NCBI GenBank assembly: GCA_945280365.1
Contig: CALYQD010000003.1
Coordinates: 1 to 64,000, forward strand
Direction of reading: 5' to 3'
DNA: 64,000 nucleotides
DNA from: an uncultured Apibacter sp.
GTDB taxonomy: Bacteria > Bacteroidota > Bacteroidia > Flavobacteriales > Weeksellaceae
Positions 1-64,000 of the stretch are shown one piece after another. Positions within the stretch are counted from its first letter, which is position 1. Each line of letters opens with the position of its first letter. A program made the position numbers and the translations under genes. The notes under the pieces are model-generated. The model was not told where the DNA came from, made no database searches, and saw only the letters and a list, made by a program, of their open reading frames with translations.

Positions 1-588
1 CAACTTCAATATGCAGTAGTAGAAGCTTTAGCAGGAACCAAAGGAGCAGGATTAGCACTTAAAGGAGCAACCACAGGAGCAAAAGCCTTAATCGGAGCTG
101 AACGTTTAGCACAAGTAGCAGCAACCGCTTCTAATTGGATGAGTAAGCTCAAAGCAGGGGCTTTAGGATTGGTGAAGGTGGGGAGAAAGGAAATCATTAT
201 AATGTCATCAGCAAATGAAGGCTTAGTACTCCCTGCAAAAATCGTAAGAGAAATACAAAAAGGAGAAAAAATAGTAGATTTAGTAGACGAAGCTAAACAA
301 TTAACGAGATTTGATGGTGTAGAGCATGCTATAATAAAAACTACTGATGGAAAACGATTTTTAGTTTCTGGAGGTGAAAAAGGAATTGAATTACCAAGAA
401 ATACTGAAATTATTTATGGACATACACATCCAAATTTACCAGGGACAAAGCCATTTAATAATGGTCCTAGTATAGGAGATAGACAAGTTTTAGAACAGTT
501 AAATCAATCGAAACAATATATTTATCATGATGGACAAAGAAGTACATTATACAAAAATGGAGATATATTTTCAACTAGTAATTATTAA
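1..588 (+). CDS. C-terminal end of a polymorphic toxin with a JAB/JAMM-like tip (5' part outside window)
   Basis: The reading frame is open from base 1, so this is the end of a longer protein cut by the left edge; the ATG at 139 is internal. Codons 1-62 encode an Ala/Gly/Lys-rich stretch of the kind that links the delivery body of Rhs/CDI-type toxins to the toxin tip. The last ~130 codons carry a JAMM-type metal-binding pattern: Glu136, His141-Thr-His143-Pro, then Ser157-x-x-Asp160. JAB peptidase domains are known toxin tips in polymorphic toxin systems. Immunity-type genes follow directly, only 9 bp away for the first, which supports the toxin reading. What I infer: a secreted metallopeptidase-like effector that cleaves a protein or isopeptide bond in competing cells. 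The delivery domain and secretion route cannot be seen. Alternative: a non-toxic cell-surface protein with a JAB domain. Confidence 0.72.
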   Translation, partial: QLQYAVVEALAGTKGAGLALKGATTGAKALIGAERLAQVAATASNWMSKLKAGALGLVKVGRKEIIIMSSANEGLVLPAKIVREIQKGEKIVDLVDEAKQLTRFDGVEHAIIKTTDGKRFLVSGGEKGIELPRNTEIIYGHTHPNLPGTKPFNNGPSIGDRQVLEQLNQSKQYIYHDGQRSTLYKNGDIFSTSNY

Positions 589-597
589 TTAAAAATT

Positions 598-1140
598 ATG
601 ATATTAATAGAAGGACAAAAATTGTATTGTAGATTATGCAATAAAGAAGTGAATAAAGAGGATGCATTGTTTTTTTATGGAATAGAACCTAATGAGAATA
701 AACCTCTAGCTATATTTAATGATGCTATAGTCCATAAAGAATGTTTTGAGGAGCATCCTCTAAAACAAAAAGTGTTAGATAGGATGAAAGAATTTGAAAA
801 ATATCAATCTCAAAATAATGTGGATTATATAACAGGAGAAGATTTGAGTTTAGAAAATATTGGGCATCCGGATAATCTAATTAATGTGTTTTATCTAACA
901 GATGATAAAAATAATCCCTTATATAAATATAATGGTATTTCATTAAACAAAAGAAACTTAAGTAAATGGAAAGAATATGATAAATTTTTAAAACTATTAA
1001 TAGAATTAAATGCGTCAGGAAAATGGGAAGGTAATGCCTTAAAATACTTAATAAGTCATTTGAGAAGTCCTATAAGAGCCCCTTTTACTAAAGAATTTTT
1101 GAATAAAATGAAAGAAAGATATCCAGATAAGTTTAAATAG
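598..1140 (+). CDS. Putative cognate immunity protein with a CxxC/HxxC zinc-binding-like N-terminus
   Basis: This 180-aa cytosolic protein has no signal peptide or membrane segment. Near the N-terminus it has Cys-x2-Cys (in CRLC), and about 35 residues later His-x2-Cys (in HKEC), a possible treble-clef or zinc-ribbon site. The rest is charged and helical, with a Lys/Arg-rich C-terminus. I do not recognise the family. It starts 9 bp after the stop codon of the toxin-tip gene, the usual place for a cognate immunity gene, so the most likely role is neutralising that toxin; this is positional inference. The ATG at 598 is the first in frame and has no strong ribosome-binding site, as is common in this phylum. 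Confidence 0.6.
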   Translation: MILIEGQKLYCRLCNKEVNKEDALFFYGIEPNENKPLAIFNDAIVHKECFEEHPLKQKVLDRMKEFEKYQSQNNVDYITGEDLSLENIGHPDNLINVFYLTDDKNNPLYKYNGISLNKRNLSKWKEYDKFLKLLIELNASGKWEGNALKYLISHLRSPIRAPFTKEFLNKMKERYPDKFK

Positions 1141-1189
1141 AATCTATGAAAACTTTTAATGAATATTTCATCCAATAATAAAAATTATT

Positions 1190-1582
1190 ATGATATTCAG
1201 TATAGATAAATGGGAAAATAATATTAATAAAGGGGATGAAACTCTTGTAAAATCTGATGAAGATGTTTTTAATAATCTAAAATTATTAAATGGAAAAACT
1301 ATTACTCAATTAGTTGCAAATGGTAAAGATAATGCCTTAATGATAGGTGGTGGAAATGATAAATTTGTAGTTACTTATATAGAAGGAGATAATGAAGATT
1401 TCTATAATCTAATTAATAAAGATTTTCCTAATAGCGAAGAAGAAATAGAAGTAGTAACAGGTGGTCAGGCAGGACTATTTCCAAAATCTATAGTTGTGGA
1501 TTTTAATACAACTTATTTTAGTTTATTATATTTTTTTAATCATCAAAAACGTAATCCAAATATGGAATGGAAAAATGATTAA
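1190..1582 (+). CDS. Imm1-like immunity protein
   Basis: This 130-aa soluble protein has a C-terminal half that follows the Imm1 pattern of polymorphic toxin systems: a Gly-Gly-Gln segment with a following Phe-Pro (GGQAGLFP), a hydrophobic strand, then an aromatic helix and a closing Asn-Pro-x-x-x-Trp segment. The central GGGNDKF turn also fits. Imm1 proteins are typically paired with deaminase-type toxins, not JAB tips, so this is more likely an orphan immunity gene captured in the array than the partner of the upstream toxin. It lies 49 bp after the preceding gene. In that gap, ATGAAAACTTTTAATGA at about 1146 looks like the start of another broken gene. The family call is by eye. Confidence 0.58.
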   Translation: MIFSIDKWENNINKGDETLVKSDEDVFNNLKLLNGKTITQLVANGKDNALMIGGGNDKFVVTYIEGDNEDFYNLINKDFPNSEEEIEVVTGGQAGLFPKSIVVDFNTTYFSLLYFFNHQKRNPNMEWKND

Positions 1583-1619
1583 TTATCTGGCAAGGCTATT
1601 TGGGAAAATTGAAATATAA
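1583..1619 (+). pseudogene. Relic 3' end of a lost copy of the tandem immunity-like family
   Basis: Bases ~1592-1619 (CAAGGCTATTTGGGAAAATT then GAAATATAA) closely match the end of the third intact paralogue and its spacer at ~2759-2787 (AAAGCTATTTGGGGAAATTG then AAATATAA). No paralogue precedes this point, so it appears to be the tail of a deleted copy left in front of the first intact one. It may still serve as leader for the gene at 1620. Confidence 0.55.
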
Positions 1620-1997
1620 ATGAAAACAGTAGGATTTTTAACATTATATGACAAAACTTATAAAGGTTCAGAAGATTTAAAAACTATGATAAGCGCACCA
1701 AGAGCTTATTCTAATTTAGAAAAAATAATTAATTATTTGGAATCAGGTCATTATTTTGCCGATCCACTTGTATTCTTAGATGATGATGAAGGATTACCTC
1801 TGCCTGATATAGGTTACCAAACAGATGGAGAATGGATTTGGCCTAATTATTTCCCTTATTATTTAAAAAAATACCCTAATTATGAGATAGATAAAGAATT
1901 TATAGAATATTTAAATAAAAAATCTTTTCTTTATACAGAGCCTAATGAAAGTCAAAGAAGAAAGGCAAGTGATTATTTTTCTCGCAATATTTGGTAA
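1620..1997 (+). CDS. Tandem putative immunity paralogue, copy 1 of 3
   Basis: This 125-aa soluble acidic protein is the first of three adjacent paralogues that share the N-terminus MKTxxFLTLxD, a central acidic DDDEG-type turn, the signature TDGEWIWPNYF and a following YYxKKYPNxEID. I do not know the family name. The shape (compact, ~125 aa, acidic, conserved TDGEWIWP) is typical of bacterial immunity proteins and related Imm/DUF families that sit in polyimmunity loci. The genes are separated by near-identical short spacers (AAGTTTAAATATAA before the second and third). A 161-bp stretch is identical to copy 2, so the 3' half was recently duplicated or converted. Its N-terminal half differs from copy 2, the pattern expected if the N-terminal half sets toxin specificity (inference). 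Confidence 0.62.
   Translation: MKTVGFLTLYDKTYKGSEDLKTMISAPRAYSNLEKIINYLESGHYFADPLVFLDDDEGLPLPDIGYQTDGEWIWPNYFPYYLKKYPNYEIDKEFIEYLNKKSFLYTEPNESQRRKASDYFSRNIW
1818..1978 (+). repeat. 161-bp identical repeat inside immunity paralogue copy 1
   Basis: Bases 1818-1978 match 2205-2365 without a mismatch that I can find, whereas the flanking coding sequence of the two genes differs at many sites. This is the footprint of a recent duplication or gene conversion limited to the 3' half of the gene. Confidence 0.85.
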
Positions 1998-2009
1998 GTT
2001 TAAATATAA

Positions 2010-2384
2010 ATGAAAACAATAGGATTTTTAACATTACATGACCATTGTGAGGAAGCACAAGACTTAAATGATTTGATAAAAAGTACACGAGTATATACCT
2101 ATTTAGACAAAATAATAGAGTATTTAAAATTAGGACATGACTTTGCTGATACACAATTATTATTGGATGACGACGAAGGAAAACCAATGTTTGGTTTAGG
2201 CTATCAAACAGATGGAGAATGGATTTGGCCTAATTATTTCCCTTATTATTTAAAAAAATACCCTAATTATGAGATAGATAAAGAATTTATAGAATATTTA
2301 AATAAAAAATCTTTTCTTTATACAGAGCCTAATGAAAGTCAAAGAAGAAAGGCAAGTGATTATTTCTTTAGTAATATTTGGTAA
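2010..2384 (+). CDS. Tandem putative immunity paralogue, copy 2 of 3
   Basis: This 124-aa second member of the tandem family lies 12 bp after copy 1. The C-terminal half (from QTDGEWIWP to about 8 codons before the stop) is identical to copy 1 in DNA. The N-terminal ~60 residues have diverged strongly: HDHCEEAQDLND here against YDKTYKGSEDLKT in copy 1. The acidic turn is DDDEGKPMFGLGY, which resembles copy 3 more than copy 1. The gene is therefore a mosaic of copy-1-like and copy-3-like segments. Role inferred as immunity or decoy in an interbacterial toxin locus. Confidence 0.62.
   Translation: MKTIGFLTLHDHCEEAQDLNDLIKSTRVYTYLDKIIEYLKLGHDFADTQLLLDDDEGKPMFGLGYQTDGEWIWPNYFPYYLKKYPNYEIDKEFIEYLNKKSFLYTEPNESQRRKASDYFFSNIW
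2205..2365 (+). repeat. 161-bp identical repeat inside immunity paralogue copy 2
   Basis: Partner of the repeat at 1818-1978. The repeats are in direct orientation, 387 bp apart, so recombination between them would delete one paralogue unit; the relics before copy 1 and after copy 3 show that such events have happened in this array. Confidence 0.85.
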
Positions 2385-2396
2385 GTTTAAATATAA

Positions 2397-2780
2397 ATGA
2401 AAACAATAAGATTTTTAACATTGCATGACAAAACTTATAACGGTTCAAAAGATTTAAAAGAATTAATTGAAACTCCAAGAGCTTACTCTAAAAGGGAAGT
2501 AATAATACAATATTTAGAATCAGGTTATGATTTTACAGGAGTACCATTAATGCTTCATGATGATGACGATGAGCCCATGTTTGGTTTAGCTTATTTAACA
2601 GACGGAGAATGGATTTGGCCTAACTATTTTTCATATTATGTGAAAAAATATCCTAATATGGAGATAGATATCGAATTTATAAAGTATTTAGAAGAAAATA
2701 ATTTTAGTTTTGAAAAACCAAGTAAAGAAAAAATTAGGGAAATAGATAGTTTTTTTGATAAAGCTATTTGGGGAAATTGA
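2397..2780 (+). CDS. Tandem putative immunity paralogue, copy 3 of 3
   Basis: This 127-aa third member lies 12 bp after copy 2 with the same spacer sequence. It keeps the family core TDGEWIWPNYF and YYVKKYPNMEID, but its C-terminus has diverged from copies 1 and 2 (SFEKPSKEKIREIDSFFDKAIWGN). The N-terminal segment (HDKTYNGSKDLKE) is closer to copy 1. It is followed by another family-type spacer and an ATG at 2788 that runs into a stop after four codons, the relic of a fourth member. Confidence 0.62.
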   Translation: MKTIRFLTLHDKTYNGSKDLKELIETPRAYSKREVIIQYLESGYDFTGVPLMLHDDDDEPMFGLAYLTDGEWIWPNYFSYYVKKYPNMEIDIEFIKYLEENNFSFEKPSKEKIREIDSFFDKAIWGN

Positions 2781-2787
2781 AATATAA

Positions 2788-2925
2788 ATGAAAAAAATAT
2801 GAAGTGATAAGGTAAATTTCATCGTATATTGGAAAAAAGAAGAAATGGAACAAGAAATTAAAATTATTTTACATGAACTTTATTTTGAAAAAACATTGTT
2901 CTATAGATCTACAAAGAACTACTGA
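2788..2925 (+). pseudogene. Broken fourth immunity-type gene; rest of 2781-3160 shows nothing recognisable
   Basis: A family-type spacer precedes the ATG at 2788, which meets a stop after MKKI. Another frame, 2806-2925, reads as a charged fragment (DKVNFIVYWKKEEMEQEI and onward) that ends in a stop and looks like the remains of a coding sequence. From 2926 to 3160 the DNA is AT-rich with stops in every frame and no match I recognise. The stretch is the degraded downstream edge of the immunity array. Confidence 0.45.
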
Positions 2926-3160
2926 ATATATATTAGAAAAGTTGTACCTAGGCAATAAGTACTATCGTTCTTAAATAAAAAAATCACCTAACTAAAATGA
3001 AAAAAGATAGATAAAGGGGTAGAATGTTATATTACAAAGTACTTATAAAATAGAAAAGGTATTATCACCAATTTTAGTAAGACAAATATTATTTTTAAAA
3101 TTCACAAAAATAAGTCGCTTTTTAATAATATAAGATACTTAAGAAAATTTAAAACAGACT

Positions 3161-4063
3161 TTAGTTATGATACATGCTTCGATATTCTAATGGTGATATC
3201 CCAACTTTTTGCTTAAAAAGGCGGCTGAAATGTTGAGGATACTTAAATCCAAGCCCATAAGCAATTTGACTTATTGATTTATCCATGTTAAATATTCGTT
3301 CCTTCGCTTCGTCTATCACTTTATTTTGGATAAATTCCTGAGCAGATATACCGGTTTCTTTTTTTATCAAATCTCCAAAATAGTTGGGAGATAGATTTAA
3401 TATTTCGGCACAATATCCAACTGATGGTAATCCAATATTTTGCGGCTTTTCAGAAACAAAGTAGTCTTTTAATAATTTTTCAAACCTCTCCAAAATGCCT
3501 TTGTTCGAATTATCTCTTGTGATAAACTGACGATCATAAAAACGAGTACAATAGTTTAAAAATAATTCAATGTTAGATGCAATTAGTTTTCTACTATGTT
3601 TATCAATATCTCGTTCCATTTCGTATTGAATATTTGAAAAACAATCTAAAACAATCTTTCTCTCTCTTTCAGACAAATGTAAGGCCTCATTAACATTGTA
3701 AGAGAAGAAAGAGTAATCGTGAATGCATTTTCCTAAAGCTGTTCCTTTAATTAGATCCGGATGAAACAAAATAGCCCATCCCTTAGGCTCAAATGTCTTT
3801 ACACTAGGTTGTACACTCATTACCTGACCGGGTGCGATAAAGACGAGGGTACCTTCTTCGAAGTCGTAATTACAACGTCCATACTTTAGCTCACCGCACT
3901 TCAATTCTTTTAAAAAAACGGCATATAAACCGAAATGAAAAGTTTGGGCGGGCATTGGTTGTGCCTGACTTAAATCAATGACAGTAATAAGTGGGTGAAA
4001 AGTTTCAACCCCACGCATTTTATTATAGAGGCTAACAGTATCTAGTTTAACAATCTTATCCAT
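3161..4063 (-). CDS. AraC-family transcriptional regulator
   Basis: This 300-aa cytosolic protein has an N-terminal cupin-like sensing half (about residues 20-130) and a C-terminal AraC-type DNA-binding domain with two helix-turn-helix motifs (about residues 215-297). The first is near LNLSPNYFGDLIKKETG; the second is the classic ISQIAYGLGFKYPQHFSRLF followed by GISPLEYR. The length is normal for the family. It is transcribed away from the aldo/keto reductase cluster that begins 183 bp downstream on the other strand, so it most likely controls that cluster. Regulators of this kind next to AKR/alcohol dehydrogenase genes often respond to an aldehyde or other reactive small molecule; the ligand here is unknown. 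Confidence 0.9.
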   Translation of the reverse strand: MDKIVKLDTVSLYNKMRGVETFHPLITVIDLSQAQPMPAQTFHFGLYAVFLKELKCGELKYGRCNYDFEEGTLVFIAPGQVMSVQPSVKTFEPKGWAILFHPDLIKGTALGKCIHDYSFFSYNVNEALHLSERERKIVLDCFSNIQYEMERDIDKHSRKLIASNIELFLNYCTRFYDRQFITRDNSNKGILERFEKLLKDYFVSEKPQNIGLPSVGYCAEILNLSPNYFGDLIKKETGISAQEFIQNKVIDEAKERIFNMDKSISQIAYGLGFKYPQHFSRLFKQKVGISPLEYRSMYHN

Positions 4064-4140
4064 AATTCTATTGTCTTTATGGCATAAATTTATGTAATAA
4101 ATAGCTATTAAAAAGTCTTACAATTCACAATCAGTATTAA

Positions 4141-4166
4141 TGGTATAGAATGCAGTAATTGGTATA
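4141..4166 (+). promoter_or_regulatory. Candidate AraC-type operator (direct repeat TGGTATA)
   Basis: In the 183-bp divergent intergenic region, TGGTATA occurs at 4141-4147 and again at 4160-4166, in the same orientation and 19 bp apart. AraC-family activators usually bind two direct half-sites about two helical turns apart. The position, roughly 80 bp before the first reductase gene, suits an activator site. Inference only. Confidence 0.35.
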
Positions 4167-4230
4167 ATAATATCTTTACTTATACTTCAGAAATTTACAA
4201 TAGAAAATAAAACTATACAAAAAAATTCTA

Positions 4231-5215
<985 letters not shown>

Positions 5216-5225
5216 ATAAACATAT

Positions 5226-5804
5226 ATGAAAAAAGTAATTATTATTGGAGCAACAGGAAGCCTTGCAAAATTTGTTATTAATGCAATATCTTCAATAGAT
5301 GGAATCTCCCTTACTCTGTTTATGAGAAATAGACAAAAGTTGCACAATTCAGAAAACGTCATTGTGATTGAAGGAGACGCTATGAACTATGAAGAAGTAA
5401 GAAAAGCAATATCCGGACAGGATATTGTATATCTCAATCTTGCGGGCGATTTGGAGCCAATGACTAAAAATATTGTAAGAGCCATGCGAGAAAATAATGT
5501 AAATAGGATTATAGCCATTAGTTCTATCGGTATTTACGATTCACCATTGAAGTCTGTGCTAAAACCATACAGGAAACTTGCGGATATAATTGAAAAGTCA
5601 GGATTGATATATACCATTTTACGTCCTGATTGGTTTACCAATGTAGATGAAGTGGATTATACCATTACTTATAAAGGTGAACCTGAAACAGGAACATCTA
5701 TTTCTAGAAGAAGCATTGCGGCATTTATCGCAAAAATTATAGAAAATACTGAATTATATAAAAATGAAAATCTAGGAATTAGCAAACCAACTGTTAAAAA
5801 ATAA
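5226..5804 (+). CDS. NAD(P)-binding Rossmann-fold protein, NmrA/SDR-like
   Basis: This 192-aa protein begins with a Rossmann nucleotide-binding motif, GATGSLAKF (residues 8-16, the GxxGxxx pattern of atypical SDRs). It continues with a dinucleotide-specificity strand ending in an Arg pair, GDAMNYEEV, and ISSIGIYDSP in the position of the catalytic Ser segment. At ~190 aa it matches the short NAD(P)H-binding family related to NmrA. It sits 10 bp after the first aldo/keto reductase and 25 bp before the second, so it is part of the same transcription unit. The role is probably reduction or sensing of a quinone or carbonyl compound; the substrate cannot be read from sequence. Confidence 0.85.
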   Translation: MKKVIIIGATGSLAKFVINAISSIDGISLTLFMRNRQKLHNSENVIVIEGDAMNYEEVRKAISGQDIVYLNLAGDLEPMTKNIVRAMRENNVNRIIAISSIGIYDSPLKSVLKPYRKLADIIEKSGLIYTILRPDWFTNVDEVDYTITYKGEPETGTSISRRSIAAFIAKIIENTELYKNENLGISKPTVKK

Positions 5805-5817
5805 AATCTAAACTTAA

Positions 5818-6813
<996 letters not shown>

Positions 6814-6862
6814 TAAAATAAGATTCGGAGTAATTTTTTGTATCAAATTTTATAATTATAAA

Positions 6863-7201
6863 ATGAAATTATTCGAGCAGAAGCAGTTGATACTATGTAT
6901 AAAAAATTTCTAAAAGATTTATTACATATACAGAGATACCTTTCTGCTAATTGCTTTGGCTATTACATATCAACAAACAGATTAGATATGAAAATACGAG
7001 AGATGGCAATTATTTCTTTCCTTATGCTTTAAGAGGAATAGAATCTCAAATAAAAAAAGGACATATTAAGGCCAATAATAATTTGGAAGATATAGGCAAA
7101 CGCTTGTTTATCTTATGAATCAATTAATACCGTATGTAGATTATCCAAGAATACTGAATGCTATAAACTGTTTTAATGAAATATTACCTAAAATAATAAA
7201 A
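6863..7201 (+). pseudogene. Carboxymuconolactone decarboxylase-family pseudogene
   Basis: Three pieces of one CMD-type protein lie in order but in different frames with stops. Around 6933-7032: RYLSANCFGYY followed by LDMKIREMAIISFLML (the family's Leu-x-x-K-x-R-Glu segment). Around 7060-7118: KKGHIKANNNLEDIGKRL (the His-containing helix). Around 7121-7190: LIPYVDYPRILNAINCFNEI (the GxPRxLNAI end, with Asp where Gly is usual). The gene is therefore broken by at least one frameshift and two stops. CMD-family proteins commonly accompany aldo/keto reductase and alcohol dehydrogenase genes, so this was once part of the cluster. Its last piece is in frame with the next gene and can mislead start prediction. 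Confidence 0.72.
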
Positions 7202-7204
7202 ACA

Positions 7205-8344
7205 ATGAAAAAAAATATAATATTTACTATAATCGGATTACTTGTAATATTAACTTCTGTTAATGCTCAAAATACAAAACATATATCAACCAAAGGTCTT
7301 GCCGTATTTGAAAAAAACGGAGTTTTTAAACCATACAAATTTTCACGTCATGCTATTGGAGATAATGATATACATATAAAAATATTATATGCAGGTATTT
7401 GTCATAGCGATTTGCACCATGTACATTCTGATTGGGGAAAGGAAGAGTTTCCAATGGTTCCCGGACATGAAATTTTAGGAAGAGTAGTAAAAGTTGGGAA
7501 GAATGTAACAAAATTTAAAATAGGAGATTATGCAGGTATAGGCTGTATGATAGGATCTTGCCGAATTTGTGAAGCCTGCAAACATGATCACGAACAATAT
7601 TGCGAACAAGGACCAATAATGACATATCATGGTATTGACAGATATAATAACAATGAACATACGCAAGGAGGGTATTCGAAAGATTATGTAGTAGCTGAAG
7701 ATTTTGCTATTAAAATACCAGCAAATGCACAAATGGAAAAGGTTGCTCCTTTGCTTTGTGCAGGAATTACAACCTATTCACCCATTAAGTATGCAGAAGT
7801 TAAAAATGGAGATAAAGTAGGCATTGCAGGATTTGGTGGACTCGGACATATGGCAGTACAATATGCTGTTGCACTTGGTGCGGATGTTACAGTTTTTGAT
7901 ATAACAGAAGACAAACGTCAAGATGCCATTCGTATGGGCGCTAAACGTTATGTGAATGTAAACAATACAGAAGATATGAAAAATTTAAACAACTCATTTG
8001 ATTTTATCCTTAGTACCATTCCTACTCAATATGATATGAATATGTATTTAAAAATGTTGAAATATGACGGACAGATGGGAATAGTAGGATTACCAGCTTT
8101 TGCTAATATGCCAACAATCAGTCTTGACAAATTTATTTGGCAAGGTAATCGTAAAATATTTGGATCACAAATTGGAGGAATAAAAGAGACGCAAGAAATG
8201 GTCGATTATTCAATAAGAAATAATATTTATCCCCAAGTACAAATAATTAAAGCTGAAGGAAAACTCGTAAATGAAGCCTATAAAAATGTTCTTGATGGTA
8301 AAGTTAAGTTCCGATATGTAATTGATATGAGTACATTAAAATAA
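7205..8344 (+). CDS. Zinc-dependent alcohol dehydrogenase (YahK/CAD-like) with an N-terminal signal peptide
   Basis: This 379-aa protein belongs to the medium-chain dehydrogenase family. Catalytic zinc ligands are the Cys of AGICHSD, the His-Glu of GHE, and a later Cys in LLCAGIT. The structural zinc lobe has Cys-x2-Cys-x2-Cys-x7-Cys (CRICEACKHDHEQYC). The dinucleotide site is GFGGLGHMAVQ. I place the start at the ATG at 7205, which yields a classic signal peptide: MKK, a hydrophobic core, and NAQ at the predicted cleavage site. The frame is open further upstream to an ATG at 7115, but those 30 codons are the tail of the broken CMD gene. A signal peptide on an NAD(P)-dependent enzyme is unusual, because free NAD(P)H is not expected in the periplasm. 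Confidence 0.88.
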   Translation: MKKNIIFTIIGLLVILTSVNAQNTKHISTKGLAVFEKNGVFKPYKFSRHAIGDNDIHIKILYAGICHSDLHHVHSDWGKEEFPMVPGHEILGRVVKVGKNVTKFKIGDYAGIGCMIGSCRICEACKHDHEQYCEQGPIMTYHGIDRYNNNEHTQGGYSKDYVVAEDFAIKIPANAQMEKVAPLLCAGITTYSPIKYAEVKNGDKVGIAGFGGLGHMAVQYAVALGADVTVFDITEDKRQDAIRMGAKRYVNVNNTEDMKNLNNSFDFILSTIPTQYDMNMYLKMLKYDGQMGIVGLPAFANMPTISLDKFIWQGNRKIFGSQIGGIKETQEMVDYSIRNNIYPQVQIIKAEGKLVNEAYKNVLDGKVKFRYVIDMSTLK

Positions 8345-9342
8345 ATTTGAATATTAAATTTTTTATCAAATTATATATGAAAACGAATAATTCTAAAGCA
8401 TTTGGAGCAGAATCAGTACAAGTAATTGCAATTACCTGTTGATTTTATTTCCCTTCTTGTGAGAATATATTCATCTGAATTAACAAAACAGATAAAATAA
8501 TCGCGAACTATTTATGTATACATACATTTTGTACCATGCAAAGTATAAGTTACTCTTTATATAGTGACAAAACAGATTTCTAAATAGTTATATTTCGGCT
8601 TAAATAATTTTTCAAATCGATTATTTACAGATAAAAACAAATTTAATTATGCCATACCATATAATAGCTGAGATTATCTTTTATGCCTGCAAGAAAGCCG
8701 ATTTCATTAATACTATTGAATAGCGTGTCAGGATTGGTTAATGGGAAAGTAGGCTAGGTACCATTTGCCGTGTTATATAGTGAAAAAATCTGTTAGATTA
8801 TCAGATGTTAAGGTAATGCTTTAAAAAGTTTTATTATTCAATTAACAGCCCTCTCTTTCTCTTGATTAAACTCAGGAAAAAATAAAAATGTTAAGAGAAA
8901 GATACCCTTTAAAGTTTGCTCAATAAGAAGATCATTTTGAGAAAAAAGAATTAGAAGAATCTATAGATTCTAAAGCCCAGATTGATACAAACCAACCCTA
9001 TAAAATCTACAAAGGAAAAACTTTACAGAAGAATAATGGAAGAAGTTTGAAGAGGAATAATATTAGGATATTTGAGAAGAAAAGGAGATTAAAATAACAC
9101 TAAATATAGATGAAATATCTAGTATGTCACCTGGGGCTACATAATAAAAAGACTGTATGTGTTGCTTCTCAATATATTAAAATCTTTTTTATTTTTCTTG
9201 TCAAATAAAAATTATGAACTTTTAGGATCAATTATTACATACAATAAAGATATGTTCGATTCTAATCCTTATTATTTACATATTTATAAATTTTTATACA
9301 TTTAACTATTGAAATTATGTTTTTACGCATAACCATAATAAT
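8345..9342. other. 1-kb decayed intergenic region with gene fragments
   Basis: There is no intact gene. Three fragments look protein-derived. (1) The ATG at 8378 gives a 20-codon reading (MKTNNSKAFGAESVQVIAIT) and then a stop. (2) On the minus strand between about 8650 and 8770, a reading with family-like texture (PTFPLTNPDTLFNSINEIGF and further) ends near NLSYYMVWHN and a stop; I cannot name it. (3) At 8888-9094 a Lys/Glu-rich plus-strand reading starts MLRERYPLKFAQ and is broken by one stop. No terminal inverted repeats or transposase motifs were seen. It looks like a graveyard of former accessory genes. Confidence 0.5.
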
Positions 9343-10269
9343 TTGAATAAAGAACAATTAACATATTTTATAAAAGAGAAAGCGAAAGAATTTTCATTTT
9401 TAAGCTGTGGAATATCTCGTTCAAGATATTTGGAAGAAGAAGCCCCTAAATTAGAAAAATGGCTCAAAGAAGGATATCATGGGAATATGAAATATTTGGA
9501 AAATAATTTCGATAAAAGACTTAATCCCGGATTGCTTGTAGATGGAGCAAAATCTGTGATTTCTTTCTTATATAATTACTACCCTCAAAAATTACAGAAT
9601 ACAGAATCTTACCATATCGCTAAATATGCTTATGGAGAAGATTATCATTTTGTAATACGTGAGAAATTACAAGAACTTGTACAAGAGATACAAAGTAAAG
9701 TCGGACAATTTTCATATCGAGTTTTTACAGATTCTGCACCTGTAATGGAAAGAACCTGGGCTCAAAAGTCTGGATTGGGATGGATAGGAAAGAATTCTCT
9801 TTTATTATCTAAACAAAAAGGATCTTTTTTTTTTCTTGGAGAGATCATATGTGATCTTGATTTAGTATATGATGAAGCTTTTCCAACAAATCATTGTGGA
9901 AGCTGTACCCGTTGTATAGATGCGTGTCCAACTCAAGCTATAATTTCCGATAAGGTAATTGATTCTACAAAATGTATATCGTATCTAACGATAGAATTAA
10001 AAGATCAAATTGGAGAGGAATTTAACGGGAAATTAAAGAATTGGATTTTCGGCTGTGATATTTGTCAGGATGTATGTCCATGGAATAGGTTCTCAAAGCC
10101 ACATAAGGAAGCAAGATTTGACCCACATCCAGAATTATTGACCTATACTAAAAGTGACTGGGAAGATATAAGCGAAGAAACATTTAAAATTTTATTTAAA
10201 AATTCAGCAATAAAAAGAACTAAATTTTCTGGATTTAATCGAAATATTTTGATCAATAAGAATTTATAA
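9343..10269 (+). CDS. queG: Epoxyqueuosine reductase QueG
   Basis: This 308-aa cytosolic enzyme performs the last step of queuosine synthesis in tRNA, reducing epoxyqueuosine to queuosine with a cobalamin cofactor and two [4Fe-4S] clusters. The two ferredoxin-like cluster motifs are seen at about residues 185-196 ([12 protein letters not shown]) and 232-239 ([10 protein letters not shown]). The preceding [12 protein letters not shown] segment is characteristic of the family. The length is normal for the short form without C-terminal HEAT repeats. The start codon is TTG at 9343; there is no in-frame ATG nearby and the N-terminus aligns with the usual family start. Confidence 0.95.
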
Positions 10270-10368
10270 ACCTCATTTTGAATATTGATCTTTATTCAGC
10301 TACTATTCTAAAAAGAAAAAATTGGATAAACTTAAAATCTGTATCTTTGTTATTTAAATTACTAAAAA

Positions 10369-12792
10369 TTGGAGTTTGCAAATGTAATCATTCCTCTTTC
10401 ATTAGATGGTGTTTTTACTTATCACATACCTAAAGAGTTACAAAATCATATTCAAATAGGACAGCGAGTTGTAGTGCCTTTTGGTGATAAAAAATTATAT
10501 ACGGGTATAGTAGAAAATATTCACAATAAAAAACCCGAACTATATAAAACCAAAGAAATTTATTCACTACTTGAAGATTATCCCTTAGTAACCCCGAAAT
10601 TAATTGAATTTTGGAAATGGATTGCTGATTATTATATATGTGCTTTAGGAGATGTTTATAGAAATGCTTTTCCAACTGCTTTAAAGTTGGAAAGCGAAAC
10701 ATTTATTAGAAAAACCACTCAAAATATACCTTGGGAAGAATTAGATGAAAAGGAAACTTTCATTATGCAGAGCTTGGAAATAAAAACTTCAATCAATTTA
10801 AAAGAAATTGAAGCTTTTCTTGCTAAAAAATATATTATTCCCTCAATAAAAGTTTTATACGACAAACGTTTAATAGAAATAGATGAATTAATTATTGAAA
10901 AATATAAACCTAAGAAAGTAACCTATCTTAGATTAAATCCACAGTTTGAAGATTCTGAAAAATTTAAAAATGCATTAGTAAATATAAATAGAGCAGAAAA
11001 ACAAAGGGAAGCTTTATTATTATTTATAAAAATGCAACAGCAGAGAGCTACTTTTATTCAAAAAAAAGAGTTGATAGATGAATCCTCTCCTTCTGTAGTA
11101 AAATCACTTATTGAAAAAAATTATTTACAAGAATTTCAACTGCAAAAGGATCGTCTAGATGAATATGACGATCATATTGAAGATTCTTATGTACTTTCGC
11201 CCGCTCAACAGCAAGCATTAAAAGAAATAGAAAATCAATTTAATACGTATTCGACTGTATTGTTATACGGAGTTACTTCATCTGGGAAGACTGAATTATA
11301 TTTTCAACTCATTGAAAAACAAATTAAAAATTCTCGTAATTCACTTTTATTATTACCCGAAATATCAATTACCACACAATTAGTTAGTAAGATACAGAAA
11401 CGATTTGGAGATGATGTAGGAATATATCATTCAAAACTTAGCCAGAATGAACGTGTTGAAGTTTGGAAAAATACATTGAACAATAAATATAGGATTCTTA
11501 TTGGAGCAAGATCATCAATATTTTTACCTATATCAAATTTAGGATTAATTATAGTTGATGAAGAGCATGACAATTCTTATAAACAAACTGACGTAAAACC
11601 CTATTATCAAGCAAGAGATTGCGTACAAATACTTGCACGTTCAAACGAAGCTAAAGTTTTATTAGGATCAGCAACACCTTCGATGGAAAGTTTTTATAAT
11701 CATGAACAGGGAAAATTCGGATTAGTTGAATTAAAAGAAAGATTTGGTAAAATAAAATTTCCCGATATAGAAATAGAATCATTACGTAAGCCTACGATCA
11801 CACCTAATATTTCGTATAAATTACAAGAAGAAATAAATATTTGCTTACAGAATAATAAACAAGTTATTCTTTTTCATAATCGACGTGGCTTTTCACCCAT
11901 TTTAGAATGCAATAATTGTGGGCATTCACCCAGTTGTCCGAACTGCGATGTTTCTCTTACTTATCACAAAGTAAGTTCAACTTTGAGATGCCATTATTGC
12001 GGATATACCATTGCATTTCCTAATTCATGTCCAACTTGTCATTCTCATGCGTTGGAAACTAAAGGTATCGGTACACAACAAATTGAAGAAGAAATCAAAC
12101 ATCTATTTCCGGATGCTACTATAGCCCGTATGGATGTTGATACAATGAAGCGTAAACACGCCTATGAAATATTATTTGAAAAAATGACACTTAAAGAAAT
12201 TGATATACTCATCGGAACGCAAATGGTAACAAAAGGACTTGATTTTGATGAAGTGCAATTAGTAGGTATCATACGAGCCGATTCACTTTTAAATATACCC
12301 AATTTTAGAGCAGAGGAAAAAGCATTGCAATTATTAACTCAGGTAAGTGGGAGAGCGGGGAGAAGAGAAGAAGGTAAAGTAATAATCCAAACTTTTGACC
12401 CTGAAAATCCTTTTTATTTTTTTGTAAGAGAAAATAATTACAATTTAGCGAGAGAAGGTATTTTAAGAGAACGAAAAGATTATTTATATCCACCTTATTT
12501 CAGGCTAGTTGAATTAACTTTTAAACATAAAAATAATAATAAAGTCAAAAAAGCTGCCATAATGGTTGGAGATTATTTAAAAAATTACGTTCAAGAACCT
12601 ATGATTTTAGGACCTGAAGAAGGATTAATTCCTAGAATTAATAATCAATACATTTATAAAATTCTTTTAAAATATCCGTCCATAAAATCAACTAAAAACA
12701 GTAAAAAGTATATTAGAGAAGCGGTTAATAAGCTGATGAGCGTATCATCTTTCCGTACAGTAAAAATTGATATAGATGTTGATCCTCATTAA
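10369..12792 (+). CDS. priA: Primosomal protein N' (replication restart helicase PriA)
   Basis: This 807-aa superfamily 2 helicase reloads the replisome at stalled forks. The order is an N-terminal DNA-binding domain (LEFANVIIPLSLDGVFTY), Walker A GVTSSGKTE at about residues 301-309, Walker B DEEH at about 397, a zinc domain with eight Cys in four CxxC pairs between about 514 and 564 (CNNCGHSPSCPNC to CPTC), then helicase motifs V/VI (GTQMVTKGLDF and QVSGRAGR). Length and order match the family. The start is TTG at 10369, because the N-terminal strand begins immediately there; no ATG would preserve it. It follows queG after a 99-bp gap. Confidence 0.96.
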   Translation: MEFANVIIPLSLDGVFTYHIPKELQNHIQIGQRVVVPFGDKKLYTGIVENIHNKKPELYKTKEIYSLLEDYPLVTPKLIEFWKWIADYYICALGDVYRNAFPTALKLESETFIRKTTQNIPWEELDEKETFIMQSLEIKTSINLKEIEAFLAKKYIIPSIKVLYDKRLIEIDELIIEKYKPKKVTYLRLNPQFEDSEKFKNALVNINRAEKQREALLLFIKMQQQRATFIQKKELIDESSPSVVKSLIEKNYLQEFQLQKDRLDEYDDHIEDSYVLSPAQQQALKEIENQFNTYSTVLLYGVTSSGKTELYFQLIEKQIKNSRNSLLLLPEISITTQLVSKIQKRFGDDVGIYHSKLSQNERVEVWKNTLNNKYRILIGARSSIFLPISNLGLIIVDEEHDNSYKQTDVKPYYQARDCVQILARSNEAKVLLGSATPSMESFYNHEQGKFGLVELKERFGKIKFPDIEIESLRKPTITPNISYKLQEEINICLQNNKQVILFHNRRGFSPILECNNCGHSPSCPNCDVSLTYHKVSSTLRCHYCGYTIAFPNSCPTCHSHALETKGIGTQQIEEEIKHLFPDATIARMDVDTMKRKHAYEILFEKMTLKEIDILIGTQMVTKGLDFDEVQLVGIIRADSLLNIPNFRAEEKALQLLTQVSGRAGRREEGKVIIQTFDPENPFYFFVRENNYNLAREGILRERKDYLYPPYFRLVELTFKHKNNNKVKKAAIMVGDYLKNYVQEPMILGPEEGLIPRINNQYIYKILLKYPSIKSTKNSKKYIREAVNKLMSVSSFRTVKIDIDVDPH

Positions 12793-12887
12793 TTAATAAA
12801 TGAAATATTTTTATAGTTAAGATTTTGGAAACACAGTGTTATGTGAATTGAATAAATTATTAATAGATATTATTACCCTGTTTAGGT

Positions 12888-13532
12888 TTAAGGAGCATAT
12901 CTTTGAATAATCCAATCAAAATCTTGTAATATATATACTATTCTATCATGTAAGCGGTTAGGTCTCCCTTGCCAAAATTCAATTTGATAAGGTTTAACAA
13001 TATAACCACCCCAATGATCCGGTCTTTTTATTTCATCTAAATCCTTTGTAGATTCTTCTAATTTATATAATTGATTTTCTAAAAATTCTCTGTTAGGTAT
13101 AATTTCACTTTGAGGAGATACAATGGCTCCAAGTTGACTTCCTAGAGGTCTTGAATGAAAATATCCATCTGATAAATTAGCAGGCAGTTTTTCTGCTTTT
13201 CCATTCACAATAATTTGCTTTTCAAGATCTTCCCAATAAAAATTAAGACATACATTTGGATTAGTTTCAATAGCTTTTCCTTTCCTACTGTGATAGTTAG
13301 TATAAAATATAAATCCTTCCCAACTAAATTGCTTTAATAATACTCTTCGAGTTCTTGGAATCATATTATCTTCTACAGTTGAAAGAGCCATTGCGTTGAC
13401 CTCAGATATTTTATCACTTTGCTCAGCCAGTAAATACCAATCTCTAAATAATTCCATAGGATTATCTTTTAAATCTGACTCCGATAGATATCCTTGGTTG
13501 TAAATTTTTCTTTTATTAGAGAGGTCTTTCAT
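12888..13532 (-). CDS. pdxH: Pyridoxamine 5'-phosphate oxidase
   Basis: This 214-aa FMN-dependent enzyme oxidises pyridoxamine/pyridoxine phosphate to pyridoxal phosphate. Family features include the N-terminal NPMELFRDWYLLAEQ helix, the FMN-binding RRVLLKQFSWEGFIFYTNY stretch, SRKGKAIETNP, the SRPLGSQLGAIVSPQS substrate-binding segment, and the C-terminal FWQGRPNRLHDR. Full length for the family. It is convergent with priA and its start lies 51 bp from the divergent yqgE-like gene. Confidence 0.95.
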   Translation of the reverse strand: MKDLSNKRKIYNQGYLSESDLKDNPMELFRDWYLLAEQSDKISEVNAMALSTVEDNMIPRTRRVLLKQFSWEGFIFYTNYHSRKGKAIETNPNVCLNFYWEDLEKQIIVNGKAEKLPANLSDGYFHSRPLGSQLGAIVSPQSEIIPNREFLENQLYKLEESTKDLDEIKRPDHWGGYIVKPYQIEFWQGRPNRLHDRIVYILQDFDWIIQRYAP

Positions 13533-13583
13533 TTTTAAAAAAATATGTAATTTTATTTTTAAAGAAATTATAAAAGGATAAAA

Positions 13584-14126
13584 ATGGATTACAAAGGTAA
13601 ATTATTAATTTCAAAACCAATTAGTGAGGATTATTTTTTTTCGAAAAGTGTTGTTTATATTACGGATTATGAATTAGATAAAGGTGCAATAGGATTTATA
13701 CTTAATAAAGCTTATACAAAAAAACTATCTGAGATAATACCAGATATTGACTTTGAAATAGATGTTTATATTGGAGGTCCTGTAAGTCAAGATCATCTTT
13801 TTGTTCTTCATTCTCGTCCTGATATAATAGATGGAGGTATACCTATAAATGAAAAGTATTATTGGTCTGGTGATTTTGAAGATATGAAAGTTGCTTTAAG
13901 AGAAAATTTAATTAATCATGAAGAGATACGATTTTTTATTGGATATTCCGGATGGAAGGCCCAGCAGTTGGAAAGAGAAATTGCAAATGATGATTGGCTT
14001 ATCAATGAAAATAAAGAATTAAATATTCTAAAATGGGATAACAATTTATGGAAAAATCAATTGATTAAGATAGATAAAAATAATATTATTTGGGTTAATT
14101 CTCCTAAAAATCCTAAATTAAATTAA
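13584..14126 (+). CDS. YqgE/AlgH family protein
   Basis: This 180-aa cytosolic protein of the UPF0301/DUF179 family shows GKLLISKP near the start, the FILNKAY segment, YIGGPVSQDHLFVLHS, and RFFIGYSGWKAQQLEREI with the conserved GYSGWxxxQLExE motif, then DWL. The biochemical role of the family is not settled; AlgH was first linked to alginate regulation in Pseudomonas. It is divergent from pdxH and probably monocistronic. Confidence 0.93.
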   Translation: MDYKGKLLISKPISEDYFFSKSVVYITDYELDKGAIGFILNKAYTKKLSEIIPDIDFEIDVYIGGPVSQDHLFVLHSRPDIIDGGIPINEKYYWSGDFEDMKVALRENLINHEEIRFFIGYSGWKAQQLEREIANDDWLINENKELNILKWDNNLWKNQLIKIDKNNIIWVNSPKNPKLN

Positions 14127-14320
14127 TATATATTAACATAAATATTTTTTTAATAAATATATATATAGTATAAAATAATTTAATTTTTTAAATAATATAT
14201 ATTGTTTTTGTGTTTGTATTTATTAAATTATAAATATTAAAAAAAATATTAATTTTAACAAATTTTTATGTAATTTTGCGTATAAGTTAAAAATATCTTA
14301 TTGAGCTAACGAAAATTATC

Positions 14321-14761
14321 ATGAAAATTCATCATTATTTATTGATTTTATTATTGATAATTTATGTCTATATTATTAATATAAATTTTTTCAGTTTTAT
14401 TGTCATTGGAAATAATAAAGATGTTCATACAATATTATTTACAATCAGTAATTATTTATTAATAGAATTTGAAAAAATATATTGTAAATATTATCTTATT
14501 TATAATAGAATTCTCCTAAAAAAAATCAATGTAATTCCTTACATAAATTTAACAGTTAAGAAAATACCGGTAAATACATCTAATGAAGGGTGCTTTTTTA
14601 GTGATGAATTTAAAGTTAAGAATTATTTTTATATAGCAGATAAAATATTAAAAACATTATCTAATTATAGAATGACTTTCTTAAAACCTATAATAATAGA
14701 TACTTCATTAACTCACAATTTTAAAATAAATAATCAAAATCCATTTACTTTATGTAACTAA
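14321..14761 (+). CDS. Hypothetical AT-rich ORF with an N-terminal membrane segment
   Basis: This 146-aa reading frame has an N-terminal hydrophobic stretch (residues ~6-30, Leu/Ile/Tyr/Phe) and then a Lys/Asn/Ile-rich region with no motif I recognise. The surrounding DNA (14127-14880) is even richer in A+T than the rest of the window. A TAATTTTG sequence at 14270-14277 fits the -7 promoter element of this phylum and supports transcription. It could be a small membrane or secreted protein of recent origin, or a chance ORF in AT-rich DNA. Confidence 0.4.
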   Translation: MKIHHYLLILLLIIYVYIININFFSFIVIGNNKDVHTILFTISNYLLIEFEKIYCKYYLIYNRILLKKINVIPYINLTVKKIPVNTSNEGCFFSDEFKVKNYFYIADKILKTLSNYRMTFLKPIIIDTSLTHNFKINNQNPFTLCN

Positions 14762-14880
14762 CTATATTATATATATTAAATGTCTCTTAATTAAATAAAG
14801 AGATAAATTTGTTTTTTATAAATTACCTATCGTATAATTATATTGTCGATAAAAGTTTTTTTAAATAACAAAGAATATTA

Positions 14881-14904
14881 AAGGAGCTAATATTTTAGCT
14901 CCTT
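14881..14904 (-). terminator. Bidirectional hairpin terminator after the M42 peptidase gene
   Basis: A perfect 10-bp stem AAGGAGCTAA / TTAGCTCCTT with loop TATT lies 8 bp beyond the stop codon of the minus-strand peptidase gene. There is a pyrimidine-rich run on the plus-strand side (CCTTCTTTG). Confidence 0.7.
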
Positions 14905-14912
14905 CTTTGTAA

Positions 14913-15998
14913 TTATAAATATTTAAAATTTTGATTAATTTTTATACTTTTCAAAGAATGATACATCATAAGTATTGTATTTTCAACATCCTTTTTATGA
15001 ACCATCTCCACAGTAGTATGCATATACCTTAGAGGAAGAGAAATTAATGCAGATGGAATCCCTCCATTTGAATATGCAAAAGCATCGGTATCCGTACCGG
15101 TTACTCTGCTGGAAGCATGTCTTTGAAAAGGGATATTATTTTTTTCGGCACTTTCAATAATGAGTTCTCTTAAATTATTTTGTACAGCAGGTGCATAAGA
15201 AATAACCGGTCCATTACCACATTTTATTTCTCCATGTTTCATTTTATTAATCATAGGAGTGGTAGTATCGTGTGTAACATCTGTTACAATAGCTACATTG
15301 GGTTTTATAGTTTGAGTTATCATTTCTGCTCCACGCAATCCAACTTCTTCTTGTACTGCATTGGTTATATACAAACCAAAATCAAGTTTATCGTTATTTT
15401 CTTTGATAAGTTTTGCAACCTGAGCAATCATAAATCCTCCAACTCTATTATCTAAGGCCCTTCCAACGAAATAATTGGAATTTAAAATAAAAAATTCATC
15501 AGGATAGGTGATTATACATCCTACATGAATTCCTAATTCTTCAACTTCCTTTTTAGAAGTAGCACCGCAATCTACCCATAAAGTCTCAACCTTAGGAGGT
15601 TCTTCATTACCTGTATAATTTCTTGTATGAATAGCCGGCCAACCAAAAACTCCATCTAAAATTCCTTTCTTTGTATGAATATGAACTTTTTTTGAGGGAG
15701 CAATCATATGATCAGAACCGCCATTTCGAATTACATATAGTAAACCATCCTCAGTAATATAATTTACAAACCAAGATATTTCATCGGCATGAGCTTCAAT
15801 AACCACCTTATATTTTGCCTCCGGATTTATTATTCCGTAAGCTGTTCCGTAATTATCTGTTCGAATTTCATCAACAAATGGTGATACATAATCCATCCAT
15901 AGTTTTTGTCCTTTACTTTCAGCGCCTGTAGGTGAAGGAGTGTTTATATATCTTTCTAAAAAATTTAAAGATTTCTCATCTAAAATTGTTTTAATCAT
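14913..15998 (-). CDS. M42-family metallopeptidase (glutamyl aminopeptidase/endoglucanase-M type)
   Basis: This 361-aa cytosolic dinuclear-metal aminopeptidase has the expected elements: SPTGAESKG near the N-terminus, HADEISWFV (metal His and Asp), GRALDNRVGG (bridging Asp), QEEVGLRGAEM (catalytic and metal Glu), VTDVTHD, and the C-terminal SLPLRYMHTTVEMVHKKD. I chose the ATG at 15998 (MIKTILDE); the frame is open for 27 further codons upstream, but that part reads as non-coding DNA and would overlap the divergent DUF4294 gene. In bacteria the family trims N-terminal residues from peptides and forms large tetrahedral dodecamers. Confidence 0.93.
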   Translation of the reverse strand: MIKTILDEKSLNFLERYINTPSPTGAESKGQKLWMDYVSPFVDEIRTDNYGTAYGIINPEAKYKVVIEAHADEISWFVNYITEDGLLYVIRNGGSDHMIAPSKKVHIHTKKGILDGVFGWPAIHTRNYTGNEEPPKVETLWVDCGATSKKEVEELGIHVGCIITYPDEFFILNSNYFVGRALDNRVGGFMIAQVAKLIKENNDKLDFGLYITNAVQEEVGLRGAEMITQTIKPNVAIVTDVTHDTTTPMINKMKHGEIKCGNGPVISYAPAVQNNLRELIIESAEKNNIPFQRHASSRVTGTDTDAFAYSNGGIPSALISLPLRYMHTTVEMVHKKDVENTILMMYHSLKSIKINQNFKYL

Positions 15999-16059
15999 AC
16001 TAACTTGGTTTTTTACAAATGTACTAATTTTAGGAATAATTTTTGACGAGATAAAATTT

Positions 16060-16731
16060 ATGAGCCATAGAATTTTCACTATTTTATTTATTATAATTTT
16101 TAATGCAGTTCAGTCTCAAAAAAGAGACTCATTAACTACGATCAATGATGCTATAAAAACAGAATTTCAGTTTTATACTGATTCTATCATGCTTCATGAA
16201 GCTTCTGAATATAAAATAACTGAAGATAGTATTTCAGTTATTTTAAATCCTATATACGTTCAAGGTATGCCAAAGTTTAATAATACATTGGACAAAGACC
16301 AATATAGTTGGCTTAAAAAAAAAGTTTTCAGAGTATACCCTTATTTTATTATAGCATTGAAACAATATAATAACATATCTGATACCTTGAATATGATTTC
16401 AAATAAATCAGCTTATAAAAAATATAGTAGGAAAAGACAAAAACAACTTTCAGAAGAGTTTGAGGGAAAACTCAAATCATTAACAAAAGCTGAGGGGAAG
16501 ATTTTTTCAAAATTAATGTACCGTTCAACAGGTAAAACTGTTTATGAAATTATAAAAGAATTGCGAAATGGCTGGTCTGCATTTTGGTGGAATGCAAAAG
16601 CAGTTGCATTCGATATAGACTTAAAGGAGCCTTTTGATCCTTACCACATACGAGATGATGCTTTTGTGGAAGCAATTCTTTTAAGGGCTTTTCAATCAGG
16701 TGAATTAACTCCTACAGAAGAATTAGAGTAA
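16060..16731 (+). CDS. DUF4294 domain protein, exported
   Basis: This 223-aa protein starts at the ATG at 16060 with a signal peptide (MSHRIFTILFIIIFNAVQSQ). Starting upstream at 15940 would add 40 codons antisense to the M42 gene. Family features are KKKVFRVYPYFIIAL, KKYSRKRQKQLSEEFEGKLKSL, and the SKLMYRSTGKTVYEIIKELR block. DUF4294 is largely confined to Bacteroidota and has no assigned function. The predicted location is the periplasm. It is divergent from the M42 gene with 61 bp between the start codons. Confidence 0.85.
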   Translation: MSHRIFTILFIIIFNAVQSQKRDSLTTINDAIKTEFQFYTDSIMLHEASEYKITEDSISVILNPIYVQGMPKFNNTLDKDQYSWLKKKVFRVYPYFIIALKQYNNISDTLNMISNKSAYKKYSRKRQKQLSEEFEGKLKSLTKAEGKIFSKLMYRSTGKTVYEIIKELRNGWSAFWWNAKAVAFDIDLKEPFDPYHIRDDAFVEAILLRAFQSGELTPTEELE

Positions 16732-16847
16732 TTAAAAATTATTACAATTTAATCACCTTATGATTTCAATTTTATTTATATAAAGATTTTGTAATGGTAG
16801 CAAGTTAATGTATTTTTGAAAGGTTGTATAAAATAATCTTAAAACCA

Positions 16848-19800
16848 ATGAAGAAAATTCTTGACTTGTTGTTTTCCACAAAGACAACGGCTGTTATGCT
16901 TATCATTTACGCTTTGGCAATGGCGTGGGGTACATTTGTAGAAAACGATTACGGAACTTCAGTAGCGAAGGCATTAATTTATAATTCAAAATGGTTTGAA
17001 ATAATAATGCTTATCTTAATTTTAAACTTTATCGGCAATATAAAAAAATATAAATTATGGTCTTTTAATAAATGGCCTATATTAGCCTTTCATTTATCTT
17101 TTATTTTTATGTTTTTTGGGGGAGCAATAACCAGATATATCAGTTATGAGGGACAAATACATATTAGAGAAGGAGAAGTTAATGATGAAATTATTTCGGA
17201 TGATACTTATGTTAAAGTTCAAATATCAGATTATACGGGTTTAACGAGGGCTTATCAAGATATTGGTTTTACATTTACTTCAGAAAATATTCCTTTATTA
17301 CTTAAGCCCTTTCAAAAAAGGTTTTTAGCGAACTATGATTTTCAAGGAAAAAAAGTAAAATTACAGTCCATTGGATTTATTCCAAGAGCTCAAGATTCCT
17401 TACAACTTAATGGTTCTGGAAAACAAATATTGAAAGTGATCTCTTCCGGTAAAGGTGGAAGAGAGACAATATATATAGAAGAGGGTACAGCAAAACAAGT
17501 GCAAAATTCCACAATAAGTTTTAATAAAAACATACCTGGAGCTATCAATATTACATCTAATGATGAAGAATCTACAATTTCATCTCCTATGATGGGACGT
17601 CGGATGATTATGACTACACAAGAAGAGCTTTCAGTAGATGGAAATGATAAAAAACAGAATTTACATTATGCAAGCCTATATCAATTTCCAAATGTGACTT
17701 TTGTAATTCCTTTACCACCTCAAAGAGGTAAAATAATCTATTTTGAAGGGGATAAAAATAAAAATTCGGAAGATCCAGATTTAGTATATATGAAAGCTAC
17801 GACAGAACATGAGACTAAAGAATTTTCATTTTATGGTAAAAAAGGAATTACAGGAGTTCAAAAACAAATGAATATTGATGGTTTGATTATTTCGATAGGT
17901 TATGGTTCACGAATATATAAAACTTCTCCCTTTTCACTAAAGTTAAATAAATTCACTATGGAGCATTATCCGGGTAGTAATAGTCCATCTTCATATGAAT
18001 CGCATGTTTCGATTTTAGACAATGGTAAGGAAATTCCCTACAATATTTATATGAATCATATATTAAATTATAAAGGATATAGATTCTTTCAATCCAGTTT
18101 TGATCCAGATCTTAAAGGGACTATATTATCAGTAAATCACGATTTATGGGGAACAACAATCACATATATAGGCTATGCTCTCTTAATAATAGGAATGTTT
18201 ATGACATTGTTTTGGAAAGGAACTAGATTTTCAAAACTGAACCTTCAGCTAAAAAAAATTGCAGAATATAAAAAAATTCATGTCCTAGTTTTACTACTTT
18301 TAAGTCAATACGCTTTTACTCAAAATATTAACAAAGTAAGTGAAAAGCAGGGACATGATCATTCTCAACATACCTATTTAAATAATTCTAAAGAAGTTAA
18401 TAGTAGAACTTTTAGCAAAACTATTAATATTCCAAAATCACATTCTGATAAATTTGGAGAACTTTTAGTTCAGTCTTTCGAAGGTAGAATCGAGCCAGTA
18501 AATACATTAGCTTTAGAAATTTTACGTAAATTATATAAAAGCGAAAAATTTTACGATTTAGATGCCAATCAGTTTTTTATTTCGATCTCTATGAATCCAA
18601 TGAATTGGGCAAATGTTCCTATTATTAAAGTTGGAAATAGAGGAGGTGAACAGCTTAAAAAAATAACAAAAGCTAATAAAGAAGGATATACCTCTTTAAT
18701 GAATCTTTTTATTACAAAATCCGACGGATCACCCTTTTTTGTGTTGGAAGATGATTTTCGACGAGCATTTAGTAAAAAACCATCTGAACGTACTAATTAC
18801 GATAAAGAAATAATTGAGCTTAATGACAAGCTTCAAGTGATGCAAGGAATTATAAGCGGACAGTATTTAAAATTTATACCTATTCCGAACGATAAAAATC
18901 ATACTTGGACTTCATGGATATCATCAGATATGAAAACTAATGAAACCGCTTTAAATTTAATAGGTGGATATTTTAGATCCGTGTTGTTAGCTGAAAAAGA
19001 TGGGAATTGGAATCAAGCGGATGAAGCACTTCATAAAATAACAAACTATCAATTAAAATGGGGGGAAGAAGTTATCCCGTCAAAACCAAAAATTGATTGG
19101 GAAATCCGATATAATAATTGGAATATTTTCTTCAAAATTATGATTCTCTATGCTCTATTAGGAGTATTGTTACTTTTAATTGCTTTTTTAAAACTATTTA
19201 CAGATACTAATAAATTCTATACAGGACTTGAAAAAGTTTTATTAGTAATTGTAATTCTAGCAATAATTATACAAGGCATTGGATTAGGAATACGCTGGTA
19301 CGTATCGGGGCATGAGCCTTGGTCTAATGGATATGAAGCAGTTATGTTTATAAGTTGGGTAAGTGTATTGGCTGGGTTATTATTATATCGAAATAGGAAC
19401 GGATTTATTCCAGCAGCTGGATGTTTGGTGGCTGTCATTTTAATGGGATTTGCTCATGGAGGAGATCAAATGAACCCTCAAATTACCCCCTTAGTTCCTG
19501 TTTTAAAATCTTATTGGTTAATGATACATGTTGCTGTAATTACTTCTAGTTACGGTTTTTTTGGCTTAAGTGCTTTAATCGGTACTGTTGTTTTAATATT
19601 ATTTATCCTAAACCATAAAAGAATATCTCATAAAGTTGAAAGTTCAATTAGAGAATTAACTATTGTAAATGAAATATCCCTTACTCTTGGAATATTTTTA
19701 TTAACTATAGGGACTTTTTTGGGAGGAATATGGGCAAATGAAAGCTGGGGACGTTATTGGAGTTGGGATCCTAAAGAAACTTGGGCACTTATTTCTATAA

Positions 19801-20057
19801 TAATTTATGCCATAGTTCTCCATTTAAGATTAGTACCCAATTGGAGAGGGAAATATCTATTTAATTTTTTGTCTATAATTTCTTTCTCATCCATACTTAT
19901 GACCTATTTCGGAGTAAACTATTATTTATCAGGATTACATTCCTATGCGCAAGGAGATTCAGTTCCCGTGCCTTTGTGGGTCTATATAGTAGCTATGTCA
20001 GTAATTTTGTTGGGTATTATTTCATTTATGGCACAAAAAAGAAAGATTTATTCATAA
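16848..20057 (+). CDS. Cytochrome c biogenesis protein, fused ResB-CcsA type
   Basis: This 1069-aa integral membrane protein forms the system II cytochrome c synthase that exports and attaches heme to apocytochromes. The N-terminal ResB (Ccs1)-like part has membrane helices near residues 15-90 and a long periplasmic region to about residue 440. A middle periplasmic segment (FGELLVQSFEGRIEPVNTLALE) follows. The C-terminal CcsA part has about eight helices and the heme-handling WWD-type motif in WGRYWSWDPKETWAL near residues 968-982. His residues flanking the motif (HGGDQMNP, HVAVITSSY, LHSYAQGDS) fit the family. The ATG at 16848 is preferred over the TTG at 16824. Its presence implies c-type cytochromes and a respiratory metabolism. 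Confidence 0.94.
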   Translation: MKKILDLLFSTKTTAVMLIIYALAMAWGTFVENDYGTSVAKALIYNSKWFEIIMLILILNFIGNIKKYKLWSFNKWPILAFHLSFIFMFFGGAITRYISYEGQIHIREGEVNDEIISDDTYVKVQISDYTGLTRAYQDIGFTFTSENIPLLLKPFQKRFLANYDFQGKKVKLQSIGFIPRAQDSLQLNGSGKQILKVISSGKGGRETIYIEEGTAKQVQNSTISFNKNIPGAINITSNDEESTISSPMMGRRMIMTTQEELSVDGNDKKQNLHYASLYQFPNVTFVIPLPPQRGKIIYFEGDKNKNSEDPDLVYMKATTEHETKEFSFYGKKGITGVQKQMNIDGLIISIGYGSRIYKTSPFSLKLNKFTMEHYPGSNSPSSYESHVSILDNGKEIPYNIYMNHILNYKGYRFFQSSFDPDLKGTILSVNHDLWGTTITYIGYALLIIGMFMTLFWKGTRFSKLNLQLKKIAEYKKIHVLVLLLLSQYAFTQNINKVSEKQGHDHSQHTYLNNSKEVNSRTFSKTINIPKSHSDKFGELLVQSFEGRIEPVNTLALEILRKLYKSEKFYDLDANQFFISISMNPMNWANVPIIKVGNRGGEQLKKITKANKEGYTSLMNLFITKSDGSPFFVLEDDFRRAFSKKPSERTNYDKEIIELNDKLQVMQGIISGQYLKFIPIPNDKNHTWTSWISSDMKTNETALNLIGGYFRSVLLAEKDGNWNQADEALHKITNYQLKWGEEVIPSKPKIDWEIRYNNWNIFFKIMILYALLGVLLLLIAFLKLFTDTNKFYTGLEKVLLVIVILAIIIQGIGLGIRWYVSGHEPWSNGYEAVMFISWVSVLAGLLLYRNRNGFIPAAGCLVAVILMGFAHGGDQMNPQITPLVPVLKSYWLMIHVAVITSSYGFFGLSALIGTVVLILFILNHKRISHKVESSIRELTIVNEISLTLGIFLLTIGTFLGGIWANESWGRYWSWDPKETWALISIIIYAIVLHLRLVPNWRGKYLFNFLSIISFSSILMTYFGVNYYLSGLHSYAQGDSVPVPLWVYIVAMSVILLGIISFMAQKRKIYS

Positions 20058-20657
20058 AATTTTTGTTTAATTAACTTAATTAAAATTATTATATGAATGT
20101 TTTTAAAGTTTTTTTAATTTAATTTTATATAGTTTTATTCCGTAGTAAGTAGAAAAAATAAGATAATTTTACAATTATTATTTTTTTAATATTTTGGTAT
20201 AATAAAAACCTATTTTCTGATAATGATTAAATTTATTCGTAATAAATTACTCCTTGTTATAAAAAAAGCAAATAAATAAATGACAAAGAATTTCAAAATA
20301 TCAAGAAATATAATTACATTTGTAATCTGTAAAATTAGACATCTTATCTGCTAAAACTATCGTTCCTTTTTTAAATAATTTCCAAAGGTGTATTAAAAAA
20401 ATATAATTTTTTCAACTAAAAGTTTTACGGATAATGAAAAATAATAATAGTTTTCCATTATGATAATAAGGTATAAAACGTGTGGAATCTAACTTAGAAT
20501 TTTAGAATTTTAAATTACTTTGTGATAACTTTTTTCATAATATATAAAGGGGTTGTAATAAGACCTTACTTACAAAAGAAGGAATAAGATTATAAGCTTT
20601 TCCTTAAAAAATTTTACATAATATATATATTTGCAATATTAATTTTAAATTAAAATT
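20058..20657. other. 600-bp AT-rich intergenic region
   Basis: There is no credible ORF on either strand and no recognised RNA. The only signal I can support is a TATATTTG sequence at 20626-20633, a match to the Bacteroidota -7 element (TAnnTTTG), 24 bp before the DUF4290 start; the -33 element is weak. Confidence 0.5.
20626..20633 (+). promoter_or_regulatory. -7 promoter element upstream of DUF4290-murA
   Basis: TATATTTG fits the consensus TAnnTTTG used by the main sigma factor of Bacteroidota. A transcript starting a few bases downstream would have a leader of about 17 nt and would cover the overlapping DUF4290 and murA genes. Confidence 0.45.
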
Positions 20658-21296
20658 ATGGAGTATAATACTCAAAGAAAAAAATTAATTATTCCTGAAT
20701 ACGGAAGACATGTACAACAATTGGTAGATCATTGTATGACGATAAAAGATGATAACGAAAGAAATAAATTTGCCAGATCTATTATAGATGTAATGGGTGA
20801 TCTAAATCCACACCTACGTGATGTACCAGATTTCCAGCATAAACTATGGGATCAACTATTTATAATGGCTAATTTTGAATTAGAAGTAGAATCCCCTTAT
20901 CCTATCCCAACTAAGTCAGACATGAATACTAAACCAAAAAAGATGGGATATCCTAGTAATGAATCCAAATACAGATATTACGGTACTAATGTGAAGAAAA
21001 TGATTGAAATAGCGCGAAGTTGGGAAGAAGGCGATAAAAAGGAAGGATTAAAATATGTTATAGCCAATCAAATGAAAAAAAATTATCTGAAATGGAACAA
21101 AGATCAGGTAGAAGATGAAGTTATAGTAAATCATTTAGAAGAATTGTCAAATGGAGCATTAAAATTAAATTCCAAAGATCCTTTAGTGAATATACCAATA
21201 CAAAATAATTCAAATTTGACATATAAAAATAAAAATAGAAATAATAATTATAGAAACCAAAAAAAGAATAATTTTTCAAAAAATAAAAATAAATAA
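20658..21296 (+). CDS. DUF4290 domain protein
   Basis: This 212-aa soluble protein has the DUF4290 core: MEYNTQRKKLIIPEYGRHV at the start, CxxIKDDNERNKFARSI, then a LNPHLRDVPDFQHKLWDQL segment and MANFELEVESPYP. The C-terminal ~40 residues are Asn/Lys-rich and low-complexity. The family is specific to Bacteroidota and function is unknown. Its stop codon overlaps the murA start by one base (TAATG), so the two are translationally coupled, which suggests a role linked to cell-envelope growth. Confidence 0.9.
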   Translation: MEYNTQRKKLIIPEYGRHVQQLVDHCMTIKDDNERNKFARSIIDVMGDLNPHLRDVPDFQHKLWDQLFIMANFELEVESPYPIPTKSDMNTKPKKMGYPSNESKYRYYGTNVKKMIEIARSWEEGDKKEGLKYVIANQMKKNYLKWNKDQVEDEVIVNHLEELSNGALKLNSKDPLVNIPIQNNSNLTYKNKNRNNNYRNQKKNNFSKNKNK

Positions 21297-22606
21297 TGAA
21301 TACTTTTCAGATTTGTGGTGGAAAACCTCTTCATGGAGAATTTTATCCGCAAGGTGCCAAAAATGAAGCTCTTCAAGTCATATGTGCAACTTTGCTTACC
21401 TCAAAATCCGTTAGGATAAAAAATATTCCGGAAATTCAGGATGTATTAATTTTAATTGAAATTTTAAAAACTGTTGGGGTTAAAGTAACCAGGAATGTTA
21501 AAGGAGATTATACATTTTGTTCTGAAGAAATTGATTTTGAATTTCTGAAAAGTAAAGATTTTAGAAAAAACGGAGCACAGTTAAGAGGCTCCATCATGCT
21601 ATTAGGCCCTTTGTTGAGCAGATTCGGAGAGGCATATATTCCTATACCAGGAGGTGATAAAATTGGAAGAAGAAGATTAGATACTCATTTTAACGGATTT
21701 ATTGATTTAGGAGCGGAATTTGAATACGACGAAGAGGAAAAATTTTACTCCGTTAAAGCAAAAAAATTACAAGGAAATTATTTACTCTTAGAAGAGGCTT
21801 CAGTTACGGGTACCGCTAACATTATTATGGCAGCCGTGTTAGCTGAAGGAAAAACGCAAATATACAATGCCGCTTGCGAGCCGTATATACAACAGTTATG
21901 TAAGTTGCTTTTAGAAATGGGAGCGAAGATTGAAGGCATCGGATCTAATTTTTTGACTATTTACGGAGTATCTGAACTTAACGGTGCAGAACACACTGTT
22001 CTTCCTGATATGATTGAGATTGGAAGTATTATCGGATTAGCGGCGATGACTCGATCAGAGATTACAATTAAAGAGGCAAGTTGGGAAAATTTAGGAAATA
22101 TTCCGGATACTTTTAGAAGATTAGGGATTCAAATAGATAAAATAGGAGATGATTTACACATTCCCTCACAAGAACATTATAAAATACAAAATTTTATTGA
22201 CGGATCGATTTTGACAATTTCTGATGCGCCTTGGCCTGGATTTACACCAGATTTATTAAGCATTATTTTAGTGGTTGCTACGCAGGCTAAAGGAAGTGTT
22301 CTTATTCATCAAAAAATGTTTGAAAGTAGATTGTTTTTTGTTGATAAATTAATCGATATGGGAGCACAAATTATTCTTTGCGACCCGCACAGGGCTACCG
22401 TTATAGGACTAAACCATAAAGTACCTTTACGAGGCACAATTATGACTTCACCAGATATTAGAGCCGGTATTTCATTATTAATCGCTGCCATGTCTGCAAA
22501 AGGTACAAGTAGAATTCATAATATTTATCAAATAGATAGAGGGTATGAAAACATTGATGATCGATTAAGAGCTTTAGGCGCTGAAATTGAACGAATTAAT
22601 GTTTAA
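21296..22606 (+). CDS. murA: UDP-N-acetylglucosamine 1-carboxyvinyltransferase (Asp active-site variant)
   Basis: This 436-aa cytosolic enzyme catalyses the first committed step of peptidoglycan synthesis, transfer of enolpyruvate from PEP to UDP-GlcNAc. Seen: GAKNEAL with Lys22-Asn23, AQLRGSIMLLGPLL, VTGTANIIMAA, and the C-terminal DRGYENIDDRLRALGAEIERI. The residue that is Cys115 in E. coli MurA is Asp121 here (PGGDKIGRRR). Fosfomycin inactivates MurA by alkylating that Cys, and natural Asp forms (for example in Mycobacterium) are resistant, so insensitivity to fosfomycin is expected at the target. It overlaps DUF4290 by one base. Confidence 0.96.
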   Translation: MNTFQICGGKPLHGEFYPQGAKNEALQVICATLLTSKSVRIKNIPEIQDVLILIEILKTVGVKVTRNVKGDYTFCSEEIDFEFLKSKDFRKNGAQLRGSIMLLGPLLSRFGEAYIPIPGGDKIGRRRLDTHFNGFIDLGAEFEYDEEEKFYSVKAKKLQGNYLLLEEASVTGTANIIMAAVLAEGKTQIYNAACEPYIQQLCKLLLEMGAKIEGIGSNFLTIYGVSELNGAEHTVLPDMIEIGSIIGLAAMTRSEITIKEASWENLGNIPDTFRRLGIQIDKIGDDLHIPSQEHYKIQNFIDGSILTISDAPWPGFTPDLLSIILVVATQAKGSVLIHQKMFESRLFFVDKLIDMGAQIILCDPHRATVIGLNHKVPLRGTIMTSPDIRAGISLLIAAMSAKGTSRIHNIYQIDRGYENIDDRLRALGAEIERINV

Positions 22607-22622
22607 TCTAAAAAAAATAACA

Positions 22623-23627
22623 ATGCATGGGAATCAACGTTTAAAAATTACTATCATAATCGCAATATATAATAGAAAAGAAGAACTCCAAGAACTATTG
22701 TACAGTTTGATTAAACAAACTGACAAAAACTTTGAAATAATTGTAGTTGATGATGGATCAGAAAAAAAACTTGAAACTATAGTTTCTTCCTACGCAAATG
22801 AATTAGATATAAAATATTTTTACAAAAATAATTCTGGAGCCGGTTTATCAAGAAACTATGGGGCAAGACATGCATCAGGTAATTATTATATTTTTTTAGA
22901 TTCTGATTGTATTGTTCCCACAAATTACATCGAAAATGTACGCAATGAACTTAAACGTAATTATGTAGATGCGTGGGGAGGGGCTGATTCTGCCGATAAA
23001 AATTTTACGGATTTACAAAAAGCTATATCCTATTCCATGACCTCATTATTTACTACCGGTGGAATACGAGGAAATAAAAAATCAGTAAATAAATTTCAAC
23101 CACGAAGTTTCAATATGGGAATTTCTAAAGAAGCTTTCGATGATGTAAAAGGATTTTCAGAGCTGAGAGTAGGGGAGGATCCTGATTTAAGCCTTGCTTT
23201 ATGGGAAAAAGGATATAACACAAGTTTTTTTCCTGATTGTAAAGTTTTTCATAAAAGAAGATCCTCATTAAAGAAATTTTCCAATCAAATTTATCATTTT
23301 GGAATTGCTCGTCCAATTTTAAACCAAAGACATCCAAAATTTAAAAAGATTACATTTTGGTTTCCCTCTATATTTATGATTTTTACGGTTATATCTGTTC
23401 TATTATCTTTTATAGAATATTGGTTTATTTTACCGTTAGTTTTTTATTGTTGCCTTATATTAATTGATTCAAGCTATAGAAATAGGAGTTTGAAAATTGG
23501 ATTGCTATCATTAGTATCAACCTTTATCCAGTTTTTTTCTTATGGATCCGGTTATTTGTTGTCTTATGTAAAAGTAGAAATTTTAAACATCGATCCAAAA
23601 ATTGCATTTCCATCCCATTATTGCTAA
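22623..23627 (+). CDS. Glycosyltransferase family 2 with C-terminal membrane helices
   Basis: This 334-aa protein has an N-terminal GT-A domain: ITIIIAIYNRKEEL, the nucleotide-binding VVDDGS, LSRNYGARHASG, the metal-binding DSDC (DxD-type), and a GEDPDLSLAL acceptor-site segment. The C-terminal ~90 residues contain two or more membrane helices (FWFPSIFMIFTVISVLLSF and following). It probably adds a sugar to a lipid-linked or surface glycan. The start is uncertain: the ATG at 22623 avoids overlap with murA, while 22599 and 22587 are possible and would overlap it by 8 and 20 bp. Confidence 0.88.
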   Translation: MHGNQRLKITIIIAIYNRKEELQELLYSLIKQTDKNFEIIVVDDGSEKKLETIVSSYANELDIKYFYKNNSGAGLSRNYGARHASGNYYIFLDSDCIVPTNYIENVRNELKRNYVDAWGGADSADKNFTDLQKAISYSMTSLFTTGGIRGNKKSVNKFQPRSFNMGISKEAFDDVKGFSELRVGEDPDLSLALWEKGYNTSFFPDCKVFHKRRSSLKKFSNQIYHFGIARPILNQRHPKFKKITFWFPSIFMIFTVISVLLSFIEYWFILPLVFYCCLILIDSSYRNRSLKIGLLSLVSTFIQFFSYGSGYLLSYVKVEILNIDPKIAFPSHYC

Positions 23628-23629
23628 TT

Positions 23630-24049
23630 TTATCTAAAAGAAGCATGATTACTGGTTTTCATTAATCTTCCTTCTTCAACAACTTCTTTTTTATTTTCGT
23701 AATAATATGTGTTATAATATAAGACATTGTTCTCTATTTTAACAGTTTTTACTTTTATTCCGCCATTTTTATTTATATACTTTTTAAAATTATCTTTTTT
23801 GGCCTCCTTTTTAGAAAAAAATAAAACATAATCACAATCATTTAACCATTCAATCCTCTTATAAGATTGTACCCCATTGGTAATTTCCAATTGCCTATTT
23901 CCCATTCTTATAATTATTGAATTTAAATTAGGATTTGGGCTAACATTTCTAAATTCACCTTTATTAAAATCGAGGCACGTAAGTTTCTTATCCTGAGCAT
24001 AAGAAGTCAAAGAAAAGGATAAGAATAATAATATAATAATTTTTTTCAT
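23630..24049 (-). CDS. Small secreted protein of unknown function
   Basis: This 139-aa protein has a clear signal peptide (MKKIIILLFLSFSLTSYAQ), so it is periplasmic or secreted. The mature part includes LTCLDFNKGEFRNVSPNP, ITNGVQSYKRIEWLNDCDYVL and a Tyr/Asn-rich strand, with two Cys that could pair. The arrangement resembles small beta-rich exported proteins of Flavobacteriales, but I cannot name the family. It is convergent with the glycosyltransferase gene; the two stop codons are only 2 bp apart. Confidence 0.75.
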   Translation of the reverse strand: MKKIIILLFLSFSLTSYAQDKKLTCLDFNKGEFRNVSPNPNLNSIIIRMGNRQLEITNGVQSYKRIEWLNDCDYVLFFSKKEAKKDNFKKYINKNGGIKVKTVKIENNVLYYNTYYYENKKEVVEEGRLMKTSNHASFR

Positions 24050-24310
24050 ATCTCAAATATAATAAAATAATTTAGCTAAAAAAAAATAGGTGTTGATAAC
24101 TTTATTTAGTTTATTATTAATCTATTACTATCAATATATTTATTATTTCAACTCATTTTGTTTTCAATAAATAATCTTAATTATCAGTATCTAATTATAT
24201 TTTTTTTTAATAATATCATAAGAAATAATTATGTTGAAAATAAAATCTTTAAATAAAAAAAGCTATGCTAAATTAAAATTAACTTTGTAATACAAATATA
24301 AGCTACGTTT

Positions 24311-24401
24311 CGAATACATGAAATTTGACAATCAAATATCTTCTACTATATTTATTTATAGTATTTAAATACAATAATTAAATCGTCAAATATTGTATTC
24401 G
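24311..24401 (+). promoter_or_regulatory. Nested inverted repeats upstream of nrdD
   Basis: In the 449-bp region before nrdD, an outer imperfect inverted repeat pairs 24311-24329 (CGAATACATGAAATTTGAC) with 24385-24401 (GTCAAATATTGTATTCG). Inside are a perfect palindrome ATTTGA-CAA-TCAAAT (24323-24337) and an inner hairpin TACTATA-TTTATT-TATAGTA (24344-24363). It lies ~100 bp before the start codon. It may be an operator for an oxygen- or nucleotide-responsive regulator, or a structured leader. The rest of 24050-24498 shows nothing else. Confidence 0.45.
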
Positions 24402-24498
24402 TGCTTTCCATGCTAAACTTTTAATAGTACTTAAATAAATTCTATACTAATTAAATGTTACGCATAATTTCAGTATAATATTTTAAATTAAACATAAA

Positions 24499-26706
24499 AT
24501 GATTCAGACAGTTATTAAAAGAGATGGACGTGTTGTCGAGTTTAATAAAAACAAGATTTTTAATGCAATCAGTAAAGCGATGCAAAGCACAAAAAACGGA
24601 GTGGATTCTTTTTTAATACAAAAAATTACTGATGAAATATTTTCGCAGGGAAAAAAAGAGATGAACGTTGAAGATATACAGGATATGGTAGAAATGGAGC
24701 TAATGAAAAGCCCACGTAAAGAGGTTGCAAAAAAATATATATCCTATAGAGACCAAAGAAATGTTGCAAGGAAAGCGAAAACTTGTAATATGTTTTTAGA
24801 AATAATAGAAACGAAATCAAATGAGATAACCAGGGAGAATGCAAATATGAACGCAGATACTCCTGCAGGTATGATGATGAAGTTTGCAAGTGAGACTACT
24901 AAACCTTTTGTTGATGATTATCTTTTAGATCCTAAAGCAAAAGAAGCAATACAATCGAATTATATACACGTACACGATAAAGATTATTATCCCACTAAAA
25001 GTCTTACCTGTGTACAACACCCTTTAAATAAAATATTACAAAACGGTTTATTTGCAGGACATGGAGAATCTAGACCCGCAAAAAGAATTGAAACTGCAAG
25101 TATGCTGGCTTGTATTTCATTAGAAACCGCTCAAAATGAGATGCATGGTGGTCAGGCAATTCCGGCATTTGATTTTTATTTAGCACCTTTCGTAAGGAAA
25201 AGTTATATAGAAGAAATCAAAATATTAGAGCAAATTAACGGAAAAAATTATGAGCATTTATATAACTATGAAATTAAAGATTATATAAAGGAAGGATTAG
25301 ACGATAAACAGGGCGATCAAAGAATTGTACAACATGCCATAAATCGAACCGTGAGTCGGGTGCACCAATCTATGGAAGCATTCATTCATAATATGAATAC
25401 CATACATTCGAGAGGAGGAAATCAAGTGGTATTCAGCTCTATTAATTACGGGACAGATACTTCTCCAGAAGGAAGGTGTGTGATAAGAGAATTATTAAAA
25501 AGTACAGACGAAGGAGTAGGGAATGGGGGAACAGCAATATTTCCTATTCAGATATGGAAAAAAAAGAGAGGGGTAAGCTATTTACCGGAAGACACCAATT
25601 ATGATCTGTATAAATTAGCTTGTAAAGTTAGCGCTCGTCGTTTTTTTCCAAATTTTCTCAACTTAGATGCTACATTTAATCAACACGAAAAATGGGAATC
25701 AACTGATCCTGCGAGATATCAATATGAAACGGCAACTATGGGGTGCCGTACTAGAGTTTTTGAAAATAGATTCGGAGAAAAAACTTCGATAGGAAGAGGT
25801 AACCTTTCATTTACAACAGTAAACTTGGTCCGATTAGCATTAGAAAGTCGTGAGATAGAAAATGAATCAGAACGTATTCATGAATTTTTTAAAAAATTGG
25901 AAGATACCTTGCACATTGCTGCTATACAATTACATCAACGTTTTGAATTTCAAAAAACCGCAGCGCCAAAGCAATTTCCTTTACTTATGTCAACTTTATG
26001 GAATGGTTCAGAAAAACTAAAATCTGAAGAAAGTATTGAAAAAGTTATAAATCAAGGAACGTTAGGTATTGGTTTTATAGGACTGGCAGAAGCTTTAGTA
26101 GCGTTGATAGGAAAACATCATGCAGAAAGCGAAAAATCCCAAAAATTAGGTTTAGAGATAGTGACATTTATGAGAGATAAATCTTTGATCTTTTCAGAAA
26201 GCTACCAGCATAATTATAGTATACTTGCGACGCCAGCCGAAGGCATTGCAGGAAAATTCACTAGTAAGGATAAGAAAGATTTCGGAATTATACCGGGAAT
26301 AACAGACAGAGAATATTATACCAATTCAAATCATGTACCCGTATATTATAAATGCAGTGCACATTTAAAAGCACAAATCGAAGCACCCTATCATGAATTA
26401 ACCAGAGGTGGACATATTTTTTATGTTGAAATTGATGGAGATGCCACACACAATCCACAATCAATTATGACAGTTGTAGATATGATGGATAAATATAATA
26501 TGGGATATTCTTCTGTTAACCACACACGAAACAGATGTTTACAATGCGGATATGAAAATGCTTCCTCACAACTCGACGAATGTCCGAAATGCGGAAGTAC
26601 ACATATAGACCGTCTACAAAGGATTACGGGATATTTGGTTGGAACAACTGACAGGTGGAACTTTGCAAAGTTGGCAGAATTAAATGATCGGATCATCCAT
26701 GACTAA
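24499..26706 (+). CDS. nrdD: Anaerobic (class III) ribonucleoside-triphosphate reductase
   Basis: This 735-aa glycyl-radical enzyme makes deoxyribonucleotides without oxygen. The N-terminal ATP-cone allosteric domain is at about residues 3-95 (VIKRDGRVVEFNKNKIFNAI). The catalytic barrel contains HVHDKDYYPT and the catalytic Cys regions. Near the C-terminus is a four-Cys zinc site (CLQCGYENAS then CPKCGS), followed by the radical loop RITGYLVGT with Gly711 the expected radical site. The full-length protein overlaps nrdG by 8 bp, so the two are co-translated. Confidence 0.97.
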   Translation: MIQTVIKRDGRVVEFNKNKIFNAISKAMQSTKNGVDSFLIQKITDEIFSQGKKEMNVEDIQDMVEMELMKSPRKEVAKKYISYRDQRNVARKAKTCNMFLEIIETKSNEITRENANMNADTPAGMMMKFASETTKPFVDDYLLDPKAKEAIQSNYIHVHDKDYYPTKSLTCVQHPLNKILQNGLFAGHGESRPAKRIETASMLACISLETAQNEMHGGQAIPAFDFYLAPFVRKSYIEEIKILEQINGKNYEHLYNYEIKDYIKEGLDDKQGDQRIVQHAINRTVSRVHQSMEAFIHNMNTIHSRGGNQVVFSSINYGTDTSPEGRCVIRELLKSTDEGVGNGGTAIFPIQIWKKKRGVSYLPEDTNYDLYKLACKVSARRFFPNFLNLDATFNQHEKWESTDPARYQYETATMGCRTRVFENRFGEKTSIGRGNLSFTTVNLVRLALESREIENESERIHEFFKKLEDTLHIAAIQLHQRFEFQKTAAPKQFPLLMSTLWNGSEKLKSEESIEKVINQGTLGIGFIGLAEALVALIGKHHAESEKSQKLGLEIVTFMRDKSLIFSESYQHNYSILATPAEGIAGKFTSKDKKDFGIIPGITDREYYTNSNHVPVYYKCSAHLKAQIEAPYHELTRGGHIFYVEIDGDATHNPQSIMTVVDMMDKYNMGYSSVNHTRNRCLQCGYENASSQLDECPKCGSTHIDRLQRITGYLVGTTDRWNFAKLAELNDRIIHD

Positions 26707-27202
26707 AATATCAGTTTTAGATATCCTTTATGACACCACGGTGGATGGACCGGGATTTAGAACTTCAATTTATGCTGCCGGGTGCATTCATAAATGTTTA
26801 GAATGTCACAATCCACAATCATGGGATTATGCAAACGGACAGGAATATTCCATTGAAGAGTTGCTTGATATTGTTTCCGTTTCGGAATTTGCCAATGTTA
26901 CCTTTACGGGAGGAGACCCTTTAATACAGGTAAATGAATTTACGGAATTAGCAAAAAAAATAAAAACTTTTACTCATAAAAATATTTGGTGTTATACCGG
27001 ATTTACATTTGAACAAATCAATAAATCCCAAAAATTATCACAAATTTTACCTTTTATAGATGTACTGGTAGATGGAAAATATATGAACAATTTATATAAT
27101 GAAGATTTGCCTTTTAGAGGCAGTTCTAATCAAAGAATAATTGATGTACCAAAAACACTTCAAACAGAAGAAATAATACTTAAAGAAGACTTTTTTATAT
27201 AA
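26699..27202 (+). CDS. nrdG: Anaerobic ribonucleotide reductase activating enzyme
   Basis: This 167-aa radical-SAM enzyme installs the glycyl radical on NrdD. The [4Fe-4S] motif is Cys29-x3-Cys33-x2-Cys36 (GCIHKCLECHN), with VDGPGFRTSIYAAG before it and the SAM-binding FTGGDPL after it. I place the start at the ATG at 26699, overlapping the nrdD stop; an upstream in-frame ATG at 26684 would add five residues that do not match the family. Confidence 0.96.
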   Translation: MTKISVLDILYDTTVDGPGFRTSIYAAGCIHKCLECHNPQSWDYANGQEYSIEELLDIVSVSEFANVTFTGGDPLIQVNEFTELAKKIKTFTHKNIWCYTGFTFEQINKSQKLSQILPFIDVLVDGKYMNNLYNEDLPFRGSSNQRIIDVPKTLQTEEIILKEDFFI

Positions 27203-27338
27203 AAAATTTAAATCAAAATAAAAAATCACAAGATGAAAAACGCGTGATCCCTTAACTAAACGAGTCAAATTGCACGTTCGATAAAAATTCATTATCTTTA
27301 CGGTCTTATACTAAAGAAAAAAATAAACAAGTACATTT

Positions 27339-29951
27339 ATGATAGGAGAAGGGGAAAAATTAATTCCTATTAACATTGAAGATGAGATGAAATCATCTTA
27401 CATTGATTATTCAATGTCTGTGATAGTTTCCAGAGCTCTACCCGATGTGAGGGATGGCCTAAAACCCGTTCATAGAAGGGTTTTATATGGAATGTATGAA
27501 TTAGGAGTTACTGCAAATAGTTCTTACAAAAAATCTGCAAGAATTGTGGGAGAAGTAATGGGGAAATATCACCCACATGGAGACTCTTCTGTATATGATA
27601 CTATGGTAAGACTTGCTCAAGAATGGTCCATGAGATATCAATTAGTAGACGGACAAGGAAATTACGGTTCCGTGGATGGAGACCCTCCGGCTGCTATGAG
27701 GTATACAGAAGCACGTTTAAAAAAGATCTCAGAAGAGATCTTATCTGATATAGATAAAGATACCGTTGATACTCAGCCTAACTTTGACGATACCTTGGAA
27801 GAACCTAAAGTTATGCCTACTCGTATACCTATTTTGTTGGTAAATGGAGCTTCAGGTATTGCTGTTGGTATGGCTACCAATATGGCCCCTCATAATCTCA
27901 CCGAATCCATAAGCGCTATATGTGCCTATATTGATAATAGAAATATAACTATTGATGAACTCATGCAGCACATCAAAGCTCCTGATTTTCCTACCGGAGG
28001 TATCATATATGGATACGAAGGAGTAAGAGCTGCATTTGAAACAGGAAGAGGAAGAATTGTACTTCGCGGAAAAGCTAATTTCGAAGAAGTTCATGGTAGA
28101 GAAGCTATTGTTGTTACCGAAATTCCGTATCAAGTTAATAAAGCAGATATGATTGCTCGTACTGCCGAATTGATAAAAGAAGACAAATTACACGGCATAT
28201 CCGAAATTAGAGATGAATCTGATAGAACTGGAATGAGAATAGTATATGAACTTAAGCATGATGCTATTCCAAATGTTGTTCTAAATCTTTTATATAAATA
28301 TACTGCTTTACAAACTTCATTTAGTGTAAATAATATTGCACTTGTCAACGGTAGACCGGTACAGCTAAACTTAAAAGACATCATTCACCATTTTGTCGAA
28401 CATAGACATGATGTTGTAGTAAGAAGGACTCAATATCTTCTAAAGAAAGCTCAGGAAAGAGCTCATATTTTAGAAGGATTTATGAAAGTAATAGCTACAC
28501 AAGATTCTTTAGATTTAGCTATAAAAATAATTAGAGAAAGCTCAAGTCCTAGCGAGGCTAAAACAGGCCTAATACAAGAATTTGATTTAACGGAAATTCA
28601 AGCCCAAGCTATTCTAGATCTTAGATTAGCTCGCTTAACCGGTATGGAATTGGATAAAATCCGTGATGAGTATAACTCTATTATGAAAGAAATAGAATAT
28701 CTTAAAACTATATTAAATGATGAAGGATTAAGATATACCATTATAAAAGAAGAATTAGAAGAGATCAAACAAAAGTACGGGGACGAAAGAAAGACAGAGA
28801 TTAATTTTGCGGGTGGAGAAATGAGTATTGAAGATATTATTCCAGACGAGAAAGTAGTGTTAACGATTTCCAAAATGGGATATATTAAAAGAACATCTCT
28901 TTCCGAATATAAAACTCAATCTAGAGGTGGTGTCGGAAACAGAGCTGCTTCAACAAGAGATGAAGATTTCCTTGAATACGTAGTATCCGCTACGGCACAT
29001 CAGTATATGCTTTTCTTTACCGAAAAAGGTAAATGTTTTTGGTTGAGGGTATTCGAAGTGCCGGAGGGCTCTAAAACTGCAAAAGGAAGGCCTATTCAGA
29101 ATTTAATTAATATTGAATCTGATGATAAAATAAAAGCCTACATATTAACCCATGATTTAAAAAATGAGGAATATACAAGCAATACATTTTTAGTCATGGT
29201 TACTCAAAAAGGAACGATCAAAAAAACAACATTAGAAGCTTATTCAAGACCTCGTGCGAATGGAATCAATGCAATTAATGTTAAAGAAGGAGATACCTTG
29301 GTAAGTGCCAATTTAACTTCAGATAATGATGAAATAATGATTGCTACCAAATACGGAAAAGCCATTCGATTTCCGCAGGAAAAATTAAGACCTATTGGTA
29401 GAAATGCTTCCGGAGTAAGAGGTATTACGCTTGGAAATGAAGACGACGAAGTAATTGGAATGGTGATTATTTCAGATCCGGAAAATGATACAATTTTAGT
29501 GGTATCTGAACAAGGTTATGGAAAACGTACCCATGCAGATGCCTATCGTATCACTAACAGAGGAGGAAAAGGAGTCATTACCTTAAATATTACCGAAAAG
29601 ACAGGAAATCTGATAGCTGTTCAGAAAGTAACAGACGATAATGATTTAATGATTATAAATAAATCGGGTGTGGCTATTAGAATGTCTGTAGAAGAATTAA
29701 GAGTTATGAGCAGAAATACGCAAGGCGTTAAACTCATTAACCTTAAAAAGAACGACGAAATTGCAGCTATCACTAAAATCGAAAAAGAAGAAGGCGTAGA
29801 TGAGGAAGAATATGATGAAAATGATAATAACATCGAGAGTGTTTCCGCTTCAGAGGTAGAAAAAAATAACGAAAATTCAATTAATTCTGATGATTCGGAA
29901 AACAATTTAGACGGATCAGAAGAAAATGATAACACAGAAACCCAGGAATAA
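27339..29951 (+). CDS. gyrA: DNA gyrase subunit A
   Basis: This 870-aa subunit breaks and rejoins DNA during ATP-driven supercoiling. The N-terminal catalytic domain has the active-site Tyr122 ([10 protein letters not shown]), and numbering is the same as in E. coli through this region. The quinolone-resistance positions are wild type: Ser83 and Asp87 (HGDSSVYD). The C-terminal beta-pinwheel blades follow, with the GyrA-box-like [10 protein letters not shown] near residue 530. The last ~55 residues are an acidic Glu/Asp/Asn tail. The gene stands alone after a 136-bp gap. Confidence 0.97.
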
Positions 29952-29961
29952 AAACCTTTAT

Positions 29962-31341
29962 ATGAAAAAAATATCAGTTTCCTTATTTTTATTAATGAGT
30001 CTTATTTCCTTCAGTCAAGAAAAAGAAATAAAAGATGCTTTTAATGCATTTGAAGGAGGTAATAAATCTAAAGCTCAATCATTAATTCAACAAGTAGAGA
30101 CAACTGTTGATGAAAAGATTACCAGTTTAGATCCGGATACTTATGCCAAATATTTATACGTAAAAGGAAATTCTTTATTAGAACAAGGGAAGACATTAGA
30201 ATCCGCTAAAATTTTTTCTAAATTAGCGATGTATGAAAAGGGACCTATATATTCTTTAAAGAATAAAAATACTAAAGAAAAAGCCTTTGTTCTTACAAAA
30301 GCAGAAGTAGAAAAATTGAGTTCGGAAGGTTTTTCTGGTTTAAAAGAAACTAAATCGGGAACCAATTATTTACAGAAAATTATTCCTGTTTTAGAACAAA
30401 AAAGACAAGAAATTTCTAACAAAGCAACCTCAGAATATAATGCTAAACAATATGTAAAAGCGGGTGATGATTTTTTGGAATCTTATTATTTAACTAAAGC
30501 TGCAGGAAAAGCCGATAATATTTTCAAATATTATTCTGCCATATCTTATCATGCAGCTGAAAACAATACCAAAGCTTTAGAATTATATTTAGAACTGCTT
30601 AATGATGGTTATACCGGTAAGACAACCACTTATACGGCTTTACAAAATGGAAAAAGAGTTTCCTTAAGCGAAGAACAATATAATTTGTTTAAATCCACAC
30701 CAAGTTCTGAATTTTCTGATTTTAAAAAAGAAGAATCTCCTTCAGTTGAAGCAGATTTATATAACTATGCGATTTCCATATTAATTTCCGATAAGAAATA
30801 TAATGAGGCATTGGCTCTCGCAGAAAAAGGATTGAAAAAACTGCCTAATAATACTAATTTGAATTCACAAATTGGAGAATTATATTATCAAACAGGACAA
30901 ACAGATAAATATATTGCTAAATTAAAAGAATCTGTTCAAAAGAATCCTAATGATTATGTTTCTTACTACAATTTAGGAGTATTATACAGTAAGGATCCAC
31001 AAACGATGGTTCAAGCAAAAGAAAATTATAACCAAGCCTTACGTATAAAACCGGATTATGCTGCAGCCTATCTAAATTTAGCCGCTTTATTATTATCTCC
31101 TGATAAAGAGATTGTTGAAAAAATGAGAGCTTTAGGTTCCACCAAAGCCGATCAACAAAAGTATGATACTTTATTAGAAAAAAGAAAAGATATGTTTAAA
31201 CAAGCTTTGCCTTATTTAGAAAAAGCATACGGATACGAAAATAAAGATAAGGGAATAATACAGGCATTAAAAGAAGCTTACAGGGTACTACAGATGAAAG
31301 ATAAATTGGAAGAAATGAGAAAAATAGAAGCAGCATTATAA
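29962..31341 (+). CDS. Exported tetratricopeptide-repeat protein
   Basis: This 459-aa protein has a signal peptide (MKKISVSLFLLMSLISFSQ) and TPR-like helical repeats, clearest at about residues 260-400 (YNEALALAEKGLKKLPNN, DYVSYYNLGVLYSKDPQ, AKENYNQALRIKPDYAAAYLNLA). It is likely periplasmic and acts as a protein-interaction scaffold. The start is the ATG at 29962, 10 bp after the gyrA stop; an earlier start at 29926 would overlap gyrA and destroy the signal peptide. A hairpin terminator follows. Confidence 0.9.
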   Translation: MKKISVSLFLLMSLISFSQEKEIKDAFNAFEGGNKSKAQSLIQQVETTVDEKITSLDPDTYAKYLYVKGNSLLEQGKTLESAKIFSKLAMYEKGPIYSLKNKNTKEKAFVLTKAEVEKLSSEGFSGLKETKSGTNYLQKIIPVLEQKRQEISNKATSEYNAKQYVKAGDDFLESYYLTKAAGKADNIFKYYSAISYHAAENNTKALELYLELLNDGYTGKTTTYTALQNGKRVSLSEEQYNLFKSTPSSEFSDFKKEESPSVEADLYNYAISILISDKKYNEALALAEKGLKKLPNNTNLNSQIGELYYQTGQTDKYIAKLKESVQKNPNDYVSYYNLGVLYSKDPQTMVQAKENYNQALRIKPDYAAAYLNLAALLLSPDKEIVEKMRALGSTKADQQKYDTLLEKRKDMFKQALPYLEKAYGYENKDKGIIQALKEAYRVLQMKDKLEEMRKIEAAL

Positions 31342-31377
31342 AAAGATATTAAAAATAAGTATATATATAGATAAAAT

Positions 31378-31412
31378 AAGGGGAAGTATTGATAAATCTT
31401 CCCTTACTTTTT
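31378..31412 (+). terminator. Rho-independent terminator after the TPR gene
   Basis: The stem GGGAAG (31381-31386) pairs with CTTCCC (31398-31403), extended by A-T/G-T pairs. It is followed by TTACTTTTT. Confidence 0.75.
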
Positions 31413-31478
31413 AGGAATAATATTTGTTAACTTATAATAAAATAAATTATTTATAAATAAAAAATTGAAATTGAAATT

Positions 31479-32096
31479 ATGAAAAAAGGATGTTTAATCG
31501 GAGGGGGAATTCTAGGTTTAATAATAATTATTATTATTGGAATATTCGCATGGGGGGTAAGCATTAATAATAATATGATTGAATTGAATAACGATGTTAA
31601 TTTAAAATGGGGAGCAGTTGAAAGTTCATATCAAAGAAGATCGGATTTAATTCCCGGATTAGTTGCAACTGTTAATAAAGCAACCAATTATGAAAAGGAA
31701 ACTTTAACCTCTGTTATTGAAGCAAGAGCAAAAGCAACCTCAGTTCAGATTGATCCATCAAATTTATCTCCAGAAAAATTAGCTGAATTTCAAAAAGCTC
31801 AATCTGGATTAGGATCTGCATTAGGTAGATTATTAGTATCTATAGAAAAATATCCGGATTTAAAAGCTAATCAAAATATTTTAGGATTACAAAATCAATT
31901 AGAAGGTACTGAAAATAGAATAAAAATAGACAGAGATAATTTTAACCAATCTGTTACAACTTATAATAACTATATTCAAAAATTCCCTGCAAGTATTGTA
32001 GCTAATTTTAGGAATTTTAAAGAAAAAGGTACATTCAAAGCAGATGCAGGTGCAGAAAAAGCTCCTAATGTTGATCAATTGTTAAATGGTAAATAA
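31479..32096 (+). CDS. LemA family protein
   Basis: This 205-aa protein is anchored by one N-terminal membrane helix (GGGILGLIIIIIIGIFAWG), with a helical extra-cytoplasmic part. It shows the family's NNNMIELNNDVNLKWGAVESSYQRRSDLIPGLVATV block and LKANQNILGLQNQLEGTENRI. LemA genes regularly sit beside TPM-domain genes, as they do here (two TPM genes follow). The function of the family is unclear. First gene of a three-gene operon. Confidence 0.93.
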   Translation: MKKGCLIGGGILGLIIIIIIGIFAWGVSINNNMIELNNDVNLKWGAVESSYQRRSDLIPGLVATVNKATNYEKETLTSVIEARAKATSVQIDPSNLSPEKLAEFQKAQSGLGSALGRLLVSIEKYPDLKANQNILGLQNQLEGTENRIKIDRDNFNQSVTTYNNYIQKFPASIVANFRNFKEKGTFKADAGAEKAPNVDQLLNGK

Positions 32097-32116
32097 TTAG
32101 AAATATTAATTCCCAA

Positions 32117-32539
32117 ATGTTATTTTCACCTCAAGACGAAGAGTTGATCATTGATGCAATTAAACAAGCAGAATCGATGTCAACAGGAGAAATTCGAGTT
32201 CATTTAGATCAAAATTTAACCGGAGATGCCTTGGCTACTGCTCAATCAATATTTAATAAACTTGGTATGGAAAAAACCAAAGATAGAAATGCGGTTTTAT
32301 TTTATGTCTCAGAAAATAAGAAAAAGATTGCAATAATTGGTGATGTTAGAATTCATTCACATGTACATCAAAATTTTTGGGATGAATTAATAAAAGAAAT
32401 AATTATTTCATTCAAAGAGGAAAAATATAAAGAAGGAGTAATTAATGCCATTTTAAAAACAGGAATAAAATTGAAAAAATTTTTTCCAACTGATGGAAAA
32501 AGTATAGAAAATGAATTACCCAATGAAATATCCCGTTAA
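32117..32539 (+). CDS. Soluble TPM-domain protein
   Basis: This 140-aa protein has a TPM (YgcG/TLP18.3-type) domain and no signal peptide or transmembrane helix. Seen: a helix with Glu/Ser (AESMSTGEIRVHL), LGMEKTKDRNAVLFYVSE, KKIAIIGDVRIHSHV and FWDEL. It is followed by an overlapping second TPM gene. A two-gene TPM arrangement behind lemA is recurrent in Bacteroidota. Possible roles are scaffolding or phosphatase-like activity in envelope maintenance. Confidence 0.88.
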   Translation: MLFSPQDEELIIDAIKQAESMSTGEIRVHLDQNLTGDALATAQSIFNKLGMEKTKDRNAVLFYVSENKKKIAIIGDVRIHSHVHQNFWDELIKEIIISFKEEKYKEGVINAILKTGIKLKKFFPTDGKSIENELPNEISR

Positions 32540-33320
32540 GTTTATATTATTAATATTCGGTTTATTTGTAAACATTTTCCTATATGGTCAAACTGAATTT
32601 AAAATACCAGAAAAACCTCAATTAGTTTATCCCGTTAACGACTATGCAAATATTCTTACAGATGATCAACTAAATGCCTTAAATAATAAATTAATTTCAT
32701 ACAGTGATTCAACTTCAACTGAAATTGTTGTTTGCTTAATTAAGACATTAGGTGGGGATGATATAAATTATGTGGGAGCAAAATGGGGAGCAAAATGGCA
32801 AATAGGTCAAAAGTATAAAAATAACGGAGTTTTATTATTAATAGCAACAGATGATCATAAGCTAACCATACAAACCGGTAGAGGAGTAGAAGATGCATTA
32901 ACAGATTATACATCCAGCACGATTATCCATCAATATATGATTCCTTACTTAAAGCTAAATAATTTTTATGAAGCTATTAATTCCGGAACAGATCAAATTA
33001 TTAATGTTCTTCAAGGAAAATTTAAGGCTGACAATAAAGGTGATGATGATGATACAACTTCCGGAATAGTTATTGCTATTTTTATATTTTTTATAATACT
33101 TTTATATATTTTAATGCATAAAAATAATAAAAACAATACGTATTATGATCGTAATGGTAAACGAAGAAATAATGATGATGATTTTTGGGGTGGATTAGGA
33201 GGATTTATTGGAGGAAGTATTTTTGGTGGTGGTAGTAGCAGTGGTTCCCGAGGTGGAGGATTTGGAGGATTTGGAGGCGGGGGCAGTTTCGGTGGTGGAG
33301 GTGCTAGTGGTAGTTGGTAA
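32523..33320 (+). CDS. Exported TPM-domain protein with a glycine-rich tail (YgcG-like)
   Basis: This 265-aa protein has a signal peptide (MKYPVKFILLIFGLFVNIFL), then the TPM domain (YPVNDYANILTDDQLNALNN, VCLIKTLGGDDINYVG, NGVLLLIATDDHKLTIQTGRG). A membrane helix lies at about residues 178-198, and the C-terminus is rich in Gly/Ser/Phe (GGFGGFGGGGSFGGGGASGSW). That layout is standard for YgcG-type proteins. It overlaps the preceding gene by 17 bp with the ATG at 32523; an ATG at 32511 is an alternative. Confidence 0.9.
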   Translation: MKYPVKFILLIFGLFVNIFLYGQTEFKIPEKPQLVYPVNDYANILTDDQLNALNNKLISYSDSTSTEIVVCLIKTLGGDDINYVGAKWGAKWQIGQKYKNNGVLLLIATDDHKLTIQTGRGVEDALTDYTSSTIIHQYMIPYLKLNNFYEAINSGTDQIINVLQGKFKADNKGDDDDTTSGIVIAIFIFFIILLYILMHKNNKNNTYYDRNGKRRNNDDDFWGGLGGFIGGSIFGGGSSSGSRGGGFGGFGGGGSFGGGGASGSW

Positions 33321-33445
33321 GAATCCTAAATACCATTTTTATTAATTTAATGATTAAATCTGTTAAAATTAAATATTTAATAAATTAATAATTATACTAT
33401 TATAATTTATTCAAACTAAATAATATTGAAAAATATCATCTTTTG

Positions 33446-33482
33446 AAAAACTCAATAATTCTTTCCAATTTATTGAGTTTTT
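33446..33482. terminator. Bidirectional terminator between convergent TPM and sufS genes
   Basis: A 13-bp stem AAAAACTCAATAA / TTATTGAGTTTTT surrounds a 10-base loop, 125 bp after the TPM gene and 9 bp beyond the sufS stop. A and T tracts on both sides let it serve both strands. Confidence 0.75.
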
Positions 33483-33490
33483 AATTATTT

Positions 33491-34717
33491 TTATTTTAAC
33501 ATTTTCTGAGTCAAATAAACACCTTCAATTAATTTGTCAATATCTTCTTTCATAGTATATACAGCAAATGAAGCACGAACCGTACCTTTAATACCAAAAC
33601 GTTTCATAATTGGCTGAGCACAATGATGCCCGGTTCTTACTGCAATTCCTTGTTTATCTAAAATAAAACCAACATCTGAAGAATGTACATTATCTAAATT
33701 AAGATTAAATGATAAAGCTCCTGAGCAAAATTTTGCTTTCTGTGCATATATAATTATATCATCAATCTGTGATAATTTGTCCTTTGCATATTTTAAAATA
33801 GTATCTTCATGTTTGCTTATAGTCTTGTAACCGATGGCTTGAATAAATTCAATTGCATTTTTTAGTACAATATTTCCTGCAATATTAGGAGTTCCTGCTT
33901 CAAACTTAAAAGGTAAATCGGCATAGGTAGTTTTTTCAAATGTGACTTCTTTGATCATTTCTCCTCCACCTTGATAAGGTTTCATAGAATCCAATAAATT
34001 TTCTTTTCCATATAAAATACCTACACCGGTAGGTCCATATAGCTTATGTGAAGAAAAAACATAAAAATCTACATCCAATGCTTGAACATCTATTTTTCTA
34101 TGAGAGACAGCTTGTGCCCCGTCTATTAATACATAGGCTCCCGCTTTATGAGCTTTTGTTATAATTTCTTCAATAGGATTAACAACACCTAAAGCATTGG
34201 AAATATGATTTATTGAAACAATCCTCGTTTTATCAGAAAGCAATCGATCAAATTCATCCATTATCAAATCTCCATTATCATCAACCGGGATTACCTTAAT
34301 TCTTAATTTTTTTCTTTCTGCTAAAAATTGCCAAGGAACAATATTAGAATGATGCTCTAAATTAGAAATGATAATTTCATCGCCTTCATTCACTAAATTT
34401 TCAATTCCGTTAGCCACAAGGTTTATACTATCTGTTGTACCTTTAGTAAATATAATTTCATAATCTTTTTTAGCATTTAAAAACTCCTGCACAGACTTTC
34501 TAGATTCTTCCATTTCTACGGTAGCCAATTGACTAAGTGTATGTATCCCTCTATGCACATTAGAATTTATCGTTTTATAATATTGTTCTTCAGCATTGAT
34601 TACAGAAATGGGTTTTTGTGTAGTAGCAGCATTATCTAGATAAACCAAGGTTTTATCATTTATTTGCTGTTCCAAGATCGGAAATTGTTTTTTTATATCT
34701 TTTAATTTTTCGGTCAT
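33491..34717 (-). CDS. sufS: Cysteine desulfurase, SufS type
   Basis: This 408-aa PLP enzyme mobilises sulfur from cysteine for Fe-S cluster assembly. Seen: YLDNAATTQKP, NVHRGIHTLS, the PLP-binding SSHKLYGPTGVGILYG (Lys), and RTGHHCAQPIM with the catalytic Cys on the SufS loop. No other suf genes lie next to it here, so the rest of the SUF system must be elsewhere. It follows the nuclease gene on the minus strand after 60 bp. Confidence 0.94.
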   Translation of the reverse strand: MTEKLKDIKKQFPILEQQINDKTLVYLDNAATTQKPISVINAEEQYYKTINSNVHRGIHTLSQLATVEMEESRKSVQEFLNAKKDYEIIFTKGTTDSINLVANGIENLVNEGDEIIISNLEHHSNIVPWQFLAERKKLRIKVIPVDDNGDLIMDEFDRLLSDKTRIVSINHISNALGVVNPIEEIITKAHKAGAYVLIDGAQAVSHRKIDVQALDVDFYVFSSHKLYGPTGVGILYGKENLLDSMKPYQGGGEMIKEVTFEKTTYADLPFKFEAGTPNIAGNIVLKNAIEFIQAIGYKTISKHEDTILKYAKDKLSQIDDIIIYAQKAKFCSGALSFNLNLDNVHSSDVGFILDKQGIAVRTGHHCAQPIMKRFGIKGTVRASFAVYTMKEDIDKLIEGVYLTQKMLK

Positions 34718-34777
34718 TTCTCAGATAGTTATAGAATCAAAATTAGTTCATTAAATTGAAAATAATATTATTTTTTA

Positions 34778-37483
34778 TTATAATTTATAACCTGAATATT
34801 TTTCAACAAATGGAAGGGTTGGGTCAGCAATTTCTAAAATTAGTTTACTAATTTCTTCAAATAAAGCTTTTGTATGAGACTCCGTTAAATTTTCTACGGA
34901 ATCTATTTGTAAAATTTCTAAACCTCGAAATGGTTTTTTAAAACTCCAAATTCCTACTTTTACGGTATCTGTCAATTTTTCATTTAAAATCATATAAGCA
35001 TAGAAAACTAACTGAATATAAAATTTAAAATTTTTATCTTCTTGTATATTCTCAAATTTATCGGATTTAAATTTTAAAGTACTAATGGAAGTAGTTTTAT
35101 AATCTATGATCCGATCTTCATTATTAAATAAATCCCACCGATCTACAAAACCTTTTAATGAAAGGGTACCTAAGCTGGGTATATAAATACTTGAAACTAA
35201 TTCTTTTTCTATTTCTTTTAAAATGATTTCATTACCGTTCTTAATATCGGTTAGATCACGTAATAATATTTTTTCAATGGTTTTTTTTGCAAGTTGTTTT
35301 TGTAAATAATTCTGTCCTTTTTTAAATAGATCCGGATTTAATTCTTTTTCAATATATTGATTCAAATTGACGGAATAATTTTTTAATGCCAAAACTAAAT
35401 CATTTTCGCACAGCTTATTTCCTTGCAGCGGTGAATATATGGATTCTAATGTGTGATGAATCAAATTTCCATAATTTAAAGCAGAAATTTCCTCTTCCAT
35501 ATCTTGCTGCTCTTTAATTTTCAAAATTTTTTGAAAATAAAAATTTATGGGATTATAATGATAGCTTGTTAAATGTGTAGGTGAAATGGGATTTTTTAAC
35601 CAATTATTTATGGACTCTATTAAAGCAGGAGTCTTTTCAATTATTAATTCTTTAGATTGTTTTAAATTGCCTCCGTAGGATGCAATAGACTCTTTTAATT
35701 TGTGTTTTGTTTCAAATTCTAGTTGACTAATAAATCGACTTTTTTCACCCGAATTAATTCCTTCAGTAAAATTATTATATACTAAAGTTACATTTTGTGC
35801 ATGTTGTATTAATCTATAAAAATGATAAGAATATATGGAATCATTTTCTAAGAATGTATTTATATTATAATTTTTTTTCACATCAAAAGGAATAAATGAA
35901 TTATCATTTTTTCCTCCCGGTAAAATACCCTCATTTACACCAGACATAATCACGTTCTTAAAACTCAATAAACGTGTTTCTAATACCCCCATAATTTGAA
36001 GACCTGCAAGGGGTTCTCCAACGAAATCGATTTTTTCATTGGTAATTATATGCTGATAAAATGAATGAAGAAGGGAATAACTATCAATTAAAACATCTTG
36101 AGATAATTGCGTTAACAAAATTGAAAAAAGATTTTTAAACTTTAAGTAGGTTTCTTTAAGGATTTGATTATCTGAATCGGTTTTCCAAAATTGTTCATTA
36201 CAAAATTCATATAGTTTATGTACTAAGTCGACAGGGGTTGCGTATGTTTTAAATATAAAATTGTAATAATTATTAGCTAATTGTTCATAAATAAGTGTTT
36301 CGGAGATGTAAATAAGATTATTCTTTTTAATTACGGAAATGAATTCTTTTACATCTGGTGTAATGTTTAGCAAAGGATTTTGAAGAATAGACAAAATATC
36401 ATAATAATAATATCCTTTAGTTTTATTTTTTTCTCTAAATATATGTAAACGAAATATTTGTTTGAAAAATGAAGCTAAAAATGAATTTTTTAGCGGATAT
36501 CCCATAGTTATATTAATTTGATTAATATTTTTTGGGATACTTTCTAAAATGGCAGGTAAAATTGCTTCATCGCATAATACAAGTGCAGTATTCTGTAAAT
36601 CATTTTCTGATATGGTTTCTAAGATTGATCCGATATATTTAGCTTGCGCTACCTCTTGTGAGGTACTAACAACTTGTATATTTTTAGAATTATTAAAATC
36701 ATTTTCTACCCATTTAAAATCTCGAGTAGCATAATAATTCCAATTTTTATATTTCCTTAAAAAGTTTCCGGCTTCTTGATTAATATCATTCACATAATAA
36801 CTATCGGCATCCCAGTAAATATAAGTTTGGAAATGGGAAACAAAATGTTTTATAAATTTTTCTTCTTTAGGGGTTAAAGCATTAAAACCAACAAAAACGT
36901 AAATTTGATTATTAGGAATATCTAAAGTGTTTAAATTTTTTAATACTGAACTAAGTATCATTCCATGAGTTCCTAATCCTTTTTGTTCAAGTGCTGCAAC
37001 TAATTCATTGTAAAGAGTTAAATTATTTTCCCAAAATTTAAGATTTTTATAATATAATTTTTTATCGTTATCGGAATCCAGTTTTTGGCCCCAATTTTCA
37101 ATTCTTTCAATTGAAGATAAATGTTTTAATACTTTATGCGGATTTTCAGAAAAAATATCAATATCATTAAAGTCCTTAAGTAGGGTAGGTATCCATTTTA
37201 AGAAATCTTCCAACTTTTCGTTCGGATTAATAAATTTTTTTTGTATTTTAAAGGCTTCTAACCAAAGCGGTATCGGCTCGATTTTGACTAAAGTAGAAAA
37301 TTTATATATAAAATCTTCAATTGTAAAAAAAGTAGGTAAAAAACCATCATATCCTTTTTTTATAAGATATCTTTTAAAAAATATGATAGGTCTTTTACCC
37401 GGGATGATAATTGTTAGTTTTGATAATTCCTTATTTTTATCAATTACATCATCAATTACTTTTTCAATAAATTTTGTATTCAT
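34778..37483 (-). CDS. PD-(D/E)XK nuclease-family protein (AddB/RecB-type)
   Basis: This 901-aa protein has a long inactivated-helicase-like N-terminal part (LTIIIPGKRPIIFFKRYL at residues ~22-40, GVNEGILPGGKNDNSFIP near 515). Its C-terminal RecB-type nuclease domain carries GFVDRWDLF and IIDYKTTS at about residues 778-797 (the Asp...DYKT catalytic signature). It resembles the AddB-like partner in double-strand break repair of Bacteroidota, which would need a UvrD/AddA-type helicase encoded elsewhere. No CxxxxxC iron-sulfur signature of classical AddB was seen. Confidence 0.86.
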   Translation of the reverse strand: MNTKFIEKVIDDVIDKNKELSKLTIIIPGKRPIIFFKRYLIKKGYDGFLPTFFTIEDFIYKFSTLVKIEPIPLWLEAFKIQKKFINPNEKLEDFLKWIPTLLKDFNDIDIFSENPHKVLKHLSSIERIENWGQKLDSDNDKKLYYKNLKFWENNLTLYNELVAALEQKGLGTHGMILSSVLKNLNTLDIPNNQIYVFVGFNALTPKEEKFIKHFVSHFQTYIYWDADSYYVNDINQEAGNFLRKYKNWNYYATRDFKWVENDFNNSKNIQVVSTSQEVAQAKYIGSILETISENDLQNTALVLCDEAILPAILESIPKNINQINITMGYPLKNSFLASFFKQIFRLHIFREKNKTKGYYYYDILSILQNPLLNITPDVKEFISVIKKNNLIYISETLIYEQLANNYYNFIFKTYATPVDLVHKLYEFCNEQFWKTDSDNQILKETYLKFKNLFSILLTQLSQDVLIDSYSLLHSFYQHIITNEKIDFVGEPLAGLQIMGVLETRLLSFKNVIMSGVNEGILPGGKNDNSFIPFDVKKNYNINTFLENDSIYSYHFYRLIQHAQNVTLVYNNFTEGINSGEKSRFISQLEFETKHKLKESIASYGGNLKQSKELIIEKTPALIESINNWLKNPISPTHLTSYHYNPINFYFQKILKIKEQQDMEEEISALNYGNLIHHTLESIYSPLQGNKLCENDLVLALKNYSVNLNQYIEKELNPDLFKKGQNYLQKQLAKKTIEKILLRDLTDIKNGNEIILKEIEKELVSSIYIPSLGTLSLKGFVDRWDLFNNEDRIIDYKTTSISTLKFKSDKFENIQEDKNFKFYIQLVFYAYMILNEKLTDTVKVGIWSFKKPFRGLEILQIDSVENLTESHTKALFEEISKLILEIADPTLPFVEKYSGYKL

Positions 37484-37524
37484 AAAATCATTAAGGATTT
37501 TTAATTTACATTTTTTATAAAAAT

Positions 37525-38109
37525 TTATTTAAAAAAGTAATAATAATAATAGGCAAAAAATTCTCTAACTAGTGAAATATAATGATGTCTTTTACTATAA
37601 TGATGAGAACTGGCTGAACCTAAATTATAAAATCCTAATTTATAATACATGAGCTTAATTCGAGAAATATGATAATATTGTGAAATTATAATTAATTTTC
37701 TATAATTATTAGCTTTCATAATTTTTAATGAATTCTCCACATTTTCTTCCGTATTCACAGCTTTATTATCTAAAATTATATCAGATAATAATACTCCATG
37801 TTCCAATAAATATTCTTGCATAAGATCGGCTTCACAAAAATTTTTATAGGCTAGACCACCTGAAACAATCAATTTTTGTACTTGACCTTCATTATATAAT
37901 TTTAACCCAATATTTAACCTACGTATTAGTGACATGGGCATAGACCCGTCTTTTTTGTTTTTTGTACCAAAAATTACTCCTACATCTGCATCTCTAGTAT
38001 CTTCTTGGTTACCATCAATAATTATTGCTATGGTATGTAAAATAAACCAAAGAAATAAAAGGATAAAACCAATAACTATATAATTAAATAATTTTCTGTA
38101 ATAGGACAT
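37525..38109 (-). CDS. YdcF/SanA-like DUF218 protein, membrane-anchored
   Basis: This 194-aa protein has an N-terminal membrane helix (residues ~9-30) followed by the DUF218 domain: DADVGVIFGTKNKK, RLNIGLKLYNEGQVQKLIVSGG, DLMQEYLLEHGVLLSDIILDNKAVNTEENV and LIIISQYYHISRIKLM. SanA/ElyC-type members affect envelope integrity in E. coli. The C-terminus is Tyr-rich (FFAYYYYYFFK). Confidence 0.88.
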   Translation of the reverse strand: MSYYRKLFNYIVIGFILLFLWFILHTIAIIIDGNQEDTRDADVGVIFGTKNKKDGSMPMSLIRRLNIGLKLYNEGQVQKLIVSGGLAYKNFCEADLMQEYLLEHGVLLSDIILDNKAVNTEENVENSLKIMKANNYRKLIIISQYYHISRIKLMYYKLGFYNLGSASSHHYSKRHHYISLVREFFAYYYYYFFK

Positions 38110-38207
38110 ATTACACTAAAGTCTTTCAAAAAATAATTTTTTTAAATTAAATATTTTTCGAATAATAATAAAATTAATAGTTATAAAAATAAGTTAAATA
38201 TTAAAAA

Positions 38208-39188
38208 CTATAATAACAATAAGCTGCATCCTCTTATATCGGAATTATCCATTCTACCTAATATTTGAAAACATTCATTTTCTAGGGTTTTACCAAGATC
38301 TTGAGTAGAAATAAATGAACAACTGTGAATATTTGCTAAATCAATTATATTAACGCCGCCGGTTCTATGATTTTCTACATATTCAAAAGGATCATCCACA
38401 TCTCTAATTAAAATTTTCATCCATGGAGGACATCTATAAAAATTATTACTCAAAGAATAGGCCTGAGAAAGTAATTCTGTCATGCTATATTCTGAAAATA
38501 TTTTTTTTGTATGAAAAGCATATTTCAGTTCAGATAAAAGTTCATCTTTAGTAATTTCTTTTTTCCTGCCTTTCATTCCACCTGTTTCAATAATAAGTGT
38601 ATGATTTAAATGTAAAGGGTAAGACTTTGCAAAATCCAATAACGCGTAAGAAACACCAAAAAGTATAACTTTTTTACCTTCGCTTTCAAGACGATTTAAT
38701 ACTAAATAAAGATCATCAAAATTATGTAAATAATAACCGTTTTCCTCTTTTTTAGATTGTTCCATTAAATGATTAACCATATAAATGAGAGAAGAATTGT
38801 TTCTTTCAAGATATGATGGAAGCAATCCTAAATATATATATTCGGAAGGATCTCCAAAAAACAAAGAAAAAGATTCTAAAATACTTTTTTTATAAATATT
38901 TTCATTAACTATATAGTGTTTTGAAATATTTTCAGAAGTTGTCCCGCTACTTTGAAAATAAAATGCTGGAGAAAAATTATCATCAACTACCTTATTGGTT
39001 TTAAAAAATTCGATAGGTAAGAAAGGAATTTTCTTGTAATTATCAATTTCTTTATAATTAAGAGATAGTAAATCAACAAATTTCCGATAAATAGGATTAT
39101 TTGTATACTGATATTTAAATATTTGAATGGAGAGAGAATTAAATTCAACCTCTGAATTAATTGAAAAAACATCGAAACTATTCAACAT
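38208..39188 (-). CDS. LuxE-like acyl-protein synthetase/acyltransferase
   Basis: This 326-aa protein is related to LuxE and the adenylate-forming superfamily: IPFLPIEFFKTNKVV, the phosphate-binding loop FQSSGTTSENISKHY, YLGLLPSYLERNNSSLIYMV, IIETGGMKGRKKEITKDEL and SEYSMTELLSQAYS (the acyl-activating core). Bacteroidota commonly carry such a gene without any luciferase genes, so bioluminescence is not implied. It probably activates or transfers an acyl group for a surface or lipid product. There is no partner gene nearby that fixes the pathway. Confidence 0.85.
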   Translation of the reverse strand: MLNSFDVFSINSEVEFNSLSIQIFKYQYTNNPIYRKFVDLLSLNYKEIDNYKKIPFLPIEFFKTNKVVDDNFSPAFYFQSSGTTSENISKHYIVNENIYKKSILESFSLFFGDPSEYIYLGLLPSYLERNNSSLIYMVNHLMEQSKKEENGYYLHNFDDLYLVLNRLESEGKKVILFGVSYALLDFAKSYPLHLNHTLIIETGGMKGRKKEITKDELLSELKYAFHTKKIFSEYSMTELLSQAYSLSNNFYRCPPWMKILIRDVDDPFEYVENHRTGGVNIIDLANIHSCSFISTQDLGKTLENECFQILGRMDNSDIRGCSLLLL

Positions 39189-39258
39189 TCTATAAAGCTT
39201 ACTTTTTATGCAAATTTAATAAGAAGTATTTAATTATCTATTTGAAAACAGGTCGATT

Positions 39259-39283
39259 TGACAGTATTTGTAAAGTGGCAGTA
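39259..39283 (+). promoter_or_regulatory. Direct repeat TGACAGTA/TGGCAGTA before grpE
   Basis: TGACAGTA (39259-39266) and TGGCAGTA (39276-39283) are 17 bp apart, about 40 bp before the grpE start. They may mark a heat-shock control or promoter region for grpE-dnaJ. No CIRCE-type inverted repeat was seen. Inference. Confidence 0.3.
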
Positions 39284-39321
39284 AAATTGATAAATATCAG
39301 TAACCATTAAAGAATATAATC

Positions 39322-39879
39322 ATGTCGAATCATAATGACAACGAAGAAAACGAATTAATTGAAGAGCCACAAGATCAAGATAACAATCAAGAAAATGTAT
39401 CAGATTCTGAAAATATGTCAGAAGCTAGTGCTCAATCTGATTTAGAAGAAAAGCTTGAAAAGGAAAAAGATAGATATATCCGTTTATTTGCTGAATTTGA
39501 TAATTATAAAAAAAGAGTAATTAAAGAAAGACAAGATCTTATTAAATATTCAGATAAAGATATATTAGAGTCATTACTTCCAGTTTTAGATGATTTTGAT
39601 AGAGCTATTACTGAACTTGAGAAAAAAGAGGATGATCTGCCGGTCTTAGAAGGAGTAAAACTAATTTATAATAAATTATTTAATACCTTAAAAGATAGAG
39701 GATTAACTGCTATTGATGTTAAAGCCGGTGATGATTTTAATATTGATTTTCATGAGGCTATTACTCAAGTTCCTTCGCCTGATGAAAGTTTAAAAGGTAA
39801 AATTATAGATGTTGTTCAGAAAGGGTATTTATTACATGAAAAAGTAATTAGATACGCAAAAGTTGTTATAGGAAATTAA
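39322..39879 (+). CDS. grpE: Nucleotide exchange factor GrpE
   Basis: This 185-aa cytosolic factor releases ADP from DnaK. An acidic, Gln/Asn-rich N-terminal arm (residues 1-45) is followed by a long coiled-coil (EEKLEKEKDRYIRLFAEFDNYKKRV), then LLPVLDDFDRAI, and the beta-wing domain with DFNIDFHEAITQVPS. It lies 22 bp before dnaJ in a two-gene operon; dnaK is not in this window. Confidence 0.96.
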   Translation: MSNHNDNEENELIEEPQDQDNNQENVSDSENMSEASAQSDLEEKLEKEKDRYIRLFAEFDNYKKRVIKERQDLIKYSDKDILESLLPVLDDFDRAITELEKKEDDLPVLEGVKLIYNKLFNTLKDRGLTAIDVKAGDDFNIDFHEAITQVPSPDESLKGKIIDVVQKGYLLHEKVIRYAKVVIGN

Positions 39880-39901
39880 GAACTAAGAGAGGTTTATATT
39901 T

Positions 39902-41020
39902 ATGTCTAAAAGAGATTATTACGAAGTATTGGAGGTTTCGAAGAGTGTTACCGAAGTTGAATTAAAAAAAGCCTATAGAAAGAAAGCACTCCAATATCAT
40001 CCGGATAAGAACCCTGGTGATAAAGAAGCTGAAGAAAAATTCAAAGAAGCTGCAGAAGCTTATGAAGTATTAAGTGATCCTCAGAAAAGAGCAAGATATG
40101 ATCAATATGGACATGCTGGAGTAGGTGGAGCAGCCAGCGGAGGATTTGGCGGAGGTATGAATATGGAAGATATTTTTTCTCATTTCGGTGATATTTTTGG
40201 AGGAGCGTTTGGTGGCGGTTTTGGTGGATTTTCTTCAAGGCCTCAACAAATTCAAGGTACTAATTTACGTATTCGTTTATCGCTTACCTTAAAAGAAATT
40301 ATAAATGGAATTGAAAAAACAGTTAAGGTAAAAAGATTCAAATTAGCACCAGGAGCTACCTCTAAAAGTTGTCCTACTTGTAAAGGTACTGGACAAACCA
40401 GAAGAATAATGAATACTCCTTTTGGTCAAATGCAAACTCAATCCGTATGTAATACCTGTGGCGGAACCGGTAAAGTAGCGGATCATATACCTCCAGGAGC
40501 TAACAATCATGGTCTAATAAAAGTAGAGGAGGAGGTTTCCATTAAGATACCTGCCGGTGTAAGAGAAGGCGTACAACTACAAGTAAGAGGTAAAGGGAAT
40601 GATGCACCTTTTGGCGGTATTCCCGGAGACCTAATTGTCGTGATTGAAGAGATTGAAGATGAAAATTTGAAAAGAGAGGGAGACAATCTACATTATGAAT
40701 TATATATCTCTATACCGGAAGCTGTTTTAGGAACCAAAAAAGAAGTTCCAACGGTTACAGGAAAGGTTAAAATTACTGTTGATTCGGGAACGCAGTCAGG
40801 AAAGATATTAAGATTAAAAGATAAAGGATTGCCTAAAGTTCAAGGTTATGGATATGGAGATTTATTTATCCATATCAATGTATGGACTCCTAACCCTCAT
40901 AAATTATCTAAGGAACAAAAAGAATTTTTTGAATCTATGTTAGATAATGAACATTTCTCTCCAAAACCTTCAAAAAATGATAAAACATTCTTTGAAAAAA
41001 TTAAAGACATGTTTATGTAA
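39902..41020 (+). CDS. dnaJ: Chaperone DnaJ with a reduced zinc-binding domain
   Basis: This 372-aa DnaK co-chaperone has a J domain with the HPD motif (YHPDKNPGD, residues ~33-41) and a Gly/Phe-rich linker (~75-115). The zinc region has only two CxxCxGxG repeats (CPTCKGTG and CNTCGGTG) instead of the usual four. The expected first repeat is replaced by [11 protein letters not shown]. The C-terminal substrate-binding barrels ([20 protein letters not shown] onward) are normal. One zinc site would remain. This shortened form may be typical of the lineage, but it differs from E. coli-type DnaJ. Confidence 0.95.
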
Positions 41021-41040
41021 CTAATTTAGATGTTAGTAAT

Positions 41041-41077
41041 AAAAAATCTTTAAGTAAAATAAACTTAAAGATTTTTT
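41041..41077 (+). terminator. Rho-independent terminator after dnaJ
   Basis: A 14-bp perfect stem AAAAAATCTTTAAG / CTTAAAGATTTTTT surrounds the 9-base loop TAAAATAAA, 20 bp after the dnaJ stop. The closing T-run continues to the end of the stem. Confidence 0.85.
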
Positions 41078-41098
41078 TATACTTATATTTTTAATAAA

Positions 41099-41123
41099 AA
41101 AGGTATCAAAAAATGATACCTTT
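41099..41123 (-). terminator. Terminator of the metK-ruvX-def-DUF5606 operon
   Basis: A 10-bp stem AAAGGTATCA / TGATACCTTT with a 5-base loop lies 29 bp beyond the stop of the minus-strand DUF5606 gene. On the minus strand it is followed by TTTTTATTAAAAA. Confidence 0.75.
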
Positions 41124-41152
41124 ATAAATAATATTATTTAAAAGTTAATTTT

Positions 41153-41725
41153 TTACTGTTCTGTTTTCTTACTGTCAGACTTTTTTTTAGTTGTTTTTTT
41201 AGCTTTAGTGGCTATTGAACCTTCTTCTAAGTCTTTGTCTTTAATAGGTTCATTAATTTCATTATCTTGTTCAACTTTCTTATTTTCATCTGAGAATTTA
41301 TTATCTGACTTAGCTAAATTATCCTCATAGGTTTTCACACTTTCTTTGGAAATATTTCCATTTTTAACAAGAATATTATACCAGGTAAAAAGTTTTTTAA
41401 GATCAGAATTGTACACTCTATCTTCTGCATAATCAGGTTGGGCTTCTTTCATTAATGATCTTAAAGTGTCAATATCGTTTTTATCAAATTCAATTTCTTT
41501 ATATTCGTGTTTTTTTGAAATTGAAACTAAAACTGAAATTAAAGAAACTTCAGAGTCATGAGTATAAATTGAAATATTTTGCAATAAGCTTACTTGACTA
41601 TTTGCATTTATAGATAATTTTTTTTGAGCAACTAAATCTTTAACAATGAAACCTCCCTTGGTTTGACTTAACAATTCAAATAACCCAGATTTCCCAGTAA
41701 TTGCAATGATTTTAGTAAGATCCAT
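41153..41725 (-). CDS. DUF5606 family protein
   Basis: This 190-aa protein has the DUF5606 N-terminal domain (LTKIIAITGKSGLFELLSQT, then GGFIVKDL and NISIYTHDSEVSLISVL). The C-terminal half is low-complexity, Lys/Glu-rich and ends KKTTKKKSDSKKTEQ. The family is limited to Bacteroidota and has no known function. Here, as in related genomes, it follows ruvX and def and may be co-expressed with them. Confidence 0.88.
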   Translation of the reverse strand: MDLTKIIAITGKSGLFELLSQTKGGFIVKDLVAQKKLSINANSQVSLLQNISIYTHDSEVSLISVLVSISKKHEYKEIEFDKNDIDTLRSLMKEAQPDYAEDRVYNSDLKKLFTWYNILVKNGNISKESVKTYEDNLAKSDNKFSDENKKVEQDNEINEPIKDKDLEEGSIATKAKKTTKKKSDSKKTEQ

Positions 41726-41760
41726 ATCAATAATATAATTATATTTTTAATTTATTTAAT

Positions 41761-42336
41761 TTAATGTGTTGAAAATTTCATTCTGTATTCTGTATCCACT
41801 TTTCCTTTACTTATATTAGCCAACTTACCTTTAATTAATTTTTTCTTAAGTGGCGATAATAAATCTGTAAACAAAATACCTTCTATGTGATCGTATTCAT
41901 GTTGTATAATTCTTGCACGAACATCACTAAAATTTTCAGTTTTTTTATTCCAGTTTTCGTCAAAATATTCAATAGTTATATTTTCTAATCTTTTAATATC
42001 TTCCCTAATATCAGGAATACTTAAGCAACCTTCATTAAATTTCCAAAGCTCTCCATCTCTACTTAATATTTTAGGATTAATAAATACCTTTTTACATATA
42101 GCTAATTCATCTTTTATATCCAGATATTCTTCATCTTCAGCAAGTGGAGTTGCATCTATAATAAATAAACGTATATTAAGCCCTACTTGCGGTGCTGCTA
42201 ATCCAATACCATGTGCTTGATACATGGTTTCATACATATTAGTTATCAACTGATCCAAATCGGGATAATCTTTATCGATTTCAATCGTTTTTTTTCTTAA
42301 TACGGGATGCCCGTAGCCATAAATAGGTAAAATCAT
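41761..42336 (-). CDS. def: Peptide deformylase
   Basis: This 191-aa metalloenzyme removes the formyl group from new proteins. All three motifs are present: GIGLAAPQVG, EGCLSIP (metal Cys) and QHEYDHIEGILF (HExxH). It starts 4 bp after the ruvX stop, so the genes are coupled. Confidence 0.97.
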   Translation of the reverse strand: MILPIYGYGHPVLRKKTIEIDKDYPDLDQLITNMYETMYQAHGIGLAAPQVGLNIRLFIIDATPLAEDEEYLDIKDELAICKKVFINPKILSRDGELWKFNEGCLSIPDIREDIKRLENITIEYFDENWNKKTENFSDVRARIIQHEYDHIEGILFTDLLSPLKKKLIKGKLANISKGKVDTEYRMKFSTH

Positions 42337-42340
42337 AATT

Positions 42341-42751
42341 TCATTTTTTATCTAAATAGGTTTGCAAAATTAATGTAGCACTTACTTCATCCAATAAATG
42401 CTTATTTTCTCTATTTTTTTTATTTTTTCCACTTTGACTAATATAATGAGAAGCGATTTTAGATGTAAATCTTTCATCAACTCTTTCAACAGGTATGGTT
42501 GGAAAAAGAGAATTAATATTTTTAATAAATTTTTTTATTGAATTTTCAATTTCAGAAAGTTCGCCATTTAATCGTATAGGTAAACCTATAATTATTTTTT
42601 CAACTGAATTTTCTGAAATATATTTTTCTAAAAACGGTATTAATTGAGAGGTCATAATTCCTGCCAAGCCACTGGCAATAATTTGCATATCATCAGTTTC
42701 TGCTAATCCGGTTCTTTTTTCGCCATAATCGATTGCCAGTATTTTTGACAT
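42341..42751 (-). CDS. ruvX: Holliday junction resolvase-like protein RuvX (YqgF)
   Basis: This 136-aa RNase H-fold protein has ILAIDYGEKRTGLAETD (catalytic Asp), IIIGLPIRLNGE, VERVDERFTSKIA and a DEVSATLILQTYL C-terminus with a conserved acidic residue. YqgF is linked to processing of the 16S rRNA 5' end and to Holliday junction resolution. It lies 11 bp downstream of metK and 4 bp upstream of def on the minus strand. Confidence 0.95.
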   Translation of the reverse strand: MSKILAIDYGEKRTGLAETDDMQIIASGLAGIMTSQLIPFLEKYISENSVEKIIIGLPIRLNGELSEIENSIKKFIKNINSLFPTIPVERVDERFTSKIASHYISQSGKNKKNRENKHLLDEVSATLILQTYLDKK

Positions 42752-42762
42752 GACTATTTTAG

Positions 42763-44031
42763 TTAAAGGTTAAAAGCTTCCTTAATTTTGTCCAAATAAT
42801 CTAATTTTTCCCAAGTAAATAACTCTACTTCAATTTCTTTAGTTTCTAATTTACCGTTTTCTCGATTTCTCTCAAATTTTTTAATAACTGTTTCATTTTT
42901 TCTACCCATATGGCCATAAGCTGCAGTTTCTGCGTAGATAGGGTTTCTTAATTTTAGTCTTTTTTCTATAGCATAAGGTCTTAAATCAAATAACTTTTCA
43001 ACTTTTAATGCTATATCTCCATCTGAAAGGTTAACTTTTGAACTTCCAAATGTATTAATATATACACCACACGGTTCAGTAATTCCAATTGCATAAGAGA
43101 CTTGAACTAAAACTTCATCAGCGACACCGGCTGCTACTAGATTTTTGGCTATATGACGGGTAGCATAGGCAGCAGAACGGTCTACTTTTGAAGGGTCTTT
43201 TCCTGAAAAAGCCCCTCCACCATGAGCCCCTTTTCCGCCATAAGTATCTACAATTATTTTACGGCCGGTTAAACCGGTATCTCCATGAGGACCTCCAATT
43301 TCGAATTTGCCTGTAGGATTTATATGGTAAGTGATATTTTCGTCAAATAATGCTTTTATTTCTTCTTTAGCTTCAGCCTTAACTTCAGGAATAACAATAT
43401 TAATGATATCTTCAGCAATCTTTTCCAAAACTACTTTTTCATCTTGATCGAACATATCATGTTGTGTAGAAAGAACTATCGTATCGATACGTATAGGTTT
43501 ATTGTTATCATCATATTCGATAGTAACTTGAGATTTTGCATCCGGACGTAGATAGGTCATAATTTGCCCTTCTTTTCTTATTCTGGCGAGCACTTTTAAG
43601 ATACTATGTGAGATATCTAATGCCAAAGGCATATAATTATCTGTTTCATTCGTTGCATACCCGAACATCATTCCCTGATCGCCGGCACCTTGTTCCTCCT
43701 TATTTTGTTTATCTACCCCACGGTTGATATCTTGAGATTGTTCATGCAATGCGGATAGAATACCACAAGATTCAGCTTCAAACTTATATTCACTTTTAGT
43801 ATAGCCAATTTTTTTTATAATATTTCTTGTAATTTGCTGAACATCGATATAAGTATTGGATTTAATTTCTCCTGCTAAAATAACTTGTCCTGTGGTAACT
43901 AAAGTTTCACAAGCTACTTTAGAATCTGGATCAAAAGCTAAAAAATTATCTAATATGGAATCTGATATCTGATCAGCTACTTTATCTGGATGGCCTTCCG
44001 AAACTGATTCGGATGTGAATAAATAAGGCAT
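42763..44031 (-). CDS. metK: S-adenosylmethionine synthetase
   Basis: This 422-aa enzyme makes SAM from methionine and ATP. Signatures: [19 protein letters not shown] (ATP-binding His and Asp), [12 protein letters not shown], and the P-loop-like [16 protein letters not shown]. The ATG at 44031 (MPYLFTSES) is the usual family start; an ATG 11 codons upstream at 44064 is possible but less likely. First gene of the metK-ruvX-def-DUF5606 run. Confidence 0.96.
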
Positions 44032-44124
44032 ATTTTTTGATTTTACTAAATTATAATCTTTCATTGCAAATTTAAGAACATTAATTAATAAATTTACTAT
44101 ATTTCAAAAATTATTACAGAGTTT

Positions 44125-44937
44125 ATGAATTCAAAAAAATGTTTATTACTATCTTTAGTATCTTTATTAACAGTGGCTTGTGCTACGAATCCTTTAACCG
44201 GAAGAAAATCGCTCAATTTTGTATCTAACTCTCAATTGCTACCTTCATCATTTCAGCAATATCAAGAAGTTTTATCATCTAATAAAATAATTACTGGAAC
44301 TCCTCAAGCAAAACAAGTGGAAGAAGTTGGCAATAGAATTAGAAAAGCAGCTGAAACTTATTATAAATCTATCGGAAAGTCCTCCGCTCTAGATGGATAT
44401 CAATGGCAGTTTGTTTTGATTGATGATTCTAAAACCGCTAATGCTTGGTGTATGCCCGGTGGAAAAGTGGCTGTTTATACGGGTATATTATCTATATGTA
44501 AGGACGATGCAGGTTTAGCTGTTGTATTGGGACATGAAATTGCTCATGCATTAGCGGGTCACGGGGCTGAAAAAATATCTCAGTCTTATATCTCTGAATT
44601 AGGAGGACAAGTTTTAGGTGGAGTGACTAATAATCAAGCATTGCGTCAAGTGATTAATCAATATTATCCGGTAGCAAGTGGCATCACTCTATTAAGATAT
44701 GGTCGTAAACAAGAAACTGATGCGGATGAAATGGGCTTATATATAATGGCTATGGCAGGATATGATCCGAGGCAAGCCCCAATATTTTGGCAAAGAATGA
44801 TTGAGTCCACAGGCGGCAGCAATACCCCTGAATTTTTATCAACACACCCCAACCCTGAAAATAGAATTGCTGATTTAAATAGGATAATGCCTAAAGCATT
44901 GCAATTTTATCAGTCATATCACACCAATAAATTATAA
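44125..44937 (+). CDS. M48-family metallopeptidase, lipoprotein
   Basis: This 270-aa protein has a lipoprotein signal peptide (MNSKKCLLLSLVSLLTVAC; lipobox LTVAC) and an M48 peptidase domain with zinc motif HEIAH (GHEIAHALAGHG). A third ligand Glu lies in RKQETDADEMGL. It resembles the Oma1/LoiP-type envelope proteases that act in outer-membrane protein quality control. The length fits a single-domain member without TPR repeats. Confidence 0.93.
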   Translation: MNSKKCLLLSLVSLLTVACATNPLTGRKSLNFVSNSQLLPSSFQQYQEVLSSNKIITGTPQAKQVEEVGNRIRKAAETYYKSIGKSSALDGYQWQFVLIDDSKTANAWCMPGGKVAVYTGILSICKDDAGLAVVLGHEIAHALAGHGAEKISQSYISELGGQVLGGVTNNQALRQVINQYYPVASGITLLRYGRKQETDADEMGLYIMAMAGYDPRQAPIFWQRMIESTGGSNTPEFLSTHPNPENRIADLNRIMPKALQFYQSYHTNKL

Positions 44938-45032
44938 TTGTTTCTATAAAATATAGTGAAATTTTAATTTATCCGTCAAAAATGGTATAAAAATTGAAAC
45001 GTTTAGAAATAGAGATTTAGTGTATTTAAGGA

Positions 45033-45653
45033 TTAATGTTTTTTAACTTCAAGATTATCTACGGAAATACTTGAATTAAGTACTAAATATCCCAAATAGA
45101 TGCCCAAATCTTTACTTTTTGAGATGGTAGTTACAATTTTATCGTTTAAAAGGAATTGAATAGAACTTTTGTCTGTTACGATTGAAAAACTATTCTTTTC
45201 CTTTTTTTTATATTTTTGTATTTTCTGCTTATAAAAAATTTGTGACATACCTTCTTTTTTACTTTCATAAGAAACTAAAACTTCATTTTCTGAATTGATA
45301 CCAAATAATAAATAATTTTCTGGGAATTTTTGTTGATCTGCAAATAAAATAATTCCTGCGACCCCATCTTTATCATAAAAATCATTTATTTGTATTGAAG
45401 TAGTAATTTCAACATTTTGATTAAGTTTAGAAATAGGAATTAAAGAATAATTAACAACATTCTTTAATTTGCTACTCATCAACAAATATCCACTTTCAAT
45501 CTTTGTATTTATTTGTTTAAAAGATAAAGTGTCCCAACCATTTTTATTTGTACGAAAAGTATCTTTAAAAAGTAAGGAATTCTCTTTACATGAGTTTAGT
45601 ATCAATAAATTTATAATAATAAATAGACAATTATAAAAATTTTTAACTTTCAT
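45033..45653 (-). CDS. Lipoprotein of unknown function, probable beta-sandwich
   Basis: This 206-aa protein has a lipoprotein signal (residues 1-22, ending LILNSC). The mature part alternates hydrophobic and polar residues like a concanavalin-type beta-sandwich (DTFRTNKNGWDTLSFKQ, KIESGYLLMSSKLKN, FYDKDGVAGIILFADQQ, SFSIVTDKSSIQFLLND). This resembles DUF1080-like sugar-binding folds, but the family is not certain. It lies 4 bp downstream of tsaD and is probably co-transcribed with it. Confidence 0.75.
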   Translation of the reverse strand: MKVKNFYNCLFIIINLLILNSCKENSLLFKDTFRTNKNGWDTLSFKQINTKIESGYLLMSSKLKNVVNYSLIPISKLNQNVEITTSIQINDFYDKDGVAGIILFADQQKFPENYLLFGINSENEVLVSYESKKEGMSQIFYKQKIQKYKKKEKNSFSIVTDKSSIQFLLNDKIVTTISKSKDLGIYLGYLVLNSSISVDNLEVKKH

Positions 45654-45657
45654 GATC

Positions 45658-46674
45658 TTAAATTTTATATCTAGCCGTAGCTATAGTCTTAAGATCGGTA
45701 AATTGATTGTGTTCATATTTAATACTTCCCACAACGGCAATCATTGCAGCATTATCTGTAGTATACTCAAACTTGGGTATAAAAGTTTTACATGCTAACT
45801 CAGACTCTAATTTCTTTATTTCTTTTCTCAATTCTAAATTTGCAGAAACACCACCAGCAATGGCTACATTTTTAATTCCTGTTTTTTGTATGGTCAGTTT
45901 TAATTTATCTATTAAGGCTGCAATTATAGTTTTTTGGACTGAAGCACATATATCGTTTTGATTTAATTTTATAAAATCCGGATTCTTAGCTAATTCTTTT
46001 TGTAAAAAATAAAGGACAGAAGTTTTTATTCCACTGAAAGAAAATTTAATTCCGTCTAATTTTGGTAAAGGAAATCTAAATTTATTAGGATTACCTTCTT
46101 TAGAGAGTTTATCTATCATAGGACCTGCCGGATATTCCAATCCTATTAATTTTCCAATCTTATCAAAAGCTTCACCTGCAGCATCATCTAAGGTTTCTCC
46201 CAAAACTTCCATTTCAAAATAATTACTTACTTTAACAATTTGTGTATGACCACCGCTAACAGTAAGACATATAAAGGGAAAACTTATATTATTATTCAAT
46301 TCATCTTCAATGAAATGAGCAAATATATGTCCTTGCATATGATTTACCTCAATAAGAGGTATATTTAATGACATGGATAGCGACTTAGCAAAACTGGTTC
46401 CTACAAGCAGCGAGCCTAATAATCCTGGTCCCCTTGTAAAAGATATCGCATCAATTGCTTTTTTATTTATATTTGCTTTTTGAATTGCTTGATGTATGAC
46501 GGGTACAATATTCTGTAAATGTGCACGGGATGCCAATTCCGGAACTACACCTCCATAATTTTGGTGTATTTTTTGTGTGGATACCACATTGGAAAGTATT
46601 TTTTTTCCTTGAATTATGGCAGCTGAAGTATCATCACATGACGATTCTATTCCTAAAATAATGGGTGTTTTCAT
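45658..46674 (-). CDS. tsaD: tRNA N6-threonylcarbamoyladenosine transferase subunit TsaD
   Basis: This 338-aa ATPase-fold enzyme completes t6A modification at position 37 of ANN-decoding tRNAs. Seen: IILGIESSCDDTSAA, GGVVPELASRAH, the metal-binding HMQGH, VSGGHTQIV, LDDAAGEAFDKIGK and AIAGGVSANLELR. Its start codon is 2 bp from the divergent tamB start. Confidence 0.97.
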   Translation of the reverse strand: MKTPIILGIESSCDDTSAAIIQGKKILSNVVSTQKIHQNYGGVVPELASRAHLQNIVPVIHQAIQKANINKKAIDAISFTRGPGLLGSLLVGTSFAKSLSMSLNIPLIEVNHMQGHIFAHFIEDELNNNISFPFICLTVSGGHTQIVKVSNYFEMEVLGETLDDAAGEAFDKIGKLIGLEYPAGPMIDKLSKEGNPNKFRFPLPKLDGIKFSFSGIKTSVLYFLQKELAKNPDFIKLNQNDICASVQKTIIAALIDKLKLTIQKTGIKNVAIAGGVSANLELRKEIKKLESELACKTFIPKFEYTTDNAAMIAVVGSIKYEHNQFTDLKTIATARYKI

Positions 46675-46676
46675 TT

Positions 46677-49600
46677 ATGGCAAAGTTACTAATTAAAAAA
46701 ATATTTTTTAAGTCATTCAAAGCAATCTCCTACACATTATGTATTTTGTTTTTTATACTGTTATCTTTTCTATTAATTATCAATTTACCCTATGTGAAAG
46801 ATAAAATAGCAAAAGAGGCTTTAGTATATTTAAATAAAGAATTTAAAACGAAAATTTCTTCTGAAAATATAGAAGTAGATTATTTTGGAAATTTGATACT
46901 TCACAATGTCGTAATAAAGGATCATCATGATAATGAATTAGTTACCGTTAAAGAATTAAAAGGGTATGTAAATACAATTTCTTTAGTTGAAAATTTAGTA
47001 ATAAAAGGAATTGATGATATAAAAATTGATCAATTGCGTTTTAACGATCCAATAATTAGGGTTATCACATATAAAAATGAAACTCGTGATAATTTTTCAA
47101 TATTTATTGATAATTTCAAGTCTGATAAATCTTCTAAGAAAAAAGATTTTAAATTAAAAGGTAGAGTAGATATTATAGGAGGTAAATTTTCAATCGTTAA
47201 TCAGAATTTACCTGTTGAAGACCAGGTTTGGCTGGATACTTCTGAGTTAAATTTAAAAATTTCTTCAGTTGATATTTTTAATTCGGATGTAAAGGTACAA
47301 GTTCAACAATTTAATTTTAAAGCTAAGAGACATAAAGAAAATTATACAATTCGTCAATTTTCTGCTTTAGTACATTATTCTGAGACTGAATTATCATTTA
47401 GCAATTTAATACTTGAAACGGATTCATCTTTACTTTTGGGTTCTTTATTCTTTAATTATACAAAAGAAAATGGAATGAACAATTTTGAAGATCAAGTTAT
47501 CTGGAATATGGATCTGAAGACAGCAAGTAAAATTTCGGGTAAAGATATTCGCTATTTCGTAAAAGATTGGGACTCCAATTCTTTATTATATATGTCATCC
47601 AAAGTTAATGGAACTCTTAATAATTTAACTTTAACCAATCCAATTTTATCGGTTGATAAAACCTTTTATTCATCTCCGAATTTACTTTTAAAAAATTTGG
47701 TTACGACAGATACTTCTCGATCTTTTTTAATTAAAATAAAAGAAACTCACCTTCAAACTTCATACACATCTTTGAAATCTTGGCTTCCTAAATTTATCAA
47801 AGTAAAAATTCCTGAAATTGTTTCTGAATTTGGTGTAATGAATTATAACGGATCTTTTTCCATTGATAAAAAAGATCTTACTTTACATGGAAATATGATA
47901 AGTTCATTGGGGGAGCTTTTTGCAGATGCACAATTATTTGACTATACTTCTAAAAATCCGAAATATAAAGGAAAAATTGAAACCTATCATTTAAATTTAG
48001 CTCCATTTATTAAATCAACTACAGTTGGACCTATCACGGCAAACATTCAGTTTGACGGAAGTGGATTTGATTTAGATCAAATGAATACCCAATTTGATTT
48101 AAGTATCAACAGTCTTGATATTAATGGTAAATCTATAAGTAGTATTTCAGCTGTTGGTAATCTAAGAGATAAAGTTTTTGAAGGTAAAATTAATACTAAT
48201 GATTCACTGGCTCATTTTAACTTTGACGGAAAAGTAAATTTCTCGAAAAAAAATATAAAAACTACTTTCGACGCAAATATTCAATCATTAAATTTAGGAT
48301 ATTTTGCTTCTCAAGTTAATAAAAATAAATCGTTTAAGGGAATAGTTAAAGCCGATATTGAATTTAGTTCTATTGATGATTTAATAGGACAAATTAACAT
48401 CAATTCAATAGTACTCGATGATAATGGTAAACAAACGAATTATAACGATATTCAAATAAAAACTAGTTTTGAAGATGGAAATAGAAACTTAGATATATTT
48501 TCGCCAAACATGATTACTGCTAATATCTACGGAAAATATAAATTAGAAGACATTCCGGACATGTTAAAAAAAGGAATTGGTAATCTTGTTTCTAATTTCA
48601 AAACTAAAAAACGTTTTGATAATCAAGAATTTTCTTTTATACTGGATATTCAAAAAGATTTATTTGATTTATTAATGATGGATGTTAATTTATCTCCAGG
48701 AACTACTATAACGGGTAGATATATTGGAAATGGGAACAAGTTGCAAGCGCAGATGATTTCGGAATACATTTATTATAAAAATATTAAGATTACAAATCCA
48801 AATATCTTTCTAAATACAGAAGATTCTTTAAAACAATTTATAGGATCTTTATCAACATTGCGTATTAATAATACGGTAATAGACCGAATAAATTTTACAG
48901 GATTTAATAGAAATGATTCTTTATATGCATCCACTAATTTTTATTATGGAAAATATAAAGAAAAACAAACAAATTTTGATTTAAATTTATATCAAACTCA
49001 AATAGGAAATGATTTAATAATAGGATTTAAACCGTCCAATATTAATTTAGCACAAGCTAAATGGAAACTAAATCCCAATTTTAAATCCGATGAGGCAATA
49101 GCAAAATATAATTTATTAACTAATAAATTAACCTTACAAAAAATTGAGTTAACTTCCGAAAATTCTGAAATATTGTTATCTGGCGATTATATCACTAATA
49201 ATGATTATAATTTTGATTTAAATTTAAAAGATGTTAATTTAGAAAAGATATTGCCACATAGTTTGCTTAAAGATATGTCTTTTGAAGGGATTGCAAATGG
49301 TTCGGCCAAAATTCTCAAAAACTCGAAAGAACTTAAGCCATTGGTTGATCTTTATGTTGATAAATTAAAGTTTAATGGACAAACCTTAGGAAATCTTGCC
49401 ATGAGGGCTATTTACGATGCGAAAACTAATCGATATTTGTTGCAAAGCAAATTAGAAGATTCAGGCGAAGATCGTTTCTTAGCTCAAGGATATATTCTCA
49501 ACCAAAATGGCAAACCGTCACAATTAAAAATTGACCTGAATGCTAATAAAATGAATATAGCTCCTATAGGTACATTTTTACAAAGTATATTTTCAAACTT

Positions 49601-51167
49601 TAGGGGAACAGCGTCAGGAAATGTGCAAATTACCGGTGATGTGTCAGATCTAAAATATCAAGGAATGTTAACTATGTCTAAAGTAGGATTTAAGGTTAAT
49701 TTTTTGGGTGTAGATTATCAATTAACTAAGGATCAGGATTTGCAAATTTCTGATGGAGTATTTTTATTTGATAATATTGAGTTAATGGACACTCAAAGAA
49801 AAACCAAAGGATTAGTCTTTGGGCCTTTAATGACCAAGAATTTTTCTGAATGGGGAATGAACCTTGATTTTACCTCAGAAAAACTTTTAGTTCTTAATAC
49901 AACTATGAAAGAAAATGATTTGTTTTACGGAACTATTTTTGCCTCGGGTAATTTTTCTATCACAGGAACTACTGATAAAGGTATTGACATCTCAGCAACC
50001 GCTATGGCTCTTGAAGGAAGTAGTTTAACCATTAATAGTAGTAGCACTACACATGCAACAGATATTCAATATATAAAGTTTATACCCGAACAGCATAAGC
50101 AAGACGAAGAAATTGATTCAAAACCTCCTACGGGATTGTCGATACGTGCAGATGTTTCGGCAGATAACAAATCTGTTGTAAATCTCATTATCAGTCAAGA
50201 AACCGGAGATAAAATAGTTGTAAGAGGGGATGCTAAACATATTAAATTCGATATGTCAAAAGCCGGAGTAATTACTATGGACGGAACTTATACAATTACC
50301 GGAGATAGTAAATATTATTATAATATGTTTGTTAATAAAGATTTTACTATTATTCCAGGAAGTACAATAAGATGGGAAAATAGAGGTCCAACGGAAGCAG
50401 ATTTAAATATACGTGCTTCTTATACAAGATTGGTTAGTAATATTGGAGATTATTTAGGGATATCTACAGTTCCTGCTACAAATGTTACTGTATCAGCCTT
50501 ATTAACAGGATATTTATCCAAACCTAGCTTAGCATTTGATATACAAGCCGAAGCCTCTTCTTCTGTTAAAGATCAACTTAATACTAAGTTGAATAATAAT
50601 GAAGGAGAAAAATATAATCAAGTAGCCGGTATTGTTGTTTTTGGAAGCTTTTTATCTGACAAAATGGGAGGAAGTAGTTATGCTTCATCGGCTTATGATG
50701 TAGTGCTTAAACAGCTAACTTCAGCTATAAATAATATAAGCGGTGTATTTTCATTGGATGCCAATTTTAATGCTGGGTCTAGAGTAGATAGAACCAGTGA
50801 TAGAATATCCCTAGATCCGACCTTTAAACTGAATCAAAGATTATCCATTGTTGGATCTGTTAATATGCCTTTAGAGCAAAAAAGTGCTGCTGATGTTTGG
50901 ACGTATGGAGCAAAAATTAATTACGATATTTCAAAAAATAATGATAAATCATTAATAATTAATAGTTTCTCAAAACCGTCCACCTTTGGATTAGAAACAT
51001 CTATTATATCCAATACTGGTGCAAATAATCAATCCTACGGCGGCGGAATTGTATATAAAAAGTCTTTTAATAAATTTAAAGATTTGTTTAAAAAAGATAA
51101 GAATAAAGAAATTTCTAAAATAAAAAAAGACTCTTTAAAAATTTTAAAAAATTATTCAAAAGAATAG
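46677..51167 (+). CDS. tamB: TamB-like translocation and assembly module protein
   Basis: This 1496-aa protein has one N-terminal membrane helix (residues ~17-40) and a long periplasmic beta-helical body (AsmA/TamB-like repeats). It ends with the DUF490/TamB C-terminal domain (ADVSADNKSVVNLIIS, RWENRGPTEADLNIRASY, GYLSKPSLAFDIQAE). TamB-type proteins bridge the two membranes for phospholipid or outer-membrane-protein transport. The ATG at 46677 is preferred; 46665 would overlap tsaD. The last ~145 bp of the gene are the source of the relic copies found in the 560-bp tandem repeats that follow. Confidence 0.94.
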   Translation: MAKLLIKKIFFKSFKAISYTLCILFFILLSFLLIINLPYVKDKIAKEALVYLNKEFKTKISSENIEVDYFGNLILHNVVIKDHHDNELVTVKELKGYVNTISLVENLVIKGIDDIKIDQLRFNDPIIRVITYKNETRDNFSIFIDNFKSDKSSKKKDFKLKGRVDIIGGKFSIVNQNLPVEDQVWLDTSELNLKISSVDIFNSDVKVQVQQFNFKAKRHKENYTIRQFSALVHYSETELSFSNLILETDSSLLLGSLFFNYTKENGMNNFEDQVIWNMDLKTASKISGKDIRYFVKDWDSNSLLYMSSKVNGTLNNLTLTNPILSVDKTFYSSPNLLLKNLVTTDTSRSFLIKIKETHLQTSYTSLKSWLPKFIKVKIPEIVSEFGVMNYNGSFSIDKKDLTLHGNMISSLGELFADAQLFDYTSKNPKYKGKIETYHLNLAPFIKSTTVGPITANIQFDGSGFDLDQMNTQFDLSINSLDINGKSISSISAVGNLRDKVFEGKINTNDSLAHFNFDGKVNFSKKNIKTTFDANIQSLNLGYFASQVNKNKSFKGIVKADIEFSSIDDLIGQININSIVLDDNGKQTNYNDIQIKTSFEDGNRNLDIFSPNMITANIYGKYKLEDIPDMLKKGIGNLVSNFKTKKRFDNQEFSFILDIQKDLFDLLMMDVNLSPGTTITGRYIGNGNKLQAQMISEYIYYKNIKITNPNIFLNTEDSLKQFIGSLSTLRINNTVIDRINFTGFNRNDSLYASTNFYYGKYKEKQTNFDLNLYQTQIGNDLIIGFKPSNINLAQAKWKLNPNFKSDEAIAKYNLLTNKLTLQKIELTSENSEILLSGDYITNNDYNFDLNLKDVNLEKILPHSLLKDMSFEGIANGSAKILKNSKELKPLVDLYVDKLKFNGQTLGNLAMRAIYDAKTNRYLLQSKLEDSGEDRFLAQGYILNQNGKPSQLKIDLNANKMNIAPIGTFLQSIFSNFRGTASGNVQITGDVSDLKYQGMLTMSKVGFKVNFLGVDYQLTKDQDLQISDGVFLFDNIELMDTQRKTKGLVFGPLMTKNFSEWGMNLDFTSEKLLVLNTTMKENDLFYGTIFASGNFSITGTTDKGIDISATAMALEGSSLTINSSSTTHATDIQYIKFIPEQHKQDEEIDSKPPTGLSIRADVSADNKSVVNLIISQETGDKIVVRGDAKHIKFDMSKAGVITMDGTYTITGDSKYYYNMFVNKDFTIIPGSTIRWENRGPTEADLNIRASYTRLVSNIGDYLGISTVPATNVTVSALLTGYLSKPSLAFDIQAEASSSVKDQLNTKLNNNEGEKYNQVAGIVVFGSFLSDKMGGSSYASSAYDVVLKQLTSAINNISGVFSLDANFNAGSRVDRTSDRISLDPTFKLNQRLSIVGSVNMPLEQKSAADVWTYGAKINYDISKNNDKSLIINSFSKPSTFGLETSIISNTGANNQSYGGGIVYKKSFNKFKDLFKKDKNKEISKIKKDSLKILKNYSKE

Positions 51168-51186
51168 ATTTATATTAAAATGTAGA

Positions 51187-51492
51187 TTAGAACCATCCTT
51201 TATGACCTTTAATGTAGGTGTTATAAAAATCTTCATCTGATTTGGTTAGGTATATAATTCCTTCAATAAAGGCAATAGTCCAAGTGAATAGTGATGCCAA
51301 AAATAAAGTACCTAATGTAATACCAAGTGTAATATAACCTTCCTTTTTATATCCTAAAGCAAATTTGTGAACTCCTAAAGTTCCCATTAAAAATGCACTC
51401 ACACCTGCTGATAATTTTTTCTCCCTAGCAATTTTAAGCTGATCTTCGGAAAGTTTATTTCCTACATTGTTAACTTGATATTTTTCTTCCAT
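51187..51492 (-). CDS. TM2 domain-containing protein, copy 1
   Basis: This 101-aa membrane protein has a Lys/Glu-rich N-terminus (residues 1-27) and a TM2 domain: SAGVSAFLMGTLGVHKFALGYKKEGY (first helix and Gly-rich turn, with the H-x-F of the family), then helix ITLGTLFLASLFTWTIAFIEGIIYL. The tail KSDEDFYNTYIKGHKGWF follows the TM2 pattern of a conserved acidic start after the second helix. Function of the family is unknown. It differs from copy 3 by one amino acid (Tyr5 instead of Asn5). Confidence 0.9.
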   Translation of the reverse strand: MEEKYQVNNVGNKLSEDQLKIAREKKLSAGVSAFLMGTLGVHKFALGYKKEGYITLGITLGTLFLASLFTWTIAFIEGIIYLTKSDEDFYNTYIKGHKGWF

Positions 51493-51582
51493 AGTTACTT
51501 TAATTAAATTATAATATTAAATTTAGGCTGCTAAATTATATATAAATATTTATAAATAACTTTAAACAATTAAATATTGGAC

Positions 51583-51727
51583 TAATAATCAATCCTACGG
51601 CGGCAGAATTGTATATAAAAAGTCTTTTAATAAATTTAAAGATTTGTTTAAAAAAGATAGGAATAAAGAAATTTCTAAAATAAAAAAAAGACTTTTTAAA
51701 AATTTAAAAAATTATTCAAAAGAATAA
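51583..51727 (+). pseudogene. Duplicated tail of tamB (relic, unit 2)
   Basis: Bases 51583-51727 reproduce the last ~145 bp of tamB (51023-51167) with about eight differences, one of which shifts the frame in the Lys-rich tail. There is no upstream tamB body or start. It is a passive passenger of the tandem duplication. Confidence 0.9.
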
Positions 51728-51746
51728 TTTTATATTAAAATGTAGA

Positions 51747-52052
51747 TTAGAACCATCCTTTATGACCTTTAATGTAGGTGTTATAAAAATCTTCATCTGA
51801 TTTGATTAGGTATAAAACTCCTTCAATAATGGCAATAGTTCCTGTGATACTTGCTCCAAGAAAACAAGTACATATTGTAATACCGAGCATAATAAAACCC
51901 TCCTTATTATATCCTAAAATAAATTTGTGAACTCCAAAACCTCCAAAAAAAAATGCTAAAATACCTGCTATTACTTTTTTCTCCCTAGCAATTTTAAGCT
52001 GATCTTCGGAAAGTTTATTTCCTATATTGTTAACTTGATTTTTTTCTTCCAT
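51747..52052 (-). CDS. TM2 domain-containing protein, copy 2 (diverged)
   Basis: 101 aa, with the same ends as copies 1 and 3 (residues 1-25 and the last ~20 are nearly identical). The membrane core has changed: VIAGILAFFFGGFGVHKFILGYNKEGF and ICTCFLGASITGTIAIIEGVLYL, with two added Cys. The changes keep helix hydrophobicity and the GVHKF turn, so the gene looks functional and selected, perhaps for a different partner in a hetero-oligomer. Confidence 0.9.
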   Translation of the reverse strand: MEEKNQVNNIGNKLSEDQLKIAREKKVIAGILAFFFGGFGVHKFILGYNKEGFIMLGITICTCFLGASITGTIAIIEGVLYLIKSDEDFYNTYIKGHKGWF

Positions 52053-52143
52053 ATTTACTTTAATTAAATTATAACATTAAATTTTTTATATAGCTGCTAA
52101 ATTATAAATATTTATAAATAACTTTAAACAATTGAATACTGAG

Positions 52144-52275
52144 CAAATAAAGTCCTACGGCAGCAAAATTGTATACTAAAGAGTCTTTTAATAAATTTAA
52201 AAATTTGTTTAAAAAATAAGAATAAAGAAATTTCTAAAGTAAAAAAAGACTCTTTAAAAATTATTCAAAAGAATA
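52144..52275 (+). pseudogene. Duplicated tail of tamB (relic, unit 3)
   Basis: This is the same tamB-tail segment as in unit 2 but more decayed, with base changes and small deletions (TCCTACGGCAGCAAAATTGT at 52153 against the parental TCCTACGGCGGCGGAATTGT). It has no coding function. Confidence 0.85.
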
Positions 52276-52295
52276 ATTTTATATTAAAATGTAGA

Positions 52296-52601
52296 TTAGA
52301 ACCATCCTTTATGACCTTTAATGTAGGTGTTATAAAAATCTTCATCTGATTTGGTTAGGTATATAATTCCTTCAATAAAGGCAATAGTCCAAGTGAATAG
52401 TGATGCCAAAAATAAAGTACCTAATGTAATACCAAGTGTAATATAACCTTCCTTTTTATATCCTAAAGCAAATTTGTGAACTCCTAAAGTTCCCATTAAA
52501 AATGCACTCACACCTGCTGATAATTTTTTCTCCCTAGCAATTTTAAGCTGATCTTCGGAAAGTTTATTTCCTACATTGTTAACTTGATTTTTTTCTTCCA
52601 T
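52296..52601 (-). CDS. TM2 domain-containing protein, copy 3
   Basis: 101 aa, identical to copy 1 except Asn5 for Tyr5. The DNA of the two genes and their immediate flanks (~350 bp) differs at one base that I can find, whereas the neighbouring tamB relic in this unit is the most diverged. The gene was therefore recently homogenised with copy 1. Two membrane helices with the GVHKF turn place it in the inner membrane. Confidence 0.9.
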   Translation of the reverse strand: MEEKNQVNNVGNKLSEDQLKIAREKKLSAGVSAFLMGTLGVHKFALGYKKEGYITLGITLGTLFLASLFTWTIAFIEGIIYLTKSDEDFYNTYIKGHKGWF

Positions 52602-52736
52602 AGTTACTTTAATTAAATTATAATATTAAATTTTATATATGGTGGCTAAATTATAAATATTTATTATAACTTTAAACAATTATTATATTCTTTTTTGCAT
52701 CATTGTTTATTAATATTCTTTTTGGAAAAAAAATAG

Positions 52737-52744
52737 TATTTTTG
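52737..52744 (+). promoter_or_regulatory. -7 promoter element upstream of lpd
   Basis: TATTTTTG fits TAnnTTTG and lies 20 bp before the lpd ATG, giving a leader of about 13 nt. A TTTG at 52721-52724 is too close to be an ideal -33 element. Confidence 0.4.
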
Positions 52745-52764
52745 CTAACAAAATTATCTGTACA

Positions 52765-54153
52765 ATGAATTATGATATTATAGTTATAGGTAGCGGACCA
52801 GGTGGATATGTTGCTGCTATTAGAGCCGCTCAACTAGGTTTTAAAACTGCTGTAATAGAGCGAGAAAATCTAGGAGGAATCTGTTTGAACTGGGGATGTA
52901 TACCAACTAAAGCTCTTATTAAAAGTGCACATGTATATGAAGAAATAAACCATGCAGAAGAATTTGGATTAAATAAAACAGAAACATCTTTTGATTTTAC
53001 TAATGTTGTAAAACGAAGTAGGGGGGTTGCTGATAAAATGAATAAAGGGGTCGGTTTTCTTATGAAAAAAAATAAAATCGATGTTATAAATGGAAATGCC
53101 AAAGTCAAACCTGGAAAAAAAATAGAAGTTACTGATAAAAACGGGAAAAAAACGGAGTATTCGGCTTCACATATTATTATAGCAACCGGTGCTCGTTCAA
53201 GGGTTTTGCCTAATTTACCTCAAGACGGTAAAAAAGTAATTGGATATAGAGAAGCTCTTACACTTCCTACAATGCCTAAATCCATGATTGTTGTTGGATC
53301 TGGTGCGATAGGTATTGAATTTGCTTATTTTTATGCAACTATGGGAGCCAAAGTTACAGTTGTAGAATTTTTACCAAATATTGTACCTGTTGAAGATGAA
53401 GAAGTATCTAAGCACGTTGAAAAATCAATAAAAAAACATGGTATAGATGTTATGGTTAACTCTTCTGTTGAAAGGGTCGATACTACAGGTAACGGTGTTA
53501 AAGCATTTGTAAAAACTCCTAAAGGAGAAGTAACACTTGAAGCTGATATTATTTTATCTGCAGTAGGTATTACAGCAAATATTGAAAATATAGGATTAGA
53601 AGAAGTAGGTATTGTTACCGATAAAGGGAGGATACTTGTTGATAATTTTTATAAAACAAATATCCCAGGATATTATGCCATTGGAGATGTAATTCCCGGA
53701 CCGGCTTTAGCTCATGTAGCTTCCGCTGAAGGAATTTTATGTGTAGAGAAAATAAAAGGTTTAAATGTTGAGCCTATTGACTATGGAAATATTCCGGGAT
53801 GTACTTATTGTTCTCCGGAAATTGCTTCTGTAGGTATGACAGAGAAAAAGGCAAAAGAAGCTGGTTATGAAATTAAAGTAGGTAAATTTCCATTTGTAGC
53901 CTCCGGTAAAGCTACTGCAAACGGGGATACAGATGGTTTTATAAAAGTAATATATGATGCTAAATATGGAGAACTTTTAGGTTGCCATATGGTAGGTAAC
54001 GGTGTTACAGATATGATTGCTGAAGCAGTTGCTGTAAGAAGATTAGAAGCTACCTCTCATGAAATCTTAACTACTATACATCCTCATCCAACTATTTCTG
54101 AAGCATTTAAAGGGGCTACAGAAGCTGCGTATGGGGAAGCTATTGATTTATAA
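52765..54153 (+). CDS. lpd: Dihydrolipoyl dehydrogenase
   Basis: This 462-aa FAD flavoenzyme (E3 of 2-oxo acid dehydrogenase complexes and the glycine cleavage system) reoxidises dihydrolipoamide with NAD. Seen: the FAD motif GSGPGGYVAAIRAAQLG, the redox disulfide in GGICLNWGCIPTKAL, the NAD motif VVGSGAIGIEFAYF, YAIGDVIPGPALAHVAS, and the C-terminal HPHPTISEAF with catalytic His. It is monocistronic with a strong terminator. Confidence 0.96.
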   Translation: MNYDIIVIGSGPGGYVAAIRAAQLGFKTAVIERENLGGICLNWGCIPTKALIKSAHVYEEINHAEEFGLNKTETSFDFTNVVKRSRGVADKMNKGVGFLMKKNKIDVINGNAKVKPGKKIEVTDKNGKKTEYSASHIIIATGARSRVLPNLPQDGKKVIGYREALTLPTMPKSMIVVGSGAIGIEFAYFYATMGAKVTVVEFLPNIVPVEDEEVSKHVEKSIKKHGIDVMVNSSVERVDTTGNGVKAFVKTPKGEVTLEADIILSAVGITANIENIGLEEVGIVTDKGRILVDNFYKTNIPGYYAIGDVIPGPALAHVASAEGILCVEKIKGLNVEPIDYGNIPGCTYCSPEIASVGMTEKKAKEAGYEIKVGKFPFVASGKATANGDTDGFIKVIYDAKYGELLGCHMVGNGVTDMIAEAVAVRRLEATSHEILTTIHPHPTISEAFKGATEAAYGEAIDL

Positions 54154-54186
54154 AATATACAATTTTATCGCAATAATTTTTTTATT

Positions 54187-54222
54187 AAAAGACTATCTTC
54201 ATAGAGATAGTCTTTTAATTTT
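54187..54222 (+). terminator. Rho-independent terminator after lpd
   Basis: A perfect 12-bp stem AAAAGACTATCT / AGATAGTCTTTT around loop TCATAG is followed by AATTTTTTT. It is 33 bp after the lpd stop. Confidence 0.9.
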
Positions 54223-54243
54223 TTTATACAATTTAAAAATTCT

Positions 54244-54816
54244 ATGAATAATACATTTAAAATTATTTTAGCCTCTCAATCGCCTCGAAGGGAAGAACTT
54301 TTAAGAAGTTTAAATTATACTTTCGATACTATACACTTAGATATGGATGAAACATATTCTTCGCAATTGAAAGAAAATCAAATAACAGAATACTTAGCTG
54401 AACAAAAATCAAAATACTATGGAGAAGTTGAAGATAAAACAGTTGTTATAACAGCTGATACGATTGTTTGGATGAATAATCATGCTTTGGAAAAACCTAA
54501 AAATTTCGAACAAGCAAAACAAATGTTATCCGAGTTATCAGGAAATTCCCATAAAGTTTATACTTCAGTAGGTTTTAAAACAAAAAATGATTTTCAAGTA
54601 TTTACTGATTATACAGAAGTTCATTTTATGAAAATGAGTGATAATGAGATTGAATATTACATTGAAAATTTTAAACCTTTTGATAAATCAGGCTCATACG
54701 GTATACAAGATTGGATTGGTATAGCTAAAATTGATAAAATATCCGGATCATTTTTTACTATAATGGGATTACCTACACATATTGTTTACGATTATCTTGA
54801 AAATATTAAATTTTAG
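54244..54816 (+). CDS. maf: Maf-like nucleoside triphosphate pyrophosphatase
   Basis: This 190-aa cytosolic house-cleaning enzyme hydrolyses non-canonical or excess nucleoside triphosphates to monophosphates. Seen: ILASQSPRREELLRSL (phosphate loop), ITADTIVWMN (catalytic Asp), KPKNFEQAKQML, LSGNSHKVYTSV, and KSGSYGIQDW. It is the last intact housekeeping gene before the accessory island. Confidence 0.95.
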   Translation: MNNTFKIILASQSPRREELLRSLNYTFDTIHLDMDETYSSQLKENQITEYLAEQKSKYYGEVEDKTVVITADTIVWMNNHALEKPKNFEQAKQMLSELSGNSHKVYTSVGFKTKNDFQVFTDYTEVHFMKMSDNEIEYYIENFKPFDKSGSYGIQDWIGIAKIDKISGSFFTIMGLPTHIVYDYLENIKF

Positions 54817-54949
54817 GTGACTATATATACTAATTTATGCTAAAAATATTTTAATTAGTATAATTAAATTCTTGTATTTATTATGTTAAAAATAATAACA
54901 TAATGATAAATAAAGAATTTATTTCAATTATAGATCTTATAAACTATAT

Positions 54950-55757
54950 TTACATTTTCTGCTGAACAACTCTGTATTAACTAGAAGATATACGCTGGGC
55001 TAATGGAGTTATATATAAGTCATTTTGATACATTTTCAAAAACTTATAAATGTAAAAATAATAAATAGATGCAAAAATACTGGAAAGTGTTTCAACGTAA
55101 AAATCAATTCTTTGTTTGATAGCACTAAAAATAGCTTTATAAAAATGTTTTTTAATAATATGGTTAATTACTTCTTATAAAAGGGGGGATTCTCTGCAAT
55201 TATCTAAAAAATATTAATATAACTTAGAAAAAGCTTGTTTCTGCTAATTAGAATTAGAGCTAGTTTTGGCATCTCTAATCATTTTAATTAGTTAGATGAT
55301 GAAATCTTTATAGGTGAAAAAAATAAACATAAACATTCAAATAAAAAAGTTGTAAAATTCACAAAGGAAAAGTACAAAAGGTAAATCTCCAATCTTGGGA
55401 ATGATTCAAAGAAAAGGCAATTTAGTAGCTTAAATAGTTAAATACACTTTAAGCTAGAATTTATTAAAACAGATAAAACTCTGCATCTATTTATGCTGAT
55501 AAATGGCTAGGATAAAGATCTAAAATTAATTTTAATCCTAATTTGTAAACCTTATTTTAGAGTAATATGCAAATAATAAAACCATAGAAGGTTTCTGCTC
55601 TATATTAAAATATCATTTTACATTAAAAAACAACTTTAAAAAATATGTAGATGAATTCGTTTTTGGATACAATACAAGAAATAGTAATTAATCTACAAGT
55701 ATAAGATTTAATGTTTTACTTCAAAACTTAGAAAATAGATTAACTATTGAATTTTAA
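54950..55757 (+). pseudogene. Decayed IS1595-family (ISXO2-like) transposase
   Basis: Pieces of one DDE transposase lie in order but in shifting frames. EDIRWANGVI at about 54980-55009 is the zinc-domain region. CKNTGKCFNVKINSLFDSTKNSF lies at ~55070-55135. An LS-rich helix with an N-terminal Ile-Ser-type pattern lies at ~55190-55255. The first catalytic Asp region DDEIFIGEKNKHKH is at ~55295-55336. KGKSPILGMIQRKGNLVA is at ~55377-55430. The C-terminal IEGFCSILKYHF-type and NNFKKYVDEFVFGYNTRN segments end with RFNVLLQNLENRLTIEF near 55757. At least five frameshifts or stops make it inactive. It ends exactly where the 980-bp repeat begins, so the insertion probably truncated a KilA-N-type gene. 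Terminal inverted repeats could not be located. Confidence 0.75.
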
Positions 55758-56004
55758 TAATACCGGATGGTAAACTTAAATCCTAATTTTTACTTGGAGA
55801 TTTTTATAATGTATGGATAAAAGAACAAGCATCAAAGTATTTCAATGAAATAAACACGAACGCTCTTTCTTACTTAAATAAGATGATAATATGATTTAAT
55901 TTTCGTGCCATATAAATACAAAAAAAATGAAATAATTATCAGGTTTCCATCAAAATTAAAAACAACTATTGAATATACAGCATAAGATAAATTACAATAA
56001 ATTC

Positions 56005-56012
56005 TATATTTG
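56005..56012 (+). promoter_or_regulatory. -7 promoter element before the structured element (copy A)
   Basis: TATATTTG fits TAnnTTTG and is kept exactly in copy B (about 58404-58411). A transcript would begin near 56019 and reach the T-tract at ~56217, giving an RNA of roughly 200 nt. The -33 element is not obvious. Confidence 0.45.
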
Positions 56013-56072
56013 TAAAAAACATTTAAAAATACACTGCCTATGTAAAAATAAAAAATTGAAATAATCTAAGTT

Positions 56073-56217
56073 GCCGCTCAAAATACCACATTAAATTGCA
56101 GCTTTCCGATACACTATATTATGTTTCGCCAATTTTTGGTGCAGATAATCTTTTGTGTCGGAATGGGAGTGGTATCCCAAGAGCGGCGAAAGAATTAAAG
56201 CTGCACCTTTTTTTATT
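56073..56217 (+). ncRNA. Candidate structured RNA with pseudoknot and T-tract end, copy A
   Basis: Complementary segments: GCCGCTC (56073-56079) with GAGCGGC (56181-56187); TACCAC (56084-56089) with GTGGTA (56169-56174); CCGA-TA-CAC (56106-56114) with GTGTCGG (56155-56161); and a hairpin CGCCAA-TTT-TTGGTG (56127-56141). TGCAGCTTT (56097-56105), inside the outer stem, is complementary to AAAGCTGCA (56197-56205), beyond its 3' strand, which forms a pseudoknot. CCTTTTTTTATTT follows at once. An alternative hairpin TGGGA-GTGGTA-TCCCA would present GTGGTA in a loop. It lies 25 bp before the small membrane protein gene. It could be a small RNA, a riboswitch-like attenuator, or a DNA hairpin used in recombination. 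No known class recognised. Confidence 0.5.
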
Positions 56218-56241
56218 TGCAATTATTTAAAATATTAAAAA

Positions 56242-56712
56242 ATGAATCAAAACCAACCAGTTGTTAAAAAAAATAATAGCTATATAATCGTAGCAATAGT
56301 ATTTATATTCATATTTATAGGAATGGTTATTGGAATATTATTTCTTTTTAAAAATGCCATTAAACAATCGACAAACCAATCAACTAAACAAACAGAGCTA
56401 CAAAAAAATCTTGTTTATAAGGATATTTTTGTATTTAAAGGGAATGGGAAAAAAAAATCAGAAGTTTTTCATTTATCAGGAAATGAGGCTAAATTTGTTT
56501 ACAAATATTCACCCGGATCAGAAACGGAAATATTTACGGTATATGTAGTTGATAAAGGAGTTGATATTCTTGATAAAGGAGAAATACCGGAAATAATGGC
56601 TGCAAATAAAAAAGAAGAAAGTGAAAGTATAATCTATAAGTCGGAAGGAGATTATTATTTAGATGTAAATGCTGTGGGTGATTGGGAAATAATAGTGCAA
56701 GAAAAACAATAA
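56242..56712 (+). CDS. Small membrane-anchored protein with an extracytoplasmic beta domain
   Basis: This 156-aa protein has a short polar N-terminus with NNSYIIVAIVFIFIFIGMVI (one membrane helix, residues ~12-35), a Gln/Thr/Lys linker (NAIKQSTNQSTKQTELQK), then a beta-rich domain (residues ~58-154) with FKGNGKKKSEVFHLSGNEAKFVYKYSPG, a YVVDKG strand, and a closing SEGDYYLDVNAVGDWEIIVQE. The final pattern (YxxxGxYYLxVxAxGxWxIxV) is shared by widespread small exported domains of unknown function, often in proteins with an N-terminal membrane anchor. It is preceded by the structured element and followed by its own terminator. A broken second copy lies at 58643. Confidence 0.75.
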   Translation: MNQNQPVVKKNNSYIIVAIVFIFIFIGMVIGILFLFKNAIKQSTNQSTKQTELQKNLVYKDIFVFKGNGKKKSEVFHLSGNEAKFVYKYSPGSETEIFTVYVVDKGVDILDKGEIPEIMAANKKEESESIIYKSEGDYYLDVNAVGDWEIIVQEKQ

Positions 56713-56716
56713 TTTT

Positions 56717-56742
56717 AAAGGGTTCTATTTTGAACCCTTTTT
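56717..56742 (+). terminator. Rho-independent terminator after the small membrane protein gene (copy A)
   Basis: The 9-bp stem AAAGGGTTC / GAACCCTTT with loop TATTTT is followed by TT. It starts 4 bp after the stop codon. Confidence 0.85.
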
Positions 56743-56855
56743 ACGTGTAATCTATTTTATAAACCATTTTCTACATAGTAAAATCATCATTTCATCCTAT
56801 CCAAAATATCTTTCATAAGTTAGCTTTCTCTTTTTAGCTTTCTAATAAAAGTTTT

Positions 56856-57269
56856 TTACTTTTTTTCAATCAACTTCTCCAATTTATCAATCATTTCCTT
56901 TTGTTGTTGAAGCATACGTTCATAAAGTTCCACCATTTTATCCACAGGGTTGAAGCTTGGTTGATAATTAAATCCTGAAGCAACAGCATTATCTTTAAAA
57001 TCTTGAAAAGAATATGTATTTGCGATAATATTCACCGCTTGTTCCTCATCAAAATTTTTAATAGCCTCCGTGGGAACTTTTAAGAATCCGGCAATTTTTT
57101 CTAACACTTTATCGTCTAATGTTTCTTTAGATTCATAATCTGATATAGAAGATTGGGAAACTCCCATATCAAAAGCCAACGTTTCCTGTTTTATACCTAA
57201 TATTTCACGAAAACGTTTAATATTTCTACCTTGATGTATCTTTCTGGATGTTGTCTTATCTATAGTCAT
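56856..57269 (-). CDS. XRE-family helix-turn-helix regulator, divergent from the SymE-like gene
   Basis: This 137-aa protein has an XRE helix-turn-helix (residues ~13-68: IKRFREILGIKQETLAFDMGVSQSSISDYESKETLDDKVLEKIA) and a C-terminal coiled-coil (KMVELYERMLQQQKEMIDKLEKLIEKK) for dimerisation. It is divergent from the SymE-like gene, with 155 bp between start codons, so it probably represses it and itself. Regulators of this shape recur beside SymE-like genes in Bacteroidota, by my recollection. It may act as antitoxin-like control. Confidence 0.9.
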   Translation of the reverse strand: MTIDKTTSRKIHQGRNIKRFREILGIKQETLAFDMGVSQSSISDYESKETLDDKVLEKIAGFLKVPTEAIKNFDEEQAVNIIANTYSFQDFKDNAVASGFNYQPSFNPVDKMVELYERMLQQQKEMIDKLEKLIEKK

Positions 57270-57424
57270 AAGGCAAATGTACTAATTTATCTTTGGGCTA
57301 ATATACAAAAAAGTCAAATAAAATATAAGATAAAAAACAGTGATGTTTGGTAAAAAATCAGTTTGTAAAATTGAATTTCGAGCAGGGCAGAACTTCCTTT
57401 GCGGAAAGAAAAAATCAGAAATAT

Positions 57425-57628
57425 ATGGAAATTTGTAAATATAAAAGCAAAACTAAAATACGATCTATAAAAATATATGAAAGGGATTTTAAAAGAGCCA
57501 GTTTTCATTATATGTCTTATCCGGAAATACGTATGGCAGGGAAATGGTTGCAGGATTCGGGGTTCAGAACCGGAGACCAAGTAGTAATTAAGCATAGTAA
57601 AAAAAGGATTGTTATTACTAAGGTTTGA
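57425..57628 (+). CDS. SymE-like toxin protein
   Basis: This 67-aa basic protein ends with the SymE/AbrB-like fold: RRASFHYMSY-type lead-in, then PEIRMAGKWLQDSGFRTGDQ and VVIKHSKKRIVIT. In E. coli SymE is an SOS-induced protein whose mRNA is held down by the antisense RNA SymR. I choose the ATG at 57425; a TTG at 57347 in the same frame would add 26 residues with no family resemblance. It is divergent from an XRE regulator. Toxicity and mode of control here are inference. Confidence 0.82.
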   Translation: MEICKYKSKTKIRSIKIYERDFKRASFHYMSYPEIRMAGKWLQDSGFRTGDQVVIKHSKKRIVITKV

Positions 57629-57841
57629 ATAGGTTAAATATAAAAGAGAATATTCTTTTGTCTTGCTACAAATGCTTTTGCATTCTTTAAAACCTTAAAA
57701 ATTTATTAAAGAAGTGAAAAAAAGAGTTAAAAATTCAAGAAAAAAACTCGCTATCGCTCAAACATATATTTTTTTTGTTTTTTAATTTAAAAAAATCATA
57801 CTCTATACAATATAACAATAAGGCTAGTAACTTCCAATTAG
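57629..57841. other. Intergenic DNA after the SymE-like gene
   Basis: It holds a small palindrome (AGAGAATATTCTTTT near 57651) and an AT-rich stretch. CTTCCAATTAGGAAG at 57831-57845 forms a 5-bp hairpin at the left edge of the KilA-N remains. No gene recognised. Confidence 0.4.
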
Positions 57842-58275
57842 GAAGCTATTTACCAAAGAGTTATTGATGGATATTTAAATGCTACAGCATATATGTAAAG
57901 CTATATATAAAAGGTTTTGCAGAATACACAAGATTAAAGAGTAGCAATAAATTTAGCTCAATGAGTTTGTCCCAAATTTTATGTATTTGTTTCTAATTAA
58001 ATCATACTTAGATAGGAATTATCTTATATAAATTAGTTGCAGATATTTCGCAAGGTAGAATGTTTGTAAGTTGGGCGAGAAAGAAAAGTATTAGGAACTA
58101 ATAACTTTCTTTCTTATTACTTATGCTTATTCTAATGGTAGAGCAATACCGGATTTTAAACTATATCCTAATTTTTATTTAGAGATTTTTATAGTGAATG
58201 GATAAAAGTACAAGCATCTAAGTATTTCAATGAAAGAAACACAAACGCTCTGCCTTGCTTAAATAAGATAGTAAT
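57842..58275 (+). pseudogene. KilA-N domain pseudogene
   Basis: The frame starting at 57842 reads EAIYQRVIDGYLNATAYM, then stops, and later RVAINLAQ-stop-VCPKFYVFVSN. These are the conserved start (R-x-x-DGYxNAT) and the VAINLAQW-x-SPKFxVxVS block of KilA-N domains of phage and related origin. The intervening helix (LQNTQD) is shortened. A later stretch (GRAIPDFKLYPNFYLEIF at ~58140-58195, with a frame change) would be the C-terminal part and begins the 980-bp repeat. Several stops make it inactive. KilA-N proteins are DNA-binding, often antirepressors or phage regulators. Confidence 0.7.
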
Positions 58276-58471
58276 ATGATTTACCTAAAAGTCAATATTT
58301 TATACCATTGAAATACAAAAAAAATGAAAGAATTATTAGGTTTCTATCAAAATTTAAAAAACAACTATTGAGTATGCCGTATAAGATAAATTATAATAAA
58401 TTCTATATTTGTAAAAAACATTTGAAAATACACTGCCTATGTAAAAATAAAAAATTGAAATAATCAAAGTT

Positions 58472-58617
58472 GCCGCTCAAAATACCACATTAAATCGCAA
58501 ACTTTCCGATACACTATATTATGTTTCACCAATTTTTGGTGCAGATAATCTTTTGTGTCGGAATGGGAGTGGTATCCCAAGAGCGGCGAAAGAATTAAAG
58601 CTGCACCTTTTTTTATT
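58472..58617 (+). ncRNA. Candidate structured RNA, copy B
   Basis: It differs from copy A by three substitutions and one inserted base in about 145 nt. All outer stem segments (GCCGCTC/GAGCGGC, TACCAC/GTGGTA, CCGATACAC/GTGTCGG) are unchanged. In the inner hairpin one base differs, turning a G-T pair into A-T (CACCAA-TTT-TTGGTG). The pseudoknot strand is altered (GCAAACTTT at 58497-58505 instead of GCAGCTTT), leaving only four of nine pairs, so copy B may lack the pseudoknot. Confidence 0.45.
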
Positions 58618-58642
58618 TACAATTATTTAAAATATCAAAATA

Positions 58643-59099
58643 TTGATTTAAAACAAACCAGTTGTTTAAAAAATAATAGCTATACAATCGTAGCAGTAGT
58701 ATTTTTATTCATATTTATAAGAATATTATTTCTTTCTAAAAATGTCATTAAACAATCAACAAACTAATCAACTAAACAAACAGAGACATAAAAAAATCTT
58801 GTTTATAAGGATATTTTTATATTTAAAGAGAATGGGTGAAAAAATCAGAAGTATTCTATTTATCAGGAAATGAGGCTAAATTTGTTTACAAATATTCACC
58901 CGGATCAGAAATGGAAATATTTACAGTATATGTTGTTGATAAAAGAATTGATATTCTTGAGAAAGGAGAAATACCGGAAATAATGGCTGCAAATAAAAAA
59001 GAAGGAAGTAAAAGTATAATCCATAAATCGGAAGGAGATTATTATTTAGATGTAAATGTTGTGGGTAATTGAGAAGTAATAGTGCAAGAAAAACAATAA
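58643..59099 (+). pseudogene. Broken copy of the small membrane protein gene
   Basis: Aligns along its whole length with 56242-56712, but the ATG has become TTG followed after one codon by a stop (58643-58651). There are several small deletions, including frame changes near 58700-58850, and an in-frame TGA near the end (GGTAATTGAGAA at ~59064). Two fragments of the beta domain stay readable, so the decay is fairly recent. Confidence 0.9.
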
Positions 59100-59103
59100 T
59101 TTT

Positions 59104-59127
59104 AAGAGGTTTGATTTCGTCCTCTTT
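59104..59127 (+). terminator. Terminator hairpin of copy B (register-shifted)
   Basis: AAGAGG (59104-59109) pairs with CCTCTT (59121-59126), followed by TTT. The sequence aligns base for base with the copy A terminator but pairs one position out of register, because changes on both arms restored complementarity. Confidence 0.6.
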
Positions 59128-59253
59128 TTAGTGTAAATTTTCATATAATTAGCAATTTTAATTTACTTGTTAAATAATATAGATTTATAGATTTTCATAT
59201 TATATTCAAGATTTTAAGAGTAAAAAATATTTTTAGAGTCTTAATTCTTTATA

Positions 59254-59261
59254 TATTTTTG
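59254..59261 (+). promoter_or_regulatory. -7 promoter element before the first PpiC/SurA-type gene
   Basis: TATTTTTG fits TAnnTTTG and lies 16 bp before the GTG start, so the leader would be very short. Confidence 0.4.
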
Positions 59262-59277
59262 TATAAAATAAATAATA

Positions 59278-61131
59278 GTGAAAAAAATTATAGTTGTCTT
59301 TTTAAATTTTTTTACTGGTATTATATTTTCGCAATCTATTTTAATATCTATGAACGGTGAAGATATTTATACATCAGTTTTTGAAAAAAATTATAAAAAA
59401 GATTTAGAACTTTTAGGTACCGACCATGCTATTGATAATTTTATAGATTTTAATTTGTTAAAACAATATGCTTTAAAAAATAATATCGAAGATTCTCAAG
59501 AATATGAGAGAGAATTTGCAAATGAAGCTATTGCATTAAAAGATAGCTTATTTTACCCAAATGAATTTTTAGAGCCTATATTGCAAGATTATTATAAAAA
59601 AATTCAAATTGAAAAAAAGATTCAATTGCTTTTTTTTAAGAATAAATATTATAAAAATAGAAATGAAAAAAACAAAGACAAATTCATAAAATCAATCATT
59701 CATAGAATAGATAATGATCCTTCAAGATTTGAGGAGGCAGTTTTAAAATATTCTCAAACATTAGAATATAAAAAACCGAGCTATATAGATATATTTTCAT
59801 TGAATAAAAGTTTAGTGGATGCTATATATAAAGCTCCTCTAAATACAGTTACTTTTTATGAAGATGAAAATAGCTGTTTTCTGATATTGGTTTCAAATGA
59901 TAGAAAATATTTGGGAGAGGTTATTTTCGATCAAATATATATACCTAATACTGTAAAAAATGCAAAAATTGAAATAATAAAAGCATATAATGATTTGAAA
60001 TTTGGAGGAAATTTTAATATTGTCAAACAAAAATTTAATCAAAACTTTAATAATGAAATTAATATTTATGATGATGAAACTACGTATCAGTACATTTACA
60101 GCCAAATAAAATTAAATACTTCTAATGAAAAATATTCCCAGCCAATAAAATTAACAAATGGTTATGCAATCTTTAAATATTATTATAGAGAAAGTTATGA
60201 TACCTATTCATTGGCTAGAAAAAAATTATTAAAAAGATTAATAAATTCAATCGAAATAGATCATCTAAATGATTTATTAGTAAATAGATTAAAAACTTAT
60301 TCATTCTATAGGGAAAATTCAGACGGCTTAAATCATTTAACTTTATCATTACCTAAATCATATAATAAATTTAAAAATTATGACTTTTCAGATAATCTAA
60401 TATTAATAAGAATTGGTGAGTCAAAAATTTTAACAGCTAATGAAGTGTTAACTCAGCTAAAATTAAAATTAAATAATAAGAACTATGATTATAGAAACAG
60501 TATTTTAGATGATTATATTAATTACTGGGTAAAAGAAAATATATTAGAATTTTATAATGAAAATTTTTTTAATGCAGAAATAGCAGGAGAAGAATTGGAA
60601 AATTTAAAAAAACAACTTCTTATTAAAAACGCATTTAATCTAATTGCATTACAAGCGAGAAACGATTTGATTGGTCAAAAAAAGTTTTTAAAAGAAGAAG
60701 CTGCAAAATTAACATGGGATGAAAGGATTGAGGGGACCTATTATTATTGTATTAATTCTGAAATAGAAGATAAAGTTTTACAATGGTTAAAAAATAAAAA
60801 AACGGTAGAATTTATAAAAAATCAATTTAAAGATAATCGAGAAGATTTAATAATAGACGAAGGGAAATCGACACGAAATTCACTAAATATTCCATCTAAT
60901 GAAATACTTTCAAAAGGTATATATAGGGTTAATAGTAAAAACAGAAAACTAATTATAGATATTAAAAAAATTATCAAGAAGGATATCATGACTTTAGAAG
61001 ATCTTCGAAAGAATCATATTAATGAATACATAGATTATAAAACTACTCAAATACTAAAAAAATTAAAAGAAGAAGCAATTATTACTATTAACCCAGAGGA
61101 AGTACAAAAATTAAAAAAGATTTATAATTGA
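59278..61131 (+). CDS. Exported PpiC/SurA-related protein with degenerate isomerase domains
   Basis: This 617-aa protein has a signal peptide (VKKIIVVFLNFFTGIIFSQ) and a SurA-like layout: an N-terminal helical domain, two parvulin-like regions (about 115-215 and 220-320), and a long C-terminal helical part. The parvulin regions keep only the outline (DPSRFEEAVLKYSQ; YSQPIKLTNGYAIFKYY), and the usual His and GGxLGW-type motifs are missing, so isomerase activity is doubtful and a chaperone role is likelier. The start codon is GTG at 59278. It lies 72 bp upstream of surA, and the pair is probably part of the outer-membrane protein folding system. Confidence 0.8.
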   Translation: MKKIIVVFLNFFTGIIFSQSILISMNGEDIYTSVFEKNYKKDLELLGTDHAIDNFIDFNLLKQYALKNNIEDSQEYEREFANEAIALKDSLFYPNEFLEPILQDYYKKIQIEKKIQLLFFKNKYYKNRNEKNKDKFIKSIIHRIDNDPSRFEEAVLKYSQTLEYKKPSYIDIFSLNKSLVDAIYKAPLNTVTFYEDENSCFLILVSNDRKYLGEVIFDQIYIPNTVKNAKIEIIKAYNDLKFGGNFNIVKQKFNQNFNNEINIYDDETTYQYIYSQIKLNTSNEKYSQPIKLTNGYAIFKYYYRESYDTYSLARKKLLKRLINSIEIDHLNDLLVNRLKTYSFYRENSDGLNHLTLSLPKSYNKFKNYDFSDNLILIRIGESKILTANEVLTQLKLKLNNKNYDYRNSILDDYINYWVKENILEFYNENFFNAEIAGEELENLKKQLLIKNAFNLIALQARNDLIGQKKFLKEEAAKLTWDERIEGTYYYCINSEIEDKVLQWLKNKKTVEFIKNQFKDNREDLIIDEGKSTRNSLNIPSNEILSKGIYRVNSKNRKLIIDIKKIIKKDIMTLEDLRKNHINEYIDYKTTQILKKLKEEAIITINPEEVQKLKKIYN

Positions 61132-61177
61132 TTGCGTTAAATAGCTAATAAAACACTAATAACTAATAAAAGAATTT

Positions 61178-61185
61178 TAAATTTG
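61178..61185 (+). promoter_or_regulatory. -7 promoter element before surA
   Basis: TAAATTTG matches TAnnTTTG, 18 bp before the surA ATG, which allows separate transcription from the upstream gene. Confidence 0.4.
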
Positions 61186-61203
61186 CAGATATAAAAACTT
61201 GAA

Positions 61204-62541
61204 ATGAATAGATTAATTTTACTGTTAACATTTTTTATAGCTACATTAAATTATGCTCAAGAAACTAAAATAGACGGAATTGTAGCGGTTGTAGGAAATG
61301 AAATAATTACTGAAACAGATGTTAAAGAAGGTGAAAATTACGCTCGCTCTGAAGGACAAATCGTAACCGATAGATGTAGCTTTATTGAAAATATGATGAA
61401 AGAAAAAATTATCCTTTATAAAGCTAAGCAAGATACTTTAATTTCCGTAAGTAAAGATGAAGTTTCAAGGGAAGCTGAATCTCGCATTGACGGGTATAGG
61501 AATTACTTTGGATCTGATGTTAATATACTTACGAATTTCAAGTTTAAAACCATGGGTGAGCTAAGAAGCCTGCTTGAAACCATGATAAAAAATCAAATGT
61601 ATACACAGAGAAAGATGGCCGAAATCACTAAAAATGTGGACGTATCTCCAGAATACTTAAAAGATTTTTATAAAGCTCACGAATTGGAATTTCCCACTTC
61701 AAATGAAGAGATTGAATATGGTCAGATTTTTATGTATCCTAAACTAACTGAGAGACATAAACAAGAATTAATTGATCAATTAAAATCTATTAAAAAGCAA
61801 ATTGAAGAAGGAGCTAGTTTTGCAGATATGGCTAGGAAATATTCTCAAGATCCTGGTTCTGCTGCAAATGGAGGTCAAATTTTAAATGTGAGAAGAGAAC
61901 AAATGGTTAAAGAATTTGATGCAGTTGCCTTTAGCTTAGAAGAAGGACAAATATCGGAGCCATTTGAAACTGAATACGGATTTCATATTGTATATCTTGA
62001 AAAAAAGAAAGGACAAGTAATTGATTTAAGACATATATTATTAATGTCCGTTCCTAATCAAGAAGAAATTAAAACAGCTTTGGAAAAGTTAGAAAAAATT
62101 AAAGCTGATATTAAAGCAGAAAAAATAACATTTAATCAGGCTGCCTTAAAATATTCAGATGATAAATATACAAAATATAATGGAGGAATATTATCTAATT
62201 CTCAAACTGGAGATAATAGATTTGAAAAAATAAAATTACCAACAAAAGTATTGTATAACCTATCAGGATTAGGAAAAGGTGATATATCCGAAGTTTTTGA
62301 AGATAAAGAAAATAATAGAACAGTTGTTAAATTATTAAAAATTACAGACGTTATACCAGCTCATAAAATGAATTTAGAAATAGATTATAACAGAATTAAA
62401 AGTTTTGCACAGAAGACTAAAGAAAATGAAGTTATAGAAAAATGGGTGAAAGCTCAAATACCTTCAACATTTATTACCGTACAAGACGAGTACAAAAAAT
62501 GTAATTTTTCAATCGATTGGTTACAAAAAAAACAAAGATAA
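61204..62541 (+). CDS. surA: Periplasmic chaperone/peptidyl-prolyl isomerase SurA-like
   Basis: This 445-aa protein has a signal peptide (MNRLILLLTFFIATLNYAQ). It has a SurA N-terminal domain (KIDGIVAVVGNEIITETDV), then two parvulin domains. The first is well conserved (IEYGQIFMYPKL, FADMARKYSQDPGSAANGGQ, FETEYGFHIVYLEKK) at about residues 170-270. The second (RHILLMSVP, FNQAALKYSDDKYTKYNGG) is at about 275-380. It escorts outer-membrane proteins through the periplasm. Second gene of the pair; terminator follows. Confidence 0.92.
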   Translation: MNRLILLLTFFIATLNYAQETKIDGIVAVVGNEIITETDVKEGENYARSEGQIVTDRCSFIENMMKEKIILYKAKQDTLISVSKDEVSREAESRIDGYRNYFGSDVNILTNFKFKTMGELRSLLETMIKNQMYTQRKMAEITKNVDVSPEYLKDFYKAHELEFPTSNEEIEYGQIFMYPKLTERHKQELIDQLKSIKKQIEEGASFADMARKYSQDPGSAANGGQILNVRREQMVKEFDAVAFSLEEGQISEPFETEYGFHIVYLEKKKGQVIDLRHILLMSVPNQEEIKTALEKLEKIKADIKAEKITFNQAALKYSDDKYTKYNGGILSNSQTGDNRFEKIKLPTKVLYNLSGLGKGDISEVFEDKENNRTVVKLLKITDVIPAHKMNLEIDYNRIKSFAQKTKENEVIEKWVKAQIPSTFITVQDEYKKCNFSIDWLQKKQR

Positions 62542-62562
62542 TTTTATAATTTTATATTAATG

Positions 62563-62586
62563 AAAGCTCGGAAATCCGAGCTTTTT
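62563..62586 (+). terminator. Rho-independent terminator after surA
   Basis: A perfect 10-bp stem AAAGCTCGGA / TCCGAGCTTT with a 2-base loop is followed by TT. It begins 22 bp after the surA stop. Confidence 0.9.
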
Positions 62587-62887
62587 AATTTATTCAACAT
62601 TTATATATAATTAAAAGTAATTTTTATTATTTTAATATTATAAATTAATTGATAAATAAAACTAAAATCAAATCATAGAGATTATTAATTATATAAATTA
62701 GTATATAACTTTTAAGTAAATTATTACAAACTAAATCAGATAAATTATAATTTATGAAAAAGTATCATATATTTGAAAAATATTTGAACTATTGAAAAAA
62801 AATTTATATCTATAAAGTTAGATTGAATTAATAATTAATTATTTTAAAACTTTATCACTTCATACTCATATACCATTGTTACATAAT
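62587..62887. other. 300-bp AT-rich intergenic region
   Basis: No ORF, RNA or repeat recognised. It presumably holds the promoter of the methyltransferase gene. Confidence 0.5.
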
Positions 62888-64000
62888 ATGTATTCCAACA
62901 AAGATTCCTTTATAATGCAAGCAAAAACATTTTATGGTTTGGAAGATATGCTTGTGCAAGAGCTCAAACAATTAGGAGCTTCTAAAATTATAAAGAAAAA
63001 TAGAGCAGTAGAATTTTATGGTGACTTAGGATTTTTATATAAGGCTAATTATTCTCTAAGAACAGCATTAAAAATATTAGTTCCAATATGGCATTTTAAA
63101 GCTAAAAATGAAATTGTCTTTGAAAAAGAAATAAATAAAATTCCCTGGGAAAATTACTTTTATAATTCACAAACATTTGCCATAGATTCAACAGTATATT
63201 CCGAATATTTCAAACATTCACAATATATCATGTTAAAAATGAAAGATTGTATAGTGGATCGTTTTAGGAAAAAATTTGGTAAAAGACCTGATGTTGAAAG
63301 ATTCAATCCAGATATTAAGCTGCATCTGCATATAAGCAATCAAGATGTGACCATTTCTTTAGATAGTAGCGGGGATCCTCTCTTTAAAAGAGGGTATAGA
63401 AAATCTCATTTTGAAGCTCCAATAAATGAAGTTTTAGCAGCAGGATTATTGAATATTGCTGGATGGGATGGAAAAGGAAATTTTTTAGATCCTATGTGCG
63501 GATCAGGAACTTTATTAATTGAAGCTGCTATGATGGCATTAAATATTCCACCACAACTACATAGAAAAAAATTTGGATTTACTAATTGGAAAAATTTTGA
63601 TTTAGAATTATTCAATCAAATAAAAGATACGAGAATAAATAGAATTAAAGACTTTTCAGGTAAAATTTTTGGATATGATGTTTCTAATAAAGCATTACTT
63701 TGTGCCAAAGAAAATATAGAGGCTGCAGATTTAACTGAATTCATTGAATTAAAAAATCAAGATTTTTTTACCTCTAAAAAAGAACAATACCCTTTATTAA
63801 TAGTTTTTAATCCTCCTTATGATGAAAGAATTTCAATTACTACAGAGAACTTTTATAAAAATATAGGAGATACTTTAAAAAATAATTATAAAAATGTATT
63901 TTCATGGTTTATAACTTCAGATTTGGAAGCTTATAAAAAAATTGGATTAAGACCATCGAAAAAAATTAAAATTTTTAATGGAAAATTAGAATGTCGCCTT
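62888..64000 (+). CDS. THUMP-domain class I RNA methyltransferase (RlmL/RlmK N-like), 3' end outside window
   Basis: 371 codons are visible, open to the right edge. The N-terminal ferredoxin-like and THUMP domains (FYGLEDMLVQELKQLGA, VEFYGDLGFLYKANYSLRTA, residues ~10-165) lead into the UPF0020 methyltransferase: KRGYRKSHFEAPINEVLAAG, DPMCGSGTLLIEAAMMA (SAM-binding), GYDVSNKALLCAKEN, and the catalytic NPPYDERI. It is likely an m2G methyltransferase of 23S rRNA or tRNA. The ATG at 62888 is the first; a second at 62915 (MQAKTFYG) fits the family start equally well. Confidence 0.92.
   Translation, partial: MYSNKDSFIMQAKTFYGLEDMLVQELKQLGASKIIKKNRAVEFYGDLGFLYKANYSLRTALKILVPIWHFKAKNEIVFEKEINKIPWENYFYNSQTFAIDSTVYSEYFKHSQYIMLKMKDCIVDRFRKKFGKRPDVERFNPDIKLHLHISNQDVTISLDSSGDPLFKRGYRKSHFEAPINEVLAAGLLNIAGWDGKGNFLDPMCGSGTLLIEAAMMALNIPPQLHRKKFGFTNWKNFDLELFNQIKDTRINRIKDFSGKIFGYDVSNKALLCAKENIEAADLTEFIELKNQDFFTSKKEQYPLLIVFNPPYDERISITTENFYKNIGDTLKNNYKNVFSWFITSDLEAYKKIGLRPSKKIKIFNGKLECRL

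Follow-up and report, generated by a model that had tools for sequence, protein, structure and literature searches.

The stretch analysed here (the window) is 64,000 nt of DNA from an uncultured Apibacter sp., and it carries two near-identical elements that can fold into nested helices and that end in a run of T. The question raised by this locus is what has been conserved: an RNA that acts on the gene behind it, an RNA that acts elsewhere, or a site in the DNA. An earlier note on this DNA had preferred a trans-acting RNA or a DNA-level site to a cis leader alone. We compared the two copies with each other, with their homologues and with known RNA families, and examined the genes and mobile DNA that adjoin them.

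Two copies of the element within one duplication

The nested arms that had been read in the sequence are present: GCCGCTC with GAGCGGC and TACCAC with GTGGTA (P1 and P2 in Table 1), and the TTCCGATACA/TGTGTCGGAA stem. The T-run directly follows, and the copy at 58472-58617 differs, as described, by three substitutions and one insertion; one of them, G56128 to A, converts a G-U into an A-U pair within the apical hairpin. Both copies folded far better than their shuffled sequences, with z-scores of -4.2 and -5.5 and 0 of 200 shuffles folding as well.

The earlier note did not record that both copies lie within one duplication of about 1 kb, which also holds a 156-aa gene, intact in copy 1 and a pseudogene in copy 2. 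The two duplicates have diverged unevenly: the promoter region and RNA (56001-56217) differ at 5 of 217 aligned bases, compared with 45 of 458 in the ORF (p 2e-4 against the promoter and RNA block) and 32 of 242 in the region upstream of this block (p 1e-5). The conservation of copy 2 beside a dead gene could come from recent gene conversion or from selection on the RNA itself. For the near-identity of these two window copies, conversion in place of selection is a serious candidate, to which we give somewhat less than even weight. The block of about 220 bp, 97.7% identical within an 89% duplication, looks as a conversion tract would; on the other hand, the block coincides with the promoter and the RNA, which is structurally conserved across the phylum, and none of the changes in copy 2 disrupts a conserved pairing. 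A third match in the BLAST search of the own genome (G000:C7) was rejected as a further copy, being AT-rich low-complexity sequence.

The 156-aa protein has a C-terminal relative (47%) in genome G088. Between the two RNA copies lie a SymE-family toxin ORF (57347-57625, + strand; PF08845, E 1.7e-11) and an XRE-type regulator (56859-57269, - strand), and upstream of copy 2 a decayed frame (57840-57990, + strand) appears KilA-N-like by translation reading. Elsewhere in the window, a 101-aa TM2-domain protein is present in three tandem copies (51187-52601, - strand).

Table 1 Features of the element and its surroundings in the window.
Feature	Positions	Strand	Remarks
RNA element copy 1 (core, tail and T-run)	56071..56217	+	covariance-model matches R1-R3
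RNA element copy 2	58470..58617	+	covariance-model matches; compared with copy 1, 3 substitutions and 1 insertion
P1 5' arm	56073..56079	+	GCCGCTC; partner 56181-56187; 97.5% of cells paired, 68 copies
P1 3' arm	56181..56187	+	GAGCGGC
P2 5' strand	56084..56089	+	TACCAC; 98.5% paired
P2 3' strand	56169..56174	+	GTGGTA; also the 6-nt loop of hairpin P4
P3 5' arm	56104..56113	+	partner 56154-56163
P3 3' arm	56154..56163	+	
Apical hairpin	56127..56141	+	CGCCAA-TTT-TTGGTG; 98.8% paired, 68 copies
P4 hairpin around P2 3' strand	56165..56178	+	GGGA-(GTGGTA)-TCCC
Tail partner, alternative to apical hairpin	56138..56144	+	GGTGCAG; 96.0% paired vs 89.1% shuffled
Tail	56201..56207	+	CTGCACC; 7 bp with 56138-56144
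T-run directly behind tail	56208..56214	+	terminator-like
Candidate promoter box	56005..56012 (copy 2, 58404-58411)	+	TATATTTG; by sequence, match to Bacteroidota -7 box TAnnTTTG
Duplicated segment, about 1 kb	55759..56750 (copy 1), 58145-59135 (copy 2)	+	89% identity over 1008 aligned columns
Downstream gene, 156-aa membrane-anchored protein	56242..56712	+	no Pfam family above cut-off
Pseudogene of the same ORF behind copy 2	58657..59098	+	several stops
Decayed IS1595-type transposase, immediately upstream of duplicated segment copy 1	55190..55757	+	three-frame translation reading

A structured RNA family with compensatory change

With a covariance model built from both window copies (R1), genome G163, which belongs to the same family, gave a single strong match (E 4e-8 per genome). 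The first stem of this relative is GUCGUUC/GAACGAC against GCCGCUC/GAGCGGC in the window, two compensatory changes; the third stem pairs in the same way with almost none of its sequence shared. The model of three sequences (R2) led to four more relatives (E 3e-12 to 2e-8), from distant families of the phylum, and that of seven sequences (R3) to about 100 copies in 53 of 323 genomes from the distant class of G984, with at most five per genome. R3 also matched 34 of 296 genomes drawn from the order of the window; apart from the window's own, these matches were weaker (E 3e-8 to 6e-3), the best of them aligning with the same architecture and some of the weakest being perhaps chance matches. A last phylum-wide draw, which overlapped the earlier ones, gave matches in 6 of 91 genomes. 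For comparison, copy 1 itself was matched by the three models with E from 7e-41 to 1.5e-24. One named copy is unannotated on plasmid pB3-10 of Rhizosphaericola mali (NZ_CP044017.1, about 15042-15183), before a hypothetical gene. Searches of phages and plasmids at the nucleotide level, with the elements of the window, G163 and L027 as queries, gave no match, nor did scans of viral contigs with DNA patterns and the transposase.

In the alignment of 68 copies (A6), changes on both sides of a pair were found at all 35 of the 35 modelled pairs, and 96.1% of the cells could pair, compared with 64.3% after shuffling and 38-44% in slid controls. This alignment was fitted to the model and so is biased toward it, but by far less than the size of the effect; moreover, the same stem was obtained from independent minimum-energy folds of single copies. 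The shuffle and swap controls leave relatedness in, and a subset of 40 copies below 70% identity gave the same picture. The covariance-model search, which the earlier note had named as the decisive check for a structured RNA, thus returned homologues with massive compensatory change. We conclude that the element is a real structured RNA family of about 145 nt with more than 100 copies across Bacteroidota.

Hairpin P4 was paired in 94.1% of cells against 78.1% after shuffling and 33-54% in slides, its stem being GGGA/UCCC in the window and GGCA/UGCC or GGUA/UACC elsewhere. A short A/U stem, P6, is common around the P2 5' strand (8.9 for own against 8.2 for swapped strands), and is weak or absent in the window copies. 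On the modelled fold, P2 is probably a loop-type contact, kissing or pseudoknot, to which the P4 loop would offer its strand; judged by geometry, P2 and P4 could form simultaneously or could exclude each other. Along the helices, G-U outnumbered A-C on the + strand by 160 to 44, and about a third of the copies have GNRA apical loops; both fit an RNA transcribed from the + strand.

The suggestion of a possible new RNA also held. Rfam 15 at gathering score, including Flavo-1, 6S-Flavo, Bacteroidales-1, Chlorobi-1 and the riboswitches, gave 0 matches in the window and 20 homologue loci; with E up to 10 the window element had only unrelated sub-threshold matches, and with E up to 1 none was found over the element in 19 further loci. 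No earlier description was recognised in the open literature that was searched.

Tail pairing, T-run and the genes behind

A crossing helix between TGCAGCTTT (56097-56105) and AAAGCTGCA (56197-56205) had been proposed as the basis of a pseudoknot. This helix is disrupted in copy 2, where its 5' arm (TCGCAAACTTT) carries two of the three substitutions as well as the insertion, and it is not conserved among the homologues. The pseudoknot idea itself survives in part, since the tail does take part in a pseudoknot-type pairing, with GGTGCAG of the apical hairpin as partner instead of TGCAGCTTT. This pairing of CUGCACC with GGUGCAG is intact in both window copies and in essentially all homologues, for example as GGGCGUAUUC/GGAUAUGCCC in locus L102 and GGCGUUCC/GGAACGCC in L101; slides paired in 28-76% of cells, and 43 two-sided cells were counted compared with 9.9 after shuffling. 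At a threshold of -8 kcal/mol for the duplex energy it was present in 66 of 68 copies, whereas a local tail hairpin, P5, was present in 49 of 68; copies that have no P5, among them those of the window, G163 and L101, retain it. In the window the energies favour the tail pairing, at -12.5 against about -6 for the apical hairpin.

At least five T were found in the seven bases after the tail in 98.5% of the 68 copies (median 6 of 7), against 5% of random positions. At the sequence level the element thus shows the arrangement expected of a transcription attenuator, a terminator-like stem before a U-run together with a competing pairing. At the other end, boxes like TAnnTTTG, the consensus of the Bacteroidota -7 promoter box (PMC9723704), were found in the window and several homologues, and most homologues have an extra small hairpin upstream of the element.

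We took as downstream gene the nearest one within 1 kb by simple ORF calling, which left 5 of the 68 copies without a callable gene. In all 63 callable copies this gene was on the same strand as the RNA, with none opposite (p 2e-19), as is expected of a cis-regulatory leader, and the median gap was 59 nt; upstream genes were mixed in orientation (36 same strand, 26 opposite). The preference of the earlier note for a trans-acting RNA or a DNA-level site finds no support in the family, in view of this strand rule, the excess of G-U over A-C and the absence of integron attC cores. A free-standing trans-acting sRNA with its own promoter and terminator, merely carried with accessory genes in mobile DNA, is in our opinion unlikely. 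It would suit the promoter-like box, the terminator-like end, the several copies per genome and the 98% conservation of copy 2 beside a dead, drifting ORF. However, it gives no reason for the constant same-strand gene, copies in the same genome have hypervariable helices, and no conserved unpaired stretch resembling an antisense seed was seen.

The downstream genes are diverse and include those for secreted proteins, restriction-modification and response regulators. Among 61 downstream proteins there were 11 with T9SS sorting tails, 6 with BNR repeats, 4 with fn3, 3 DNA methylases and 3 response regulators, and a TonB-receptor-like protein stands behind one order-level copy; no pathway is common to these genes. 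Upstream genes include XRE regulators, ParE-type toxins, DUF932, resolvases and integrases. A linked gene family or toxin-antitoxin partner was rejected, as clustering and scanning of the upstream and downstream proteins revealed no wide recurrence; minority recurrences were BNR-type secreted proteins downstream and XRE/ParE-type genes upstream. As separate observations, loci L067, L106, L118 and L109 have a common hairpin before unrelated genes about 100-170 nt after the RNA, in most with the loop ACGGCAATGC or similar. In L128, L134, L137, L138 and L035, divergent XRE-type regulators lie about 150 nt upstream, with a similar TTTGCGATACTTCAA stretch behind a promoter-like box, which suggests a recurrent island type in their family.

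Some copies lie in or beside mobile DNA. In G163 the RNA is inside an IS1595-type transposon (L019:131-2879), right behind the transposase, with 38-nt inverted repeats and an 8-bp direct (target) repeat, TTAATTTA, at the ends. Other copies adjoin resolvases and an integrase, and one is on pB3-10, the plasmid named above. The RNA was not found in five other IS1595 loci (L020-L024, with R1 for L020). A contig scan with the transposase of G163 turned up a single relative, which lacks the RNA; an IS1595 guide RNA, a candidate prompted by the G163 find, was rejected on the absence from these other loci. More broadly, an internal component of IS1595-family transposons, such as a guide or regulatory RNA of the transposase, is hardly credible and already largely refuted: the G163 transposon and the decayed IS1595-type gene before window copy 1 speak for it, and against it most RNA copies have no adjoining IS1595 gene, in addition to the five loci devoid of the RNA. 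One 38-aa piece of that decayed frame has a weak tblastn match to an IS1595 transposase (E 0.2) and no Pfam match. The association with mobile DNA therefore recurs, yet no single transposon owns the RNA. The L019 transposon also carries a uracil-DNA-glycosylase-like gene and small ORFs, and its transposase reading frame has one shift near 1236. Within L019:1501-1690, CGTTCAAAATTACCACA just before the downstream start codon repeats the 5' half of the RNA (CGTTCTAAATTACCACA), through which the 3' strands of the RNA could, on sequence grounds, pair with the ribosome-binding region.

The family, its pairings and covariation, the same-strand gene, the T-run and the mobile contexts of some copies lead us to favour, with some reserve, a mobile cis-acting leader in which termination at the T-run would be set by the choice between the apical hairpin and the tail pairing. 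From these data we infer transcription, control of termination, switching and control by some signal. The RNA would be transcribed from its own promoter as the mRNA start of whatever gene stands behind it. P1, P2 and P3 would form first, together with the apical hairpin; the emerging tail could then invade this hairpin, taking over its 3' strand from the 5' strand, and so form a duplex directly before the T-run, P5 being a further option in many copies. Depending on the winning pairing, RNA polymerase would halt at the T-run or continue into the gene. The six-base loop of P4 would offer the P2 strand, and the P2 contact would shape the receptor part. Moving with mobile DNA, the unit would be placed before unrelated accessory genes. 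Counted against this leader are the absence of P5 in a fair fraction of copies, so that the terminator is not uniform, the lack of a common pathway, the copies with no callable gene, and the window copy that is still well conserved beside a pseudogene.

If the leader reading is true, mobile Bacteroidota genes for secreted proteins, restriction systems and signalling proteins, on plasmids and transposons, carry their own RNA-based control. Two questions follow: which one signal would make sense for genes so unrelated, and why the helices diverge so fast. The 68 aligned sequences, the covariance model and the named plasmid copy are ready objects for a test.

Diverging stems and related systems

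Between copies within one genome, the approximately 70 nt upstream can be 89-99% identical, compared with mostly 8-70% for P1 and P3. The identities for L090/L095 are 0.89 upstream, 0.29 in P1 and 0.08 in P3, and those for L075/L080 are 0.95, 0.21 and 0.23. In genome G1056 the common upstream stretch reaches back 270 nt, and similarity ends at or near the RNA end. This divergence of the stems could reflect ordinary, fast compensatory evolution in a leader that is otherwise conserved, an exchange of cassettes at the element, or selection against cross-reaction. A bolder proposal, to which we give a rather small chance, is that the RNA is a portable control module and that its copies in one genome undergo active diversification of P1, P3, the apical hairpin and the tail, next to such constant upstream DNA; each copy would then be a switch of its own that does not cross-react with the others, or would have arisen by cassette exchange at the element.

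The same pattern bears on the proposal that the hairpin is a recombination or insertion site in DNA, similar to an integron attC, which captures gene cassettes behind it. We consider this improbable. The near-identical upstream DNA of some same-genome copies with different stems and genes, the recombinases adjoining some copies and the diverse, same-oriented cargo genes would agree with it. However, the attC core pair (RYYYAAC/GTTRRRY at the hairpin ends) was found in 0 of 68 copies, and the integron attC was rejected as a candidate on this count; no second copy was found in the stretches of about 6 kb examined, the window duplication excepted; and the T-run, promoter box, GNRA loops and G-U excess fit an RNA. 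The element and attC sites have in common imperfect hairpins, variable stems and adjoining diverse accessory genes, whereas the element is devoid of core sites and arrays and has RNA-type features.

Returning to the cis-acting leader, the element resembles orphan riboswitch and attenuator leaders in its 5' position before a same-strand gene, its compact multi-helix fold, its loop and tail pairings, its terminal T-run and its mutually exclusive pairings. In contrast to these, its genes share no pathway, which also separates it from most metabolite riboswitches, and it is sporadic, mobile and matches no Rfam family. Purine-type riboswitches consist of a closing helix and hairpins with kissing loops. 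By analogy, the element has a closing helix and hairpins whose loops may pair (P6 and P4 via P2), but adds a long central hairpin and the tail pairing and has no Rfam match.

Flavo-1 (RF01705; PMC2864571) is likewise an orphan of Bacteroidota, but does not match the window element at E up to 10 or the other loci at E up to 1, and its matches are reported in sense and antisense orientation indistinctly (PMC9723704), unlike the strict same-strand rule of the element. Weinberg 2010 lists, with Flavo-1, an un-deposited GUCCY-hairpin motif in Bacteroidetes (PMC2864571), which we set beside the element by this listing and not by sequence. Rfp1-89 of Flavobacterium psychrophilum (PMC9723704), compared by description only, are also structured Flavobacteriia transcripts unmatched in Rfam. 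Judged by these searches, the family is without an Rfam 15 entry and previously unnamed, the comparison with the Rfp RNAs and the GUCCY-hairpin being one of descriptions.

Two further observations concern the DNA upstream of the diverging stems. In L112, L075, L076, L080 and L073 (G1056), a second conserved attenuator-like structure lies 30-270 nt upstream of the RNA; in the common leader of G1056 it consists of AGGGTT, an inner hairpin that is apparently covarying, and AACCTTTTT. In L090 and L095, about 40-530 nt upstream of the RNA, there are two short ORFs (70-90 aa) that by inspection resemble toxin-antitoxin genes and are 85% alike between the two loci although the RNA stems and the downstream gene differ.
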